Positions 1-64,000 of a stretch of DNA of 64,000 bases are shown one piece after another. A program made the position numbers and the translations under genes. A model generated the notes under the pieces. That model ran no database searches and was not told the DNA's origin. It was given only the letters and a program-made list of their open reading frames with translations. Origin of the DNA: Niabella ginsenosidivorans (GTDB lineage Bacteria > Bacteroidota > Bacteroidia > Chitinophagales > Chitinophagaceae); contig NZ_CP015772.1 in assembly GCF_001654455.1 (NCBI RefSeq), positions 496,001-560,000 on the forward strand, read 5' to 3'. Every line of letters begins with the position of its first letter. Position 1 is the first letter of the stretch.

Positions 1-111
1 CAAAAACATCGTTATCCGGAACTGTTGAGTACCAGACCTGTGATGACAAGAAATGTTTGCCTCCCAAGAAAGTTCCATTCCATATTCCCCTGGGATAAAC
101 AAAATAACCAG

Positions 112-239
112 GGCCAACCAAAAAGTCCCTTTTGTCGTGCTGAATTTATTCCAGCCTCTAAAAGGGCGTCTGATTGTGAATGGATTCTGAAACAAGTTCA
201 GAACGACAATCTACTATAAACAGATTTTTTGATCAGCAC
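112..239. repeat. MITE-like intergenic repeat, copy 1 (degraded ends)
   Basis: This ~128-bp element is the reverse-orientation relative of the copy at 31472-31597; the two match over nearly the whole length. The left end GGCCAACCAAAAAGTC and the right end (223-240) are degraded forms of the terminal inverted repeat GGCTGACCAAAAAGTC. The interior holds two small hairpins built on TTCTGAAACAAGTTCAGAA and on GCTGAATTTATTCCAGC. There is no coding capacity and no clear target-site duplication. A non-autonomous element or a folded REP-type repeat both fit. Confidence 0.7.
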
Positions 240-258
240 CTACTTATAATTGAATTTT

Positions 259-822
259 TTACTTTTCAGTGCCCCATCTGTAAGACGGGCTGTCAAAGCC
301 GGCAAGATCCAGCACCCGGTCTACCACAGTATCCGCTACAGCTTCAACCGTTTGGGGTAGGCTGTAATAGGAAGGAGTTGCGGGGCAAATAATACCTCCT
401 GCAAGGGTTATGGTTTCCATATTACGGATATGAACAAGATTATAAGGCGTTTCCCGCACCACGCAGATCAGCTTTCTTCGTTCTTTTAAAATGACATCAG
501 CTGCACGTGTAATCAGGTCGTTGGAAATACCGGCTGCAATTCTTCCCAGTATGCCCATTGAGCAGGGAATAATGATCATAGTATCATACCGGCCGCTTCC
601 GGATGCAAAAGGTGCATGAAAATCGGTAACTGAAAAGCAGGGAAATGCCGCCGTTTTAAAAGGGGTTCCTGTTTCTACCTTCCAGACCTCCCGTGCATTA
701 TCAGTAACAATGATTGAAACCTGTTCCCACTGATCTTTTAATTGCTGGAATTTTGCAAGTAATCTGGCCGGGTAAACAGATCCGCTTGCTCCCGTAATGG
801 CTACGACAACTTTTCTTTTCAT
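259..822 (-). CDS. ubiX: UbiX family flavin prenyltransferase
   Basis: This 187-aa protein is full length for UbiX/Pad1. The family joins a dimethylallyl group to reduced FMN to make the prenyl-FMN cofactor used by UbiD-type decarboxylases. The N-terminal flavin-binding stretch VAITGASGSVYPARLL (about residues 7-22) and the family segments IIPCSMGILGRIAAG and RRKLICVVRETPYN are all present. The start ATG at 822 is the only sensible one. The gene stands alone, facing left, with no ubiD in the window. In Bacteroidota, which make menaquinone, the cofactor would probably serve a menaquinone-pathway or aromatic-acid decarboxylase elsewhere (inference). Confidence 0.92.
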   Translation of the reverse strand: MKRKVVVAITGASGSVYPARLLAKFQQLKDQWEQVSIIVTDNAREVWKVETGTPFKTAAFPCFSVTDFHAPFASGSGRYDTMIIIPCSMGILGRIAAGISNDLITRAADVILKERRKLICVVRETPYNLVHIRNMETITLAGGIICPATPSYYSLPQTVEAVADTVVDRVLDLAGFDSPSYRWGTEK

Positions 823-1123
823 CTGATTTTTAGTTCATTAGGGATTTGGGATTAGAAAAAATCATAATAAAATGTGAAAATTGCTAATCCGCCTGATATT
901 GGCCTTGCAAAATAGGAATTAAAGTTCTAATTTTGAAAGTGAATTTTCATAGGATAAGGTTTAATGGTTAATGGTTTTTGATGAAGGTCCCCAACGTGCA
1001 CAATGTTGGGGATTTTTTTTATCCTGCTTTATTTTAAATTGATTGCTCGGAATAGACGGATAGTCTTTTTTAAAGGTTGCATCAGTGCATTTATTTTTGT
1101 AATTTTCTTAAAATTGATTCAAT
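823..1123. other. Intergenic region with an orphan terminator
   Basis: About 300 bp lie between the divergent ubiX and the lipoprotein gene at 1124. The first half is AT-rich with no convincing ORF. The only clear structure is the terminator at 989-1020, which points rightward although no + strand gene precedes it. A -7-like TATTTTTG lies at 1092-1099, in front of the lipoprotein gene. Confidence 0.5.
989..1020 (+). terminator. Intrinsic terminator without an upstream gene
   Basis: A 7-bp stem CCCCAAC/GTTGGGG (989-995 with 1005-1011) is followed directly by ATTTTTTTT. The U-tract exists only on the + strand. No + strand gene precedes it, so it may end a small RNA starting between about 830 and 985. 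Confidence 0.7.
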
Positions 1124-1627
1124 ATGATCATTAGAATTTTTGTGGTTTCACTGGGCCTATTGTTACTGACAGCCTGTAAAAATCCGGAGGCAAAGAAGCC
1201 TGAAGTGCCGGCAGACAGTACCGTCAATGCGGATACCAGCAATCCTGTTGCTGCTCCTCCTGAAAATAAGGATACCTCAACTGTAGCGGATATACACAGT
1301 AATAACGATTCTGTTATTTATTTAAACGCGTCTGGCAGGTTAAGCGACCTTACCGTTGACATTAAAAAAGATTATCAGCGGGTATATATCAGTGTACCGG
1401 TTAATGATACCAAAAAATTAAATGCCGTCTTAAAGCCCGAAGGAAAGAACAGGAACGTGCGTTTTAACCAGATTGAATTGCCTGATAAAAAAACGGATGG
1501 CCCCTTTGGGCTTAGTGTAGCATATTCTACCAAAAAGAATGGCACTTATGGTTTAATCATTGGCAGAAATAATATGGCCGAAGGAACGGTGAAAGGCCCG
1601 GTCAATGTTCATATTGTATTGGAATAA
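1124..1627 (+). CDS. Hypothetical lipoprotein
   Basis: This 167-aa protein starts with a type II signal peptide: a hydrophobic stretch to residue 15 and lipobox LTAC with Cys18. A Pro/Asp/Ser-rich linker of about 45 residues follows, then a compact C-terminal domain (about residues 66-167) rich in predicted beta strands. No known family is recognised. It should be a membrane-anchored periplasmic or surface lipoprotein; its function is unknown. It is monocistronic, with a terminator at 1685-1712. Confidence 0.75.
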   Translation: MIIRIFVVSLGLLLLTACKNPEAKKPEVPADSTVNADTSNPVAAPPENKDTSTVADIHSNNDSVIYLNASGRLSDLTVDIKKDYQRVYISVPVNDTKKLNAVLKPEGKNRNVRFNQIELPDKKTDGPFGLSVAYSTKKNGTYGLIIGRNNMAEGTVKGPVNVHIVLE

Positions 1628-1684
1628 CAGGTTGGGAACTTCCTTCCTGTCTGGGAATTGGAAGCAGATTTATACGGTTACCTG

Positions 1685-1712
1685 CAACAGCCCTTTACGG
1701 GGCTGTTTTTTT
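1685..1712 (+). terminator. Intrinsic terminator of the lipoprotein gene
   Basis: The 7-bp stem ACAGCCC/GGGCTGT (1687-1693 with 1700-1706) is followed by a run of T. It lies 58 bp after the stop of the lipoprotein gene. Confidence 0.85.
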
Positions 1713-1987
1713 ATGTTGGATGTCATACAGGCTTGTTTTGTAAAATGCTTATAATGAGGTGTTTATAGTTTTTAAAAGCAAGGTTAACACCCTATCAGCA
1801 TTAAAATATTGGTTTGGGCTGGCCTTTTTGGCGCTGTAGCTTTGTGGTATCAATTTAAAAAAGCGGTGCTATACAGGGCACCAATTGAGCTCACCAATCT
1901 GATTTGCTTGTCTCGTTTTGTTTGCCGCCAGGCGATATTGGCCGATGATGAAAACTTTATAAAAATTAAAACAAAAGGAGACGTAAA

Positions 1988-2083
1988 ATGAAAAATTTAA
2001 TTTCCAAAGCAGCAGATGTGGCCTACCGGTTAGGAGTTATTTTTTCAAACACCTTAACCACAAGGAACATCTACAGCAAATAA
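1988..2083 (+). CDS. Possible 31-aa small protein
   Basis: An ATG at 1988 follows a near-perfect Shine-Dalgarno AAAGGAGA (1974-1981) at 6-nt spacing, which is rare in this AT-rich, SD-poor genome. It opens a 31-codon frame ending TAA at 2083. The peptide starts MKNLISKAADVAYRLG and ends NIYSK, is basic, and carries a short amphipathic N-terminal half. It sits 60 bp before the secreted protein at 2143, so it could be a leader peptide or an independent small protein. No family is recognised, and only the strong ribosome site supports it. Confidence 0.4.
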   Translation: MKNLISKAADVAYRLGVIFSNTLTTRNIYSK

Positions 2084-2142
2084 TCAGTATAACAAAAAAC
2101 AAACAATATTATCCAACCTGTCTGCTAACTGCAGGCTTTAAA

Positions 2143-2559
2143 ATGAAAATGATCATGAAAAAAATTACAATTAAAGCAAAAGTATTATCCATTGCCCTTG
2201 CAGCAATTCTTGCAACAACTGCAACTACTGTATTCGCAAATGACGGCGGCGCTGATAACCCTATTGAATTAAAATACATCAATACAAAAGCTCAGCTGCC
2301 CATTTACCAACTGCGTTTAAACAACCTGAGTAAAGGTTCTTATGCAATTGCGATCAAAGACGAAACCGGCAGTTTATTGTACAATGAAACAGTAGCTGGC
2401 GCTAAAATAGTTCGTAACTATCAGTTTGATGCTGAACTGCCCGCTGATACCCAACTGACTTTTGAAGTGAGCAACTTAAAAGACAATACTGTAAAGGTTT
2501 ATAACGTTAGCAAGAACACAAAAGTTGTTGAAGACGTTGTCGTGAACGAAGTAAAATAA
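2143..2559 (+). CDS. Secreted beta-sandwich-like protein of unknown function
   Basis: This 138-aa protein has a classical Sec signal peptide (hydrophobic core to about residue 32, cleavage near VFA-ND). The mature ~105 residues look like one small Ig-like/C-terminal-sorting-like beta sandwich: YQLRLNNLSKGSYAIAIKDE and a later FEVSNLKDNTVKVYNVSK resemble the repeated strands of Bacteroidota secreted modules. Translation may start at 2143 or at the in-frame ATG at 2155. A strong terminator follows. Function is unknown; a periplasmic or outer-membrane role is inferred from the signal peptide. Confidence 0.75.
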   Translation: MKMIMKKITIKAKVLSIALAAILATTATTVFANDGGADNPIELKYINTKAQLPIYQLRLNNLSKGSYAIAIKDETGSLLYNETVAGAKIVRNYQFDAELPADTQLTFEVSNLKDNTVKVYNVSKNTKVVEDVVVNEVK

Positions 2560-2574
2560 TTCGGACAATACTCC

Positions 2575-2617
2575 TAAAAAAAGCGGTCTGTCAATACCCG
2601 ACAGACCGCTTTTTTTT
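2575..2617. terminator. Bidirectional intrinsic terminator
   Basis: An 11-bp perfect stem AGCGGTCTGTC/GACAGACCGCT (2582-2592 with 2600-2610) is flanked by an A-run on the left and a T-run on the right. It serves both convergent genes, the secreted protein and the oxoamine synthase. Confidence 0.92.
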
Positions 2618-2628
2618 GCTGGAATCTT

Positions 2629-3888
2629 TTATTTATGCTCAGCCATGTCTGGTATAGCATTTGTTTTGTAAGCGCCGGCATCCAGTTTTTCTTTGACAGC
2701 TGAAAAAGCTTTTAAGGTAGCTTCAATATCGGCATCTGTATGCGCTGCTGTGGGTATCAGGCGGTAAATAATATGTCCTTTGGGAATAACGGGATATACT
2801 ACAATAGAGCAGAAGATCCTGTGGTTTTCCCTGAGATCCATAACCATAGCAGTAGCTTCTTCTACGCCGCCTTTCATATAAACCGGCGTTACCACTGAAT
2901 CTGTGGTACCAATGTCAAAGCCTCTGTCTTTAAGGCCTTTTTGCAGTTTCAGGGCATTGTCCCAAAGTTGTTGTTTTAATTCCGGCTTTGTGCGCAGCAA
3001 CTCAAGCCGTTTCAGGTTGCCGATTACCAGCGGCATGGGCAGGCTTTTTGCAAAGATCTGGCTCCTGATATTGTAGCGGATATAATCGATGATCTGGCGG
3101 TCGCCGGCAATAAAAGCGCCGATAGATGCCATTGATTTTGCAAAAGTGGAAAAATAAATATCGATCTGATCCTGTACGCCCTGTTCTTCTCCGGCCCCGG
3201 CTCCTGTTTTGCCTAATGTACCAAAACCATGTGCATCGTCTACCAGCAGGCGGAAATTGTATTTGCTCTTGAGAGCAGTGATCTCTTTCAGTTTGCCCTG
3301 GTCGCCTGCCATACCGAACACTCCTTCCGTAATAACCAGTATGCCGCCCGATTTTTGTTTTTCGATCAGTGCTGTAGCACGTTCCATCTGCTTTTCAAAG
3401 TCTTCAATATTATTGTGCTTGAATACAAAGCGATGCCCCGGGTGCAGGCGCAATCCGTCAATAATACAGGCATGGCTTTCTGCATCGTATACAATTACAT
3501 CATGGCGGCTGCATAAAACATCAATAAGGCTTACCATTCCCTGGTAGCCAAAATTCAGCAGTATGGCATCGTCCTTATGCACAAAAGAAGCCAGCTCTGT
3601 TTCCAGTTGCTCGTGCAGGCTGGAGTTGCCGCTCATCATCCGGGCGCCCATTGGTAATGCAAGTCCAAATTGAGCAGCGCCCTCCGCATCTGCTTTCCGG
3701 ACCTCCGGATGATTAGCCAGGCCCAGGTAGTTGTTCAGGCTCCATACAATAACTTCTTTCCCTCTGAATTTCATGATGCTTCCGATTTCTCCTTCCAGCT
3801 TGGGGAAGGCAAAGTATCCATGAGCTCTTTCGCGGTGCTGTCCAATAGGCCCGTAATTTTTTATCAGCCGTTCAAAAATATCTGCCAT
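2629..3888 (-). CDS. Alpha-oxoamine synthase, serine palmitoyltransferase-like
   Basis: This 419-aa PLP enzyme of the AOS group (SPT, KBL, BioF, ALAS, CqsA) condenses an acyl-CoA with an amino acid and releases CO2. Visible residues are the substrate/PLP His139 in DAESHA, the DDAH motif at 217-220 and the Schiff-base lysine K251 in TFAKSMASIG. The ~25-residue N-terminal extension and the STFAKSxAS form resemble the Bacteroidota SPT that starts sphingolipid synthesis, which is my preferred call. A cysteate-using capnine (sulfonolipid) synthase of the same fold cannot be excluded, and the ComA-type gene at 6768 makes it worth considering. 2-amino-3-ketobutyrate ligase is less likely because no threonine dehydrogenase is nearby. 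Confidence 0.75.
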   Translation of the reverse strand: MADIFERLIKNYGPIGQHRERAHGYFAFPKLEGEIGSIMKFRGKEVIVWSLNNYLGLANHPEVRKADAEGAAQFGLALPMGARMMSGNSSLHEQLETELASFVHKDDAILLNFGYQGMVSLIDVLCSRHDVIVYDAESHACIIDGLRLHPGHRFVFKHNNIEDFEKQMERATALIEKQKSGGILVITEGVFGMAGDQGKLKEITALKSKYNFRLLVDDAHGFGTLGKTGAGAGEEQGVQDQIDIYFSTFAKSMASIGAFIAGDRQIIDYIRYNIRSQIFAKSLPMPLVIGNLKRLELLRTKPELKQQLWDNALKLQKGLKDRGFDIGTTDSVVTPVYMKGGVEEATAMVMDLRENHRIFCSIVVYPVIPKGHIIYRLIPTAAHTDADIEATLKAFSAVKEKLDAGAYKTNAIPDMAEHK

Positions 3889-4080
3889 ATCAATGATTGA
3901 TTTTTGGTAAAATAATGTGCAAATATAAAGACGATGCAGGATATAATGCCTTTCGGGCTTATTTCAGATGGTTGAGCCTCTGCCAAGTCGCTGGAAGGCG
4001 CTGGCGGTAAACCTGCCCGGAATAATCCGGAACGCTTTTGGTGAGGTTGGAACTGCAGGGATGCGATTGGTATTATCAAC

Positions 4081-4116
4081 AAAAAAGCCCTGCGCAAATA
4101 AATATTGCAGGGCTTT
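4081..4116 (-). terminator. Intrinsic terminator of the PBP1A gene
   Basis: Read on the minus strand, the stem AAAGCCCTGC/GCAGGGCTTTTTT ends in a U-tract. It lies 13 bp beyond the stop of the penicillin-binding protein gene and separates it from the oxoamine synthase gene downstream. Confidence 0.88.
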
Positions 4117-4128
4117 AAAATTTTTATA

Positions 4129-6561
4129 TTAGGGATGCTGATCAGGATTTTTCTTATCCTTTTTACCAAAGATTCTGTTGAACAATCCTTTTTTCTTTTT
4201 CGGCTCTTCCTGTGAGCCTATGGGTTTGCCCTGGGTGGCTTTTGGGGGTTCTTTTTTGGTGGTATCCTTTTGCGGTTTGTCCTCGTCCATGATCGGTTTG
4301 GATTCAGGCCCGATATACTCATTGTTGTTCTGCATGTAATCCTGTTCTGTGCCTACACCAGCGTCTTCCCCTTCCGCGGTAGGTGTTACGCTGTCGGAAG
4401 TAACGTACATGGATGGATCTGCACTTAAAAGCTCATTATCCATGGAGGGGGGCTCGGGGAACTTTTCATCTTTATTAATCCCTAAAGACTTATCCGCATA
4501 TATCTTTTTAAAGAAGGCTTCCCATATGGGCCTGGCTGCTTCACCGCCAAACCCGCCTTTACTGTCATTACGGATAAAACGGTCATCGCAACCTACCCAA
4601 ACACCTGCCAGCAACTGGGGCGTAAAGCCCATGAACCAGGCATCAGCGTTATCATTGGTGGTACCTGTTTTACCCGCCATTTCTGCTGCGCCAAGGCGGG
4701 CGCGCAATCCCGCAGCAGTTCCTTTATCTACCACCCCCTGCATCATCCGTGTCATTATATAGGCCGATGCTTCGCTGATGGCTTCTTTACGATTGGCGCT
4801 ATAATCAAAGCGTTTGATCACATTGCCGTTCCGGTCTTCTATACGGCTGATGAAATAGGGCTTTGTAGAAAAACCACGGCCTCCGAAAATGGAATATCCC
4901 CAAAGCATTTCAAAGAGCGACAGTTCACAGGAACCTAATGCAATGGAAGGGTAATTGGGCACTTTTGTAGGAATATTGATGCGTTGTAAAAAGTTAACGA
5001 ACTGCGCTGTTCCTACCTGCTTCATGATATAAGCGGTGGCGCAGTTCTTTGACCAGGCCAGGGCTGAAGCCATCGTCATAGTACGGCCGGAACAGGTTCT
5101 GCTTGTTGCAGGCACTAACTGCCCGTTGCCAAAGTCCTGCTGCACATCTTCAACGGGTGAATCGGGCGTCATGCCCCTTTCATCAACAGCCTGTGCATAC
5201 AGGAGCGGTTTTATTGTAGAGCCTACCTGCCGTTTTGTTCGGATATTGGCATGGTCATATTTATAGGTTTTAAAGTCAATACCCCCTACCCAGGCCCTAA
5301 CTTCTCCTGTTACAGGATCCATTACCATAAAGGCCGACTGTACCATTGTTCTGTGGTATTTAATCGAATCATAAGGGGTCATTACTGTATCCTTACTTTT
5401 ATTGGCATTCCAGGCAAAGACCTTCATGGGCACCTTTTTAAAGAAACTTGCACGGATCTCTTTGTCGGTAAAGCCGTCATCTGCCATATTCCGCCAGCGG
5501 TCGCTTTCCTTCATGGCCCGTTGCAGGATGTTCTCATGCCCCTTCCATACGGAGCCATCTTTTATAAATGACTGGCGTACCAGTGCCCGCTGAAGGTTGG
5601 GCACCTGTGCATATACAGCTTCCTCTGCATATTGCTGCATTAAAGGGTTGATAGTGGTATATATCTTTAAGCCATCTTCATAAAGACTGTAAGAGGAGCC
5701 GTCTGGCTTTTTCAGATCTTTCAGGATCGATTTCAGTTCATCGCGCAGCACATCCCTGAAATAAGGTGCGTATCCGGTATTTTCATCGATCTTCTTATAG
5801 TTTAATTTAATAGGCATTGCCTGCAACTGCTGGCCTTCTGCGGCTGAAAGATTATTGTTCTCTACCATACGGGCAATGACCAGGTTTCTCCTGTCCATAG
5901 CCAGCTTCGGGTTCCTCCTGGGGTTATAGATACCGGGACCGTTGATCATGCCTACCAGCAACGCGGCCTCATCTACCGTTAAACGGTCCGGCTCTTTCTG
6001 GAACCATGTTTTTGCTGCGTTCCGGATGCCATATACATTATCACTGAACGGAACGGCGTTCAGGTATAAAGCAATGATCTCTTCTTTTGTAAAATTTCTT
6101 TCCAGCTTTACTGAAATGATCCATTCCTTTAATTTCTGGATAACGCGCACTGCTTTGTTGCTGGCTCTCTGGTTAAACAGTGCCAGTGCCAGTTGCTGGG
6201 TAATGGTACTGCCTCCGCCTTCACTGCCAAACAAAAATATAGCACGGAGGGTGCCCTTTAAATCAATGCCGGCATGATCATAAAAACGTTTATCCTCGGT
6301 TGCCACCAAAGCATTGATCACATTGGGAGAAATGTCTTTATACTTTACCAGGGACCGGTTGCCGTTTGGTAAATAATATTTTCCCATCGGGGTTCCGTCA
6401 GCCGCCAGCACCTCGGAAGCCTGGGTGATGGTTGGGTTTTCCAGCTCTTCCATAGAGGGCATCTTGCCAAATACCCCCCAGTTAGCCAGAAGGATTGTAA
6501 GAATACCAAGACCGAATAAAATGAAAAAGATCTGCCAGAAAATACGAACGGATTTCCGCAT
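4129..6561 (-). CDS. Class A penicillin-binding protein 1A (transglycosylase/transpeptidase)
   Basis: This 810-aa bifunctional peptidoglycan synthase polymerises and cross-links glycan strands in the periplasm. An N-terminal membrane anchor (about 9-27) precedes the GT51 domain, with the catalytic Glu89 in VATEDKRFYDH and the GGSTITQQLALALF motif near 116-129. The transpeptidase domain has S448-TIK, S504-KN and K631-TGTTN, so all three penicillin-binding motifs are intact. The last ~110 residues are a Pro/Lys/Asp-rich tail ending in a basic patch, probably disordered. The gene is monocistronic with its own terminator at 4081-4116. Confidence 0.96.
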   Translation of the reverse strand: MRKSVRIFWQIFFILFGLGILTILLANWGVFGKMPSMEELENPTITQASEVLAADGTPMGKYYLPNGNRSLVKYKDISPNVINALVATEDKRFYDHAGIDLKGTLRAIFLFGSEGGGSTITQQLALALFNQRASNKAVRVIQKLKEWIISVKLERNFTKEEIIALYLNAVPFSDNVYGIRNAAKTWFQKEPDRLTVDEAALLVGMINGPGIYNPRRNPKLAMDRRNLVIARMVENNNLSAAEGQQLQAMPIKLNYKKIDENTGYAPYFRDVLRDELKSILKDLKKPDGSSYSLYEDGLKIYTTINPLMQQYAEEAVYAQVPNLQRALVRQSFIKDGSVWKGHENILQRAMKESDRWRNMADDGFTDKEIRASFFKKVPMKVFAWNANKSKDTVMTPYDSIKYHRTMVQSAFMVMDPVTGEVRAWVGGIDFKTYKYDHANIRTKRQVGSTIKPLLYAQAVDERGMTPDSPVEDVQQDFGNGQLVPATSRTCSGRTMTMASALAWSKNCATAYIMKQVGTAQFVNFLQRINIPTKVPNYPSIALGSCELSLFEMLWGYSIFGGRGFSTKPYFISRIEDRNGNVIKRFDYSANRKEAISEASAYIMTRMMQGVVDKGTAAGLRARLGAAEMAGKTGTTNDNADAWFMGFTPQLLAGVWVGCDDRFIRNDSKGGFGGEAARPIWEAFFKKIYADKSLGINKDEKFPEPPSMDNELLSADPSMYVTSDSVTPTAEGEDAGVGTEQDYMQNNNEYIGPESKPIMDEDKPQKDTTKKEPPKATQGKPIGSQEEPKKKKGLFNRIFGKKDKKNPDQHP

Positions 6562-6767
6562 ATAAAAAAGAATATTATGTTTACAATAAAATCAGGAACC
6601 AAAAATAAGTAAATGCCACTCCATTCACTGATTTTAAGTTAATAATTTAAGTTGGTTTTATCAATTACCGGATCTGATTTCCTGTTTTTTCCATATTTAT
6701 AAATGCTTTAATTGAGTTAAACTTGAGCAAAATAGTTACATTTGTTGCCATTAATAACTGAAAGCGA

Positions 6768-7541
6768 ATGAAGTTTAATTTGTCGCAGATGCCGGAAAGG
6801 ACAGCTCGTCCACGTACAAATGGCATAACAATGGTAATGGACAAGGGGCTGAGTGTTGATGAAGCTAAAAGTTTTATGAGTGTGTCTCACCCGCACGTAG
6901 ATGTGGTAAAGCTGGGTTTTGGAACTGCCGTGGTAACCCCTAACCTGGAAGACAAGATTGAAGTCTATCGCTCCTATAATATTCCTGTATATTTTGGCGG
7001 CACCTTATTTGAGGCGTACCTGGTACGGAACCAGGTAGAGGATTATATTGCGATCTGCAAACATTTTGGTATTGATTATATGGAGGTTAGCGATGGCTCC
7101 ATCAGCATTCCCCATGCTGAAAAGTGCGGGTATATAGAGAAGCTGACCCAACACGGCACGGTTTTAAGCGAGGTAGGCAGTAAAGACGCCACGCATATTA
7201 TTCCGCCTTATAAATGGATAGAGCTGATGAAGGCCGAACTGGATGCCGGCTCCAGCTATGTGATTGCAGAGGCCAGGGAGGCTGGTAATGTAGGTATTTA
7301 TCGCGGAACAGGTGAAGTACGGGAAGGTTTGGTGCAGGAGATCCTGACCCAGATCCCTTCGGAGAAGATCATCTGGGAAGCGCCCCAGAAAGCACAGCAG
7401 CTCTATTTTCTGGAGCTGATCGGCTGTAATGTAAACCTCGGAAACATTCCCCCTAACGAAGTTATAGCGCTGGAAGCCATGCGTATTGGTTTGCGCGGGG
7501 ATTCGTTTACATTGTACCTTGATAATAAAACCGCTTTTTAA
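6768..7541 (+). CDS. Phosphosulfolactate synthase, ComA family
   Basis: This 257-aa TIM-barrel protein matches the ComA family, whose founder adds sulfite to phosphoenolpyruvate to give (R)-phosphosulfolactate, the first step of coenzyme M synthesis in archaea. Family landmarks are ITMVMDKGLS near the N terminus, DVVKLGFGTAVV, VYFGGTLFEAY, YMEVSDGSISI, the Lys/Glu stretch LSEVGSKD, and the C-terminal IIWEAPQKAQQ and NVNLGNIPPNEVI. Bacteroidota do not make methane, so the sulfolactate may feed another sulfonate such as cysteate (inference). The stop codon overlaps the aroE start by one base (TAATG), so the two genes are translationally coupled. A -7-like TACATTTG is at 6737-6744. Confidence 0.85.
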   Translation: MKFNLSQMPERTARPRTNGITMVMDKGLSVDEAKSFMSVSHPHVDVVKLGFGTAVVTPNLEDKIEVYRSYNIPVYFGGTLFEAYLVRNQVEDYIAICKHFGIDYMEVSDGSISIPHAEKCGYIEKLTQHGTVLSEVGSKDATHIIPPYKWIELMKAELDAGSSYVIAEAREAGNVGIYRGTGEVREGLVQEILTQIPSEKIIWEAPQKAQQLYFLELIGCNVNLGNIPPNEVIALEAMRIGLRGDSFTLYLDNKTAF

Positions 7542-8272
7542 TGCGTTTATATGGTCTGATAGGGTTTCCTTTAAGCCAGTCCTTTTCAAAGAAATTCTTT
7601 TCTGAAAAGTTTAAAAGGGAAGGAATAACAGACTGCAGTTATGAACTGTTTGAAATTCCTTCGATCACGTCACTTCCTGATATTTTGGCCCGTTATCCTG
7701 AATTAAAAGGCCTGAATGTGACCATACCCTACAAACAGGAGGTATTGCCATATTTACAGGAAATTGATGGTGAAGCTGCCTCTATCGGAGCCTGTAACTG
7801 TATTAAAATTACCGGGGGGCATCTGAAAGGGTATAACACAGATGCAAGCGCTTTTGAAGTAACACTTCTGGAACAACTGCAGCCACATCATACACAGGCA
7901 CTGGTACTTGGTACCGGCGGAGCAGCAAAAGCCGTTCAGTATACTCTGGAAAAACTAGGGATCGCGTATAAGTTGGTGTCAAGATTCCCCGGCGAAAATG
8001 CGCTTTCCTATAAAGACCTTGATGGTGCTGTAATGGATGCCTATCCGCTCATCATCAACTGTACACCACTGGGCAGCTTTCCCAAAACCGAGGGCAGGCC
8101 CGATCTTCCTTATGATCTTATTACGCCGCGGCATTACCTGTACGACCTGGTTTACAACCCGCCGCTTTCTTCCTTTCTGAAAGAAGGGCAGGAACGGGGC
8201 GCTGTTATAAAAAACGGGTATGATATGCTGGTGGGCCAGGCGGAACTGAGCTGGAATATCTGGAGGACGTAG
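7541..8272 (+). CDS. aroE: Shikimate dehydrogenase
   Basis: This 243-aa protein is slightly short for AroE (usually 260-280), as is common in Bacteroidota. It reduces 3-dehydroshikimate to shikimate with NADPH in aromatic amino acid synthesis. The N-terminal substrate domain has YGLIGFPLSQSFS, and LNVTIPYKQE carries the catalytic lysine (about 67). The NADP-binding loop VLGTGGAAKAV and the C-terminal GYDMLVGQAELSWNIW are all present. The start shares a base with the comA-like stop. There is no obvious terminator before the convergent glmM. Confidence 0.93.
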   Translation: MRLYGLIGFPLSQSFSKKFFSEKFKREGITDCSYELFEIPSITSLPDILARYPELKGLNVTIPYKQEVLPYLQEIDGEAASIGACNCIKITGGHLKGYNTDASAFEVTLLEQLQPHHTQALVLGTGGAAKAVQYTLEKLGIAYKLVSRFPGENALSYKDLDGAVMDAYPLIINCTPLGSFPKTEGRPDLPYDLITPRHYLYDLVYNPPLSSFLKEGQERGAVIKNGYDMLVGQAELSWNIWRT

Positions 8273-8337
8273 GCTGTAACCTATAATCGATGGTAGTTCA
8301 GTACCCACGTTTCAACGTCCCATTCCCTCTTCAGCTT

Positions 8338-9726
8338 CTACATGTTTTCCTTAATATCCTGCATCAGCTTCTGGGCAATATTCCTGGCTTTTGTTTCATA
8401 ATCGCTTTCAGAATAAATGCGGATGATGGGCTCTGTATTCGACATTCTTAAATGCACCCAGTCGTCGTCAAACTCTATTTTTAGCCCGTCTTCGTCGTTC
8501 ACGGGCAGTTTGCTGTATTTCTGTTTGATCTTTGCAAAGATGGACGGCAGGTCAGTGCCCTTATCCAGCTCTATCTTATTCTTGCTGATAAAATAATCAG
8601 GGTATTGTCTTCTTAAAGATTTAATACTTCCTTTCTGGGTGGCCAGATGGCTCAGGAATAAAGCGATCCCGATCAGCGCATCCCGCCCGTAGTGGAAATC
8701 AGGAACAATAACCCCGCCATTGCCTTCGCCACCAATTACCGCATCAACCGCTTTCATTTTAGCAACAACGTTTACTTCGCCCACAGCGGATGGGTAATAC
8801 TGCCCTCCATGCTTCAATGTTATTTCTTTCAGCGCTTTGGTGCTGCTCATATTGCTTACTGTGTTTCCTTTGCGTTGCGAAAGCACGTAATCGGCTACAG
8901 CTACCAGTGTGTATTCTTCCCCAAACATACTTCCATCTTCATTTACAAAACAAAGACGGTCCACATCAGGGTCTACTGCAATGCCCAGGCTTGCCTTTTC
9001 CTTTACCACTGCGCTGGACAGTTCGCTTAAATGATCCGGTAACGGCTCCGGATTGTGTGCAAAGTTGCCGGTAATGGCTGCATTCAATACAATGATGTCT
9101 TCTACTCCCAGTGCCTTTAATAAGGCGGGTACAAAAAGGGCCCCGGTAGAGTTAATGGCATCTACTACTATTTTAAAGTTCTTTTTTGCAATGGCTGCTT
9201 TATTAACCAGCGGGTAGGCAAGGATGGCATCAATATGCTTTTGCAGGTAGGTATCATCCGGCATTACAGTGCCCAGCTTGTCAACACCTGCAAAATCAAA
9301 ATTTTCAGCTTCTGCAATCTCCAGTAATTCTTTTCCCAGCGCTGCGGAAATGAACTCCCCGGAGCTGTTCAGTAATTTCAGCGCATTCCATTCTTTAGGG
9401 TTATGGCTGGCGGTAAGGATAATGCCACCATTTGCTTTTTCCATCGGAACGGCAATTTCCACGGTTGGGGTGGTACTTGGCCCCAGGTCTGTTACATCAA
9501 TGCCCAAAGCGGTTAACGTAGCTGCCACAAGATTGCTGACCATGGGGCCGCTGATGCGGCCATCCCTTCCAATAACCACTTTCAGTTTTTTTTGTTTATC
9601 AGCTGATTTTTTGAGGATCGTACCGTATGCTGCTGTAAATTTTACAATGTCTACCGGCGACAGTGTTTCGCCGGTCTTTCCACCTATTGTACCACGGATT
9701 CCGGATATGCTTTTTATTAAAGCCAT
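8338..9726 (-). CDS. glmM: Phosphoglucosamine mutase (alpha-D-phosphohexomutase)
   Basis: This 462-aa phosphohexomutase is the likely enzyme for glucosamine-6-P to glucosamine-1-P, feeding UDP-GlcNAc and the cell wall. The phosphoserine loop ILTASHNPKEWNALK places Ser107 as catalytic. The metal loop DPDVDRL, the sugar loop GGEGNGGVI and the C-terminal phosphate-binding RMSNTEPIIRIYSE are visible. I start it at 9726 (MALIKSISGIRGTIGG), where family homology begins. A longer frame to 9768 would overlap a -7 promoter element. Phosphomannomutase activity is possible, since bacterial members are hard to separate by sequence. Confidence 0.9.
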   Translation of the reverse strand: MALIKSISGIRGTIGGKTGETLSPVDIVKFTAAYGTILKKSADKQKKLKVVIGRDGRISGPMVSNLVAATLTALGIDVTDLGPSTTPTVEIAVPMEKANGGIILTASHNPKEWNALKLLNSSGEFISAALGKELLEIAEAENFDFAGVDKLGTVMPDDTYLQKHIDAILAYPLVNKAAIAKKNFKIVVDAINSTGALFVPALLKALGVEDIIVLNAAITGNFAHNPEPLPDHLSELSSAVVKEKASLGIAVDPDVDRLCFVNEDGSMFGEEYTLVAVADYVLSQRKGNTVSNMSSTKALKEITLKHGGQYYPSAVGEVNVVAKMKAVDAVIGGEGNGGVIVPDFHYGRDALIGIALFLSHLATQKGSIKSLRRQYPDYFISKNKIELDKGTDLPSIFAKIKQKYSKLPVNDEDGLKIEFDDDWVHLRMSNTEPIIRIYSESDYETKARNIAQKLMQDIKENM

Positions 9727-9765
9727 GTTTTCACTTGTTTTTATCCGGCATATATTGCCGGGCTG

Positions 9766-9773
9766 CAAAATTA
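9766..9773 (-). promoter_or_regulatory. Predicted -7 element of glmM
   Basis: TAATTTTG on the minus strand fits the Bacteroidota -7 consensus TAnnTTTG and lies ~40 bp before the chosen glmM start at 9726. A DnaA-box-like TTATCCACA (minus strand, 9800-9808) lies just upstream, but may be chance. Confidence 0.4.
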
Positions 9774-9853
9774 AGGAGCGCGCCTTAATTTTAAGGTGTT
9801 GTGGATAAGATTGCTGAAAATTTAAGCAAACGAATGTTGTTTATTAAACAGGC

Positions 9854-11818
9854 TTATTTATTGTTAACCAGCAGGTACTGAGCCGTTAAATAGTAGGCCC
9901 TGGCCAGTTCGCCCATTTTTTTCCTGATAACGGACAGTTCCGGAGCAGTATAACGGGCTGTTGTATCCAGGGGTACCAGATCTTCTTCAGAAAATTCCAG
10001 GTTTTTGACATAATAGAACTGGTCATTAACGATCCCTATTTTACCCGCAGTATTGGTAATAAAGGCGATATTTCCTTTTTTGGCAGGGTTCAGTAAATCT
10101 CTTCCCAGTGTGGAATTGGTATAAGGCCGTTGTACCAGGCCGGCAATGGTGGGCAACACATCAATCTGGGACACCGTTTCTTTCCGTAGCTGCGGATTGA
10201 CCAGGTAAGGAGCATAGATCAGAAAGGGAACATGCTCATCAGAAAGCCGCTGACTGGTCCAGGGCATAGGATATACTGACGTGGCATTTCCGGCTACCCC
10301 GTGATCGCCGATAAATACAAATATGGTATTGTGAAAATACGCTTCCTTACGCGCTGCTTCTATGAATTGCTGAATACAGTAATCGGCATACCGGAAGGCA
10401 TTGTATTCGTTTAATGATTCAAACCCGTTAGCGGCCAGCTCCTCATTGGTGATGCTTTTTTTGACAAAATCACTGTCTGTTTCGGGTATGGTATAGGGCC
10501 GGTGGTTATCGGATGTTTGCACAATAGCAAAGAATGGCCGTTGCTGTTCTTTGAACACCTTATTGGCTGTAAGGAAAAGGTCTTTATCACTGACGCCCCA
10601 TACATTTAACCGGGGTGCATGAATAGTTGCTTCTGTATGCAACTGGAGACTGTCGATGTTCTTTAAAAGCCCTTCAAAGTTATTGAACTCCGGGTTGCCG
10701 CCCAGGAAATAGTGTTTTGAATAATCAGTAAAATCATTAATAATGGTCCTTTGGTCAAGCGCATCCGGGTTCCGGGTCGAAAATTTGAACAGTTGCACAT
10801 CCGGGATACCTGTAATAATGGCAAATAACCCGCGTGCCGTAGAAAAATGCGGCGTAAAACACCGCTCAAAAAAGATTCCCTTTTGGGATAATGAATCAAA
10901 ATAGGGGGTAGCATCCAGCTTATTTCCGCTCATAGAGCTTTTATACATGCTGTAGGATTCACAGATCACCAGCACAATATTGGGTTTACTTTCAATACCG
11001 GTGGCATAGGGCGCCACAGTTCTTTGAAAACCAAAAGGAGCGTTTGAAGGGAATTGCAGGAAGTTGGCCATGATGCGGAATGATTCGCGGGCTCCTTTTT
11101 CGTTTACAACAGGCTTTCTCAGGCGCATCGTTGAAAAAAAATTCTGTAACGGGTTTAAGGCCAGGTAGGTTTTAAAGCTATCTTTTAAAGCAAAAGCATC
11201 CTTCCATTTGAGCGGCTTATTGTCGACCTTTCCGTAGATCAGCAACGCCATAATGATAGCAGTAATTACAAAGGGCGGCTTACGATGGGCAATTGCTTTT
11301 CCGTCAGTAAGATTGATGACCTGCCAGTGGCTTTTGTTCAATGCCCATTTAAAGCAGATAACAGCGGCTGCCAGACCTATTAATATCCATATTAAAGGGT
11401 AGGTCTGCCAGATCATGTTAAGGGAAATGCCCGGATCTTCTACAAAGTTCATGGCCCCGGCGTCCAGACGGGTACGGTTATAAGAAAAGCTTACCAGGTC
11501 GGCTATAAAAAAGAGGAATAATAAAAAGCTGGCCACGGCAAGATACCAGGTCCAGAACCGTTTATTTCCGGCAGAATAAAAAGGAGAAAAAGAGCGCTGG
11601 TAGCTGAACAGGATAATCGGTAGCAGGAATATGGAAACCCAGCGCAGGTCATATTGTATACCCAGAATAAAAGCGGGAATACAGTCTGTAAACGAAATAC
11701 CCGGAGGCCTGAACGCGAAGAAAGTAATCAGGCGAAAAATAAAAAAAAGCCCCCCTAATACAATGCCCATATGAATGACCCACAGGATGGTCTTGGGTAG
11801 TTTAAGTTTCGCTAACAT
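9854..11818 (-). CDS. LTA synthase family membrane sulfatase-fold protein
   Basis: This 654-aa protein has about five N-terminal membrane helices (to ~residue 195) followed by a periplasmic alkaline-phosphatase/sulfatase-fold domain (about 275-620). The domain opens with NIVLVICESYSMYKSSMSG, the metal/nucleophile region, and later shows IGDHGVAG and DEHVPFLIYAP, which carry metal-binding Asp/His. The family includes lipoteichoic acid synthases and phosphoglycerol or phosphoethanolamine transferases. Gram-negative Bacteroidota lack LTA, so the substrate is probably a periplasmic glycan or lipid head group (inference). It is divergent from the PAP2 gene and forms no operon. Confidence 0.85.
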   Translation of the reverse strand: MLAKLKLPKTILWVIHMGIVLGGLFFIFRLITFFAFRPPGISFTDCIPAFILGIQYDLRWVSIFLLPIILFSYQRSFSPFYSAGNKRFWTWYLAVASFLLFLFFIADLVSFSYNRTRLDAGAMNFVEDPGISLNMIWQTYPLIWILIGLAAAVICFKWALNKSHWQVINLTDGKAIAHRKPPFVITAIIMALLIYGKVDNKPLKWKDAFALKDSFKTYLALNPLQNFFSTMRLRKPVVNEKGARESFRIMANFLQFPSNAPFGFQRTVAPYATGIESKPNIVLVICESYSMYKSSMSGNKLDATPYFDSLSQKGIFFERCFTPHFSTARGLFAIITGIPDVQLFKFSTRNPDALDQRTIINDFTDYSKHYFLGGNPEFNNFEGLLKNIDSLQLHTEATIHAPRLNVWGVSDKDLFLTANKVFKEQQRPFFAIVQTSDNHRPYTIPETDSDFVKKSITNEELAANGFESLNEYNAFRYADYCIQQFIEAARKEAYFHNTIFVFIGDHGVAGNATSVYPMPWTSQRLSDEHVPFLIYAPYLVNPQLRKETVSQIDVLPTIAGLVQRPYTNSTLGRDLLNPAKKGNIAFITNTAGKIGIVNDQFYYVKNLEFSEEDLVPLDTTARYTAPELSVIRKKMGELARAYYLTAQYLLVNNK

Positions 11819-11959
11819 CAGAATACAAACTTAGCCAAAAGTTTACAGGTGAGCGTATTTAATAGGATGGATGGTGTGCTGGAGTTTTGGGCAAACCGGC
11901 ACTTAGCGGGTACTGGTTTCAGTTTCTGAGCCTTTTATCCCGGAGAACTGCTAATCCCT

Positions 11960-11967
11960 TACTTTTG
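11960..11967 (+). promoter_or_regulatory. Predicted -7 element close to the PAP2 start
   Basis: TACTTTTG matches TAnnTTTG and ends only 4 bp before the ATG at 11972, which would give a leaderless or nearly leaderless transcript. Confidence 0.35.
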
Positions 11968-11971
11968 CTGT

Positions 11972-12589
11972 ATGGGCGGGTTCCTGTATATTCCTTTGCC
12001 GGACTGGTGGGTAAAGCCAGACCGGTGGCTGTTTGAACTGATTAATGTAAAACTGGCCAACCCGTTCATGGACTGGCTGATGCCCCTGTTCCGGAACCCG
12101 TTCGTATGGGCACCGGCCTACCTGTTTATTGTGGTTTTTGTGCTGGTGAATTTTAAAAAACAGGGTAGCTGGTGGTTGCTGTTATTTATCTGCACGGTTG
12201 CCAGCACTGACCTGATAGGAGTGCATGCTTTCAAAGATGTTTTTGAGCGGCTGCGGCCCTGTAATGACCCGCTGCTGGACGGGCATATAAGAATGCTGCT
12301 GGGACGTTGCTCCGGCGGGTTCAGTTTTGTATCTAACCACGCTATTAATCATTTTGGTATCAGCACTTTCTTTTTTGTCACCTTTCGCTCATTTTTTAAA
12401 TATGCCTGGGTACCGCTTGTTTGGGCCGGTATCATTGGCTATGCCCAGGTTTATGTAGGCGTTCATTATCCTTTTGATGTATTGGGTGGCCTGCTTTTAG
12501 GGGTCCTCATCGGGTTCTTTTGGGGCAACCTGTTCAATAAAAGATTTGGATTTACTATCTTCGATAAGCAATCAACCGTATTAGATTAA
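11972..12589 (+). CDS. PAP2 family membrane phosphatase
   Basis: This 205-aa integral membrane lipid phosphatase has about five or six helices. The three phosphatidate-phosphatase motifs appear as KDVFERLRPCND (C1), SFVSNHAINHF (C2) and VGVHYPFDVLGG (C3, catalytic His and Asp). The usual Ser-Arg of C3 reads Ala-Gln here. Likely substrates are undecaprenyl pyrophosphate or lipid phosphates at the periplasmic face. Its stop overlaps the ATG of the next gene (TTAATGG), so it is coupled to the CBS-domain protein at 12589. Confidence 0.9.
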   Translation: MGGFLYIPLPDWWVKPDRWLFELINVKLANPFMDWLMPLFRNPFVWAPAYLFIVVFVLVNFKKQGSWWLLLFICTVASTDLIGVHAFKDVFERLRPCNDPLLDGHIRMLLGRCSGGFSFVSNHAINHFGISTFFFVTFRSFFKYAWVPLVWAGIIGYAQVYVGVHYPFDVLGGLLLGVLIGFFWGNLFNKRFGFTIFDKQSTVLD

Positions 12590-13884
12590 TGGAATTATTC
12601 ATAATAGCCTTATTGATTTTACTCAATGGACTATTCTCAATGGCTGAAATAGCCCTTGTATCAGCCCGGAAAGCACGATTGGAAGCGCAGGCGGGCAAAG
12701 GAGACAAAAAAGCAGCAGAAGCGCTGAAGCTGGCAAATCACCCGGATATTTTTCTTTCCACCGTTCAAATAGGAATTACACTTATCGGTATTTTAACAGG
12801 TATTTATTCCGGGGAAAAAATGACGGGGCATATTGTTGGGTTCCTGCAAAAATTTCCGGCAATTGCGCCTTACAGCAAAGGCATTGCCACCACCTCTGTG
12901 GTGATCATTATCACTTATTTTACGCTCATTTTCGGAGAGCTGGTGCCCAAAAGGATCGGCCTTTCCAGCCCGGAGAAAATTGCCAAATTTGTGGCAAGGC
13001 CCATGAAATGGATCAGCGTGGTCACTTATCCTTTTATATGGCTGCTTACCAAATCCAGCGGGCTGATCGGGAAGCTACTGAATATTAAAACAGAAGATAA
13101 CCAGGTTACGGAAGAGGAAATTAAGGCCATGATCAGCGAAGGCACGGAGCAGGGCACGCTGGAGGAAACAGAGCAGGAGATTATAGAGCGGGTCTTTCAT
13201 TTGAGCGACAGGAATATTACATCTTTAATGACGCACCGGAGCGATATTGTTTGGTTCCATGTAAATGACACAGCAGAATCCATCCGGGAAAAAATACTGA
13301 AAGAGCCCCATTCTATTTACCCGATCTGTGATGGAGAGATTGACCATATAAAAGGAGTGCTTTCCTTAAAGGATCTGTATACCAATAAAGATACGGTTCC
13401 GTTTAAAGACCTGATGCGGCCGGCGCTTTTTGTTCCGGAGAATAATACAGCCTTCCGGGTGATGGAAAAGTTTAAGGAATCACAACTGCACTCCTGTTTT
13501 ATTGTAGATGAGTATGGAAGCGTGCTGGGCATGATCACGCTGAATGATATCCTTGAAGCCATCATTGGTGATATGCCGGAAGAAGATGAGGATGATTATG
13601 AAATTACGGAACGGGAGGACGGCTCCTACCTGGTAGATGCCCAGATTCCTTTTTATGATTTCCTTTCCTACTTTGACAAGGCAGAATGGATGAATGAAGG
13701 AGAGCAGGAATTTGATACGCTGGCAGGTTTTATTTTGCATAAGCTCAAACAGATCCCTTCTACCGGTGATAAACTGGACTGGAACGGGTTTGATTTTGAG
13801 ATAGTGGATATGGACGGGCACCGTATTGATAAAGTGCTGGTAACAATCAGCCAGGAACTGAGAGACGGTATGGAGGAAGAATAG
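12589..13884 (+). CDS. CNNM/CorC-type CBS-domain membrane protein (hemolysin family)
   Basis: This 431-aa protein has the full DUF21-CBS-CBS-CorC_HlyC layout. The DUF21 membrane domain (about 1-190) opens with LILLNGLFSMAEIALVSARKARLE. The CBS pair spans about 210-330 (MTHRSDIVWF, then SCFIVDEYGSVLGMITLNDI). The C-terminal transporter-associated domain follows (about 345-425, YLVDAQIPFYDF). The family is linked to Mg2+/Co2+ efflux or its control; 'hemolysin' is a historic label. It shares a base with the stop of the PAP2 gene and no terminator was seen after it. Confidence 0.92.
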   Translation: MELFIIALLILLNGLFSMAEIALVSARKARLEAQAGKGDKKAAEALKLANHPDIFLSTVQIGITLIGILTGIYSGEKMTGHIVGFLQKFPAIAPYSKGIATTSVVIIITYFTLIFGELVPKRIGLSSPEKIAKFVARPMKWISVVTYPFIWLLTKSSGLIGKLLNIKTEDNQVTEEEIKAMISEGTEQGTLEETEQEIIERVFHLSDRNITSLMTHRSDIVWFHVNDTAESIREKILKEPHSIYPICDGEIDHIKGVLSLKDLYTNKDTVPFKDLMRPALFVPENNTAFRVMEKFKESQLHSCFIVDEYGSVLGMITLNDILEAIIGDMPEEDEDDYEITEREDGSYLVDAQIPFYDFLSYFDKAEWMNEGEQEFDTLAGFILHKLKQIPSTGDKLDWNGFDFEIVDMDGHRIDKVLVTISQELRDGMEEE

Positions 13885-14108
13885 GTCGGGGGCGATAGTC
13901 CATGGTTGATGGTTCATAGTTCATGGATGCGGGATGCTTATACCGGATGCTCGATGTTGCCGGTCCTTGATACCGGCTTTCTGATGCTGATAACTGACCT
14001 GTGATAGCTGAATAATGGCCCATAGTCCATGGCCCGTGGTTTCACCTGATGTTTGATTCTGAAGACTGAAAACTGATAGCTCAATTCTGATAGCTCAAAT
14101 CTCAACCC
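13885..14108. repeat. Degenerate low-complexity repeat patch
   Basis: The gap between convergent genes is filled with short degenerate repeats. ATAGTCCATGG occurs near 13897 and again near 14012, GGATGC and GATGCTCGAT recur, and CTGATAGCTCAA occurs twice near 14070-14100. The same word types (GATGCTCGATAC, CCGGATGC) appear in the gap 42760-42970. No ORF, hairpin terminator or RNA is evident. Confidence 0.55.
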
Positions 14109-14627
14109 TCAAAAACTGAACTGCAGCTTCCTGTCCGGGTAATTCAGCTTGTCGCTTTTTCTTTTTCCGTTAACAATGAAATGTACAATATTCATCTGGT
14201 CCTCAAAGAGATCATAGAGAATGGTATTTTCCACAGTTATTTTCGGGGGGGCAAAGCCGGCGGCATCAGCAATTGTATAAACATATACGGCTTCATGATC
14301 TATTTCCCACCCGAAAAACTTCAATGGAAGGATCCTGCCATTGCTCCGCACGCTTAAATGAGTGGTAATGTAGCGGGTAACCAGGGCGTCCATTTGGGGT
14401 TTGAATGCCTTATCGCTAAAATCGGCTTTGGTCTTGTAAATGCGTGCCAGTACGTTCTCAAAATCGTCTGTAAACAACTTACTGCTTATTTCCAGCCGGT
14501 TATCTTTTGCATTGTATTCTATTTCAGAAGCGCTTACATGAAACGGGTGGAAGGCCGGTTTGCTGAACGCCGCAAGCAGGAAGAACAAAAAAAGACCGGG
14601 AACCCACTTATTGATCATTTTTACCAT
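14109..14627 (-). CDS. DUF6702 family protein
   Basis: This 172-aa protein has an N-terminal signal peptide or anchor (WVPGLFLFFLLAAFSKPAFH). The conserved HPFHVSASEIEYNAKDNRLEISSKLFTDDFEN is typical of DUF6702, a Bacteroidota family often next to HupE/UreJ genes. The mature part (~145 residues) is mostly beta. Function is unknown. The neighbouring metal-permease-like HupE and zinc peptidase suggest an envelope role (inference). It is divergent from the HupE gene with an ~80-bp shared promoter region. Confidence 0.75.
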   Translation of the reverse strand: MVKMINKWVPGLFLFFLLAAFSKPAFHPFHVSASEIEYNAKDNRLEISSKLFTDDFENVLARIYKTKADFSDKAFKPQMDALVTRYITTHLSVRSNGRILPLKFFGWEIDHEAVYVYTIADAAGFAPPKITVENTILYDLFEDQMNIVHFIVNGKRKSDKLNYPDRKLQFSF

Positions 14628-14705
14628 TGGTACAAATTAAATTCAGTAGTGTAAAGATGGTAAATTATATTTGATAATGGACTGCACAAAATTGACGCGC
14701 GTTAT

Positions 14706-15287
14706 ATGAACAGTTTTTTATTTTATTTTGTTGAGGGATGGAAGCATATCATCAGCCGGGATGCGCTGGATCATCAGCTGTTCATACTGGCACTGGCCAT
14801 TATCTATACGCTCAAAGACTGGAGACGGGTATTGATCCTGGTTACAGCCTTTACTATCGGCCATTCGCTTACGCTGGCTTTGAGTGTATTTGACATTGTA
14901 AGAGTTCCATCAGACTGGGTGGAATTCCTGATTCCTGTAACCATTGTACTGACAGCTTCATGGAATATGATCCGCAGGCAGCAATTAAAAAAAGTAAATA
15001 CCAATTATTTCCTGGCTTTATTTTTCGGGCTGATCCATGGTTTGGGCTTTGCCAATTCAATCCGGATGATGCTGGCAAGCGATCAATCCATGGGTATGGG
15101 ACTGTTTGGCTTCAACCTAGGGCTGGAAGCAGGCCAGGTAGTGGTTGTGCTGCTGATCTTACTGATTACTCAATTGCTGCTGAACGGAATAAGAATTCCG
15201 CAGAGAACCTATATTTTTGTGGTTTCGGCTATTGTATTAATCCTGTCCGCCAAAATGGCTGTTGAACGGATACCTTCATTATCATAA
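14706..15287 (+). CDS. HupE/UreJ family membrane protein
   Basis: This 193-aa polytopic protein has about six helices and belongs to HupE/UreJ, whose studied members act as nickel or cobalt permeases beside hydrogenase or urease genes. The family signature appears as HIISRDALDHQLFILALA and FFGLIHGLGFANSIRM. No hydrogenase or urease gene is in the window, so the metal link is family knowledge only. It ends 6 bp before the M1 peptidase gene, so the two form an operon. Confidence 0.85.
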   Translation: MNSFLFYFVEGWKHIISRDALDHQLFILALAIIYTLKDWRRVLILVTAFTIGHSLTLALSVFDIVRVPSDWVEFLIPVTIVLTASWNMIRRQQLKKVNTNYFLALFFGLIHGLGFANSIRMMLASDQSMGMGLFGFNLGLEAGQVVVVLLILLITQLLLNGIRIPQRTYIFVVSAIVLILSAKMAVERIPSLS

Positions 15288-15293
15288 ACTGGC

Positions 15294-17657
15294 ATGATGA
15301 AAAAACTTTATCTGGCTATCTTTTGCTTTTGCGCTGTAACTGTACAGGCACAGAACATTCAGAACAATCCCCAGAGCAATCACGGAAATAAATTTGAGCA
15401 GTTGGGCACTATATTGCCAACACCCAATGAATACCGTACAGCAAGCGGCGCCCCGGGCCCCAAATACTGGCAGCAGCGTTGTGATTATGTAATTAAAGCA
15501 GCACTGGATGAAAAGGGCCTGCAACTGACCGGCAGCGAAACCCTGAATTATTTTAATAACTCACCGGATCTGTTAACGTATATCTGGATCCAGCTGGATG
15601 AGAATGAGCACAGCAATGTTAATAATGCCAATTATCAGAGCAGCTCTTCCCTGCCGGAAGTGATGACCGATAAAATGGTTACCCGTATAGAAGAAGCAGC
15701 AGGCCCGGACAATGGCTATGGTCATAAGATAAAGGCGATCACGGATATGAACGGCAAGGCAATTCCCTATACGATCAATAAGACCATGATGCGGGTGGAT
15801 CTGCCCGAAGCTTTAAAGCCGGGTCAGCGTTTCCGGTTCCAAATAGACTGGTCTTATAAAATTTCCGATCGCATGACTTATGGCGGCCGTGGTGGGTATG
15901 AATATTTTCCGGAAGACGGCAATTACCTGTTTACCATGACACAGTGGTACCCACGGGTATGTGTATATAGTGATTTTCAGGGCTGGCAGAACCATCAGTT
16001 TACCGGCAGGGGAGAATTTGCTTTAACCTTTGGTAATTTTGATGTGGAAGTAACAGTGCCGGCAGATCATATTGTAGGAGCTACCGGCGAATGCCAGAAC
16101 TATCCACAGGTGCTGACAGCTGCCCAACTGGAACGGTACAAACAGGCATCCAATGCAAAAGAGCCTGTTGAAATTGTTACGTTGGCAGAAGCCAAAGCGG
16201 CTGAAAAGCATCAAAGCAGCCAGACCAAAACCTGGCACTTTAAAGCAGAGAATGTCCGCGACTTTGGATGGACCTCCTCCCGTAAATTTATCTGGGACGG
16301 TATGGCCCAGCTTATTAACGGCAAGAAGATCATGTGCATGAGCTATTATGGCAAAGAAGCATATGGTTTATACCGTAAGTTCTCTACACGGGCAGTAGTG
16401 CATACCATTAAAACGTATTCCTCCTTTACCTTCCCTTATCCTTACCCTGTGGCACAAAGCGTGGAAGCCGCAAACGGAATGGAGTACCCCATGATCTGTT
16501 TCAATTACGGGCGTACTGAAAAAGATGGCACGTATAGCGAAGCCACCAAGAACGGTATGCTGGGGGTTATTATTCATGAGGTAGGCCACAACTTCTTCCC
16601 GATGATCGTTAACAGCGATGAGCGGCAGTGGACCTGGATGGATGAAGGGTTAAACACCTTTGTGGAATACCTTACGGAAGAATTATGGGATAATAAATTC
16701 CCCACCAAACGGGGCCCGGCCTGGACGATTGTTGATTATATGAAGCTGCCAAAGAATGAGCTGGAACCGATTATGACCAACTCCGAGAATATTGAGCGTT
16801 TTGGGCCCAATGCCTATGCCAAACCAGCAACAGGATTAAACATCCTGCGTGAAACCATTATGGGGCGTGAGCTTTTTGATTTTGCCTTTAAAGAATATGC
16901 GCGGCGCTGGGCCTTTAAGCACCCGACTCCGGCAGATCTGTTCAGGACAATGGAAGATGCCAGCGGCGAAGATCTGGACTGGTTCTGGCGGGGGTGGTTC
17001 TATGGAATTGATCCCGTTGATATTTCACTGGACTCTGTAAAATTTGCAAAGGCCGACCTGGATAGTAAAGTACCCGGCTCCAGGAAAATAACCACAGCGA
17101 TGACTCCCCCCGCATTAAATGATTTTGATGATATCTCCAAGATCCGTAACCGGGAAGACAAGAGCATTACCTTTTACACGGATGCAGATAAAGAAGCGCG
17201 TGATTTTTACTGGCGCTATGACCGTGGCCAGGAAAAATATGATTCCACCAAAAAAGTAAGCTTTGAACTGCCGCAAACGGTTACGGCGCTTACACCGGGA
17301 GCAAAAAAGCAGCTGGCGGGAAAATATTTTTATGAACTCAGCTTTTCAAATAAAGGCGGCATGGTAATGCCCATTATTATTGAGTGGACGTATACGGACG
17401 GATCAAAAGAAACGAACCGTATTCCTGCGCAGATATGGAGACATAACGAGCAGCAGGTAAAAAAATTGTTCCTGAAAGATAAAGAGGTAGCTTCTATCCG
17501 ACTGGATCCTATGCGTGAAACGGCGGATATCGATGAATCCAATAACGTGTGGAACACGATGCCTGCACCTACAAAATTCAGGGCCTACTCCCAAAAACAA
17601 GGGCTGGTGCGCGGACAGAGCTTTGGCACGAACCCCATGCAGCAATCCAAACAATAA
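15294..17657 (+). CDS. Secreted M1 family metallopeptidase
   Basis: This 787-aa zinc aminopeptidase-like protein has a signal peptide (cleavage near VQA-QN, residue ~19). The catalytic zinc site is H428-EVGH, with the third ligand Glu451 in WTWMDEGLN at the right spacing; the GAMEN-like loop reads GMEYP. The N-terminal beta domain (about 50-260) and catalytic domain (to ~570) are followed by a beta-rich C-terminal part. It is expected in the periplasm or outer membrane, digesting peptides. It follows the HupE gene by 6 bp. Confidence 0.92.
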   Translation: MMKKLYLAIFCFCAVTVQAQNIQNNPQSNHGNKFEQLGTILPTPNEYRTASGAPGPKYWQQRCDYVIKAALDEKGLQLTGSETLNYFNNSPDLLTYIWIQLDENEHSNVNNANYQSSSSLPEVMTDKMVTRIEEAAGPDNGYGHKIKAITDMNGKAIPYTINKTMMRVDLPEALKPGQRFRFQIDWSYKISDRMTYGGRGGYEYFPEDGNYLFTMTQWYPRVCVYSDFQGWQNHQFTGRGEFALTFGNFDVEVTVPADHIVGATGECQNYPQVLTAAQLERYKQASNAKEPVEIVTLAEAKAAEKHQSSQTKTWHFKAENVRDFGWTSSRKFIWDGMAQLINGKKIMCMSYYGKEAYGLYRKFSTRAVVHTIKTYSSFTFPYPYPVAQSVEAANGMEYPMICFNYGRTEKDGTYSEATKNGMLGVIIHEVGHNFFPMIVNSDERQWTWMDEGLNTFVEYLTEELWDNKFPTKRGPAWTIVDYMKLPKNELEPIMTNSENIERFGPNAYAKPATGLNILRETIMGRELFDFAFKEYARRWAFKHPTPADLFRTMEDASGEDLDWFWRGWFYGIDPVDISLDSVKFAKADLDSKVPGSRKITTAMTPPALNDFDDISKIRNREDKSITFYTDADKEARDFYWRYDRGQEKYDSTKKVSFELPQTVTALTPGAKKQLAGKYFYELSFSNKGGMVMPIIIEWTYTDGSKETNRIPAQIWRHNEQQVKKLFLKDKEVASIRLDPMRETADIDESNNVWNTMPAPTKFRAYSQKQGLVRGQSFGTNPMQQSKQ

Positions 17658-17733
17658 TTAGGGGCATTGAGTACAAAAGTGGTTGTATTACAGAGGTAGT
17701 GATCTGCGTATTCCCCATACACATTTTTGAAGG

Positions 17734-17862
17734 GGCTGTATCAAAAGTCGCTTTAACAACGGAATGTCGTTCTGAACTTGTTTCAGAATCTATTGATAAT
17801 CGTATGTGATTTTTAGATACCGGATCAAGTCCGGTATGACAATAATGACTTTGGATACAGCC
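17734..17862. repeat. MITE-like intergenic repeat, variant copy
   Basis: This 129-bp element is bounded by GGCTGTATCAAAAGTC and GACTTTGGATACAGCC, which are 15/16 inverted-repeat matches. It shares the core TGTCGTTCTGAACTTG with the copies at 112-239 and 31472-31597. The second internal hairpin differs (TACCGGATCAAGTCCGGTA). It lies 76 bp past the M1 peptidase stop. Confidence 0.75.
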
Positions 17863-17888
17863 TGTTTTATAGTTCCGGTAAATCCTGA

Positions 17889-18773
17889 TTAATCGGATAC
17901 AGGCGTTACCGTATATCCTTTTTCCCTTAGCAAATGGATGAGACCATCAGTGCCGCCCAGATGCCCGGCACCTACTGCAAAAAGCGTTGGGCTGTTTTTC
18001 ATCTTATCCGGCATCAGGGTGACCCAGTTCCTGTTCCGTTCTTTTAATAATCGTATTTCCTGGCCTGTATTCATAAACTCCGGGTTATTCATTAACGCCG
18101 TCAGCTTCGTTAATTGTTCAGTTTTATAATAGGTTACCAGTTGTTTCATATAGGCAGCAGAGCTGTTCAGTTCCTTTAGAGAGCCAATTAATTCATCAAT
18201 CGTGTTCATGGATCTTATAAGGCCTATCTGAAAATCGACTGATTCCAGGTGATCCAGTTTTAATGAATTGGCCAATGCCATATTATATAGTTCCTGTTCC
18301 ATCATTTTTACATTTCCGCCGCCGGAACAATCGATCGTTTTTATGGTCAGCATGGACATAAGTCCAAAGGGAGAGACAAATTTCAACGCTTCCGCTGTAA
18401 GCCTGTTTTCTTTAAACAGGCTGTCCAGGATGTGCATTTTTTCTGCGTTCAGCGTATCCAGTATACCGGGTACCGGTTTCATCAGATCCAGCAGCTTTTC
18501 GGATCCTTCTGTATTATTGACATCTGCTTCAAATGTTATAGTCTTTACCAGTTGCATTACAGCCCTGACCTTGGGTTTTATTTCAAAATCTGATGCGCAC
18601 AGCACATGCATGGTGCCCAGTAAATAGGAGGGTGCGGGCAAATGATTACCGCTGATCCGCCATAATACGGAATTGCCTTCCTGGGCATTCAGGTAAATAG
18701 CCGGAGCACATAGCAGCAAGCCGGCAATAGCCAAAAAGATCTTTATTTTCAGCAACTGATTTTTCATAGTCAA
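17889..18773 (-). CDS. TraB/GumN family protein
   Basis: This 294-aa secreted protein has a signal peptide (about 1-30). The TraB/GumN signatures are LLGTMHVLCASDF near the N terminus and FAVGAGHLGGTDGLIHLLREKGYTV at the C terminus. GxxH and GxxH are the conserved, probably catalytic, motifs of this Tiki-like metalloprotease-related fold. Translation may begin at 18773 or at the in-frame ATG at 18767. Substrate is unknown. It is separated from the upstream minus-strand gene by a terminator. Confidence 0.88.
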   Translation of the reverse strand: MTMKNQLLKIKIFLAIAGLLLCAPAIYLNAQEGNSVLWRISGNHLPAPSYLLGTMHVLCASDFEIKPKVRAVMQLVKTITFEADVNNTEGSEKLLDLMKPVPGILDTLNAEKMHILDSLFKENRLTAEALKFVSPFGLMSMLTIKTIDCSGGGNVKMMEQELYNMALANSLKLDHLESVDFQIGLIRSMNTIDELIGSLKELNSSAAYMKQLVTYYKTEQLTKLTALMNNPEFMNTGQEIRLLKERNRNWVTLMPDKMKNSPTLFAVGAGHLGGTDGLIHLLREKGYTVTPVSD

Positions 18774-18803
18774 AGTTATTTACAGATGGCTCCAAAAGAA
18801 TCA

Positions 18804-18834
18804 TAAAAAAAGCGGCCGGTAGCCAGCCGCTTTT
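18804..18834 (-). terminator. Intrinsic terminator after the DUF6515 gene
   Basis: On the minus strand the stem AAGCGGCTGGC/GCCGGCCGCTT (two bulged or mismatched bases) runs into a U-tract. It lies just past the stop at 18855. Confidence 0.82.
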
Positions 18835-18854
18835 GTTTTTAGAAGGGTCACCTG

Positions 18855-19717
18855 CTAATTATTACCCTTTGTTACTTCGTAAACAGTTCTGCCATCCACG
18901 ATAACGGGTTTGTAATAAGTTCCTGCCGGCGATACGTACTGTCTTTTCCCGTCAACAGTTATAGATTTGCTGTTTTTAGGTAATTGATCAAACTGATCAC
19001 CTATCTGTGGCCTGTTATCATATACGGCATTATTATCATTACCGGTAACTTCTGTTGGCTGATCATCTCCGTTAATATTATTGTTATAGGAGTTATTTGC
19101 GGGAGCCTGCTGGTAGTTAGTATTGTCTTCGTTGTTATCCTGTTCATTTTCAATATTTTCGGATGCCTCAGCCCGGGCTTTTTCGGCCTCATCAACATTC
19201 AGCTCCCCATTAGTGCCTACCACCACATAGTATTTGTGTCCGTCATTGGTTACATCAGCAGAAAAATAAGTGCCATCAAACTCATAATAATTCTGCCCGT
19301 TAATTTTTACCAGGCGTGCCCCCTGGGCAACTGATCCAATGTTCCTCCTAAAGGTGGCGCTACCACTTCATAACCTTTATCATTGTGCACATAGTAGGTA
19401 TTGTCGTAATAATAATACGGAACGCCTCCAAAATAAAACCGGGTATACCCAACCGGCAGTGAATAAAAGAATGCACCTACGGCAGGGAACCCTACACCTA
19501 CAGAAAAACCTGGGCGGTACCTGTATCTGTAATACGGCCTGGGGCCCCAGTAACCACCAATGCCCACACCAACAGATACTCTTGGTGCCGGTCTGTAATG
19601 ATGATAGCGGGGTCTTGGCGCATGAACATACCTGCGGTATTGCGCAAAGCTGTCGGTTGCCAGCAAAAGCAGGATACCCAACAAAAACATACCGAATTTT
19701 ATAACATTCTTGTTCAT
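18855..19717 (-). pseudogene. DUF6515 family secreted protein, frameshifted
   Basis: Two adjacent frames form one gene broken by a single-base shift. The 5' part (19307-19717) has a signal peptide, an Arg/Tyr/Pro-rich stretch and the SLPVGYTRFYFGGVPYYYYD repeat; it runs out at ...TLDQLPRGHAW. The other frame carries straight on as ARLVKINGQNYYEFDGTYF, a Glu/Asn-rich linker, then the last repeat DQLPKNSKSITVDGKRQYVS. The break is at a C5 run on the + strand (19319-19323; G5 in the mRNA). One extra G would give LPRGARLVKINGQ. It may be a true mutation, a sequencing error or -1 slippage. Role is unknown, probably outer envelope. Confidence 0.8.
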
Positions 19718-19800
19718 AGTTTTTATTTATAATAATTTGACGATAATATCTTTTAAAAGTGTAGTATTGGGATATATGGAAAATGATAAAATAATGCTAA

Positions 19801-20230
19801 AACTTTCCTGGGCAGTCTAAAACCAAAACAATAGCCGAATACCTGAAGGGCTGCGGGAAGTAATGAATTATGGTATGATCGGGTATGTGGTACCGCATAC
19901 CCTTTATCCCGGAGGCTATTACTGTGTGCCTGATTTGCGGGTGCCATTTATAAGCATAGCGGCTCAAAAGAACTTTATAGCAGTTTACCATATGGGGCTG
20001 TATATAAATGAGCCGCTTATGGAATGGTTTATTGCCGGGTTATAAAGCTTTTTTCAAAAAAAACGGATATGGGCAAGAGCTGCATCCGGTTTAAAAACCC
20101 TAAAACAATTCCGTTTGGACTGATCGGCGAGCTTTCAAAAAAGATTACTGGAAAAGACTGGATTGCAATGTATGAGAACTACATTGTGCAAAATAAAAGC
20201 TGCAGACACCTATATAGCCTGCAGCTTTAG
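19801..20230 (+). pseudogene. Decayed DUF1801 family gene
   Basis: Three reading frames together give a DUF1801 protein. SKTKTIAEYLK (19816-19848) is the usual N terminus. In another frame IPEGLREVMNYGMIGYVV (from 19839) continues through PFISIAAQKNFIAVYHMG to a stop near 20043. In a third frame SKKTDMGKSCIRFKNP resumes (from about 20057) to 20230. The two N-terminal pieces overlap on the same bases around ATACCTGAAGG, so about 20 codons are missing, as expected for a deletion between short repeats. A frameshift near 20040 breaks the rest. DUF1801 function is poorly known. Confidence 0.72.
20196..20228 (-). terminator. Intrinsic terminator of the Tyr/Gly-rich lipoprotein gene
   Basis: A perfect 10-bp stem AAAGCTGCAG/CTGCAGCTTT (20196-20205 with 20219-20228) is followed on the minus strand by TATTTT. 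It overlaps the end of the DUF1801 remnant. Confidence 0.75.
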
Positions 20231-20257
20231 AATATGCTTTATAAGCGTGCATTATCA

Positions 20258-20770
20258 TTATCTGCGCCCGCCACCGCCACGTCCACCGCTGAATCCGCCA
20301 CTGCTGCGCATCGGGGCGCTGTATGAACGTTGTGGTGCTGACTGTATTCTTTGAGGAGCAGACTGCATTCTTTGCATATTAGCATTGGAACGACCGTTAT
20401 TACCGTTCCTGTAAGTATTTGCGTTAGAGCGGCTGTTACTGTAGTTCCTGTAAGCGTTTGCATTGGCGCGGCCCTGGTTGCGTGCTGCGTTTGCCCGGGC
20501 TCTCGAATCATTTCGGCCATAACGACCAGCAGGTCGCCTGTAATAGTGACCATTCCGATAATAATAATTATTATAAATGCCACCATAGTAACCATAATAA
20601 CCCGGCCAATACCCGTAACCGTAATATCCCGGGTAATAACCATAATCATCATAGTAATACCCGTCGTTGGCCGGATAATATGCGTCTGCACAGGAACTGA
20701 AACCAATCACCACCAGTGCAACAAGCCCCAGTACTGCAGCCTTTGATTTTTTAAATATTGAGGTTTTCAT
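20258..20770 (-). CDS. Tyr/Gly- and Asn/Arg-rich low-complexity lipoprotein
   Basis: This 170-aa protein begins with a basic n-region, a hydrophobic core and a lipobox-like GFSSC (Cys27). The mature part is strongly biased: Tyr/Gly repeats at about 30-78 (PGYYGYGYWPGYYGYYGG), Asn/Arg/Ala repeats at about 85-135 (RSNANTYRNG), then Ser/Gln/Pro and a Gly/Arg-rich RGG-like tail (GGFSGGRGGGGRR). No enzyme domain is visible. Such proteins in this phylum are probably unstructured surface components. It lies among other secreted Tyr/His/Arg-rich genes and has its own terminator. Confidence 0.75.
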   Translation of the reverse strand: MKTSIFKKSKAAVLGLVALVVIGFSSCADAYYPANDGYYYDDYGYYPGYYGYGYWPGYYGYYGGIYNNYYYRNGHYYRRPAGRYGRNDSRARANAARNQGRANANAYRNYSNSRSNANTYRNGNNGRSNANMQRMQSAPQRIQSAPQRSYSAPMRSSGGFSGGRGGGGRR

Positions 20771-20874
20771 TTTGAAATTTGGATTTTTTGTACCTGTAAA
20801 GTTAAACCAAAACTTTATATCAATTTTGAAGTCGCCTGTCAGGGAGTGAATTTAGCGCTTTTTTAAACCCTTTT

Positions 20875-21186
20875 TTAATATTTTCCCCGTCTGTGATGCC
20901 CCGGTGCAAAAGCTTTTGCTGACCTGTGGCCATAATATTTTTTAGCATGACCAGGAGGTAAGTGGCGATAATGGGTTACATAATACCGGTGCCCCGGATA
21001 ATAGTGCCGGTGATAATAATACGTAGTTCTATAGGACACCGGGTAATACACCACTCTCACAGGCCTGTAATGCCGGTGATGATACCTGCTGTAATAACGT
21101 TTTTCATGCCGATAATTTTGCGCATTTGCCTGAACAGCGCCCAATCCCAACAACGCCAGCAGCAGTAAAAACAACTTCATTTTCAT
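20875..21186 (-). CDS. Small secreted His/Tyr/Arg-rich protein
   Basis: This 103-aa protein has a clear signal peptide (cleavage near ANA-QN, residue ~23). The 80-residue mature part is dominated by His, Tyr and Arg (YRHEKRYYSRYHHRHYRPVR). It holds the motif LPPGHAKKYYG near residue 78, which recurs as MPPGQVKKYYRS in the protein at 23278-23643. Very high pI is expected. Metal binding through the His residues or attachment to anionic polysaccharide is possible but not shown. Function is unknown. Confidence 0.72.
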   Translation of the reverse strand: MKMKLFLLLLALLGLGAVQANAQNYRHEKRYYSRYHHRHYRPVRVVYYPVSYRTTYYYHRHYYPGHRYYVTHYRHLPPGHAKKYYGHRSAKAFAPGHHRRGKY

Positions 21187-21275
21187 AATAAATTCATTTT
21201 AGGTAACGGATTAAAAGTTATCACTTATTAGACGTTGAAAGGAATGCAGGCGGGTGTTAACAAAAATAAAAAACT

Positions 21276-23078
21276 TTAACTGATAGACTGGGCAATACGC
21301 GCCAGGTTCAGGCTTCTGGCTGCTGCATCAAAGATCTCTTTATACGGGCCTGCTTTTTCAACCAATTCTTCATGGGTGCCCTGCTCCACTACTTTGCCCT
21401 GTTTCAGTACGTAGATCCTGTCTGCGTCTACAATTTGGGAAATAGAATGGGAAATAATTACGACTGTGCGGTTTTTCTTTATGGCGTCAAGACTGTTTTT
21501 GATCTGCTCCGTAGCAATAGCATCTAAACTGGCGGTTGGCTCGTCTAAAAAAATGATTGGCGGATCTTTCAGGAATAAGCGGGCAATTGCAATGCGCTGC
21601 TGTTGGCCGCCGCTCAATAACTGTGCATCACTTTTATATTGTAACGGCAATTCCATGATCTGATCGTGCAGGTACGCCTTTTTTGCAGCTGTAATGATCT
21701 CATTTTCCGTAGCATTTATTTTCCCGTAGCGGATGTTGTCTTCAACTGATCCCTTAAAAATGTGATTTTTCTGCAGCACCAAACCGATTTCATCTCTTAA
21801 TAACTGGTTGTCATATTCATTCAGGTCAACCCCATCCAGCAGAATGCTGCCATTATCCGGCGAATAGAATTTATTCAGCAGGCTAAGGATGGTACTTTTC
21901 CCTGCCCCGCTCAAGCCTACTAAGGCCGTCGTTTTGCCGCCTGTTATTTTTAAGCTGACATCATGCAAGGCCTGTGTGCCATTCGGATAGGTAAAACTGA
22001 CGTGCTGCATTTCAAAGTTGCCTTTTGTGACGGCTTCCCGGTAAGTGCCTGATTGCTCTGCTTCTTCTGCGGCATCCAGTATCTGGAAAAAAGCTTCTGC
22101 ATAGATCAGCGAGTCGTTAACATCATCATAGATCCTGTGCAACTGGCGAATCGGGGCTGATACATTATTGAAGAGCATAATGTGCAGCATGATGGCGCCA
22201 ATGCTTATCTGATGGTTCAATACAAGATAGGTGGTAAGGATAATGATCAGCACTACACCGATCTGCTCTATAAATGATTTTACACCATCATAACGAAAGT
22301 TGGTCTTACGCGTGTATAACTGGTCCTGTGTAAGCTGCTCCTGTATTTCCAGCTGTTTTTTTTCTTCGTAAGATTCGCGTACAAAGCTTTTGATAACGGT
22401 AATAGAATCGATCAGGTTTAAAAGACCGTTATTTTTGTTTTCCCGCCCTTTCCTGAGCTGGCGGCGCACTCCCTGCAGTTTTTTTGCCTGACGGCTGCTT
22501 ACATAAAAGTAGGCGGGTAAAATAATGGTGGCAACCAGGCCAACGTATATATTGGCCATGTACATAATGATCAGCGCCAGGATGGCATTCGAGAACAACG
22601 GAAGAATATCAATAAAGAAATTCTGTACCAGCTTGGTAAGACTTTCCACGCCCCGGTCGATCCTTGTCTGCAGCCGTCCGGATTGATTTTCGGGTGCTGC
22701 ATAAAAGCCCATTCCATAAGAAAGGATGCGGTGAATAGCAACCTCCGAAAGGCTGTTGCTTACATTGATGCGGATCTTTTCCCCATAATATTTCTGCCCG
22801 AACTGGATAAAGATATTGACAATCTCCTTTGCAAAAAGAACAACCGAGATCAGCAGCAGCAACCGCGTACCCTCCTGCATAGGGTTACTTTGTTGTAAAA
22901 GCGCATCTACATGGTCTACTGTATATTTTAAAATAAGCGGATTTACCTGTGCAGCCAGCGAACCAATTAGCGTAAGCGTCAGTGTGCCTAACACCATAGA
23001 ACGGTAGGGCCTTACAAAGGGCCAAAGCTGCCGGACAATATTTACTAAGCTGAGCGTTTTTGTGAAAGGCTTCGCCAT
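21276..23078 (-). CDS. ABC exporter, fused membrane and ATPase domains
   Basis: This 600-aa half-transporter of the MsbA/lipid-exporter type (ABCB-like) has six membrane helices (about 25-320) and a C-terminal nucleotide-binding domain. Walker A GLSGAGKST lies at 388-396, the signature LSGGQQQ at 488-494 and Walker B IIFLDEP ending near 514; the H-loop is in VVIISHSIS. It should work as a homodimer in the inner membrane exporting a lipid, peptide or drug. No accessory HlyD or TolC gene is adjacent. It is monocistronic; the upstream gap holds a terminator. Confidence 0.94.
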   Translation of the reverse strand: MAKPFTKTLSLVNIVRQLWPFVRPYRSMVLGTLTLTLIGSLAAQVNPLILKYTVDHVDALLQQSNPMQEGTRLLLLISVVLFAKEIVNIFIQFGQKYYGEKIRINVSNSLSEVAIHRILSYGMGFYAAPENQSGRLQTRIDRGVESLTKLVQNFFIDILPLFSNAILALIIMYMANIYVGLVATIILPAYFYVSSRQAKKLQGVRRQLRKGRENKNNGLLNLIDSITVIKSFVRESYEEKKQLEIQEQLTQDQLYTRKTNFRYDGVKSFIEQIGVVLIIILTTYLVLNHQISIGAIMLHIMLFNNVSAPIRQLHRIYDDVNDSLIYAEAFFQILDAAEEAEQSGTYREAVTKGNFEMQHVSFTYPNGTQALHDVSLKITGGKTTALVGLSGAGKSTILSLLNKFYSPDNGSILLDGVDLNEYDNQLLRDEIGLVLQKNHIFKGSVEDNIRYGKINATENEIITAAKKAYLHDQIMELPLQYKSDAQLLSGGQQQRIAIARLFLKDPPIIFLDEPTASLDAIATEQIKNSLDAIKKNRTVVIISHSISQIVDADRIYVLKQGKVVEQGTHEELVEKAGPYKEIFDAAARSLNLARIAQSIS

Positions 23079-23194
23079 ATTGGGTTACAAAAAATTACAA
23101 ATAGGAACTTTAAATTATGGTTTGCAAGTTACTGATTTCAGGCAATCAAAAGCTACGCAAGTAATGCCAGGAACTGTATACCTGCAGGTATAGC

Positions 23195-23222
23195 AAAAAT
23201 CCGGCTGTAAACCGGATTTTTT
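23195..23222 (-). terminator. Intrinsic terminator between secreted-protein gene and ABC exporter
   Basis: The stem AAAAATCCGG/CCGGATTTTT (23195-23204 with 23212-23221) has A- and T-tracts on both sides, so it could work in both directions. It lies downstream of the minus-strand gene ending at 23278. Confidence 0.82.
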
Positions 23223-23277
23223 AGGTGCAGCATCATTGCTGCTTAATTTATGTTTAAACAATTGTGTGGTTTGAAAA

Positions 23278-23643
23278 TTAAAAGCCTAAAGGCACTCCTA
23301 CCGCAATTGTTAAAACGCCTCCCCGCGGGTAAGGCCGGTAGGGTCGAGTATAATAGTAACCATTACCAGAGTAATAATAACGGCTCCTGTAGTATTTTTT
23401 TACCTGACCCGGGGGCATTTTTCTGTAATAGCCATAATTGCCATAGTTATGGTGATATCTACGGTCCCTTTCCTGGTCATCACCTCCCCGGTAATAGCTG
23501 TACCTGTTATCCCGGTTATGGTGGGAGCCCTCTCTGTGGTCATGTTTTTCATACCGCCCCCAGTCCTTTTTTTGTGCGTTTGCTGGCTGGGCGCTAAAAG
23601 CAATAGCCAATACCAGCATACCTATCAATAATTTAAGTTTCAT
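23278..23643 (-). CDS. Small secreted Tyr/Arg/His/Gly-rich protein
   Basis: This 121-aa protein is read from the ATG at 23643 (MKLKLLIGMLVLAIAFSAQP), where a signal peptide starts. A longer frame to 23688 would add a non-signal extension. The mature part is rich in Arg, Tyr, His, Asp and Gly and has the motif MPPGQVKKYYRS, a relative of LPPGHAKKYYG in the protein at 20875. It ends in a hydrophobic VLTIAVGVPLGF. Function is unknown; envelope location is inferred from the signal peptide. Confidence 0.72.
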   Translation of the reverse strand: MKLKLLIGMLVLAIAFSAQPANAQKKDWGRYEKHDHREGSHHNRDNRYSYYRGGDDQERDRRYHHNYGNYGYYRKMPPGQVKKYYRSRYYYSGNGYYYTRPYRPYPRGGVLTIAVGVPLGF

Positions 23644-24002
23644 AAAAACGGATTTTGTGGATATAAAAAATTTAAAAATAAGAAGCAATTTAACGGCTAA
23701 AAGTTGTTAACAAAAGCAGAATGTTTGGAAATAAGAAAGGGGTTTGAGGATTGAGTCTTCAATCTTTAATCAGCCGTAAAATGAGCTGCGTTAATTATTG
23801 GGAAAATAGGGCCTGCAGAATACGCAGGTGCAATCAGTTGGAAATCTATTGCCCAAGGGGATGGCTGCATGATCCGGTAAGATACAACTGCGCCCTAACG
23901 ACCTGTTTGCCATAAACGACGGACCGCTCACAAATAAGAAGATGATGGCCTGGTTCCTGATGGCCCATTCCCTGGTCACCCATACCCGTTGCCTGGGCGG
24001 GT
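23644..24002. other. Intergenic region, nothing recognised
   Basis: The gap between the thiolase stop and the next minus-strand gene holds open frames up to 67 codons that show no family resemblance or signal peptide. There is a short repeat of TGATGGCC (about 23943-23970) but no terminator or RNA motif. Confidence 0.4.
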
Positions 24003-25178
24003 TTACAGACGTTCAATGATGCCTGCAATGCCCTGTCCGCCGCCAACACAGGCAGTTACCATACCATATTTTTTATTCAGCCGCTTTAGATCACCCAATA
24101 GTTGAATGGTCAATTTACAACCTGTACAACCCAGGGGGTGGCCTAATGCAATGGCCCCGCCATTGATGTTTACTTTATCAGGGTCCAGTGCTGCTTCCTG
24201 AATTACGGCAAGTGATTGTGCGGCAAATGCCTCGTTTAACTCAATCAGATCTATATCGTTTAGTGACATTCCTGCACGGTCCAGTGCTTTGGGAATCGCC
24301 TTTACCGGGCCAATGCCCATAATACGCGGATGCACGCCGGCAACAGCGCTGGCCACCAGCCTTCCGATGGGTTTCAATTGCAGCTCCTTCATCATTTTTT
24401 CGCCCATTACTATTACAAAAGCGGCTCCGTCACTGGTTTGTGAAGAGTTGCCGGCAGTTACAACCCCATTGGCAGCAAATACGGGCTTTAATTTTTGAAG
24501 GGCTTCCATTGAGGTATCTGTGCGCGGCCCTTCATCTGTATCTACTATGAAATTTTTTACCTGACGCCAGCCTTTTTCATCTGCATAAACTTCTTCCACT
24601 TCAACGGGTAAGATCCCTTCTTTAAAATAACCGTTTTTAATAGCATTGATGGCTTTCTGATGAGAGCTCAGGCTAAAGGCATCTGCAGCTTCACGACTGA
24701 TATTAAATTCTTTGGAAACGGCTTCTGCGGTGAGACCCATGTTCAGATAATAATCAGGGTCGTCATTTGCAATATTGTAAGAAGGAACCGTTTTCCATCC
24801 GGAGGCCGGTACCATGCTCATGCTTTCTGTGCCGCCTGCAATAATGCAATCTGCCTGTCCGGACCGGATCTTGGCGGTTGCCATGGCAATGGTTTCAAGC
24901 CCTGAAGCGCAATAACGGTTTATAGTAGCCCCGGGTACTTCAATGCCCAATGCTCTTGCGGCGATGATGCGCCCCACCTGCAAGCCCTGTTCTGCTTCCG
25001 GTACGGCGTTTCCCACCAGAACATCGTCCACCTGGCGGGCTTCTATTTGTGGAAGGGAGGCCATTAAGCCTTTAATAACGGTAATTGCCAGGTCATCCGG
25101 CCGGTAAAAACGAAAACTGCCCTTCTTTGCTTTTCCGACTGCTGTGCGATAGCCGGCAACAATATATGCTTCCTGCAT
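24003..25178 (-). CDS. Acetyl-CoA C-acyltransferase (thiolase)
   Basis: This 391-aa thiolase catalyses the final CoA-dependent cleavage of 3-ketoacyl-CoA in beta-oxidation, or the reverse condensation. The nucleophile is Cys90 in NRYCASGLETIA, with His347 in ALGHPLGCTG and the acid/base Cys377 in CVGGGQG, all intact. NEAFAAQ is also present. It resembles FadA-type degradative thiolases more than biosynthetic ones because of length and the N-terminal RTAVGKAKKGSFR. It stands alone here, without fadB or an acyl-CoA dehydrogenase nearby. Confidence 0.93.
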   Translation of the reverse strand: MQEAYIVAGYRTAVGKAKKGSFRFYRPDDLAITVIKGLMASLPQIEARQVDDVLVGNAVPEAEQGLQVGRIIAARALGIEVPGATINRYCASGLETIAMATAKIRSGQADCIIAGGTESMSMVPASGWKTVPSYNIANDDPDYYLNMGLTAEAVSKEFNISREAADAFSLSSHQKAINAIKNGYFKEGILPVEVEEVYADEKGWRQVKNFIVDTDEGPRTDTSMEALQKLKPVFAANGVVTAGNSSQTSDGAAFVIVMGEKMMKELQLKPIGRLVASAVAGVHPRIMGIGPVKAIPKALDRAGMSLNDIDLIELNEAFAAQSLAVIQEAALDPDKVNINGGAIALGHPLGCTGCKLTIQLLGDLKRLNKKYGMVTACVGGGQGIAGIIERL

Positions 25179-25300
25179 GGTAAATTATTTATGACCTTTA
25201 ATAAATTAGTTGTTTATGCAACTTTCTATCTCAAATGTATATAAATTTTTACAAACCGGGAATGGATCCGGATCAATTAATAGTTGCGGGTTTTAAATAT

Positions 25301-25340
25301 TTTTTGCAAGTTTTTTTGTGATTTTGCATTTTTTTGCAGG
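25301..25340 (+). promoter_or_regulatory. 10-bp-phased TTTTGC repeats upstream of DeoR-like regulator 1
   Basis: TTTTTGCAAG, TTTTTTTGTG, ATTTTGCATT and TTTTTGCAGG follow each other at 10-bp steps, putting TGC on one helix face at 25305, 25325 and 25335, with TGT near 25317. The same phasing occurs upstream of regulator 2. The array lies ~60 bp before the start at 25398, as expected for an autoregulatory operator; phased T-tracts would also bend the DNA. The operator role is inference. Confidence 0.5.
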
Positions 25341-25397
25341 TTTATAACTTATCTTTAGTAAACGATTAACAGATTTATAAGTTTAAATTAACAATAC

Positions 25398-26147
25398 TTG
25401 TTAAAGAAGGAACGGCAGGCATATATTCTTCATCGTTTGAATCTTCACAACAAAGTTTTGAGCGCCAGTCTTTGTGAGGATATGAAGGTATCTGAAGATA
25501 CAGTGCGCAGAGATCTTCAGGAGCTTGCCGGCGCAGGAAAACTGATAAAAGTGCATGGTGGTGCCTTATCGCTTGCATTTAACGAAGTGCACTTTAATTC
25601 CCGTACTGTTTATTCGCAGGGGCAGAAAGCCATTATAGCAGAAAAAGCAATAGGTCTGATAAAAGAAAATATGTATGTACTGACCAGCGGCGGTACTACG
25701 ATCCTTGAAATGGCGCGGCATTTACCGCCCCAGCTCAGGGCTACTTTTATTACAGGTAGCATACCGGCATTAAACGCCTATATAGCGCATCCCAATATTA
25801 ATGTAATTGTTGTTGGAGACCGTGTCAACAAGGAATCGAAGATTACTGTAGGTGCCAGTGCTATTGAAAAAATAAAGGAAGTTAATGCCGACCTGTGCCT
25901 GCTGGGTACCAATGCTATTGATCTGCAAAGAGGAATAACAGACAGTGACTGGGAAGTAGTGGAACTGAAAAAAGCTATGATCGCAGCATCTGCCAAAACT
26001 GTCTGCCTGACCATTGCGGAAAAACTGAATTCTTTTGAGGCCTTGCAGGTATGCGAATTGAAACGGATTGACTATTTAATTACGGAATTAGATCCAACAG
26101 ATAAATTATTGCAACCCTATGTGAAGGCAGGGGTTGCGGTTTTATAA
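25398..26147 (+). CDS. DeoR/GlpR family transcriptional regulator 1
   Basis: This 249-aa regulator has an N-terminal winged helix (about 1-57, RQAYILHRLNLHNKV ... VSEDTVRRDLQELAGAGKL), with the usual DeoR recognition helix. The C-terminal sugar-phosphate sensor domain includes VLTSGGTTILEMARHL and GTNAIDLQRGITDSDWEVVELKK. It starts at a TTG codon at 25398, aligned with a GTG start in its close paralogue at 31933. A 134-bp gap separates it from the SusC gene at 26282. Control of that SusCD pair, probably as a repressor sensing a phosphorylated sugar, is inferred from position. Confidence 0.9.
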   Translation: MLKKERQAYILHRLNLHNKVLSASLCEDMKVSEDTVRRDLQELAGAGKLIKVHGGALSLAFNEVHFNSRTVYSQGQKAIIAEKAIGLIKENMYVLTSGGTTILEMARHLPPQLRATFITGSIPALNAYIAHPNINVIVVGDRVNKESKITVGASAIEKIKEVNADLCLLGTNAIDLQRGITDSDWEVVELKKAMIAASAKTVCLTIAEKLNSFEALQVCELKRIDYLITELDPTDKLLQPYVKAGVAVL

Positions 26148-26281
26148 TTATTTAAAAACAGGCATTTTAGGAAGGATCAGTATTTGAATGACCAGACTTC
26201 AACCTGCAGATGCAAGGCTGAGCCTACACAAACAGGTATAACGGCTATATAAATTTTTATAAAAAAACAAAAAGTAAAAGT

Positions 26282-29200
26282 ATGAGAAAATGGAAGCTTT
26301 TTAGTTTGATCATGTTGGCGATGCTTTACATGATTTCAAACAACCTGATGGCTCAAAGGGTTCCCATTAGCGGAACGGTACTTTCAGACGATGGTGCACC
26401 GCTGGAAGGAGTAACCGTTGCAGTAAGCGGAACAACCCGGGCAACTGTCACGGACAATAATGGCAAATTCACCATTAGTGCCAATGAAGGCACGTTACTG
26501 GAATTTAGCTATGTGGGTTATTTTACCCAAAAAGTAAAAGCCTCGGCCGGGATGGAGGTACACCTGTCAAAAGGAGAATCCGGCCAGCTAAGCGATGTAG
26601 TGGTTACGGCCATGGGTATTAAAAAAGAACGAAAAGCATTAGGCTATTCTGTTACTGAACTGGATGCACAGGAATTAATGAAAAATAAAAATACAAACGT
26701 CGTTAATTCTTTAGCAGGTAAAGTTCCGGGCGTAAACATTACGCAATTCAGTGGTTCAGCCGGTGCCGGCGCATCTATAACCATCCGTGGTGGTAATTCC
26801 ACATCAGAAGGCCGGCAAAATCAGCCGTTATTTGTTATTGATGGTATTATCTATGATAACTCCACAACGGTTACCGGTAATACAGGTACCGATGGTTTAT
26901 CGCGCAGTAACACAACCTATTCAAACCGTGTTATGGATATTAATCCTGAAGATATAGCAAGTCTTTCGGTATTGAAAGGAGCTGCGGCAGCGGCATTGTA
27001 CGGATCACGGGCAGCTGATGGTGTTGTAATCATTACCACAAAGAAAGGAGCAGAAGGCCGGGTAACGGTTAGTGTGAATAGCAAAATAAGCACTTCATGG
27101 GCCAATAAGCTGCCTCAGCCACAAACCGAATTTGGTAATGGCTCTTATGCCAGTAATGGTGTTTTTAGTGATGACAGCTATAACTCCTGGGGGATGAAAA
27201 TTCCGGCCGACAGCACGATATATGATAATATCGGTAATTTCTTTCAAAATGGCGTTGTATATGACAATAACGTAAACGTAGCAGGCGGCACCAAAAACGG
27301 CTCTTTTTATTTATCAGGATCTAATTATAATCAAACAGGTATCGTTCCCAATACAGGATATGATAAAACGACTTTCCGGTTTAACGGCGAACAAAAATAC
27401 GGACGTTTGACGTTGAATGCCAATGTTGCCTATTCTGTTGCTAATACTGACAGAACCTTGACTACTGCAGGATTATGGTCTGGCGGAGGATATAATGGGG
27501 TAGGGAGTATGCAGGCTTTATACGGCTGGCCCCAGACATTTGATATAACCAATTATATCAATCCCGACGGGACACAACATCGAATATTTGGCGGAACGCT
27601 TGCTTTAGAAAACGACAGAGACAACCCTTACTGGATCATTAATATGGATAAATTGACATCACAGACAAAACGCTTTACCGGAGGCATCAATGCCAATTAT
27701 AAGATTGCAGACTGGTGGGACTTTATTGCCCGTTTGGGTTACGATCAGTATGCAACGAATGATTATACGTATATTGCCCCCGGTTCGGCCGTTGCTCCTC
27801 TGTATCAAAACGGGCGTCTGAGCAAAGACCTGTTTGACTACACCTACATTACTACTACTGTAATGAGCAATTTCCATAAAACATTCGGCGGTTTTGATAC
27901 GCACCTGATGCTGGGAACCACTTCTGAAAGTACGGAATCGTCCAACCAGAATCATTGGGGATACGACTTTGTAACAGCAGGCACTATCAGCTTTAATAAT
28001 ATTGCCACGACCAATAAATTTTTTACGGATGTAACAACCAGGAAACGGTTGGTAGGTGCTTATGGAGAAATTGGCGTATCTTATAAAAGCATTGCATTTC
28101 TTACTGCAACAGGCCGTAATGACTGGTCATCTACATTACCTGTTGAGAACCGGTCTTATTTTTATCCTTCTCTTAGCGGCTCTTTTGTATTTACGGAATT
28201 GCTGCCCAAGAACAATGTTCTTTCCTTCGGAAAGGTCCGGGCAAGCTGGGCACAGGTAGGTAAAGATGCCAATGCCTATGCTACCAATACATATGTAAAT
28301 CCCCCTTATACCATTGGTTCTTTTATCGCAGTAGGAAATCAGTGGGCTGCCGGTAATCCTGTTTTGAAACCTGAAATTCAATCTTCCTGGGAAGTAGGGG
28401 GCGAGTTCCGGTTCCTGCAGGGTCGTATTGGGCTGGATTATACCTACTATCATAGTCAGACAGAGAATCAGATCGGGCAACCACGTTTAGCCCAATCCGG
28501 CGGATTTATTTTCAGTACTCTCAATTCGGGTTCTGTCATTAACAAGGGTATGGAAATAGCACTTACCGCCAAACCGATAGCCCAAGAAGACTTCGGATGG
28601 GAAACAGTGCTGAATTTTTCCTATAACAAAGGCCGGTTAGGTGCTTTCATCCCGGGCATTGCCTATTTTTATCCCACCGATGCCCAGTTCGGAACGGTGA
28701 AAGCAGCGTCTATTCCCAACGGAGGCTTTTTCCTGGGAATGACCGGTCAGCCTTACCTGCGTGAAGTCGATGCAGATGGGAAAGAAATTCCGAATGGGCG
28801 TTACCAGGTTGACCCTACGACCGGGTTGTATAAGCTGAACACTACTAATCCTGTTGTCGGCAACCGCGAGCCTGATTTCATCGGCGGTTTTAATAATACG
28901 TTTCGATACAAAAAGTTTATGCTGTCATTCCTTCTTGACATCCGTAAGGGAGGCGATGTGTATAATGGTACTGAGTATGCAATGGTCGCAAACGGGTTAA
29001 GTAAAAAAACGTTGCTGAACGACCGCCAGTCAGTAACTGTAAGCGGGGTTAACAGCGCTACCGGGGAAGATTTTACACAGACTTATGAAGCTGATAAGAC
29101 CTATACCATTGGCGGGAAAACCTATAATGGTAATTATATGATCCAGCAGTACTGGCAAAACTATGCGGCCAATTCTCTAAATTTTATTACTTCTGTAAAC

Positions 29201-29446
29201 TGGCTCAAGCTACGTTCCCTATCGTTAACATATGACTTTACCAGTATGCTGAAGAATAAAAAAGTGATTAAAAATCTCTCTGCAACAGCTGTAGGCACTA
29301 ATTTGTTCACATGGACCAACTACAAAGGAATGGATCCCGAGGTAAGCGCGGCCGGAGGAACGGGAGGATCTGGCTCTACAGGTATTGATTACCTGGGCGT
29401 ACCTGCAGTAGCCAGTTTCACATTCGGGGTAAATCTTACATTTTAA
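26282..29446 (+). CDS. SusC/RagA family TonB-dependent outer membrane receptor 1
   Basis: This 1054-aa receptor has a signal peptide (cleavage near LMA-QR, residue ~24), a CarboxypepD_reg-like domain (about 27-105, ISGTVLSDDGAPLEGVTVAV) and the SusC-type junction DVVVTAMGIKKERKALGY. The plug domain follows (LAGKVPGVNI, IRGGNS, PLFVIDGIIYD, VLKGAAAAALYGSRAADGVV), then a 22-strand barrel ending in FTFGVNLTF. It takes up a nutrient with the lipoprotein encoded 3 bp downstream. No glycoside hydrolase lies nearby, so the substrate cannot be guessed. Confidence 0.95.
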   Translation: MRKWKLFSLIMLAMLYMISNNLMAQRVPISGTVLSDDGAPLEGVTVAVSGTTRATVTDNNGKFTISANEGTLLEFSYVGYFTQKVKASAGMEVHLSKGESGQLSDVVVTAMGIKKERKALGYSVTELDAQELMKNKNTNVVNSLAGKVPGVNITQFSGSAGAGASITIRGGNSTSEGRQNQPLFVIDGIIYDNSTTVTGNTGTDGLSRSNTTYSNRVMDINPEDIASLSVLKGAAAAALYGSRAADGVVIITTKKGAEGRVTVSVNSKISTSWANKLPQPQTEFGNGSYASNGVFSDDSYNSWGMKIPADSTIYDNIGNFFQNGVVYDNNVNVAGGTKNGSFYLSGSNYNQTGIVPNTGYDKTTFRFNGEQKYGRLTLNANVAYSVANTDRTLTTAGLWSGGGYNGVGSMQALYGWPQTFDITNYINPDGTQHRIFGGTLALENDRDNPYWIINMDKLTSQTKRFTGGINANYKIADWWDFIARLGYDQYATNDYTYIAPGSAVAPLYQNGRLSKDLFDYTYITTTVMSNFHKTFGGFDTHLMLGTTSESTESSNQNHWGYDFVTAGTISFNNIATTNKFFTDVTTRKRLVGAYGEIGVSYKSIAFLTATGRNDWSSTLPVENRSYFYPSLSGSFVFTELLPKNNVLSFGKVRASWAQVGKDANAYATNTYVNPPYTIGSFIAVGNQWAAGNPVLKPEIQSSWEVGGEFRFLQGRIGLDYTYYHSQTENQIGQPRLAQSGGFIFSTLNSGSVINKGMEIALTAKPIAQEDFGWETVLNFSYNKGRLGAFIPGIAYFYPTDAQFGTVKAASIPNGGFFLGMTGQPYLREVDADGKEIPNGRYQVDPTTGLYKLNTTNPVVGNREPDFIGGFNNTFRYKKFMLSFLLDIRKGGDVYNGTEYAMVANGLSKKTLLNDRQSVTVSGVNSATGEDFTQTYEADKTYTIGGKTYNGNYMIQQYWQNYAANSLNFITSVNWLKLRSLSLTYDFTSMLKNKKVIKNLSATAVGTNLFTWTNYKGMDPEVSAAGGTGGSGSTGIDYLGVPAVASFTFGVNLTF

Positions 29447-29449
29447 GTA

Positions 29450-31459
29450 ATGAAAAAAAATAAACAGATGAAAAATTTAAATTATATTATACTCGGTTGT
29501 ATACTGTTATCAGGCCTGGCTTCCTGTAAAAAATGGCTGGATGTGAACACCGATCCGGATAACCCCAATAATCAAAGCGTATTGATTGAAAACCGGCTGC
29601 CCTGGATCGAACACTTTTACCAGTATTCATCAGGGGTTACCAATTTTCGCACGGCATGCCAGGCCGGGGTTTATTATAGCACTACTGCCGGTGCCAATAC
29701 GTTCAGCACAACATGGCAGTGCTCTAACGCTAATTCAACAACCCCCTATCAAACCTGGTTTGTAGCAGTGTCTTCGAATGTGGTTGACATGTATAATGCT
29801 GCGCAGAAAAAAGGAGCTTATCATTATATGGCAGTAGCTGATGTGTTTCATGCATTGGGCTTTATGGAAATGCTGGATCTATATGGCGAAATGCCCTACA
29901 CAGAGGCCGCAACAGGAAACCCAAGCCCTAAGCCTGATGACGGTAAAACCATTTTTAATGGTTGTATGGCAAAATTAAATGAAGCCATCAGCCTGTTCAG
30001 CAAAGCACAGGAAGCCGGAGCGCCTGCACTTTCTTCTGGCGATTTGTGGAATACAGCTGGCGATGTCAACAAATGGATAAAATTATGCTGGGGATTAAAA
30101 GCCCGTTATATGTTGAAGCTGTCAAAAAAAGCAGATTTATATAACCCGGACTCTATTCTTTACTGTTTATCCAAAGGACCGCAGTCTATTGCTGATAATA
30201 TAGTAGGACCCGGTCTAAACAACAGTACCGTAACCGACTATTTGATAGGCGACCCTGTTGTAACCAATGGTAACTTTGATTATGCGGCTTATGGCAGTGC
30301 CAACCGTATTTCTCAATTCTATTACAACCTGCTTACCAATATGCGCGGCGCCGGCGTTACGGACCCCCGCATGACTAAAATTGTACCTGCTGCCATGTCT
30401 AATATTAAATTAGATGGTAACGGCAAGGTAACTTCTTATACCTGGAAACGTTCTATAGGCGTTGATTCTTATGGTCCTGCAACCCGCTTACAGAAAGGAG
30501 GTCCTGTTTCTATTGCAACGGCGAGCTATGCCGCTGCAAATACAGATATAAAATATACGATTGCCGATGCAACAGATCGCTCTCATTTTATTGATACTAT
30601 AACTAAAGCAGGAAAAACCTTCACGGTTAACGGAAATGATGTAACGGTAACTTATCCGAAGGGGTCTTTATTTATAAACAGCTCCAATTACGTCTATGCC
30701 GGCGATACGGTTTATGTAAATATGCGCAGCAGTGCTATCGCAACATCGGGTATAGCCGCCCAGGGGGAAACGGATGTAAGCTGGTATCCTTCTGTTGATG
30801 CATTTAATGCCGGCGCTGTGGCTTCCACAGGCTCATTTCAGGTGCGCCCGGTTTCCGACCAGGAGATCCTGACCTATCATGAGATGTGCTTTATTAAAGC
30901 GGAAGTGTATAAGCGAAAAGGAGAGAACGGTAATGCTTTAACGGCATATAAGGAAGGCATTAAAGCGCACCTGGATATGATGCAGGCCAAGTTAAACCAG
31001 TGGAAGACGGAAGGGTATACGGCTACCAATCCGGATATGGCACCTATGGATGCTGCTGCTATCAATACTTATCTGGCGAGCCCTGCAGTTGCCCAGGGAT
31101 CAGTTACCATGCAGGACATTATGTTGCAAAAATTCATTGCCATGGGTTGCAGTATTGAGAACTGGAACGATATGCGCCGGTTTAACTTCAGCGCTGATAA
31201 TGGGGGTGATATTGGCGTTGTTTACCCCGGTTATCAGCGCGGTCCCTTATTTACTGGTCAGGCTCAGCTCACAGGTGCTTCTCCATCTGATGTCAGGTAT
31301 TGGATGCGCCGCTGGATGCTGCCACCAACTTATGAAATAAATTATAATTCAGTAAATACACTGGCTTTGAACCCCCATGCTGCTGATCCGAATATCTGGA
31401 GCATGCCTGTTTGGTGGGATTGCGCCACTGATGACGAGTATTACGGATATCTTAAGTAA
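29450..31459 (+). CDS. SusD/RagB-like nutrient-binding outer membrane lipoprotein 1 (long form)
   Basis: This 669-aa lipoprotein has a type II signal peptide with lipobox GLASC and KKWLDVNTDPDNPNN straight after, typical of the SusD-like nutrient-binding group. It starts 3 bp after the SusC stop, so the two are co-transcribed. A second ATG at 29468 is also possible. It is longer than usual (450-550): an extra, largely beta stretch of about 110 residues (around 310-430, with FTVNGNDVTVTYPKG) sits in the second half. The C-terminal WNDMRRFNFS and RYWMRRWMLPPTYEI are family landmarks. Confidence 0.9.
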   Translation: MKKNKQMKNLNYIILGCILLSGLASCKKWLDVNTDPDNPNNQSVLIENRLPWIEHFYQYSSGVTNFRTACQAGVYYSTTAGANTFSTTWQCSNANSTTPYQTWFVAVSSNVVDMYNAAQKKGAYHYMAVADVFHALGFMEMLDLYGEMPYTEAATGNPSPKPDDGKTIFNGCMAKLNEAISLFSKAQEAGAPALSSGDLWNTAGDVNKWIKLCWGLKARYMLKLSKKADLYNPDSILYCLSKGPQSIADNIVGPGLNNSTVTDYLIGDPVVTNGNFDYAAYGSANRISQFYYNLLTNMRGAGVTDPRMTKIVPAAMSNIKLDGNGKVTSYTWKRSIGVDSYGPATRLQKGGPVSIATASYAAANTDIKYTIADATDRSHFIDTITKAGKTFTVNGNDVTVTYPKGSLFINSSNYVYAGDTVYVNMRSSAIATSGIAAQGETDVSWYPSVDAFNAGAVASTGSFQVRPVSDQEILTYHEMCFIKAEVYKRKGENGNALTAYKEGIKAHLDMMQAKLNQWKTEGYTATNPDMAPMDAAAINTYLASPAVAQGSVTMQDIMLQKFIAMGCSIENWNDMRRFNFSADNGGDIGVVYPGYQRGPLFTGQAQLTGASPSDVRYWMRRWMLPPTYEINYNSVNTLALNPHAADPNIWSMPVWWDCATDDEYYGYLK

Positions 31460-31471
31460 TGAATAGTTGGA

Positions 31472-31597
31472 GGCTGACCAAAAAGTCTGTTTATAACAGA
31501 TTGTCGTTCTGAACTTGTTTCAGAATCTATTTACAATCAGATGCCATTTTAGATGCTGAAATAAATTCAGCATGACAAAGGGACTTTTTGGTCAGCC
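31472..31597. repeat. MITE-like intergenic repeat, best copy (perfect 16-bp TIR)
   Basis: This 126-bp element is bounded by perfect 16-bp inverted repeats GGCTGACCAAAAAGTC and GACTTTTTGGTCAGCC. Inside are two imperfect hairpins, TTCTGAACTTGTTTCAGAA and TGCTGAAATAAATTCAGCA. It aligns with the reverse complement of 112-239. It starts 13 bp after the SusD 1 stop, so it may also end that transcript. Confidence 0.85.
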
Positions 31598-31850
31598 CCA
31601 GGTAAATAGTTTTAATTTTTATCCGCAAAACAGCGGAATAAAGCCGTCTCAAAGTAATGGGGACAGCTTTTTGATCTAAGGGTAGGGTAAACTTTTATAA
31701 CAAGGGCTCATTGATTGGTTGCCAAAATTTATCTTGGACGATCTTCTCCGGGAGGCCAGTTGCTGTATATGCTGCCGGATGAATATTTCTCTTATGCATT
31801 AAACCTGTAAAAAGTCGCATTAAAACGCAAATTTTGATTTTAAAGTTATC

Positions 31851-31880
31851 CACATTTGCAATTTTTTGCGGCAAATTGCG
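31851..31880 (+). promoter_or_regulatory. 10-bp-phased TGC repeats upstream of DeoR-like regulator 2
   Basis: CACATTTGCA, ATTTTTTGCG and GCAAATTGCG place TGC at 31857, 31867 and 31877, exactly 10 bp apart, about 55 bp before the GTG start of regulator 2. The layout matches the array upstream of regulator 1. An operator shared by the two paralogues is inferred. Confidence 0.5.
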
Positions 31881-31932
31881 GTATTGTTAAAATATTTAAC
31901 GTATCTTCAATAGTACATTTAAACCAATTGCT

Positions 31933-32682
31933 GTGTTAAAGAAAGAGCGACAGGCATATATTTTACACAGGCTTGATATACATAATAAAGTAGTCAATAC
32001 AAAACTCTGTGAAGATATTGGTGTGTCTGAAGATACCATACGCAGGGATTTGGAGGAACTTGACCGGGCTGGTAAACTGATCAAGGTGCATGGTGGAGCT
32101 TTATCTAACTCGTTTAATCATATTCACTTTGATACGGTTCCTGTTTATTCGCTGCAGCAAAAAGAAAAGATTGCCGAAAAAGCGATCCGTTTGATTAAAG
32201 ATAATATGTATGTGCTGACCAGCGGGGGAACTACCATCCTTGAAATGGCCAAACGTTTGCCCCATCAGTTAAAAGCCACCTTTATTACAGGAAGTATTCC
32301 GGTTTTAAATGCATACATACAGCACCCGAACCTCAATGTAATTGTAGTAGGAGACCGGGTAAATAAAAATGCAAAAATAACAGTAGGCGCCAGCGCTATT
32401 GCGAAGATCAGGGAGGTAAATGCGGATTTGTGCATATTGGGCACCAATGCGATCGACCTGCGGCGCGGGATAACCGATAACGACTGGGAAGTGGTAGAAT
32501 TGAAGAGAGCCATGATAGAGGCATCCACCAAAACTGTTTGCCTTACCATTGCAGAAAAACTGAACTCTTTTGAGGCCTTACAGGTGTGCGAATTGAAACG
32601 GATCGACTATTTAATTACGGAATTAAGTCCGGACGATAAATTATTGCAACCCTATGTTAAAGCAGGGGTGACTGTTTTATAA
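31933..32682 (+). CDS. DeoR/GlpR family transcriptional regulator 2 (paralogue)
   Basis: This 249-aa regulator is the same length as regulator 1 and roughly 80% identical by eye, most strongly in the last 90 residues (KTVCLTIAEKLNSFEALQV is unchanged). The winged helix (VSEDTIRRDLEELDRAGKL) and sensor domain (LTSGGTTILEMAKRL) are intact. It uses a GTG start at 31933. Only 20 bp separate it from the SusC gene, so it is probably in one operon with SusC/SusD 2. Its recognition helix is almost the same as that of regulator 1, so cross-regulation is likely (inference). Confidence 0.9.
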   Translation: MLKKERQAYILHRLDIHNKVVNTKLCEDIGVSEDTIRRDLEELDRAGKLIKVHGGALSNSFNHIHFDTVPVYSLQQKEKIAEKAIRLIKDNMYVLTSGGTTILEMAKRLPHQLKATFITGSIPVLNAYIQHPNLNVIVVGDRVNKNAKITVGASAIAKIREVNADLCILGTNAIDLRRGITDNDWEVVELKRAMIEASTKTVCLTIAEKLNSFEALQVCELKRIDYLITELSPDDKLLQPYVKAGVTVL

Positions 32683-32702
32683 GAATTTTAACCAATAAAA
32701 TC

Positions 32703-35700
32703 ATGAGAAAATCAATCATTTTTTCTGTACTCTTTTTGGTATTGTCGGGTATGGCAACAACAAGGCTATGGGCCCAGGACAAAACGATTACAGGAACCGT
32801 TTTTACGACAGCCAATACACCAATTGAAGGAGTAACAGTGCTGGTAAAGGAGAATGCTACAGCCACTACCACTGACGAAAATGGTAAGTATTTTATTAAG
32901 GCTGCACCTGGCCAAACGCTGGAGTTTAGTTCAGTTAGCTACAAGACAAAAAATATCGCCGTTACTGATATGGATACAGTAAACGTTATTCTGGAAGCGC
33001 TGGCGAATTCAATGGACGAAGTAGTCATTGTTGGATATGGAACACAGAAGAAAAGCGACCTGACAAATGCTATTGCTACTGTAGATGTTCAAAAGACATT
33101 CGGAAGCCGTCCGTTGGCAGATCCGATAAGAGCATTGCAAGGTACGGTTCCGGGACTGAACATTAATTATGCCAATGGCGGTTTAACCACCAGTCCAACC
33201 ATTAACATCAGAGGTTTGGGATCCGTGAATGGATCCAATAAGCCGCTAATACTTGTGGATAATATTGAAACTCCTGACCTGAGCATTATAAATCCTTACG
33301 ATATAGAAAGTATTTCTGTATTAAAAGACGCTACTTCGGCATCCATATACGGAGCGCGCGCAGCATTTGGCGTTGTTTTGATCAAGTTAAAACAGGGACG
33401 TCGTAATATAGCGCCTCTTGTCAGTTATAATGGAAACTATTCATGGGCTAAAGCGCAGGGAATGCCTGAATTTGCTGACCCGGTAAAGGAATTAGATGGA
33501 ATTATTCTGGGCTCAAAAAGAGCGGGGACAACCTCTCCTGAACTTTTTGGAATGCAACTGGATCAACTACGCGATGGGATTGCAAATTGGCAAAAGAATT
33601 ATGCGGCTACCAACACAGGCCTGGAAATGAAAAAGGGCGAAGACTTTGATATTATTAATGGTCAACCTTATTTTTATAAAGTCTGGGATGTAGATAAGAT
33701 TATGTTTCGATCAATGCCTCAGACTAACCAGGCGTTGAGTATAATGGGTGGGTCTGACAGGGTAACCTACTATCTTTCGGGCGCTTATAACTATCAGGGA
33801 GGAATGCTGAAAGTAAACCCGGATGCTATTAAAAAATACAATATTACCGGCGGGGTAAATGTTGATGTTACCAAATGGTGGACTGTCGGCCTGAAAATGT
33901 TGTACAGGAATTTTGAGTATACTTATCCGTATCAATATCAGGATTATTTTTATTATATGTGGCGCTGGGGAGCTTACTGGCCTTATGGAACCTATCAGGG
34001 GATCTATTTCCGGAATATACCCGGTTTGATGTCAAATGCGCAGGATGCCTATACAAAAGACAATTATAGCAGGGTTGATTTAAGTACCTCTTTAAAAATA
34101 GTAAAAGGACTGACACTGGATTTGAATTACACTATTGGTAAAGACAACGTATTAAATCATGAAGTGGGAGGCCCTGTGATGTTATGGAACTTCTGGAGTG
34201 CCAATGCGCCGCTGCAGGATGTAACTTCCGCCTCTCAAAATGTTGTTAGCTATTCGCAATACCGGTATGGGCAGAATACCTTTAATGCTTATCTGACTTA
34301 TGAAAAAAGGTGGCAAAAGCATCATTTTAAGGGAATGGCCGGTATTAACTCTGAGAGTTATGAAAATCTGGGTTTTACAGCATCACGTCGCAATTTACTT
34401 GATCCGACGAAAGGGGAACTTCCGTTAGCCACAGGTGATCAGTTTGCTACCGGAAGTCATGGTAACCGGGCATATGCCGGTTATTTTAGTCGTTTGAATT
34501 ATGACTATGAAGGTAAATATCTTTTCGAGGTAATGGGACGGTATGACGGATCTTCATCCTTTCCAATAAATGACCGGTGGGCGTTTTTCTCAGGTGCTTC
34601 TGCAGGTTGGGCACTGGGGAAGGAACAGTTTATGGATTTTGCAAAACCGGTTTTAAACGACTGGAAAATTCGGGCCTCTTTAGGAAGCATCGGCAACCAG
34701 GATGTGGGCGGTCAATATTTTATTCCACAAATGTACGCCAGTCAAATCAGCTGGATGTATAACGGAAACTATGTACAGGGCGTAACACCGCCACTTTCGG
34801 TACCCAGTTCATTAACCTGGGAGAAAATTCAAACCCTGGATGTTGGTACTGATATGAGTTTCCTGAAAGATGATAAATTAACATTAACCTTCGATTGGTT
34901 TCAGAGAACCAACGATAACATGATAACATCTGTTACGCTGCCCAATACATATGGTACTTCTGCTGCTTTAAACCCAAGGAGAAATGACGGGTCCATGCGT
35001 ACCCGTGGTTATGAAATAACCATTAATGGTAATTTCCCTGTTGGCAAGGATTTTACAATTTATTCCACGGTAGGATTTGCTGATCAAAAGGCCATAATTA
35101 CTAAATGGTATAATCCATCGCAGTTAATTGGTAATTATTATTCGGGTGCCACCTTAGGTGATATCTGGGGATTTGTAACCGACCGCTATTTTACAAATGC
35201 GGATTTTACAGAAGATGCAAATGGCAAGCTGGTTTACGCAAACGGCATTCCTTCCCAAGCTGCATTAATAGGTGGATCAAGCAATTTCGTATTCGGCCCA
35301 GGTGATATTAAATATAAAGACCTGAACGGTGATGGTAAAATCGATGGGGGTAATGCTTCTGCCTCAGATCATGGGGACCTGAAGGTGATCGGTAATACGC
35401 AACCCCGTTATAGTTTTACTTTAAGACTTGGAGCGGTATATAAAAATTTTGATATCGATTTGTTTGCTCAGGGGGTTGGTAAAAGAAATCTCTGGGGTGC
35501 CGGAAATGTGGTCATCCCTTTATATCAGGGTGCTGATATTTTATATGCAAATCAAATTGACTACTGGACTCCCGATAATCCTAATGCCCGTTTCCCGAAT
35601 CCATATGTTGGAAATGGCGGCGGCGGAACAATTGCAGGGTTAGGCGCCGGCGTGAACAACTTTTATCCACAGACCAAATATCTTTTAAATCTGGCCTATG

Positions 35701-35933
35701 CAAGGTTAAAAAATCTAACAGTTGGATACACGCTTCCAAATAGTTTTCTGGGAAGATATCATATTCAAAAGTGTAGAGTTTATTTTAGCGGAGAGAATCT
35801 GTTTACTATCAAAGACAAATACCTGCCAATTGATCCGGAAGCTTTCGATGCCAGTTCTACCGGAGGCTTTACAGGCAGGACCTGGCCTATATCCCGGGTA
35901 TTTTCGGTGGGTTTACAAATCAATTTCCAATAA
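32703..35933 (+). CDS. SusC/RagA family TonB-dependent outer membrane receptor 2
   Basis: This 1076-aa receptor has a signal peptide (cleavage near LWA-QD), a CarboxypepD_reg-like domain (about 28-105), the SusC signature DEVVIVGYGTQKKSDLTNAI and a plug with LQGTVPGLNI, IRGLGSVNGSNKPLILVDNIE and VLKDATSASIYGARAAFGVVLI. The C-terminal barrel ends VFSVGLQINFQ. It differs clearly from SusC 1, belonging to the GYGTQKK subgroup rather than the TAMGIKKE one, so the two SusCD pairs are not a tandem duplication. The SusD gene follows after 15 bp. Confidence 0.95.
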   Translation: MRKSIIFSVLFLVLSGMATTRLWAQDKTITGTVFTTANTPIEGVTVLVKENATATTTDENGKYFIKAAPGQTLEFSSVSYKTKNIAVTDMDTVNVILEALANSMDEVVIVGYGTQKKSDLTNAIATVDVQKTFGSRPLADPIRALQGTVPGLNINYANGGLTTSPTINIRGLGSVNGSNKPLILVDNIETPDLSIINPYDIESISVLKDATSASIYGARAAFGVVLIKLKQGRRNIAPLVSYNGNYSWAKAQGMPEFADPVKELDGIILGSKRAGTTSPELFGMQLDQLRDGIANWQKNYAATNTGLEMKKGEDFDIINGQPYFYKVWDVDKIMFRSMPQTNQALSIMGGSDRVTYYLSGAYNYQGGMLKVNPDAIKKYNITGGVNVDVTKWWTVGLKMLYRNFEYTYPYQYQDYFYYMWRWGAYWPYGTYQGIYFRNIPGLMSNAQDAYTKDNYSRVDLSTSLKIVKGLTLDLNYTIGKDNVLNHEVGGPVMLWNFWSANAPLQDVTSASQNVVSYSQYRYGQNTFNAYLTYEKRWQKHHFKGMAGINSESYENLGFTASRRNLLDPTKGELPLATGDQFATGSHGNRAYAGYFSRLNYDYEGKYLFEVMGRYDGSSSFPINDRWAFFSGASAGWALGKEQFMDFAKPVLNDWKIRASLGSIGNQDVGGQYFIPQMYASQISWMYNGNYVQGVTPPLSVPSSLTWEKIQTLDVGTDMSFLKDDKLTLTFDWFQRTNDNMITSVTLPNTYGTSAALNPRRNDGSMRTRGYEITINGNFPVGKDFTIYSTVGFADQKAIITKWYNPSQLIGNYYSGATLGDIWGFVTDRYFTNADFTEDANGKLVYANGIPSQAALIGGSSNFVFGPGDIKYKDLNGDGKIDGGNASASDHGDLKVIGNTQPRYSFTLRLGAVYKNFDIDLFAQGVGKRNLWGAGNVVIPLYQGADILYANQIDYWTPDNPNARFPNPYVGNGGGGTIAGLGAGVNNFYPQTKYLLNLAYARLKNLTVGYTLPNSFLGRYHIQKCRVYFSGENLFTIKDKYLPIDPEAFDASSTGGFTGRTWPISRVFSVGLQINFQ

Positions 35934-35948
35934 TAAAACTTTCAAAAA

Positions 35949-37634
35949 ATGAAATACATATATAAATTCTACTTTATTTTGAGCGCTTTTATTGTTCTAT
36001 CCGGTTGTAAAAAGTTTGTTGACAAAAAGCCTTTGGATAGTTTCAGCGATACTGATTTCTGGACCAGCGAAAATGCGCTTAGAACCTATAACTGGGAGTT
36101 TTACAATTTGTTTATAGGCTACGGTACTGGCGCATCAGGTGATTTTTACTTTTCTGATTTTAGTGATGACCAGGATGGTTCTGCGCTAAGAAACTTTGTT
36201 GCAAACGCTCCTGCCACGAATAGCTCATGGACCTTTTACTGGGTACGTAAGGCAAATATTATGCTTGAAAGAATTGACCAGGTACCAATTGACGATGCGG
36301 CAAAAAACCATTGGAAAGGAGTTGCCAGGTTTTTTAGGGCTATGACGTATTTTAATTTAGTTAAAACATTTGGTGACGTACCCTTTATTAATAAATCCCT
36401 GGATCTCCCGGATACTACTTTGATTTATAAACCGCGTGATCCCAGAGCGCTGGTAATGGATAGTGTACTTGCCGACCTGAATTATGCAGTGGCAAATCTG
36501 AGGGATGCCGACCTTTCTAACACAGTAAATAAAAATATCGCACGGGCATTTTTGTCTCGTGTCGCTTTATTTGAAGGTACCTACCGGAAGTATCATACAG
36601 AATTAAACCTTCCCAACGCTGCAACCTATCTTAAAGCTGCAAAAGATGCTGCTAATGAATTGATGACTGCAGGATATTCTCTTAATGCTGATTATCAAAC
36701 CACTTACAATTCCCTGGACCTTAGCACAAACAAACAGGTAATTATGTTCAAACAATATGCACCGGGTTTTTTAACGCATTCGGTTATTGGCTATACAAAC
36801 AGTTCCACAACTATGAGCGGCTTAACAAAGAATGCTGTGGAAAGCTATCTTGCTAGTGATGGTCTGCCTATTTCGCTTTCACCTCTTTATAAGGGGGATT
36901 CTTCTATTACAACGTTGCGACAAAACCGGGATAAGCGGCTGCTTGAAACGATTGATACGGTTCTTATGTATCAGGGACATCTGTGGAACGGCTTTAGCTC
37001 AAGTACTGGTTACCGGCCGGCCAAGTTTTTACAACCTTTGGATCCGAATCAGCTGGCTCCTTATAATTCAACGGATGCGCCGTTGTTTGGCTTACCAGAG
37101 GTGCTTTTAAATTATGCCGAAGCCTGTGTGGAACTGGACCAGATGGGCGAATATTCGATGACACAAGGAGACCTGGACCGTTCTGTAAATCTTTTAAGAG
37201 CGAGAGCCGGAGTAGCACCATTACAACTTTCAGGAAAACAAGGTACAGCTGTTAACGGAGTCGCATTTGTTGATCCTAAAATGGATAAGGCAGATGATGC
37301 TAAGGCTGGGTCAGGAAACGAAATGACATCATTAAAATGGGAGATCAGAAGAGAGCGCAGGACGGAATTAATGATGGACGGATTCCGATATGATGATTTG
37401 ATGCGATGGAAGAAAGGATGGTATTTGGATAATTCAAAAAATCCCGATATTTTTCTGGGGGCTAAAGTTCCTGCGAATGATAAAATTAACCGGTCACCGG
37501 ATGGTTATTTAATGGTATATGCTGCCAGTGCAACCAGAGCGTTTACAGATCCGAAAAATTATTTGTCGGCGGTGCCGACGGGTCAGATAGCCTTATATGC
37601 CAACGGGAATTTATCTCAGAATCCGGGTTGGTGA
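35949..37634 (+). CDS. RagB/SusD family outer membrane lipoprotein 2
   Basis: This 561-aa lipoprotein has a type II signal peptide with lipobox VLSGC (Cys20) and KKFVDKKPLDSFSDTDFWTSE, a classical RagB/SusD start. The TPR-like N-terminal region includes ARFFRAMTYFNLVKTFGDVPF and the C-terminal domain the diagnostic LKWEIRRERRTELMMDGFRYDDLMRWKKG. Length is normal. It caps the SusC 2 receptor on the cell surface. The operon end is at the hairpin 37870-37901; a group II intron fragment lies between stop and hairpin. Confidence 0.94.
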   Translation: MKYIYKFYFILSAFIVLSGCKKFVDKKPLDSFSDTDFWTSENALRTYNWEFYNLFIGYGTGASGDFYFSDFSDDQDGSALRNFVANAPATNSSWTFYWVRKANIMLERIDQVPIDDAAKNHWKGVARFFRAMTYFNLVKTFGDVPFINKSLDLPDTTLIYKPRDPRALVMDSVLADLNYAVANLRDADLSNTVNKNIARAFLSRVALFEGTYRKYHTELNLPNAATYLKAAKDAANELMTAGYSLNADYQTTYNSLDLSTNKQVIMFKQYAPGFLTHSVIGYTNSSTTMSGLTKNAVESYLASDGLPISLSPLYKGDSSITTLRQNRDKRLLETIDTVLMYQGHLWNGFSSSTGYRPAKFLQPLDPNQLAPYNSTDAPLFGLPEVLLNYAEACVELDQMGEYSMTQGDLDRSVNLLRARAGVAPLQLSGKQGTAVNGVAFVDPKMDKADDAKAGSGNEMTSLKWEIRRERRTELMMDGFRYDDLMRWKKGWYLDNSKNPDIFLGAKVPANDKINRSPDGYLMVYAASATRAFTDPKNYLSAVPTGQIALYANGNLSQNPGW

Positions 37635-37639
37635 GTAAT

Positions 37640-37844
37640 GAGAATGGAGCGAAGGAGATGTATTATCTGTCCTATTCAATTGGCGGGAAACTACGGAAAC
37701 GCAGGAGGTATCAAAGAGGTTAGGCAAAACACGAAGAGACAATGTTAGTCTCAAGTGCATTAGATAATAAGAGCCGTATGATGCGAGAGTATCACGTACG
37801 GATCTATGAGGGGATTGGGGTGAAATTCCCCAGGTCTACTCTAC
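37640..37844 (+). mobile_element. Group II intron 3' fragment (domains V and VI), no ORF
   Basis: At 37771-37805 the RNA folds as a domain V: GAGCCGTATG, a GAGA tetraloop closed by ATGC/GTAT, a CA-type bulge, then GTACGGATC. The catalytic AGC triad is at positions 2-4; one lower-stem pair is mismatched. Domain VI follows (about 37808-37840, GGGG...CCCC arm), and the end CTCTAC at 37839-37844 fits an intron 3' terminus. The ~130 bp upstream contain further structured sequence (GGGAAACTACGG) probably from the same intron, but the 5' end and the reverse transcriptase are missing. The left boundary is uncertain. Confidence 0.8.
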
Positions 37845-37869
37845 AATTACAATAAAACGTTTTATTAAT

Positions 37870-37901
37870 AGGGCCGTATCTTTTGTATACGGCCCTCTTT
37901 T
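37870..37901 (+). terminator. Hairpin terminator past the SusCD 2 operon
   Basis: A perfect 10-bp stem AGGGCCGTAT/ATACGGCCCT (37870-37879 with 37887-37896) is followed by CTTTTAT. It probably ended the SusCD 2 transcript before the intron fragment arrived. Confidence 0.75.
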
Positions 37902-37905
37902 ATAA

Positions 37906-38349
37906 AGGGTCATCCAGAAAATAGGTAATTCACAGTGGGCCAGGGCGCATCCGGTTATGGAGGCGCTCGCTGAAAGTAATGGAGACATATGTTTACAAAT
38001 AATATTTACTGCAACGGAAGATGACCAGGATGTTAAAAAAGCCCCTGTAAGCCATCTCCTGGCTATTGATGCCCAAAAAAACAAAATGCTGACGCAAAAA
38101 GCACTGGACGACAGGTACAATGCCCCTGTAAAAGAGTATGATACATTTGCCGCTAAATACCCAATGAACGGTGCGTTGAAGCAACAGAACAGGAAAATAA
38201 AACAGATGAAGGAATGGTGCGATACTACCAAGATTGCTTTTACGCCGACTTTTTTTGTGTGTTTGGATACCAGTGATCCCGATGCCCGGTTTTATCAGCT
38301 GCCTGAGATATATACTGTAGCGGATTTGAACTATTTTTTAGCTATCTAA
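37906..38349 (+). pseudogene. C-terminal remnant of a thioredoxin-fold (VKOR-associated type) protein
   Basis: The frame from 37906 lacks the N-terminal part of a protein. From about 37936 it reads WARAHPVMEALAESNGD and continues LQIIFTATEDDQDVKKAPVS ... AKYPMNGALKQQNRKIKQMKEWC ... IAFTPTFFVCLDT ... YQLPEIYTVADLNYFL. This pattern is that of the thioredoxin-like domain that follows vitamin K epoxide reductase modules in Bacteroidota. The expected CGPC active site just before ARAHP is replaced (SQWARAHP), so the redox centre is lost. No promoter or proper start is visible. It begins right after the terminator at 37901. Confidence 0.6.
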
Positions 38350-38380
38350 AAATGATGCATTACCAATGTCCGTAATAAAA

Positions 38381-38638
38381 ATGATTAAAAGATTAGAATA
38401 CGCTAATTTCCTCATCAGGAAAAAAGCTACTGATGATTTAAAGACATTTGCACTAAAAATGAAACTATCAAAGAGTATTGTATGAGCCCTTATTTCTCAA
38501 ATGAGATAAATGAGAGCATCTATACAATATGATCGAACACGCAAAACTTACTAAACTTACTATTATGCTGACAATGGGGAATTTTGTATTTCTAAATTTA
38601 TGAAGTATGGAGAGTTGCTAATAAAACAGCATTCCCCG
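38381..38638 (+). pseudogene. Broken small helix-turn-helix regulator
   Basis: An ATG at 38381 opens 34 codons (MIKRLEYANFLIRKKATDDL, then FALKMKLSKSIV) ending at TGA 38485. This is the N-terminal half of a small Bacteroidota DNA-binding protein. The missing half is still readable in other frames: ASIQYDRTRKTY, then after a stop YYYADNGEFCISKFMKYGELL, up to the end of the opposing helicase gene. At least one frameshift and one stop break it. Such small regulators often accompany peptide-export and redox loci in this phylum, which fits the broken thioredoxin gene alongside. Confidence 0.55.
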
Positions 38639-41470
38639 CTATCCAAACAGCCACTCCACATCCTCCTGTTCCAGGTTTTTGATAAAACCTTCATCGCTGG
38701 CTACTAGGTCAGTGGCCAGCTTTTGCTTGCGTTCCTGGAGCTGCAGGATCTTTTCCTCGATGGTGTCCTTGCAGATCATTTTATAGGCAAATACTTTTTT
38801 GGTTTGCCCGATGCGGTGGGTGCGGTCAATGGCCTGCTGCTGTACCGCCTGGTTCCACCAGGGGTCCAGCAGGAATACGTAATCGGCTGCTGTAAGCGTG
38901 ATGCCGGCATTGCCGGCCTTCAGACTGATCAGGAACAGGTGGGTTGTATTGCCTTCCTGTTGAAAGGCATTTACCATTTCCATGCGCCGGGCTGCCGGCG
39001 TTTGCCCGTCAAAATGATAATAAGCAATTTTATTCCGGTCGCAGGATGCTGCAACGAGGTTCAACATTCCTGTAAACTGAGAAAATACCAGCACCTTATG
39101 ATGCGGTAATAACTGCTCCAGCTCTGTAAAAAGGGTATCTGTTTTTATGGAATCCGTGCAGGGTGGTTCGGCGTCCGGAACCAGCACTGGTGCATTACAT
39201 ATTTGCCTCAATTTCAAAATGCCCTGTAATACATTCAGCCGGCTTTGTGCCACTCCTTTTGCTTTTATTTCGAGGAACAGATTACTGCGGATCTGCTCCC
39301 TGATGGTTTCGTAAACCAAACGCTGGGCACTGCCCATCTCACACCATAGTGTTATTTCTGTTTTTGAGGGCAGATCTGCCGCTACCTGCTCTTTTGTGCG
39401 GCGTAATATGAACGGGGCAATTAATTGCTGCAGGCTTTGTTTTTTGGATTCGTCACCATAACGATCGATCGGGTCTGCATATTCCCTTTTAAAGAACTCG
39501 CGGCTGCCTAAAAAGCCCGGCAATACCGTGTTTATCTGGGAGTACAGATCAAGGGTATTATTGACAACAGGCGTTCCGCTTAAAGCAAAACAATACTTCG
39601 ACCGGATATTTTCAACGGCGCGGGTGATCTTTGCTGCGGGATTTTTGATATTATGGCTTTCATCAATAAATGTGACCAGGTAGGGAACGGCGCTCATTTG
39701 CTCAATATCGCTGCGCAGTGTACCGTAACTGGTGATCAGCACCTGTATTTCAGGATTCCCGATTGCCGAATCGCTGCGCCGGGTTCCATGATAAACGGAA
39801 ACAGTTAGCCCCGGAGCACATTTCTTTAATTCCTGCTCCCAGTTATAAACAAGGGAAGCCGGGCAAATTACCAGGCTTTGGGCACCCGGATGCAATTCCG
39901 TCATTGCGGTTAAAAAACAGATGGCCTGGAGGGTTTTGCCTAATCCCATATCGTCTGCAAGACAGCCACCGGCGCCGGCTTCTGCCATCAGGCGCATCCA
40001 CTCATATCCTTTTTGCTGATAAGGCCTTGGCTGAACGGTAATACCAGCCGGTATTGCATATAATGATCCGTCATTTTGCCACCGCTGCCAGCTTTGCCAC
40101 CAGCCGGAAAGCTGCGTAGTTGTACCATGAAGAACTTGCGTACCGGCTTCCTGCAGGGAAAGCTGTATCCAGCGGGTTACGATCAGTTGCTGTTTATGCA
40201 CTTTTGCATGTTTAACTAGCATTGCATAACGGCTACGCCAGTCTTCGCTCAATAATCCCAGGCTGCCGTCCTTAAGTACCACACAGGTCTGACCTGCCCA
40301 CAAGATCTTCTGAAGCTCCGGCAGGGATACATTCTCGCTGCCAAAACGGAGGGTAAAGTAATAGGTACAGGTATGACCGTCCTCGGCTGTTTTTTCCAGT
40401 TCCGTTGCCGGCAGGTGGGGCGAATACCTGAAGTGCTTTAACAGATCCATACCTTTTAGCTCAATATCTGAAATCAGTAGCCGATGGTAAACTTTCGAAA
40501 ACCATTGCCGCTTTTGCGCTTCGGCAAACGACAGGTAATAATATCCGTTCCGCTGTTCCCTAAAACGGGGATGCAGTGTTTCCAGCAGTGTTTTCAGCTC
40601 ATTTTCCCTGTCTTTATCCCTACTAATGATAATAGTTTGCCCCTTCTGTTGCAATTCAGTCTGCTCCTGCCAGGGCCCGTCTATAACATACCCGTCATAA
40701 TTCCATTGGGGCGTCAGCATCAGAAATGTTTCATTCAGTTCACTAAGCAATACGCCGGGAACAGGAACAGTGGTGATCAGTTTCCGTTCAACAGCGGTAC
40801 TATGTATAACCGTGTATCGTTCTTCCAGGCGCTGCAGTATTTCTTCAAAGGGCTGGTCCGGAGGCAGGTGCTGCAGCCATTGCAGGGTTCGGTAATCGCT
40901 GAGCGATAATAAATAATAATGCTGTTCTTTTTCCAGAAAAAAATGATCCTGCACAAACCGGGTAGCCGGGTAATCGATCCCGTCGATTTCTATAATGGTT
41001 ACTATGTTATATGCGCCATCGCTTCCTGTTACTTCAAATTTAAGATGGGGAGGAATTTTGTGCAGCTGGCAGGGAGCCGTTACCCACCGGTCATTGGCGC
41101 CCTTACGGCTGTGATACCATTTGAAGAACTGGAACCAGGGTTTTAGCTGACGGAAGCAATCATGATGGTACTTAATCAGCTCCTGTTGCAAAAAGGTGCG
41201 ATAGGGCAGGGACAGTTGCTGCCGGTCAAAATATCCTTTAAGGGCTGCAACGGTTTTAAAAACAGCGGCTTCCCCAAATGCAGCGGCCAGTTTCGCTGCT
41301 TCTTTAGGGATGCCCTTAAATGAATCATTGAGCGATTTCCCCGTAATGCCCGTGGTTTCATAAAGCGGGATGCTCCCGTTTTTATTGACCGTCAGGATTT
41401 TTAAAAGATCTGTTTTTTCATTTGCTTTTTGAGGGTTGATCAGTAATGCCGTTATTCGCTGTGTTGCCAT
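38639..41470 (-). CDS. SNF2 family DEAD/DEAH-box helicase
   Basis: This 943-aa Swi2/Snf2-type ATPase moves along double-stranded DNA to remodel protein-DNA complexes. A long N-terminal region (1-470) has no motif I recognise. The helicase core starts with the Q-like RPYQQKGYEWM, Walker A ADDMGLGKT (around residue 500), DESHNIKNP, ALSGTPVVNN, and the C-terminal helicase domain with VLVFSQFTGML, LKAGNAGITLTAADYV and WWNQAVQQQAIDRTHRIGQ. All SF2 motifs look intact. It is a single gene convergent with the broken regulator at 38381; no restriction or defence partner is adjacent. Confidence 0.93.
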   Translation of the reverse strand: MATQRITALLINPQKANEKTDLLKILTVNKNGSIPLYETTGITGKSLNDSFKGIPKEAAKLAAAFGEAAVFKTVAALKGYFDRQQLSLPYRTFLQQELIKYHHDCFRQLKPWFQFFKWYHSRKGANDRWVTAPCQLHKIPPHLKFEVTGSDGAYNIVTIIEIDGIDYPATRFVQDHFFLEKEQHYYLLSLSDYRTLQWLQHLPPDQPFEEILQRLEERYTVIHSTAVERKLITTVPVPGVLLSELNETFLMLTPQWNYDGYVIDGPWQEQTELQQKGQTIIISRDKDRENELKTLLETLHPRFREQRNGYYYLSFAEAQKRQWFSKVYHRLLISDIELKGMDLLKHFRYSPHLPATELEKTAEDGHTCTYYFTLRFGSENVSLPELQKILWAGQTCVVLKDGSLGLLSEDWRSRYAMLVKHAKVHKQQLIVTRWIQLSLQEAGTQVLHGTTTQLSGWWQSWQRWQNDGSLYAIPAGITVQPRPYQQKGYEWMRLMAEAGAGGCLADDMGLGKTLQAICFLTAMTELHPGAQSLVICPASLVYNWEQELKKCAPGLTVSVYHGTRRSDSAIGNPEIQVLITSYGTLRSDIEQMSAVPYLVTFIDESHNIKNPAAKITRAVENIRSKYCFALSGTPVVNNTLDLYSQINTVLPGFLGSREFFKREYADPIDRYGDESKKQSLQQLIAPFILRRTKEQVAADLPSKTEITLWCEMGSAQRLVYETIREQIRSNLFLEIKAKGVAQSRLNVLQGILKLRQICNAPVLVPDAEPPCTDSIKTDTLFTELEQLLPHHKVLVFSQFTGMLNLVAASCDRNKIAYYHFDGQTPAARRMEMVNAFQQEGNTTHLFLISLKAGNAGITLTAADYVFLLDPWWNQAVQQQAIDRTHRIGQTKKVFAYKMICKDTIEEKILQLQERKQKLATDLVASDEGFIKNLEQEDVEWLFG

Positions 41471-41615
41471 TGTTGATATTAAAATACAGGCTGCGCAAGA
41501 TAAGGAAAGTATTCAAGCTGAAACCGGATTAAGTCCGGACAAATGAATTTTACCATAAGCTCCGTTGAGTTCCTATGTATTGAGTAAACTTTTCCCGCAG
41601 GCAAACGCAGGGTTC

Positions 41616-42728
41616 TCACTCAACCCCTTCCAAAAAACAGCCGCTGATGTATCTTCCTACATCTGTAAGGTTTTTGGTTGTTTCAAATACGGCCAGCTGG
41701 CGATCGGCTCCTGTGCCCCGCTCCAGGATTTTATGAACGTATTCAATACGGTGCCGGCTGCCTAAATGATCCAGCACAGGGTCCAGGAAGTCCAGCAATT
41801 CATAAATTAATGCACGGGTATTTACTTCTTCTTCCTTTCCAAAATCGATCAGGTACCCATCAATGCCATAGCGGCTTGCGCGCCACTTATTCTCATTGAT
41901 GAGCGGGCGGGAATACTGAATATAATTCATATTCTTACTGCGCAGCATATAGATACGCGCACATACAGCCTGGAACAGGGCCGCAATGGCAATGGTTTCA
42001 TTAACGGTCATCGGAATATCGCAGATACGGAACTCCACCGTGTTAAAGAAGGGATGTACCCGCAGATCCCACCATATCTTTTTGGCGTTATCAATGCAAT
42101 TGGTTTTGATGAGCATTTTTACGTAATTGTCGTAGGCCTCAATACTATCAAATGCATCCGGAATCCCTGTTCTCGGGAATTTGTCAAAGACCTTGGTGCG
42201 ATAGGATTTGTAGCCGGTTGTTCTTCCCTCCCAGAAAGGGGAATTGGTGCTTAGCGCGAAAATATGGGGTAGAAAATAACGCGTGGAATTGGCAATGTGA
42301 TTAGCCAGCTCCCGGCTTTCCATACCTACATGTACGTGCAGCCCGAAGATGAGGTTACTGCGCGCAGCTTCCTGCAGTTCGTTTACGATTTCATTGTACC
42401 GGATATGATCCGTGATCAGCTGTTTTTCCCAATGACTAAAAGGGTGGGTGCCCGAAGCGCCCAGTGCCAGGTCAAGGGTACCGGCAATATCTGCTATTGT
42501 TTTTCTTAACAGGGCTACATCTTTGTAGGCTTCATCAATATCCTGGCAGATATCAGTTCCTACTTCCACAACCGCCTGGTGCATTTCTGCCTTTACCTTG
42601 TCCTTAATGATCTTTTGCCCCTCCTGTACAATTTTTTGCTCATGGCTTTTTAGCTCAAAAGTTTCTTTGTCCAGTACCATATACTCTTCCTCAACGCCAA
42701 GGGTGAATGTTTTGTAATTGATGCTCAT
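41616..42728 (-). CDS. Carboxylate-amine ligase, YbdK/GCS2 family
   Basis: This 370-aa protein belongs to the glutamate-cysteine ligase-like family 2 (COG2170, E. coli YbdK), ATP-dependent ligases with weak gamma-glutamylcysteine activity in vitro. Landmarks are FTLGVEEEYMVLDKETFEL, the ATP/Mg region MHQAVVEVGTDIC, ASGTHPFSHW, FGLHVHVGM, and the C-terminal RASRYGIDGYLIDF. It is followed on the same strand by an ATP-grasp gene upstream (42975) with an esterase diverging from that gene. This grouping resembles amidoligase loci that build small peptide-like metabolites. The true product is unknown. Confidence 0.88.
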   Translation of the reverse strand: MSINYKTFTLGVEEEYMVLDKETFELKSHEQKIVQEGQKIIKDKVKAEMHQAVVEVGTDICQDIDEAYKDVALLRKTIADIAGTLDLALGASGTHPFSHWEKQLITDHIRYNEIVNELQEAARSNLIFGLHVHVGMESRELANHIANSTRYFLPHIFALSTNSPFWEGRTTGYKSYRTKVFDKFPRTGIPDAFDSIEAYDNYVKMLIKTNCIDNAKKIWWDLRVHPFFNTVEFRICDIPMTVNETIAIAALFQAVCARIYMLRSKNMNYIQYSRPLINENKWRASRYGIDGYLIDFGKEEEVNTRALIYELLDFLDPVLDHLGSRHRIEYVHKILERGTGADRQLAVFETTKNLTDVGRYISGCFLEGVE

Positions 42729-42773
42729 TTATTATGTAATATATTTATGCGTTGTTTTTGCTCCTTGATGCTC

Positions 42774-42793
42774 GATACCTGATATCAGGTATC
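42774..42793. repeat. 20-bp perfect palindrome
   Basis: GATACCTGATATCAGGTATC is its own reverse complement. It lies in the gap between the YbdK-type and ATP-grasp genes, ~45 bp before the YbdK start, where it could act as an operator. The surrounding degenerate words (GATGCTCGATAC) are also found at 13885-14108, so it may simply belong to that repeat type. Confidence 0.55.
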
Positions 42794-42806
42794 CAGAATC
42801 CAATAA

Positions 42807-42935
42807 TCACTTAACAATTATATGCCCCGATTCTGCTGCCTGAATAAAACGGTTGATCTTCCTGCCGGGAATATCTAATTGTTCTTTAAGAGCATTATAC
42901 AATACTTCATTTTTAAAAGAACTGGTTTTAAACAA
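42807..42935 (-). CDS. Possible 42-aa small protein (TTG start)
   Basis: Downstream of the ATP-grasp stop the same frame stays open to TGA at 42807. From a TTG at 42935 it reads MFKTSSFKNEVLYNALKEQL and ends INRFIQAAESGHIIVK, which has coding-like composition and a predicted helix, unlike the repeat-type sequence just before it. No ribosome site is visible and the family is unknown. It may be a small gene in the amidoligase operon or an old C-terminal piece. Confidence 0.25.
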   Translation of the reverse strand: MFKTSSFKNEVLYNALKEQLDIPGRKINRFIQAAESGHIIVK

Positions 42936-42974
42936 CGTATCAGGATGATCCAGTGTCCAGCATCCGGTATCTCT

Positions 42975-43922
42975 CTAAACCACCGTTTTCCCTGCGCTGG
43001 CTTTTACGTATTCCCCCCAGGTAAGATTGTCGCCGGGCTTGTTGAGCTGTGTCTTTTCTATTGCATAGTTTGCGGCGGTTTCAACTACCCATTCAAAATT
43101 TTCCTCGCCTACACTTTTTATGTCCGCATCCGGAGCCGGGTTACAGAAGTCAATGGCATAGGGAACGCCGTTGCGCAAGGCCAGTTCAACCGTATTAAAA
43201 TCATAGCCCAGATACTGATTGATCTTTAAAACAATGTCCGTCATTTCCTTTAATTTTTCCGGCGAAGGGGAAAAGCTGGCCACATAACGTAAATGATGCG
43301 GGTTCCGGGGTTCGTAAGGCATAACCCGGACATACTTTCCACCGATGCAATAACAACGGTAATATTCCTCAAAAATGATCTCTTCCTGTAATAACATTAC
43401 CAGCTGACCTGTTTCCCGGTGCTTTTCAAAAAATTCTTCCTTATCGTTCAGCTTATAAACGTGCTTCCAGCCGCCTCCGGCAAAAGGTTTCATATATGCA
43501 GGAAACCCGATCTCATTAAAAATGCCGTTCCAATCCAGGGGATAAGCAAGGTTGCTGAAAGACACATCCGTTGTATCATCCGGCCGATCATGCGACGGTA
43601 TGATCGCTGTCTTTGGAACAGGAACGTTAATTTTGGTCATTAAGCAATTATTAAAATATTTATCATCTGCGCTCCACCAAAAAGGATTATTAATAACGGC
43701 AGTACCTGTCAGCGCTGCATTTTTTAACCAGGTACGGTAAAAGGGCACGTCCTGGCTGATGCGGTCAATGATCACCTCATAACCTGAGGGCTGCCCCTGA
43801 AGGGCCTTATCGATCCTTACAGGCTCGGCCACTATGCCTTCAATATTTTTGCTGTTTACCCTTTGAACGAATGCCTCGGGGAACGATCGCTCTTTTCCAA
43901 ACAGGATCCCGATTTTTTTCAT
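42975..43922 (-). CDS. ATP-grasp domain protein
   Basis: Starting at 43922 (MKKIGILFGKERSFPEAFV) this protein has 315 residues. It shows an N-terminal preATP-grasp part and an ATP-grasp core: FPAYMKPFAGGGWKHVYKL is the glycine-rich ATP lid with the lysine, LLQEEIIFEEYYRCYCIGGKYV continues the site, and ELALRNGVPYAIDFCNPAPD carries the metal-binding acidic/Asn residues. ATP-grasp enzymes activate carboxylates as acyl phosphates and join them to amines. A longer start at 43949 is possible. With the YbdK-like ligase downstream it suggests a two-ligase pathway for an amide-linked metabolite (inference). Confidence 0.82.
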   Translation of the reverse strand: MKKIGILFGKERSFPEAFVQRVNSKNIEGIVAEPVRIDKALQGQPSGYEVIIDRISQDVPFYRTWLKNAALTGTAVINNPFWWSADDKYFNNCLMTKINVPVPKTAIIPSHDRPDDTTDVSFSNLAYPLDWNGIFNEIGFPAYMKPFAGGGWKHVYKLNDKEEFFEKHRETGQLVMLLQEEIIFEEYYRCYCIGGKYVRVMPYEPRNPHHLRYVASFSPSPEKLKEMTDIVLKINQYLGYDFNTVELALRNGVPYAIDFCNPAPDADIKSVGEENFEWVVETAANYAIEKTQLNKPGDNLTWGEYVKASAGKTVV

Positions 43923-44195
43923 TTTTTCATTTTTTAGATTAATAGTCAAAGAAGATTTTATGGTATAATCAATGCTGTTCCGGTATTAGTAGTTACTTTT
44001 TCTTTAAAAGTGAATTCAAAAATGCCGGTAGCGGTGCAAAGAGCAGTTCGGGTGCATGCTGTCATCAATGCCATTGCTCAAAGGCGCTGCAGACATGCAT
44101 TATACATTTGTTGGTCAATTTAAGTTATTCTCTATTGATCCGCAAAAAAATATTACGGGAAAAAATAATTGATTACCGGGAACAGTGTATTTTAT

Positions 44196-44203
44196 TACTT
44201 TTG
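44196..44203 (+). promoter_or_regulatory. Predicted -7 element before the esterase gene
   Basis: TACTTTTG ends 5 bp before the ATG at 44209. It lies inside a longer possible frame from GTG 44185 and so supports the shorter start. Confidence 0.35.
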
Positions 44204-44208
44204 GGCAG

Positions 44209-45030
44209 ATGAACGCTGTAAAGGAACTGAACTATAAGACAGAAGGGGCCGTGCTTTCTTCGGCCTGGCTGAAAAGGGATGTGATCATAGATTTTTACTT
44301 TCCTGCCTGTGTGGACGACTGGTCGGCACTATGTCTTTTATTGATCAACGATGGGCAGGATCTGCATACAATGGACTTTGTGGGGCTCCTGGCCGGCCTG
44401 TATGCGCAAAAGGAGATCCGACAGGTATTATGTGTGGGCATTACAGCGGGCCCCGATCGTAAAAGAGAATATGGTACAGCGGCTGCACCGGATTATATGG
44501 GTAGGGGAGACCTGGCAGGCAGCTATACAAAGTTTGTACTGGAAGAGTTGCTGCCTTATACGGCTATCCGGTATCATACTAAGGCATTTAAGGAACTGGC
44601 CTTTGCCGGTTTTTCCTTGGGAGGGTTAAGTGCGCTGGATATAGTATGGAACCACCCCGATGTCTTTTCGCGGGCGGGTATATTTTCAGGTTCGCTGTGG
44701 TGGCGGAGCAGGGATCAGGAGGATCCGGCTTATAATGATGATCAGGATCGTATCATGCAGCAGCAGATCCGTAATGGCACTTACCGGCCAGGGCTAAAAT
44801 TTTTCCTGCAATGCGGGTTGATGGATGAAGCAAACGACCGGAATCAGAACGGCGTGATCGATGCGGTAGACGATACGCGTGATCTTGTTACCGAACTGGT
44901 GAAAAAAGGCTACCGGCTGGGAGATATTGCCTATCTGGAACTGGAAGATGGTAAACATGACGTAGCTACCTGGAAGAAAGCGATGCCGGCTTTTTTAAAA
45001 TGGGGCTGGGGCAGTGTAAATGTAAAATAA
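44209..45030 (+). CDS. Esterase family alpha/beta hydrolase
   Basis: This 273-aa protein is related to esterase D/YbbA-type hydrolases (esterase PF00756). It has no signal peptide, so it is probably cytoplasmic. The nucleophile motif is FAGFSLGGLSALDIVW (GxSxGG). The acidic region MDEANDRNQNGVIDAVDDT resembles a calcium-binding-like insert, and DGKHDVATWKKAMPAF supplies the catalytic His. The ATG at 44209 is preferred to a GTG at 44185. It diverges from the ATP-grasp gene with a 286-bp gap and may trim or release the ligase product (inference). Confidence 0.85.
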   Translation: MNAVKELNYKTEGAVLSSAWLKRDVIIDFYFPACVDDWSALCLLLINDGQDLHTMDFVGLLAGLYAQKEIRQVLCVGITAGPDRKREYGTAAAPDYMGRGDLAGSYTKFVLEELLPYTAIRYHTKAFKELAFAGFSLGGLSALDIVWNHPDVFSRAGIFSGSLWWRSRDQEDPAYNDDQDRIMQQQIRNGTYRPGLKFFLQCGLMDEANDRNQNGVIDAVDDTRDLVTELVKKGYRLGDIAYLELEDGKHDVATWKKAMPAFLKWGWGSVNVK

Positions 45031-45175
45031 GAAATATAAAATGATAAATTTAAAATGCAGTCCTGCGTGGTTTGCATATTTTGTCTGGCAGGCCGTCTTG
45101 CACTATAATAATTAATAATAACGTATCCCGGTAATTTTACATTCAACATTCTAAGTTTTATATTCTACACTCAAA

Positions 45176-47230
45176 ATGCCGAATCATCTTATAAACGAAA
45201 CCAGCCCTTATTTGTTGCAGCATGCCCATAATCCGGTAGATTGGTATCCCTGGGGAGAGGAAGCACTGCGAAAAGCAATGGAAGAGAACAAACCGATCCT
45301 GGTAAGTATTGGCTATGCCGCCTGCCATTGGTGCCATGTAATGGAGCGGGAAAGTTTTGAGAACGCAGAGACCGCCGCACTGATGAATGCGCAGTTTATC
45401 AACATAAAAATAGACCGGGAAGAGCGGCCGGATATCGACCATATTTATATGGATGCGGTACAAACGATGACAGGGAGTGGTGGCTGGCCGCTGAATGTTT
45501 TTTTAACACCGGAGAAAAAACCATTTTACGGGGGAACCTATTATCCGCCCAGGGCTTATGCCAACCGTTCTTCCTGGAGAGATGTGCTAACGGCTGTATC
45601 TGATGCGTTTAAAAATAAAAGGGAGGCAGTTGAACAGCAGGCCGACCGGCTGACACAGCATTTAGCCGATGCCAATTCATTTGGCATTGATACTGCCGGT
45701 TCAACGGAGTTTTCATTGAATGAGGTGGATGCTGCCTGCATTCATATATTACAGCAGGCTGACACCCGGTGGGGAGGGTTTGGGCACGCCCCTAAATTTC
45801 CCCAAACACAAACCATACGGTTCCTGTTGCGGTATGCCGGTATTGAAAAACGGCGGCCTGAAAGCCAGGCCCGTAAAGCGATGGAGCAGGCTTTGCTGAG
45901 CCTGGACAGAATGATGGAAGGCGGCATTTACGACCAGGTAGGAGGTGGTTTTGCAAGGTATGCAACAGATACGGAGTGGCTGGTACCTCATTTTGAGAAA
46001 ATGCTTTATGATAATGCCCTGCTGGTAACTGCATTCAGCGAGGCGTATCAGCTTACAAAGGACGAACGCTACAAATATTGCATAGAACAGACACTTGCCT
46101 TTGTGGAACGTGAGCTGCAGGATGAATCGGGTGGTTTTTATGCGGCCCTGGATGCAGACAGTGAGGATATAGAAGGAAAATTTTATGTATGGGACAAAGA
46201 GGAAGTAGAGCATTTACTAGGTAATGATGCTGCCTTGTTCTGTGCTTATTATGATATTACCGAAGCCGGCAACTGGGAGGGAAAGAACATTCTCCGGGTT
46301 TTAAAACCCATGAAGCTGTTTGCAGCAGAACATGCTGTCTCTGAAGCGTTGCTTGAAGCCCTGTTGGAACGCGGAAGAAAAAAATTACAGGCAGAACGGG
46401 AAAAAAGGATAAGTCCGGCATTGGATGACAAAGTAATCCTTGGCTGGAATGCATTGATGAACGGTGCATACGGAAAAGCTTTTGAAGCAACCGGCAAGGA
46501 GGCCTACCGGCAAAAAGCCATTGCCAATATGCAGGCGCTGTTAAAGATGTTTGAGACCGGAGAGGGCCATTTTTTTCATGTATGGAAGAAAGGTTTTGCA
46601 AAATATCCCGCTTTTTTGGATGATTATGCCTACCTGATAGCGGCGCTGCTGCAGCTGCACCGCATAACAGCAGACCCCTCCTGGCTGCAAAAAGCAAAAA
46701 CAGTTTGTGAAAAAGTTCAGGCAGATTTTAGAGAGCAGGATTCGGTATATTTTTATTTTACGCCCGTAGGTCAGCAGGACGTAATTCTCCGGAAGAAGGA
46801 AGTATACGACGGCGCTACTCCATCCGGTAATGCAGTAATGGCTGGGAATCTGTTAGCACTTTCATTGTTGTTTGATATTCCTGACTGGAGGTTGCAGGCT
46901 GAAGGTATGATCCGGCAGCTGAGCAATACCATTATTAAATATCCAACGTCTTTTGGTGCCTGGATGCTGAACTTTTACCAGGTACAGCAGGGCTTTGATG
47001 AAATTGTTCTGGTAGGCAAATTTGAAACGGCTCATAACGCCATTCTAAAGGAGTATCTTCCGCACAGCCTTATAACGGCCGCAGCTGAAGCAAATGAGCA
47101 ATTCCCTTTTCTTAGGGGAAAGGAAGCAGGAGATCCGCTCTGGATCTATCTTTGCCGGAATTATAGCTGCCAGCGACCCGTAAAAGAACTAAAAGAGCTC
47201 TACTCACTTTTAAACGCAGATAAAAAATGA
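45176..47230 (+). CDS. Thioredoxin-domain protein, DUF255/YyaL family
   Basis: This 684-aa protein matches the conserved DUF255/YyaL (SPATA20) family. It opens [29 protein letters not shown], followed by a thioredoxin-like domain with Cys50 and Cys53 in [15 protein letters not shown] and [16 protein letters not shown]. The rest is an (alpha/alpha)6-barrel like those of glycosidases and epimerases, with [21 protein letters not shown] and [16 protein letters not shown]. The molecular role is unsettled. There is no signal peptide. Its stop overlaps the next ATG by 4 bp. Confidence 0.93.
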
Positions 47231-47808
47231 CCGGCTATAAATTGTTCTACCTGTTATTGGGGTGCACACCTGAAGGAAGGCATACAGAACAGCATGATGT
47301 GCTTTTCTGTATTGGAAAAAGCCTGAGTGCAATTGTTCCGGACATCAGATCCTTCTGGCCGGATGCCGGTGAAAAATTGCACATCGATGCATGGAGGGAA
47401 GTGAACGCGGTAGAAGGCTACCGGGTACGGGTTGAAGAGCGGGCAGGAAGCGCTCCAAGATCAGAACAGCTTTTTTTTATAAACCTGGGTGGTTATTTGC
47501 CCGGCATGTTTGAAGAATACCATCATAAGCTCTTAACGGTTGCAGAAAGCATGGCAGCTGCCATACGCCAGGCTAAGCAAACTTCCTTTTATAAAGAATA
47601 TACTGCTGCTGCCAATGCAGTAAGTCACGTGGATAATAAGTACGGGGTGGATGTAGATGAAGTGCTGAATATAGCGGAGATTCTTCCGGCTGTTCAAAAA
47701 GAGCGCTTTACCCTTGTGCTGCAAAAGGAAAACGGGCTGGCAGATGATGCCCTGGAAACCGGCTACCTGAAGTTGAGCCAGTTACTAATAAGCGGGGATC
47801 AAAAATAG
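47227..47808 (+). CDS. DUF1543 domain protein
   Basis: This 193-aa protein has two related halves typical of DUF1543: [26 protein letters not shown] at the N terminus and [21 protein letters not shown] at the C terminus, with [20 protein letters not shown] between. It overlaps the DUF255 gene by ATGA, so they are translated together. Function is unknown and no catalytic motif is evident. Confidence 0.82.
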
Positions 47809-47841
47809 TTAATACATTCAGGATGCAGCCGATGTGAGACC

Positions 47842-47954
47842 GGCTGTGAAAAAGAAAATCTGTCATCGGCTGCCCGGAAAGCGGACGGGCTTGAAACGCT
47901 AACCCTTTGATTGCCTTTATTCAGGTAACGAATCAAAAGATTTTTTAGTCAGCC
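47842..47954. repeat. Possible degraded MITE-like copy
   Basis: The right end GATTTTTTAGTCAGCC is close to the terminal repeat of the copy at 31472-31597; the left end GGCTGTGAAAAAGAAAATC is only loosely similar and the core is not recognisable. Confidence 0.35.
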
Positions 47955-48123
47955 CCCACTATGATTTGCCTGGCGCCTCTATTGATTTTGATGCTTTGTT
48001 CTATACAATTCCTATGTAGCTGCCCGCCTTGCAGGACAAGCTACGGGTAATAATAAGTCAATGTTTTGGGTTTATATTTCCTTAACCCGCTACGCCTTTG
48101 TGTTCCCAAAGCCCCAAATTGGT

Positions 48124-48190
48124 TTATCCACATCTGTGCATATTTAAGACTGGGAAACCTGGTTTTGGTAAGGTAAATTCGTTATCCACG
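48124..48190 (+). promoter_or_regulatory. Two DnaA-box-like sites upstream of nrdJ
   Basis: TTATCCACA at 48124-48132 is a perfect consensus DnaA box and TTATCCACG at 48182-48190 differs at one base; both face the gene, which starts at 48227. DnaA boxes control ribonucleotide reductase in E. coli (nrdAB); the same logic here is inference. Confidence 0.45.
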
Positions 48191-48226
48191 CCCGGATTTT
48201 TTTTAACCTTAACCAATCGTAAAAAT

Positions 48227-51200
48227 ATGACGCCGTCAAAAAAGGAAAATCAGAAAGGCCTGAGCTTTACAAGGAAGTTCACTCAGGATGGGATCAGCCC
48301 GTATGATCTGTTTGAATATGATTATCGTACCTCGGTAATCAAAAACCCAAGCGGAGAAATAGTTTTTCAGTTGGAAAATGTGGAGGTACCGAAACAGTGG
48401 AGCCAGATAGCAACAGATATACTGGCGCAAAAATATTTCCGTAAGGCGGGTGTTCCGCTTCCGGATGGAAGCACAGGAAGGGAAACCAGTATCAGGCAGG
48501 TGGTGCACCGCCTGGCACATTGCTGGCGCATGTGGGGGGAGCGGTATTATTATTTTGCATCAAAAGAGGATGCGCAGATATTTTATGACGAACTGGTTTA
48601 TTCCCTGCTCAACCAGTCCTGTGCGCCGAACAGCCCGCAATGGTTCAATACGGGATTGCATGAAGTATACGGCATTACCGGTAAGCCCCAGGGGCATTAT
48701 TATGTAGACCAGGCAGACGGTCAGTTAAAAAAATCAACATCGGCCTATGAAAGACCACAGCCTCATGCCTGTTTTATATTAAGCGTGGAAGATGATCTGG
48801 TAAATGATGGCGGTATTATGGATCTGTGGGTACGTGAAGCGCGTATTTTTAAATATGGTAGCGGGGTGGGCACTAACTTCAGCAGTATCCGGGGTGAAGA
48901 AGAGAAGCTGAGCGGTGGTGGCACCTCCAGCGGGTTAATGAGCTTCTTAAAGATCGGTGACCGTGCAGCCGGCGCTATCAAAAGCGGCGGCACAACAAGG
49001 CGGGCTGCAAAAATGGTTTGCCTGGATCTGGACCACCCGGAGATCGTTGAATTTGTAAACTGGAAAGTGGAGGAAGAAAAAAAGGTAGCCGCGCTGATTG
49101 CCGCAGGATATCCCAGCGATTATGAAGGAGAGGCATACCGCACGGTGAGCGGGCAGAACAGCAATAACTCTGTTCGCATTCCCAATGCTTTTTTTAAGGC
49201 ACTGGCGGAAGACGGTGATTGGGAACTGAAGGCCAGGAGCACCGGCAAGGTAATGCGTGCCATTAAGGCAAAGGATCTCTGGAACCAGATCAATTATGCC
49301 GCCTGGCGCTGCGCGGATCCCGGCACACAATATGATACAACCATCAATGAATGGCATACCTGCCCGGAAGGCGGCCCTATCCGTGCCAGCAACCCCTGTA
49401 GTGAATACATGTTCCTGGATAATACAGCCTGTAATCTTGCCAGCGTCAACCTTCGTAAGTTCTTCAATGAAACAGATAATATTTTTGACGTGGAAGGGTT
49501 TGAATATACCTGCCGCCTCTGGACAGTAGTGCTGGAAATTTCTGTTCTGATGGCGCAGTTCCCCTCAAAGGAAGTAGCACAGTTAAGCTATGATTATCGC
49601 ACCTTAGGCCTGGGGTATGCGAATATCGGCTCCCTCCTGATGGTAAGCGGTATCCCTTATGACAGTGATGCAGCCCGTGGAATAGCCGGTGCCATTACAG
49701 CCATCATGACGGGGGTGGCCTATACAACTTCAGCAGAAATAGCAGGAAATCTTGGTGCGTTTCCCAGGTATAAGGAAAACAGGGAGCATATGCTGCGCGT
49801 CATGCGCAACCACCGTGCAGCAGCATATGACGCCAGTGAGGCTTACGAAGGGCTGCAAATAAAACCACAGGGCATTAACGTAAAATATTGCCCGGACTAT
49901 TTATTAAAGGCCGCTACCAAAGCCTGGGACAATGCCGTTCAACTGGGCGAAAAAAATGGTTACCGGAATGCACAGACAACGGTCATTGCGCCTACCGGAA
50001 CCATCGGGCTGGTGATGGATTGCGATACCACGGGCGTGGAACCCGACTTTGCTTTGGTAAAATTCAAAAAGCTGAGTGGGGGCGGCTATTTTAAGATCAT
50101 TAACCAGAGTGTTCCCCAGGCCTTGCGTACCCTTAAGTATACAGCAGCGGAGATCGATGCCATTGTGAATTATGCAAAAGGGCATGGTACCCTGGAAGGG
50201 GCGCCTTTTATCAATAACGAAACACTTGCTGCTAAAGGGCTGACAACAGACGAGATCGGAAAGCTGAATGCGGCAATGGCAACCGCTTTTGAGATCCGCT
50301 TTGCGTTTAATGTATTTACATTGGGAGCCGCCTGTATGCAGCGCCTGGGCTTTACACCCGAACAATACAACGATTTTGACTGGAACATGCTGGAAGCGCT
50401 TGGATTTACAGAAAAGGAAATAGAAGCAGCCAATACTTATGTTTGCGGTACGATGACGGTGGAAGGGGCTCCTTATTTAAAAGAAGAGCATTATCCGGTC
50501 TTTGATTGCGCCAATAAATGCGGTCAGATCGGCCAGCGGTACATTCATGCGCATGGACATATCCGGATGATGGCGGCGGCACAGCCATTCCTGAGCGGAG
50601 CCATCAGCAAGACCATCAACCTTCCTAATGAAGCAACGGTTGAAGAAATAGCAGATGCTTATAAATTAAGCTGGGAACTCGGATTAAAAGCCTGTGCCCT
50701 GTATCGCGATGGGTCCAAGCTCAGTCAGCCATTGAGCAATAAATCGGATTCAAAAAAGAAAACAGAAGAAGCTGCCGGAGTGGCTGCGGAGGTAGCTGAA
50801 GCAGCAACCATTATAGATCTGGGCAAGCTAACGATTGAGGAGCTGCTGGAAGAGGTTAACCACAGGGTACAGAACAGTAAGGACACCTCCCTGAAGCGCC
50901 AGTTGGCAATGATCGTGGAGCGGCGGACCCTGCCGGCAAAACGCAGGGGGTTTACACAGAAAGCAAAGATCAACGGGCAGGCGCTTTTTCTGCGCACCGG
51001 TGAGTACAATGATGGTACTCTTGGGGAAATCTTTATTGATATGGCCAAGGAAGGGGCTACAATGCGCAGTATGCTGAACTGCTTTGCAATTGCAGTTTCC
51101 ATTGGCCTGCAATATGGGGTGCCGCTGGAAGAGTTTGTTGAAAAATTTGTGTTTACGAGGTTTGAGCCTGCCGGTATGGTGCAGCACCCGAATATAAAAT

Positions 51201-51577
51201 CAACCACGTCCATTATAGACTTTATGTTCCGTGTGCTGGCCTATGAGTATTTAGGAAGGGCAGACCTGGTGCACGTTTTAGACAAACCGGATACTCCGGT
51301 TATGGAAGATACTGATCCTGACGCACAGGAGAACATTCCCACTATCGGCGAAAGGGTTCCGGAGCTGAGTGATGTAAGGGTTGTGGGCAAAGTACCCTCC
51401 CGGCAGGTGGTGGCAGAGACTGGTGGCGATCAGCAATCGGGCCTGGATGCCATAAATGCGGCTGCCAAAAATATGCAGTCGGATGCTCCTGCCTGCAATG
51501 TCTGCGGCCATCTGACCATAAGAAGCGGCACCTGTTACAAATGCCTGAATTGCGGAAACAGCCTGGGCTGCAGTTAA
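48227..51577 (+). CDS. nrdJ: Adenosylcobalamin-dependent (class II) ribonucleotide reductase
   Basis: This 1116-residue enzyme, read from the ATG at 48227, reduces ribonucleotides to deoxyribonucleotides using B12. The N-terminal region shows Cys132 in SCAPNSPQWFNTG and Cys182 in PHACFILSVEDD. The catalytic NPCSE is near 389-393, PTGTIG and LSGGGYF follow, and the C-terminal tail holds a zinc-ribbon pattern CNVCGH ... CYKCLNCG. Length is that of the large NrdJ form. A DUF-type middle insertion (about 840-900) has an acidic coiled region. Lack of a nearby nrdAB suggests a B12-dependent supply of dNTPs. A terminator follows at 51604. Confidence 0.95.
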   Translation: MTPSKKENQKGLSFTRKFTQDGISPYDLFEYDYRTSVIKNPSGEIVFQLENVEVPKQWSQIATDILAQKYFRKAGVPLPDGSTGRETSIRQVVHRLAHCWRMWGERYYYFASKEDAQIFYDELVYSLLNQSCAPNSPQWFNTGLHEVYGITGKPQGHYYVDQADGQLKKSTSAYERPQPHACFILSVEDDLVNDGGIMDLWVREARIFKYGSGVGTNFSSIRGEEEKLSGGGTSSGLMSFLKIGDRAAGAIKSGGTTRRAAKMVCLDLDHPEIVEFVNWKVEEEKKVAALIAAGYPSDYEGEAYRTVSGQNSNNSVRIPNAFFKALAEDGDWELKARSTGKVMRAIKAKDLWNQINYAAWRCADPGTQYDTTINEWHTCPEGGPIRASNPCSEYMFLDNTACNLASVNLRKFFNETDNIFDVEGFEYTCRLWTVVLEISVLMAQFPSKEVAQLSYDYRTLGLGYANIGSLLMVSGIPYDSDAARGIAGAITAIMTGVAYTTSAEIAGNLGAFPRYKENREHMLRVMRNHRAAAYDASEAYEGLQIKPQGINVKYCPDYLLKAATKAWDNAVQLGEKNGYRNAQTTVIAPTGTIGLVMDCDTTGVEPDFALVKFKKLSGGGYFKIINQSVPQALRTLKYTAAEIDAIVNYAKGHGTLEGAPFINNETLAAKGLTTDEIGKLNAAMATAFEIRFAFNVFTLGAACMQRLGFTPEQYNDFDWNMLEALGFTEKEIEAANTYVCGTMTVEGAPYLKEEHYPVFDCANKCGQIGQRYIHAHGHIRMMAAAQPFLSGAISKTINLPNEATVEEIADAYKLSWELGLKACALYRDGSKLSQPLSNKSDSKKKTEEAAGVAAEVAEAATIIDLGKLTIEELLEEVNHRVQNSKDTSLKRQLAMIVERRTLPAKRRGFTQKAKINGQALFLRTGEYNDGTLGEIFIDMAKEGATMRSMLNCFAIAVSIGLQYGVPLEEFVEKFVFTRFEPAGMVQHPNIKSTTSIIDFMFRVLAYEYLGRADLVHVLDKPDTPVMEDTDPDAQENIPTIGERVPELSDVRVVGKVPSRQVVAETGGDQQSGLDAINAAAKNMQSDAPACNVCGHLTIRSGTCYKCLNCGNSLGCS

Positions 51578-51603
51578 AAATGGTTATGTAAGTATTTCTT
51601 CCG

Positions 51604-51627
51604 GCCGCTCTTTAGGGCGGCTTTTTT
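51604..51627 (+). terminator. Intrinsic terminator of nrdJ
   Basis: The 7-bp stem GCCGCTC/GGGCGGC (one U-G pair) is followed by TTTTTTG, 26 bp after the nrdJ stop. Confidence 0.85.
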
Positions 51628-51681
51628 GTTGAATCATTTCTGCTGTTTATTATGGTGAATGCCGCTAAATAGAGTATTTTT

Positions 51682-54660
51682 ATGATCATATACGCGATGC
51701 AGCCTCACACAGGATCTATAAATAATTGCCGGAGTATAGCTAACAAAATAATTTTGTTATTGGTGGTTTGTGTTTGCACATTTACTGCGGCTTTTACCCA
51801 AACGCTCCGGTTATTTAAAAGTTTTTCTATAAAAGACGGATTGCCCAGCAACCTGGTATATTCCTGTGTTCAGGATGACAAAGGCTTTTTATGGATCACA
51901 ACAGACAATGGTGTGTCCAGGTTTGATGGCAAATACTTTAAGAACTATTCTTTAACAGATGGAGTACCGGACAATGATGTGCTGGAAGTGGTGAAGGAAA
52001 AGGATGGTACTATATGGATCAATACATTTAAGCAGGGCCCCTGTTATTATGATGAAAAAACAGATCGCTTTATAGATCCTCTGAAAAACTCGGATGTTCA
52101 GCGAAGCTTTGTAAAGCTGGTCTTGTCTTCCAAAGTACTGGATGAGGGGGGCGTTGTTTTCTTTAATGGCAACGGGGAACTGGTATTTAAAAATAAAAAG
52201 CTGGTACAGTATGCCCATAAAATAAATAACAGGATCAATGGGCCCGCCGGGCCCTATTGGATGTATTCTGATCTGTTGATAAAAGACGGGAAAAAGGAAT
52301 ACGCCTATTTAAAAACGAAGGACAGAACGGACAGCCTGTTCCTTTTTGAAAAAAAAGGTGCTCAACCCCTGTATGGATTTTCCATGCTGCTGGGCAATAA
52401 ATTATATGTGCTGAAAGGAGATTCTACAATGTACATTCTGAAGAGGACAGCAGATAGCAAAAAGCCTTTTCAGGTAACAGAGAGAACGATAGGCGCAAAC
52501 CCGCTGCTGATCAGGAGAAGCAATAACGATGAATTTCTTGTTTCGACCACAAAAGGGGTTATCTATGTTTTTGATTTTGAAACAGATCTTTTTAAGTATA
52601 AAATATCCGGCGACTTCTTTGCCAATTCCTATTTTAAAGACAGGGAAGGAAACATCTGGATAGCAACAGTAGATAAGGGATTGCTGCTTTTTGGAAACAG
52701 CAACATTACTATTAAAAAACCCTTCCCCGGCCTGTCCATAAAAAACAGCTTCCGGTCTTTGTTTGTTGAAAAAGATGGTGCTGTTTACGGAGGCAATAAT
52801 TACGGGGATATAGCTGAATTGTTCCCTGGCAGGACGGTACGGATCCGGAATATCAGTTCTTATGGAAATGCCACAAAAGTGCTGGGCATTTTAACCGCAC
52901 AGAAAAAAGTTTTTGTTTTCTCGGATTGGGGCTGTATGGTCAACTATAAACGGTTTATACGGTTAAACGGGTCAGAAGGGCTTACGAATTTAAAAAGAGG
53001 GATTCTTTTTAATGACAGCATTATCATAGCTGCAGGGGTCAGTCAGCTCGGTGGGTTATATAAGATCAACGCTGTAACAGAGTATGCAACCCGCCTGAAT
53101 GTGCCCTTGTTAAGGATCTCAAGCCTGGAGTCTCAGGGAAAAATAATCTATGTGGGCACTACAGAGGGCCTGTTTCAATATGATTATGAGATAAACAGGC
53201 TTTCTGAAATCGGCGCAGCAACCCCGTTAAAAGGATTAAGGGTGCTGTCAATGGCTATAACGCCCGATGGATTGCTGTGGGTTTCCACTGCGAGCAGCGG
53301 CATCTTTGTTCTGAAGCAGAATCAGATCCTCTATCATATTAATGAAAACCAGTTTTTGAATTATCCGGGAATGAAATTGCAGGCGTTTGATAAAACGGGG
53401 TATGTATGGGCCATTACCAGAAAAGGCATTATTTGCATAAAGTATAAAAATGACGACACTGCCTTTTCTTATAACGCCATCAGTATTAATCAGCGGGAAG
53501 GGCTGACAACCAATCTCATCAATGATATATTTTATCGTAATGATTCTGTATACCTGGCTACTGAAAATGGTATCGCCGTAATGCCGGCAGATATAAAAAC
53601 TCCTGTTCCGGACATAAAGACCTACCTGGTTGATGTAAAGATCAATCAGAAAGCAGTTCCCGTTGCTGCCGCTTACCAATTGGCCAGCAGCCAGGGTACC
53701 GTTACGCTTACATTTTCCGGGGTAAACCTGCAGGGCATGCTGGATCATTTTGTTTACTGGCTGGATGAGGACACCGTACCCAATGAAATCATCGGCAATA
53801 CCCTGAATCTGCAGCTGGAAGCCGGCAGGCACAAAATAAAAGTGAGAGCTGTAGACATCAATAAACAGGTCAGCAATAGTGAACTGACCCTGATCTTTGA
53901 CCGGGAAATTCCTTATTATAAGCGATGGTGGTTTATTTTTCTGGTAGCAACACTGTTATCCGGGTTAATTCTTTTCCTGTTTTATAAAGTGAAGATCATA
54001 AAACAGAAAAGGAATTATGAACAACAACAAAAAATTGAAAATGAACGCAACCGGATCACAGAAGATCTGCATGATGACATCGGGTCATCATTAAGCAGCC
54101 TGCGGGTGTACAGCGATGTGGCCGGAAAGCTTATTGAAAAAGATGCTGAAAAAGCACGATATCTGCTGGATCAGATTTCAGCAAATACCTCCAGAATCAT
54201 GGAAGATATAGGAGATATTATCTGGAGCCTGCGGCCGGATAAGCACAACCTTTTCAGTATAGACAGCCGTATAAAAAACTTTGTAAGTGAGGTGCTTGGA
54301 AATAAGGAGATTGATTATTCCATCAATATAGAACCTGGCGTTAATGAAACAATACAGCATATAACTGCACGGAAGAACGTAGTGCTGATCGTAAAAGAAG
54401 CCATTAATAATGTTGTCAAATACAGTAACGCCAGCCATGTAACAGTGCATCTTTATATAAAAGACGGGGCACTTGCTATTGAAATAACTGATAACGGAAA
54501 AGGGTTTAACGAAAAGGAGGTAAAAACAGGGAACGGCTTGCGCAATATGAAAAAAAGAACAAATGAACTGAACGGAAGCTTCACCCTGTTTAGTAAGCCC
54601 GGCAACGGCACCCGGCTTCTGGTAAAACTGCCTGTCACGAATATTAGTGACAAAAGGTAA
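51682..54660 (+). CDS. Two-component sensor kinase with beta-propeller sensor (Reg_prop/Y_Y_Y/HisKA_3)
   Basis: This 992-aa membrane kinase has a signal anchor (about 24-39) and a periplasmic part with two-component regulator propeller repeats (SIKDGLPSNLVYSCVQDDKGFLWITTDNGVSRFDG is the first; similar ones to ~640). A Y_Y_Y-like domain ends near 750, a membrane helix spans about 751-773, and a short coiled linker leads to HisKA_3 with phospho-His797 in EDLHDDIGSS. The HATPase shows VVKYSNASHV, ITDNGKGF and GNGLRNMKKR. It lacks fused receiver or AraC parts, and partners the NarL-type regulator that overlaps its end. The start could also be 51697. Confidence 0.93.
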   Translation: MIIYAMQPHTGSINNCRSIANKIILLLVVCVCTFTAAFTQTLRLFKSFSIKDGLPSNLVYSCVQDDKGFLWITTDNGVSRFDGKYFKNYSLTDGVPDNDVLEVVKEKDGTIWINTFKQGPCYYDEKTDRFIDPLKNSDVQRSFVKLVLSSKVLDEGGVVFFNGNGELVFKNKKLVQYAHKINNRINGPAGPYWMYSDLLIKDGKKEYAYLKTKDRTDSLFLFEKKGAQPLYGFSMLLGNKLYVLKGDSTMYILKRTADSKKPFQVTERTIGANPLLIRRSNNDEFLVSTTKGVIYVFDFETDLFKYKISGDFFANSYFKDREGNIWIATVDKGLLLFGNSNITIKKPFPGLSIKNSFRSLFVEKDGAVYGGNNYGDIAELFPGRTVRIRNISSYGNATKVLGILTAQKKVFVFSDWGCMVNYKRFIRLNGSEGLTNLKRGILFNDSIIIAAGVSQLGGLYKINAVTEYATRLNVPLLRISSLESQGKIIYVGTTEGLFQYDYEINRLSEIGAATPLKGLRVLSMAITPDGLLWVSTASSGIFVLKQNQILYHINENQFLNYPGMKLQAFDKTGYVWAITRKGIICIKYKNDDTAFSYNAISINQREGLTTNLINDIFYRNDSVYLATENGIAVMPADIKTPVPDIKTYLVDVKINQKAVPVAAAYQLASSQGTVTLTFSGVNLQGMLDHFVYWLDEDTVPNEIIGNTLNLQLEAGRHKIKVRAVDINKQVSNSELTLIFDREIPYYKRWWFIFLVATLLSGLILFLFYKVKIIKQKRNYEQQQKIENERNRITEDLHDDIGSSLSSLRVYSDVAGKLIEKDAEKARYLLDQISANTSRIMEDIGDIIWSLRPDKHNLFSIDSRIKNFVSEVLGNKEIDYSINIEPGVNETIQHITARKNVVLIVKEAINNVVKYSNASHVTVHLYIKDGALAIEITDNGKGFNEKEVKTGNGLRNMKKRTNELNGSFTLFSKPGNGTRLLVKLPVTNISDKR

Positions 54661-54673
54661 TGTTACACTCTTT

Positions 54674-54681
54674 TACTTTTG
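54674..54681 (+). promoter_or_regulatory. Predicted -7 element before the response regulator
   Basis: TACTTTTG fits TAnnTTTG and ends 7 bp before the ATG at 54689, so the regulator may have its own promoter just after the kinase stop. Confidence 0.35.
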
Positions 54682-54688
54682 CAATATC

Positions 54689-55315
54689 ATGTCGATCAGG
54701 GTTTTTATATATGACGATAATATAGCAAGACGGGATAGTCTTAAAAACCTGATCCAGTTTACTGATGAATTTGAGTATGCCGGAGAGGCAGAAAATTGTA
54801 AGAATGCCGTTGCCGAAATGGAAGACACACAACCGGATGTTGTTTTGATGGACATCAATATGCCGGAGGTAAATGGCCTGGAAGGTTTAAAAAAGATCAA
54901 AGCCGTTAACCCGGAAATCAAAGTACTGATGCAAACGGTTTTTGATGACAGCGATAAGATCTTTACCAGTATCCGCAATGGCGCCAGCGGGTATATTTTA
55001 AAAACCGACTCCTCGCAAAAATTGTTGCAGGCTATACGTGATGTATACAATGGCGGCGCTGTAATGAACCCGGGTATTGCTGTAAAAGTGCTGGATTACT
55101 TTAAGCCCTCTGTATCAGCAACTACCCTAAGCGACCGGGAAACAGAAGTGCTGAACCTTCTTGCAAACGGGCTAAGCTATAAAATGATAGCGGACAAGCT
55201 GGGGGTTACATTTAACACGGTTAGCACGTACACAAAAAGGATTTATGAAAAACTTCATGTGGCTTCATTAGGAGAAGCCATTTCTTATTATTATAAACAT
55301 CTTAAATATGATTAA
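54689..55315 (+). CDS. NarL/LuxR-type response regulator
   Basis: This 208-aa regulator starts at 54689 (MSIRVFIYDDN). The receiver has acidic D9 and D10, phospho-acceptor D55 in VVLMDINMPEVNG and K105 in GYILKTDSS. The C-terminal LuxR helix-turn-helix is LSDRETEVLNLLANGLSYKMIADKLGVTFNTV. It begins 28 bp after the kinase stop and is surely its partner. An upstream extension of the frame into the kinase gene is unlikely. The target genes are unknown. Confidence 0.93.
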   Translation: MSIRVFIYDDNIARRDSLKNLIQFTDEFEYAGEAENCKNAVAEMEDTQPDVVLMDINMPEVNGLEGLKKIKAVNPEIKVLMQTVFDDSDKIFTSIRNGASGYILKTDSSQKLLQAIRDVYNGGAVMNPGIAVKVLDYFKPSVSATTLSDRETEVLNLLANGLSYKMIADKLGVTFNTVSTYTKRIYEKLHVASLGEAISYYYKHLKYD

Positions 55316-55356
55316 TTGCCTACAGAAAGATACCTTTTTTTACTGTTCTACCAAAC

Positions 55357-55386
55357 AAAGCCATCATTTTTGATGGCTTTTATTAT
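55357..55386 (+). terminator. Intrinsic terminator of the response regulator gene
   Basis: The 10-bp stem AAAGCCATCA/TGATGGCTTT (55357-55366 with 55371-55380) is followed by TATTAT, 42 bp after the stop. Confidence 0.8.
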
Positions 55387-55444
55387 AAAGGGAATTCTTG
55401 TACCGTTTAGACTTTTAAATGGCACCAGGTGAAGGTATGCCAGG

Positions 55445-55478
55445 AGCTTGCCGAAGCCTGATCATCCTTCGGCAAGCT
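55445..55478. repeat. Palindromic hairpin repeat
   Basis: AGCTTGCCGAAG and CTTCGGCAAGCT form a perfect 12-bp inverted repeat around a 10-base loop. There is no U-tract, so it is more like a REP-type palindrome than a terminator. Confidence 0.65.
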
Positions 55479-55527
55479 GTTAATGACAAGTATCTTATTG
55501 TATTGAAAGCCAACAATATACAAGATC

Positions 55528-55885
55528 GTCGTCTCGACCGAGTGCGGAGAACGAGCGGAGAGATCTCTGTAACAGATGAGATCCCTCTGCGCACCCGCTG
55601 AAAGCGGGTTTGGGATGACGATTAAAAAAAAATTGTCATCCGAATAAACTTAAATGCAATGTTTTTATGGTTGCCAAGTTAATGACGAGCATTGTAAGTT
55701 GTTGGAAAATGAATCTACATAAGGAATATCATTCCGGATGGAGCGGAGCTGAATGAGCAGAAGCATCTCTCTGATAATACAGAGATCCCCGGCTTTTCTG
55801 GCTATCGCGGGCTGCGCCCGGGATAACGATTGAAAAAATTGTCATCCCAATAAGCTTAAAGGTAACGCTTTTATGATTGGCTGCC
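55528..55885. repeat. Pair of diverged direct repeats (REP/QUAD-like zone)
   Basis: Two diverged copies of a ~150-bp unit follow each other (about 55528-55674 and 55728-55885). Both contain GAGCGGAG, a GAGATCTCTGT-type hairpin, a GGG(C)TG...GGGAT(G/A)ACGATT segment, then A-run ATTGTCATCC and AATAA(A/G)CTTAAA. Further hairpin-type words (TGCTGAATT...TTTCAGCATC, TCCCGGAACAGGTCCGGGA) follow to 56040. The whole zone is non-coding repeat. Confidence 0.65.
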
Positions 55886-56191
55886 CATGACAGATTATAT
55901 GATACGTTAAAACCCAACCCCGTTTTAGTCATGCTGAATTCCCGCCTGGATGACCCCGGTCGGACGGGTATTTCAGCATCTATGTATGTATCACTCAACA
56001 GATCCTGAAACAAAAACAAATCCCGGAACAGGTCCGGGATGGCATCTTCAGGGTACCCCTAAGAAGAATTGTCATTGCCTTATTGATTTTGCTTTTGCAA
56101 ATAGAAAACTCAGGGCGACTGTGTGCTTTGAATGTCGAAATAGTAGTATGTATCAGACCCGGCTATACACCCAACACGGTTGTTTTTAAAA

Positions 56192-57106
56192 CTACTGCAA
56201 CTGCACCTTACCAAACTCGCTCCGGATATATACCTTGCGCTGGCTGTTGTTTGAAGGGCTGTTGTAGCGTATTTCGGTAAAATTCTTGCCATCATTATCA
56301 TCCAGCCGGATACTGCTGTTGTTTTTTACGCGGCCAAACTTGGTGGATATGTTAAAATCAGCATCAAAACCAGCGGGCAGGGTAATGATAAGATCAGAGT
56401 ATTTTGCATCGATATTGATCTTATGGATGTCGTTGGTGAACCGGATCTCCGGCTTTGTGCAAAACTCAAAATTTCCATCAAAATTACCCGAGAGCTTTTC
56501 TATTTTTACTTTTGAAAATTTTAAAGTCGCATTTGTATTTACCAGCAACTGGGAAGACAGTGAGCCAAATTCAACAGAGAGCTGGCTGATATTCGGCAGT
56601 GCACCTGTTTTAAGGTCGCCATAGGACTGGAAGATCGCAATATTGCCTTTCCTGTCCGGAACAGTTGTATTCCCAAAAGAATTGACAATCTTTAAATTCG
56701 TATTAGCCGGAATATATACTTCATAGTTGATCTGCATGGAAGAACTGCTGTTCCTGCCATGATTGCGCCCCTGGTTCCTGCCATTAATCTTTGTTTCAAA
56801 ATAGGGGTTGGCACCTCCATTACTTTCGATATCAATGGAATTGAGAATGGATTGGGCCGCCTCATCAGTGCTGGCTTTTACCACAATGGTAACGTTCACC
56901 TTCACTTCGCTTTGCGCCCAATGGTTAATAGTAACATTGCCGAAAGAGTTTTTAACAGACACTTTTGAGCTGCTGCTTAGAGGATAGCTCTGGGTAAAGG
57001 ATTTCCTTTTTTCATAGTTCCAGTCATTACCGGATGCATAGACGGTTGAATATACCAGCAGCAGGATAAAAAAGCTAAATAATTTTATATGTTTTGTCAT
57101 TACCAT
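56192..57106 (-). CDS. Secreted DUF4097-like beta-solenoid protein
   Basis: This 304-aa protein has a signal peptide (about 1-25, IKLFSFFILLLVYSTVYA-SG). Repeated strands of the SFGNVTI / SFGNTTV / SYGDLKTG / EFGSLSSQL / KFGRVKN / EFGKVQLQ type run through the whole mature part, the periodicity of DUF4097/DUF2807-like adhesins. It overlaps the 3' end of the anti-sigma gene by 26-32 bp, so it is the last gene of the sigma operon. The start may be 57106 or 57100. It is a likely envelope target of the sigma system. Confidence 0.8.
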   Translation of the reverse strand: MVMTKHIKLFSFFILLLVYSTVYASGNDWNYEKRKSFTQSYPLSSSSKVSVKNSFGNVTINHWAQSEVKVNVTIVVKASTDEAAQSILNSIDIESNGGANPYFETKINGRNQGRNHGRNSSSSMQINYEVYIPANTNLKIVNSFGNTTVPDRKGNIAIFQSYGDLKTGALPNISQLSVEFGSLSSQLLVNTNATLKFSKVKIEKLSGNFDGNFEFCTKPEIRFTNDIHKINIDAKYSDLIITLPAGFDADFNISTKFGRVKNNSSIRLDDNDGKNFTEIRYNSPSNNSQRKVYIRSEFGKVQLQ

Positions 57107-57785
57107 TTTGTTGTTTCAATTTTTTAGTGATCTCTAATTGTTTATTTAACAGTTCGGTCTGCATTTTCAGGTTATCGATCATAGCGTTCAGAAGCTGCTC
57201 GCTGTTTAACCCTTCATCATATTGCTGTTTAAGGGCGCCATAGGATTTGTTCAATGCGGTCAGATCCTGAGAAAACTGTTTAAATAATTCCGGATGATGA
57301 TTTTTTAATGTTGCTATTTCCTTTTGCTTTATTTCAATTAAACGTGCGTAGTGGAACAGCTCCTCATTAATTGTTCCCTGCGGGGAAGTGTTTTCAGGGT
57401 TCGTTCTGTCTTTCTTTTGATTGTTTTGTGCAGACGGATCAGGTTCGTCCTTGCCCCGTGCCAGAAAATGCTCTTCTCCGGACAGCGTATTGGTATCTGT
57501 TCCGTTCGGGGTCACTGTATCGGTATCTTTCAGTGTGGTCTTTGCAACCGGGCCGGATGAAGGGGCTGCCGGTTTCCAGTACGGCCGGCTTAATACACCT
57601 GCTGTTATTATGATCATCGCTGCGGCGGCCCATTTCCACCAGTTAACCGGAACCACTTTAGCAGGAGCAGGTTCTTCAGTTGCCTGTATTTTTTTTTCCA
57701 GACGCTTCCATAGGGCCGCTGAAGGCTCATGGTCGTCAAATGCTTCTTTATTTTTCCGTATAAAATCTTCCAGTTTATTGCTCAT
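57075..57785 (-). CDS. Anti-sigma factor-like membrane protein
   Basis: This 236-aa protein has an N-terminal cytoplasmic part (MSNKLEDFIRKNKEAFDDHEP ... LWKRLEKKI), one membrane helix (WKWAAAAMIIITAGVLS, about 50-68), and a periplasmic Pro/Thr/Asp-rich and then coiled region with EIKQKEIATLKNHHPELF and LLNAMIDNLKMQTELLNKQL. It lacks the FecR domain. The gene overlaps the ECF sigma gene upstream by 11 bp, which supports an anti-sigma role; otherwise it has no recognised family. The C-terminal leucine-rich helix may form a coiled coil. Confidence 0.72.
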   Translation of the reverse strand: MSNKLEDFIRKNKEAFDDHEPSAALWKRLEKKIQATEEPAPAKVVPVNWWKWAAAAMIIITAGVLSRPYWKPAAPSSGPVAKTTLKDTDTVTPNGTDTNTLSGEEHFLARGKDEPDPSAQNNQKKDRTNPENTSPQGTINEELFHYARLIEIKQKEIATLKNHHPELFKQFSQDLTALNKSYGALKQQYDEGLNSEQLLNAMIDNLKMQTELLNKQLEITKKLKQQNGNDKTYKII

Positions 57786-58332
57786 TACTGTTCGCGTTTA
57801 AGATGTCCAGTACTTTTTTCTTTGCACGGTGAAAAATGGTACGTACATTATTATGAGAGATGTTGAGCAGAGCAGCAATTTCTTCCTGCTTCAGTTCATC
57901 TATAACAAACAAATTAAAAATGACCCGGTAATTTTCCGGTAATTCTTTTATAGCCGCCTTTACGCGGAATACATCAAACTCAAAATCTTCTTCATTTACT
58001 TTGGCGGTCTCATCCGCAATACTTTTAGACAGATCTATATCCGCCCAGCTGATCTTCCGCTTCCGGAGCAGGCTGATGGATTTATTGATAACAATCCGGC
58101 GCAGCCAGGCCTCAAAAGAGCTTTTATAGGTAAAAGATTCCAGGTTGTTAAAAGCATCAATAAATGCCTCCTGAACCATATCTTCCGCATCTGCAATATT
58201 ATTCAAAATGCGCATGCTGCTGTTCAGCATGGGTTTTGCATAACGTTCATATACCTCAAAATAGGCATTCTTGTCACCCTTTCTGCAAAGTTCAACCTGC
58301 TCATCTCTCGCTATTTCCAAGGTCTGGTTCAA
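57775..58332 (-). CDS. ECF-type RNA polymerase sigma factor
   Basis: This 185-aa sigma-70 family factor has region 2 (about 20-85, YFEVYERYAKPMLNSSMRIL, ADAEDMVQEAFIDAFNN) and region 4 (about 128-175, AIKELPENYRVIFNLFVID, EEIAALLNISHNNVRTIFHRAKKKV). It should direct transcription of envelope genes under control of the overlapping anti-sigma-like protein. The start ATG at 58332 is the only sensible one. Autoregulation is plausible. Confidence 0.93.
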   Translation of the reverse strand: MNQTLEIARDEQVELCRKGDKNAYFEVYERYAKPMLNSSMRILNNIADAEDMVQEAFIDAFNNLESFTYKSSFEAWLRRIVINKSISLLRKRKISWADIDLSKSIADETAKVNEEDFEFDVFRVKAAIKELPENYRVIFNLFVIDELKQEEIAALLNISHNNVRTIFHRAKKKVLDILNANSNEQ

Positions 58333-58478
58333 ACGTAATTACTTCCCTTTTACTAAATAATAGTAAAAAGTTTGAAAATGTTACACCTTTTTCGAATTAT
58401 TTTTGCCTTGTATTTAAAGCGAACTGAAGTAATTGGTAAAATTTACTGCTTAAGGAGTACAATCTGTCAATTATCCGA

Positions 58479-59771
58479 ATGATGTACAGTAGAATCAGTC
58501 AATTTGTGCTCCATTTTTGGACCGGGATCATCAATATGGGTATAGAGCCGGAACTGCCGTTAATTGAATGCAGGCGTGTCCGGTTATTAAATGTGCTGGT
58601 ATTCATTGCAATTCCCCCGGTAATGATCTATCCCTTTATAAATTGGATGCAGGGACGCTATTTCCTTGTGGGCTTGAATATCGTAAACCTCGCGTCGTTG
58701 CTGCTGGTATTGCTGCTTCATAAAAAGCGTAAATATATGGCTGCCCGGTATACCCGCATTGGCTGCAGTATTTTTGTTTATACGGTTTCGGGACTTTGTT
58801 TTCATACAGGTGCTGAGTATTTTTTGCTGAATACGCTGATCCTTACAATAATTGTATTTGATAATAAATGGGTTATAGCAGGCATCAGCTTGCTGATCAT
58901 TACTGCGGCGGCATTGGCCCTTACGCACCCGGTGCCAATGTACCCGATAGGGCCGGTGCGTGCCGGTAGAATAGGGAGCAATATTGTTTTATCTTTACTT
59001 TTTACAGTATTAGCGCTGTATTTTTTTAAAAGCATTCAGCAGGATTATCAGCAGGAAATTGAAAAACAAAAGCAGGCTTTATTCCTGATGAATCAGGATA
59101 AGGAGAAGTTGTTTTCCATTATTGCGCATGATATCCGTAGTCCTTTAGCCAGTCTGGAGGCATTGATGTCTCAGTTCCAGGATGGATTCTTAAGCGGCCC
59201 AGAACTGAACGAAGCCTCTGTAGTGATCCGGAACCGGGTGTCGGGTCTGAACAGGACCATGGATAATCTGCTTCGCTGGAGCATGTTAGGAATGCGTGGA
59301 ATAAAGACGCATGCACAGCATTTTCTTATTTTGCCTGTTCTGGAAGAAGTCATCCAGCTCTTTAATACGGTGGCAGGGCAGAAGCATATACAAATGGAGC
59401 TGCAGGTGCCTGACGAATTAGCGGTTTATGCCGATCAGGATCAGGTTGCGGTTATCCTGCGTAACCTGGTAAGTAATGCATTGAAATTCAGTTATGAGGG
59501 AGGAAATATTGTTATTACGGCAGCTCAAAAAGATGATCAGGTGCTGCTCCGGATCGCGGACCGGGGAATGGGTATGGATGAGCAGCGGACCAGTGCATTA
59601 TTTGCAGGATTGCAGCAACCCGGTTATGGAACTTACGGAGAACGGGGAACGGGCCTGGGCTTATTGTTATGCAAAGAATTTGCATTGCTGAATAAGGGTA
59701 CTATTGAGGCAGAGAGCCGGGAGGGCAGGGGAACGGTCTTTACCCTGACCTTACAAAAAGGGGATTATTAA
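58479..59771 (+). CDS. Six-helix membrane sensor histidine kinase A
   Basis: This 430-aa kinase has about six membrane helices (about 38-190) with no known sensor domain. A short coiled linker (QQDYQQEIEKQKQALFLMNQD) leads to the HisKA dimerisation helix with phospho-His217 in FSIIAHDIRSPL. The HATPase shows LRNLVSNALKFSYEGG (N box), DRGMGMDE (G1) and GERGTGLGLLLCKEF (G2). No receiver and no regulator are encoded nearby. It is a close paralogue of the kinase at 59932, with shared words in sensor and kinase parts (MNQDKEKLFS and RGTGLGLLLCKEFA), so a tandem duplication is likely. Confidence 0.93.
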   Translation: MMYSRISQFVLHFWTGIINMGIEPELPLIECRRVRLLNVLVFIAIPPVMIYPFINWMQGRYFLVGLNIVNLASLLLVLLLHKKRKYMAARYTRIGCSIFVYTVSGLCFHTGAEYFLLNTLILTIIVFDNKWVIAGISLLIITAAALALTHPVPMYPIGPVRAGRIGSNIVLSLLFTVLALYFFKSIQQDYQQEIEKQKQALFLMNQDKEKLFSIIAHDIRSPLASLEALMSQFQDGFLSGPELNEASVVIRNRVSGLNRTMDNLLRWSMLGMRGIKTHAQHFLILPVLEEVIQLFNTVAGQKHIQMELQVPDELAVYADQDQVAVILRNLVSNALKFSYEGGNIVITAAQKDDQVLLRIADRGMGMDEQRTSALFAGLQQPGYGTYGERGTGLGLLLCKEFALLNKGTIEAESREGRGTVFTLTLQKGDY

Positions 59772-59931
59772 AATCAGAGTGCCAATAAACAAACGATTAA
59801 ATGAAGTAAGGATTTATACAGAAAGCTTTAAATACAAGGTGCTCTTAATAAAATAGGCGCTTTTGAATAAGTAGCAGCAGCTAATGTACAGCCTCATTTT
59901 ACTATTCATCTAAAAATTGCCTGAACAAAGA

Positions 59932-61260
59932 ATGATTAAAAAGGTATTTAAAACGGTTATTGCGTATCTGGAGAGAAAGGCGTCTATAGGAACCTACCCG
60001 GGCATGCCCTACCTGGAAGAGCGGCGTACGAGGCTGCTGAATTTGATTGCGCTGCCCTGTGTTCCGCTGATGTTTTTTTTCTGTATCGTAAATTTAGTGC
60101 AGGGCCGTTATATATTGTCAGCAATAAATATGGCCAATACGCTTTCATCAATATTTGTGCTCGTACTGCATTATCACAAACGGTATTATTTTGCACGGTT
60201 ATTCCTTTTGGGATTTAATCTTGTCTTTTTTACCATTGCCGGACTGTATTTTCACAACGGGTCCGAGTATTTTTTGCTGAGCATCCTGCTTGTTACCATG
60301 CTGGTTTATGACGAGGGATGGCTGGAAATTATACTTTGCATACTGGTGGTACTGGCTATTATGCTGGTGATCTTTTTTCCGCAACCTTCTGTTCTGGGGG
60401 CGCCCGTTTCCAGGGGCCGGGTATTTGCAAATATTTTAAGTGTAACCGTCTTTATTGTATTCATTATCCTGTTCTTTAAACGTATACAATACGGGTATCA
60501 AAGCCAGGTTGAACACCAGCGGCAGGCGCTGCAGGCTATGAATCAGGATAAGGAAAAATTGTTTTCCATAGTAGCGCATGATATCCGCAGCCCGCTGATC
60601 ACCTTACAATCATTGCTTGATCAGTTTCAGGAAGGAGTGCTCAGTGCAGATGAACTGCTGGCTGCATCCGGTTTATTAAGAGAGCGGGTTGCAGGCTTAA
60701 ATGGCACATTGGATAATTTATTGCGCTGGAGTACACTGGGTATGCAGGGCCTGCATACCCAGCCTCGTAATTTTTATTTATTGCCCATCCTCACAGAGGC
60801 GATTCAGTTTTTTGACCTGCTTATAGCGCAAAAGAACATACAGATACATACCCGGGTGCCTGATACGGCAGTGCTGTATGCAGACCGGGACCAGGTATCG
60901 GTTATTCTCCGCAACCTCATCAGCAATGCCGTGAAATTCAGTTTTGAAGGAGGAACGATCACTGTTGGGATGGAAGAGCACAATGGTATGATTGTGCTTT
61001 CAGTGGCAGATCAGGGAGCAGGAATGGATGAACAACGGCTCAGCACATTATTCCTGAACCGTCAGCAACCGGAGTTCGGTACCGCAGGAGAACGGGGAAC
61101 GGGCCTCGGGCTATTGTTGTGTAAAGAATTTGCGCAATTAAATAACGGCGATATCCGGGTAAAAAGCCTCCCGGGAAAAGGTACCGTATTCAGCATTAGC
61201 CTGCAAAAAGGAACACTGCCTGCTTCTGCAAACAAAGCCCTGACGTTGACAACTGAATAG
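59932..61260 (+). CDS. Six-helix membrane sensor histidine kinase B (paralogue)
   Basis: This 442-aa kinase, read from the ATG at 59932, has the same plan as kinase A: six helices (to ~185), the linker YGYQSQVEHQRQALQAMNQDKEKL, phospho-His216 in FSIVAHDIRSPL, N box LRNLISNAVKFSFEGG, DQGAGMDEQRLS and RGTGLGLLLCKEFAQLNNGD. A TTG 15 bp further upstream is an alternative start. A shared motif FHNGSEYFLL / FHTGAEYFLL in the membrane part marks the common sensor. A 160-bp gap separates the two genes. Cognate regulator unknown. Confidence 0.92.
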   Translation: MIKKVFKTVIAYLERKASIGTYPGMPYLEERRTRLLNLIALPCVPLMFFFCIVNLVQGRYILSAINMANTLSSIFVLVLHYHKRYYFARLFLLGFNLVFFTIAGLYFHNGSEYFLLSILLVTMLVYDEGWLEIILCILVVLAIMLVIFFPQPSVLGAPVSRGRVFANILSVTVFIVFIILFFKRIQYGYQSQVEHQRQALQAMNQDKEKLFSIVAHDIRSPLITLQSLLDQFQEGVLSADELLAASGLLRERVAGLNGTLDNLLRWSTLGMQGLHTQPRNFYLLPILTEAIQFFDLLIAQKNIQIHTRVPDTAVLYADRDQVSVILRNLISNAVKFSFEGGTITVGMEEHNGMIVLSVADQGAGMDEQRLSTLFLNRQQPEFGTAGERGTGLGLLLCKEFAQLNNGDIRVKSLPGKGTVFSISLQKGTLPASANKALTLTTE

Positions 61261-62167
61261 CAAAGGGCCAATGGTTATTCGCCTGCACTTAAGTTAATGC
61301 ATCTTTTTTTATTATGAGCCCGCTGTGGTACTGCTATGAAACCTCGTTGCGTCGCACCCGTCAGCTATAGTGCTGCTATCAACACAACGCAACAATATAA
61401 GCTAATGCAGCGCTGATGAATAGTTTGTGAAAAATGATTGACAATAGGGTTTCTATGGGAACAGGGAATATAGGCAAGTATTATGTTTCAAGTAAATCCG
61501 GTGATCGCAAAATGAGCTTTAGCCCTTTGCCGATAAGCCCTGATAGGGACCGGGGTTCAACAGGTCGCCCCCAATGGGGCTATTGATCTTTATTCACAAT
61601 ATTTACTACCTGTAATGAGCCCTATGGGGGCTAATATGCAAGTGAAATTTATTATAGACCTAAACAAAGTGTTACGGCTAAGTTGCCGGGCATTAAAAAT
61701 TCCTAAAAGCAGATGGATCTATTTTAGGATATAGCATTCCCGATACCCCCGGATTTCCAGGCAGCACCAAAAGAAAGGGCCCGTGCCATTCAATGCTTCC
61801 GCAGAATTTGCAGAACAGCGCAGGCACCGTCCATCTGCGCTTCCGCCATTGGCGGAAGTCTGCGTTCCGAAGGTTCGGAACAGCGGGACGTAACACGACC
61901 AACAAAAAATCGTTGCGTCTTCGGGAAACTTTTCGGTCTGATTAAAATGTCATTTCCGTATTAGCTATTGGTAACTTTCCTGCAAACAGCTTCATGAAGC
62001 CCTGTAAGGGCGGCCTATTTGACGCAGTTTGGAAAGTTTAAGTGGCTGGAGAATTAAAGTAGCCAACACAGCCCAATATATTTTTGGAATAGGTATTCTC
62101 AATGCCGTTGCATTTTCAGGTAGACCCGGAATAAATCAATGCGAAAGAAAAATAGCAGTTCTCAATG
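61261..62167. other. Long non-coding region with structured repeats
   Basis: About 900 bp after kinase B carry no convincing gene; a 70-codon minus-strand frame at 61693-61905 crosses a palindromic structure and is rejected. Two GC hairpins lie at 61567-61581 (GCCCC/GGGGC) and 61618-61633 (AGCCC/GGGGGCT), and a nested palindrome structure lies at 61828-61890. The text resembles short palindromic repeats common between genes in this group. Confidence 0.5.
61828..61890. repeat. Nested palindromes: potential three-way junction
   Basis: CGTCC (61828-61832) can pair with GGACG (61886-61890). Inside are two perfect palindromes, CTTCCGCCA-T-TGGCGGAAG (61840-61858) and GTTCCGAA-GG-TTCGGAAC (61864-61881). 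On either strand this can fold as two arms on a closing stem. It is probably a REP-type repeat. Confidence 0.6.
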
Positions 62168-62389
62168 CTACAAATAATACCAGGGGTTTCTTTTAGAAGA
62201 ATGGATATAGTTTTTTACATTTCTGAAAAAGGCCAGTACCAGGTAAATAATAATGGGAGAGCCCATTGTTAAAACAGAAGTATAAATAAAATACTGGCGG
62301 ATGCGGCTGGGAGAAATACTCAACCGGTTCCCTATTGAGGAACAAACACCAAAGGCGTTCCACTCAACAAAGCTTTTAAGACGGTTCAT
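62168..62389 (-). CDS. PspC-like small membrane protein
   Basis: This 73-aa protein, read from the ATG at 62389 (MNRLKSFVEWNAFGVCSSIG), has one amphipathic N-terminal segment with NRLSISPSRIRQYFIYTSVL and a membrane helix (MGSPIIIYLVLAF) followed by a basic tail. It matches the small PspC-domain proteins of Bacteroidota. PspC is linked to the envelope stress response in other bacteria; its role here is unknown. A longer frame to 62419 is possible but lacks family similarity. Confidence 0.75.
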   Translation of the reverse strand: MNRLKSFVEWNAFGVCSSIGNRLSISPSRIRQYFIYTSVLTMGSPIIIYLVLAFFRNVKNYIHSSKRNPWYYL

Positions 62390-62784
62390 AGTTAGTAAAT
62401 CTGAAATGGAATACCGCAAAATTATCTAATATTCATTGAAATGACAATTTTGGCCCTTTAAAACCGTCAAAAAATTGTAAATTTGCGCCATTCCGATACG
62501 GGATAATGATGTATATAACGATTTTGAAAATGGTATAAGAGCAGCAATATGTGTTAGAGGAAAGCTGTTTACATTTTAGCAAAAAATAATATACGTTTAT
62601 TTTCGCAATCGGCAGATGACCTGCAGCGCACGGCATAGACTCTGTTGATTTTCGCCCGGCAGGGTATCCATGCAGGGGGCGCTACGGCGAAACGGCTCTT
62701 TTGCAATTTACACAGGCTGGTAAAGAAAAAATGGCAGTATCAGCTACCGTTTTAAAAAACTGCCTTTAACAGTGAAAAATGATT
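62390..62784. other. Intergenic region upstream of acnB
   Basis: This ~395-bp gap between divergent genes is AT-rich with no recognised RNA. A -7-like TAAATTTG is at about 62477-62484. The 300-bp stretch after it would form a long leader for acnB; a GC-rich segment near 62655-62695 could fold but matches no riboswitch I know. Confidence 0.4.
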
Positions 62785-64000
62785 ATGAGTATTTATAACG
62801 ATTATATTAAAGAAATCGAAGAAAGAAAAGAGCAGGGGCTTCATCCGAAGCCGATTGATAGTGCAGAATTGCTAAGCGAAATTATTACACAAATCAAGGA
62901 TTTGGATAATCCCCGTCGGCAAGATGCCCTTAAATTCTTTATTTATAACACCCTGCCGGGTACTACTCCCGCTGCCGGTGTAAAAGCAAAATTCTTAAAG
63001 GAAATCATTCTTGGTGCAGTAGTAGTTAAAGAAATTACGCCTGCTTTTGCTTTTGAGTTATTATCACATATGAAGGGTGGCCCTTCCATTGAAGTGTTGC
63101 TTGATTTAGCGCTGGGGGCTGATACCGCTATTGCTCAGGAAGCGGCAAATGTTCTTAAAACACAGGTATTTCTTTATGAAGCAGATACAGACCGTCTGAA
63201 GGAAGCATTCAAAAGCGGTAATGCAATTGCTAAAGAAATTCTGGAAAGCTATGCACGGGCTGAGTTCTTTACTAAATTACCGGAGGTGCCTGAAGAAATT
63301 AAGGTAGTTACTTTCATAGCCGGTGAAGGTGATATTTCAACGGATCTGCTCTCTCCAGGTAATCAGGCGCACTCCCGTTCTGACAGGGAATTGCATGGTA
63401 AGTGTATGATTACTCCCAAGGTGCAAAGTGAAATCAGGGCATTACAGGCACAGCATCCTGACGCAAGTGTGATGTTGATTGCGGAGAAAGGTACTATGGG
63501 AGTAGGGTCTTCAAGAATGTCTGGTGTAAACAACGTGGCGCTTTGGACGGGTAAACAGGCAAGCCCGTACGTGCCGTTCGTTAATATTGCTCCGATCGTT
63601 GCGGGAACAAATGGTATTTCGCCGATCTTCCTCACTACTGTTGACGTTACCGGCGGTATCGGCATCGATCTTAAAAACTGGGTAAAAAAACTGGATGCAG
63701 CTGGCAAACCCGTATTGAATGAAAAAGGCGAACCGGTTCTGGAAGAAGTTTATTCTGTTGCCACGGGAACGGTTCTTACGATCAATACAAAGAAAAAGAA
63801 ATTGTATAATGGCAACCGGGAGCTGATTGACATTTCCAGGTCGCTCACTCCCCAGAAAATGGAATTCATAAAAGCCGGTGGTTCTTATGCAGTGGTATTC
63901 GGTAAAAAAATCCAGACATTTGCCGCAAAAACACTGGGCATCGATACCCCGGCTGTATTTGCCCCGTCAAAGGAAATTTCTATTGAAGGGCAGGGGTTAA
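62785..64000 (+). CDS. acnB: Bifunctional aconitate hydratase B (5' part, runs off the window)
   Basis: An open frame from ATG 62785 continues without stop to the last base. It starts MSIYNDYIKEIEERKEQGLH, typical of AcnB, which isomerises citrate to isocitrate and can dehydrate 2-methylcitrate. The HEAT-like N-terminal domain (about 1-160) precedes the swivel domain with NQAHSRSDRELHGKCMI, EKGTMGVGSSRMSGVNNVALW and NIAPIVAGTNGISPIFLTTVDVTGGIGIDL. About 405 of some 920 expected residues are inside the window; the iron-sulfur cysteines lie beyond it. An ATG 6 bp further upstream (62779) is also possible. Confidence 0.93.
   Translation, partial: MSIYNDYIKEIEERKEQGLHPKPIDSAELLSEIITQIKDLDNPRRQDALKFFIYNTLPGTTPAAGVKAKFLKEIILGAVVVKEITPAFAFELLSHMKGGPSIEVLLDLALGADTAIAQEAANVLKTQVFLYEADTDRLKEAFKSGNAIAKEILESYARAEFFTKLPEVPEEIKVVTFIAGEGDISTDLLSPGNQAHSRSDRELHGKCMITPKVQSEIRALQAQHPDASVMLIAEKGTMGVGSSRMSGVNNVALWTGKQASPYVPFVNIAPIVAGTNGISPIFLTTVDVTGGIGIDLKNWVKKLDAAGKPVLNEKGEPVLEEVYSVATGTVLTINTKKKKLYNGNRELIDISRSLTPQKMEFIKAGGSYAVVFGKKIQTFAAKTLGIDTPAVFAPSKEISIEGQGL

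What the first reader, a model, noticed from the sequence alone, without database searches (positions are those of the whole stretch)
25301..37634. Paralogous DeoR-like regulators each upstream of an unrelated SusC/SusD pair
The two regulators have equal length and about 80% identity by eye, but the SusCD pairs behind them belong to different subgroups. So the regulator, not the transporter, was duplicated or shared. SusCD loci are more often controlled by ECF sigma/anti-sigma pairs, hybrid kinases or AraC types than by DeoR/GlpR regulators. No carbohydrate-active enzyme is present, so the nutrient is open.
Basis: partly seen in the sequence, partly recalled or inferred. Interest (0 to 1): 0.6.

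Follow-up and report, generated by a model that had tools for sequence, protein, structure and literature searches.

The report
Fixed regulator, interchangeable nutrient-uptake gene pairs
In this bacterium (Niabella) and much of its family, one kind of sugar-type gene switch sits right in front of outer-membrane uptake genes; the switch and its likely DNA landing site stay put while the uptake genes behind it differ from species to species, a control arrangement for these transporters that I did not find described.

Summary
R1 (25398-26147) and R2 (31933-32682) are 249-aa DeoR-family regulators, 81% identical, each directly upstream of a SusC/SusD pair. The SusCs are 29% identical and the SusDs belong to different Pfam families. 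The window is from Niabella (Chitinophagaceae).

The arrangement is not a local oddity. Of 103 family homologues at least 50% identical to R1, 88 sit directly before a same-strand SusC. The regulator stays fixed while the SusC changes: at the R1 slot, regulators 98% identical precede SusCs only 38% identical. Nine SusC groups need 40 changes on the regulator tree.

A 10-bp-period TGC direct repeat lies over the likely promoter of 75 of 102 regulators (shuffled mean 5.8). In this genome the only copies found at promoters are those of R1 and R2. R1 and R2 show signs of gene conversion.

Best model (inferred): R1 and R2 are autoregulating repressors sharing one operator, switching on R-susC-susD operons when they bind a sugar phosphate. 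The promoter-operator-regulator unit is a slot behind which SusCD cassettes are exchanged or lost. Ligand and cargo are unproven; C1 resembles the peptide-containing BT2263-64 complex. New variant of a known kind.

The parts
25324..25339 (+). predicted R operator, TTGCATTTTTTTGCAG (10-bp direct repeat TGC-N7-TGC), 74 bp before R1
25350..25357 (+). putative Bacteroidota -7 box TATCTTTA of the R1 operon, about 25 nt after the first TGC
   Evidence: sequence; spacing peak at +24/25 for TAnnTTT in 30 family sites
25398..26147 (+). R1, DeoR-family regulator (HTH_DeoR + DeoRC)
26282..29446 (+). C1, SusC/RagA TonB-dependent transporter, closest solved relative BT_2264
29450..31459 (+). D1, SusD-like_2 lipoprotein
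31465..31605 (.). dispersed palindromic (MITE/REP-like) repeat with 40 scored matches in the genome, between D1 and R2
31856..31881 (+). predicted R operator, three TTGC units at 10-bp period, 77 bp before R2
31902..31909 (+). putative -7 box TATCTTCA of the R2 operon
   Evidence: sequence, by analogy
31933..32682 (+). R2, DeoR-family regulator, paralogue of R1; CDS bases 597-693 look gene-converted with R1
32703..35933 (+). C2, SusC/RagA transporter
35949..37634 (+). D2, SusD_RagB lipoprotein
37769..37844 (+). remnant of a group II intron (domain V/VI) just behind the second cassette; not part of the regulatory unit but marks its edge
   Evidence: Rfam RF00029, 56.4 bits; single copy

Best explanation
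R1 and R2 are paralogous DeoR-type repressors, each the first gene of an R-susC-susD operon. Without ligand they bind a 10-bp-spaced TGC direct repeat that overlaps the promoter of their own operon, and a phosphorylated sugar bound in the DeoRC domain releases them. The regulator, its operator and its promoter form a fixed unit in Chitinophagaceae. Different SusCD cassettes are placed behind it, exchanged, or lost from tandem arrays, and come under its control by position. Because R1 and R2 share one operator and exchange sequence by gene conversion, the two operons here probably respond to the same or a similar signal and bring in two different substrates that occur together. Shown: anatomy, family-wide linkage, operator-like motif, SusCD turnover, conversion signal. 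Inferred: binding, repression, phosphosugar ligand, co-regulation.
For: Linkage: 88 of 103 homologues at least 50% identical are followed directly by a same-strand SusC, median gap about 49 bp. Operator: TGC-N7-TGC in 75/102 leaders, shuffled mean 5.8, maximum 14; only 7% of 832 other gene leaders, and spacing 7 stands out among 0-21 with an echo at 17; 14/14 and 45/48 for homologues at least 75% and 60-75% identical. Of 16 matches to a strict form in seven genomes, six lie 61-77 bp ahead of a regulator start (G000 twice, G001, G004, G009 and none elsewhere at such a promoter position apart from one intergenic site with no gene called after it, L263) (five regulator sites listed as L265, L268, L269, L273, L277). 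DeoR-family RhaR sites are two direct repeats with 10-11 bp periodicity (PMC3870299). Turnover: G005 and G006 R1 98% identical but SusC 38%; the window's C2/D2 type sits behind R1 in G005 and G010; 40 SusC-group changes on the regulator tree, minimum 8, shuffled mean 52. Operator belongs to the regulator: three C1/D1 copies without a regulator in front (G007, G013, G020) lack the motif. Conversion: window CDS bases 597-693, permutation p 0.002; G007 pair 97-100% over the first 675 bp then 56%.
Against: No binding, expression or ligand data. Only 16 of 40 more distant homologues (50-60%) keep the motif, so operators differ or drift there. The window conversion signal is one of eight pairs tested (about 0.016 after correction). 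Differential loss from an ancestral SusCD array explains part of the turnover. An activating role of R cannot be excluded. The AlphaFold model was too poor (pLDDT 61) to inspect a ligand pocket.
Confidence: 0.72

Rival explanations
1. R1 and R2 have diverged: each keeps the shared operator type but senses a different metabolite, so the two operons are separate single-nutrient uptake systems with no common regulon.
For: 81% identity leaves room for different ligands; R1 and R2 are separate orthologous clades; SusCDs differ in family and probable cargo.
Against: Same recognition-helix core (SEDT-V/I-RRDL) and the same operator; sequence exchange between the paralogues here and a near-identical pair in G007; the SusCD behind the same regulator changes, so a cargo-specific ligand is not needed.
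Confidence: 0.3
2. The differing SusCDs come only from loss out of an ancestral multi-SusCD array behind one regulator; there is no exchange or insertion.
For: Arrays exist: G015 R1-g1-C1D1-third pair, G008 R1-g1-C1D1.
Against: Order of types differs between species (in G009 another type precedes C1/D1); the C2/D2 type is behind R1 in G005/G010 but behind R2 here; the groups recur across many genera with 40 changes; C1/D1 also occurs away from any R.
Confidence: 0.25
3. The cassette turnover is driven by phages or other agents that use SusCD as receptors, and the regulator is only a convenient expression site.
For: In Bacteroides, SusC/SusD outer-membrane clusters vary by DNA inversion (PMC4747536).
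Against: No invertible repeats around the promoters; no phage data.
Confidence: 0.12

Closest known systems
DeoR-family sugar regulators such as AgaR, SrlR, GlpR and RhaR
   Same: Same domains over full length; tandem direct-repeat operator with 10-11 bp period as for DeoR-type RhaR (PMC3870299); first gene of a local operon with the predicted operator at its own promoter.
   Different: All NCBIfam equivalog models score far below cut-off (best 155 against 300). Target genes are outer-membrane SusCD, with no kinase, isomerase or aldolase in the operon.
Bacteroidota polysaccharide utilization loci (SusCD with HTCS, SusR or ECF sigma control)
   Same: SusC/SusD pair next to a dedicated regulator.
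   Different: Cytoplasmic DeoR instead of the sensor types listed in PMC3878776; no carbohydrate-active enzyme in the window cluster.
BT2263-BT2264 SusCD of B. thetaiotaomicron (PDB 5fq6)
   Same: Closest solved relative of C1 by far (E 2.7e-109); described as a peptide complex (PMC7782687).
   Different: I did not check its regulator; cargo of C1/D1 is untested.
SusC/SusD shufflon-type DNA inversions in Bacteroides fragilis (Tsr0667)
   Same: Variation of which SusCD is expressed (PMC4747536).
   Different: No inverted repeats suited to promoter inversion here; the variation is between species, behind a conserved regulator gene.

Membership tests
DeoR/GlpR family regulator | HTH_DeoR plus DeoRC domain | tested here: met
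   PF08220 and PF00455 above gathering scores in both
DeoR/GlpR family regulator | tandem direct-repeat operator at own promoter (by sequence only) | tested here: met
   TGC-N7-TGC in 75/102 leaders, shuffled mean 5.8; periodicity matches DeoR-type RhaR; binding itself untested
DeoR/GlpR family regulator | release by a phosphorylated sugar | not testable with these tools
   DeoRC domain and SGGTT motif kept; no ligand assay
SusC/SusD transporter pair | SusC with plug domain and family signature, followed by a SusD lipoprotein | tested here: met
   TIGR04056/TIGR04057 and SusD Pfam families
Polysaccharide utilization locus | carbohydrate-active enzyme in the locus | tested here: not met
   none in 25.3-37.6 kb; GHL10 and GH9 only in relatives
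Phase-variable SusCD shufflon | inverted repeats flanking promoter or genes | tested here: not met
   only the 21-nt terminal repeats of the dispersed element and two weak distant pairs
known DeoR equivalogs (AgaR, GlpR, SrlR, UlaR and others) | score above the curated model cut-off | tested here: not met
   best 155 bits against 300 required; RhaR had no model among the hits and was not compared directly

The most novel reading that the evidence does not exclude
A family-wide regulatory slot: a promoter-operator-DeoR unit kept in place across Chitinophagaceae, behind which unrelated SusCD transporters, including a peptide-type one, are swapped like cartridges, so that the signal sensed is set by the slot and not by the cargo. 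Tandem copies of the slot are kept alike by gene conversion.
Probability: 0.4. Interest if true: 0.7.

Novelty: new variant of a known kind. Interest (0 to 1): 0.55.

Why it matters
SusCD transporters decide what Bacteroidota can take up, and each is generally thought to be tied to a cargo-specific sensor. Here one regulator lineage with a predictable operator stands before at least seven SusC groups across one family. That predicts the control of about ninety loci, gives an entry to uptake systems of environmental Bacteroidota that carry no carbohydrate enzymes, and makes it testable whether signal and cargo can be uncoupled.

Tried and rejected
Invertible promoter or shufflon: no suitable inverted repeats. 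Wider regulon: two genome pattern scans found no other clear promoter sites in this genome. Fast SusC divergence as the cause of dissimilarity: rejected, because within-type SusCs diverge about as slowly as the regulators (C1 89% with R1 86-87% in G008). Solved-structure match for R1: none at E 0.01. AlphaFold of R1: pLDDT 61, so no fold search was run. Literature: no paper combining DeoR with SusC/SusD and Chitinophaga, or with Niabella; the library lacks most subscription journals. Two Pfam calls failed on wrong coordinates and were repeated with corrected input. One region request was too long and was repeated in pieces.

Full report
What is there. The window comes from a genome whose nearest named relatives are Niabella (Chitinophagaceae). 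R1 (25398-26147) and R2 (31933-32682) are DeoR-family regulators of 249 aa with 81% identity; DNA identity is 75%, with 84, 90 and 51% at the three codon positions. Each is followed on the same strand by a SusC/SusD pair, with gaps of about 135 and 20 bp. C1 and C2 are both SusC/RagA but 29% identical; D1 is SusD-like_2 and D2 is SusD_RagB.

It is a family-wide arrangement. Homologues of R1 occur in all 16 congeners searched and in 80 of 147 sampled family members at E <= 1e-60; in a sample of 295 genomes of the class, 11 matched at that level, eight of them outside the family and only at 41-51% identity. In fetched loci, 88 of 103 homologues at least 50% identical have a same-strand SusC as the next gene (15/15 at 75% or more, 42/48 at 60-75%, 31/40 at 50-60%). 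In the window's subclade the R1 slot has the same thiolase beside it and, in most species, the same ABC transporter beyond it, so it is one fixed place in the chromosome.

The transporter behind it changes. At that one slot, eight species carry SusCs of four groups; G005 and G006 have R1 98% identical and SusC 38%, while G006 and G015 have R1 93% and SusC 91%. The window's C2/D2 type, behind R2 here, sits behind R1 in G005 and G010 (D2 68% identical). R2 in four other species precedes another SusCD followed by two more genes, identified in G011 as DUF4623 and GHL10 proteins; a DUF4623 query found nothing in this genome, although an empty answer there is weak evidence. Across 84 regulator-SusC pairs, nine SusC groups need 40 changes on the regulator tree (minimum 8; shuffled mean 52.4, none of 200 as low), so association is partly inherited but turns over quickly. 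Some loci hold arrays of several SusCD pairs (G015, G008, G009), so both loss from arrays and exchange must be considered.

A shared operator. Regulator leaders hold TGC-N7-TGC, a direct repeat with 10-bp period, roughly TTTTTGCGGTTTTTTGCRGGAAA, mostly 47-74 bp before the start and often 25 nt ahead of a TAnnTTT box. It is in 75 of 102 leaders; shuffles that keep dinucleotides give 5.8 on average and 14 at most; 7% of 832 other leaders have it. Spacing 7 stands at 0.74; spacing 17, the two-period echo, at 0.46; 18 and 19 are slightly raised; the rest stay near background. In this genome TTTGCNNNTTTTTGC occurs nine times (twice for the reversed control) and TTGCRNNTTTNTGCRG three times; the sites at promoters are those of R1 and R2, the others I examined lie in or against other genes. 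The 10-11 bp direct-repeat form is what was reported for DeoR-type RhaR regulators (PMC3870299). Three C1/D1 copies without a regulator in front do not have the motif, so the site goes with the regulator and not with the transporter.

Exchange between the paralogues. R1 and R2 form two clades of orthologues in the window's subclade (supports 80/83 and 87/75, moderate). In the wider quick tree R2 of the window moves into the R1 side, which partial gene conversion would produce. In this genome CDS bases 597-693 are unusually alike (permutation p 0.002; third positions 0.74 in the tail against 0.44 in the body, not seen in three congeners). In G007 the two regulators are 97-100% identical over 675 bp and then 56%, in front of different SusCs. 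In another genus (G455) three tandem regulators that cluster together precede three different SusC groups.

How it most likely works. From general knowledge of DeoR proteins, R represses its own operon by covering the promoter and is released by a sugar phosphate. The SusCD behind it is controlled by position. As R1 and R2 share an operator and exchange sequence, the two operons probably form one small regulon that opens two different uptake doors at once. The cargo is open: C1 is closest to BT_2264, whose complex is described with peptide, while relatives carry GHL10, or GH9 plus a ROK kinase and an MFS transporter, near the same regulators, and the more distant third homologue of this genome (49%) sits by a ROK kinase, SIS protein, MFS transporter and a GH9-deacetylase protein, which points weakly to amino-sugar glycans.

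What is known. A comparative regulon study of B. thetaiotaomicron lists HTCS, SusR, ECF sigma factors and LacI, GntR, AraC, ROK, NrtR and Crp families and does not mention DeoR (PMC3878776). My searches for DeoR with SusC/SusD or Niabella found no description of this arrangement; the library is incomplete. I rate it a new variant of a known kind: known regulator family, known transporter family, an undescribed and evolutionarily mobile pairing of the two.

Noticed in passing
window 37769-37844: Remnant of a group II intron (domain V/VI, RF00029 56 bits) directly behind D2, single copy in the genome; it may mark a past insertion or recombination at the cassette's edge.
   Followed up: partly
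window 31465-31605, also about 111-237 and 17743-17852: Dispersed palindromic element with 40 scored matches in the genome (MITE/REP-like, 21-nt terminal inverted repeats); one copy separates D1 from R2.
   Followed up: partly
L084 (G000:C1:4791000-4810999): A third DeoR homologue (49% identical to R1) beside a ROK kinase, MFS transporter, SIS-domain protein and a GH9 plus polysaccharide-deacetylase protein; the TGC repeat was not found in its leader.
   Followed up: partly
L053:6182-9126, L064:11584-14583: DUF4623 protein followed by a GHL10 hydrolase, a recurrent pair behind one SusCD type in Niabella; function of DUF4623 unknown.
   Followed up: no
L188 (G455:C1:171000-190000): Three tandem regulator copies in one genome of another genus, each in front of a different SusC group.
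   Followed up: partly
window 58479-59771 and 59917-61260: Two adjacent histidine kinases, perhaps a tandem duplication.
   Followed up: no
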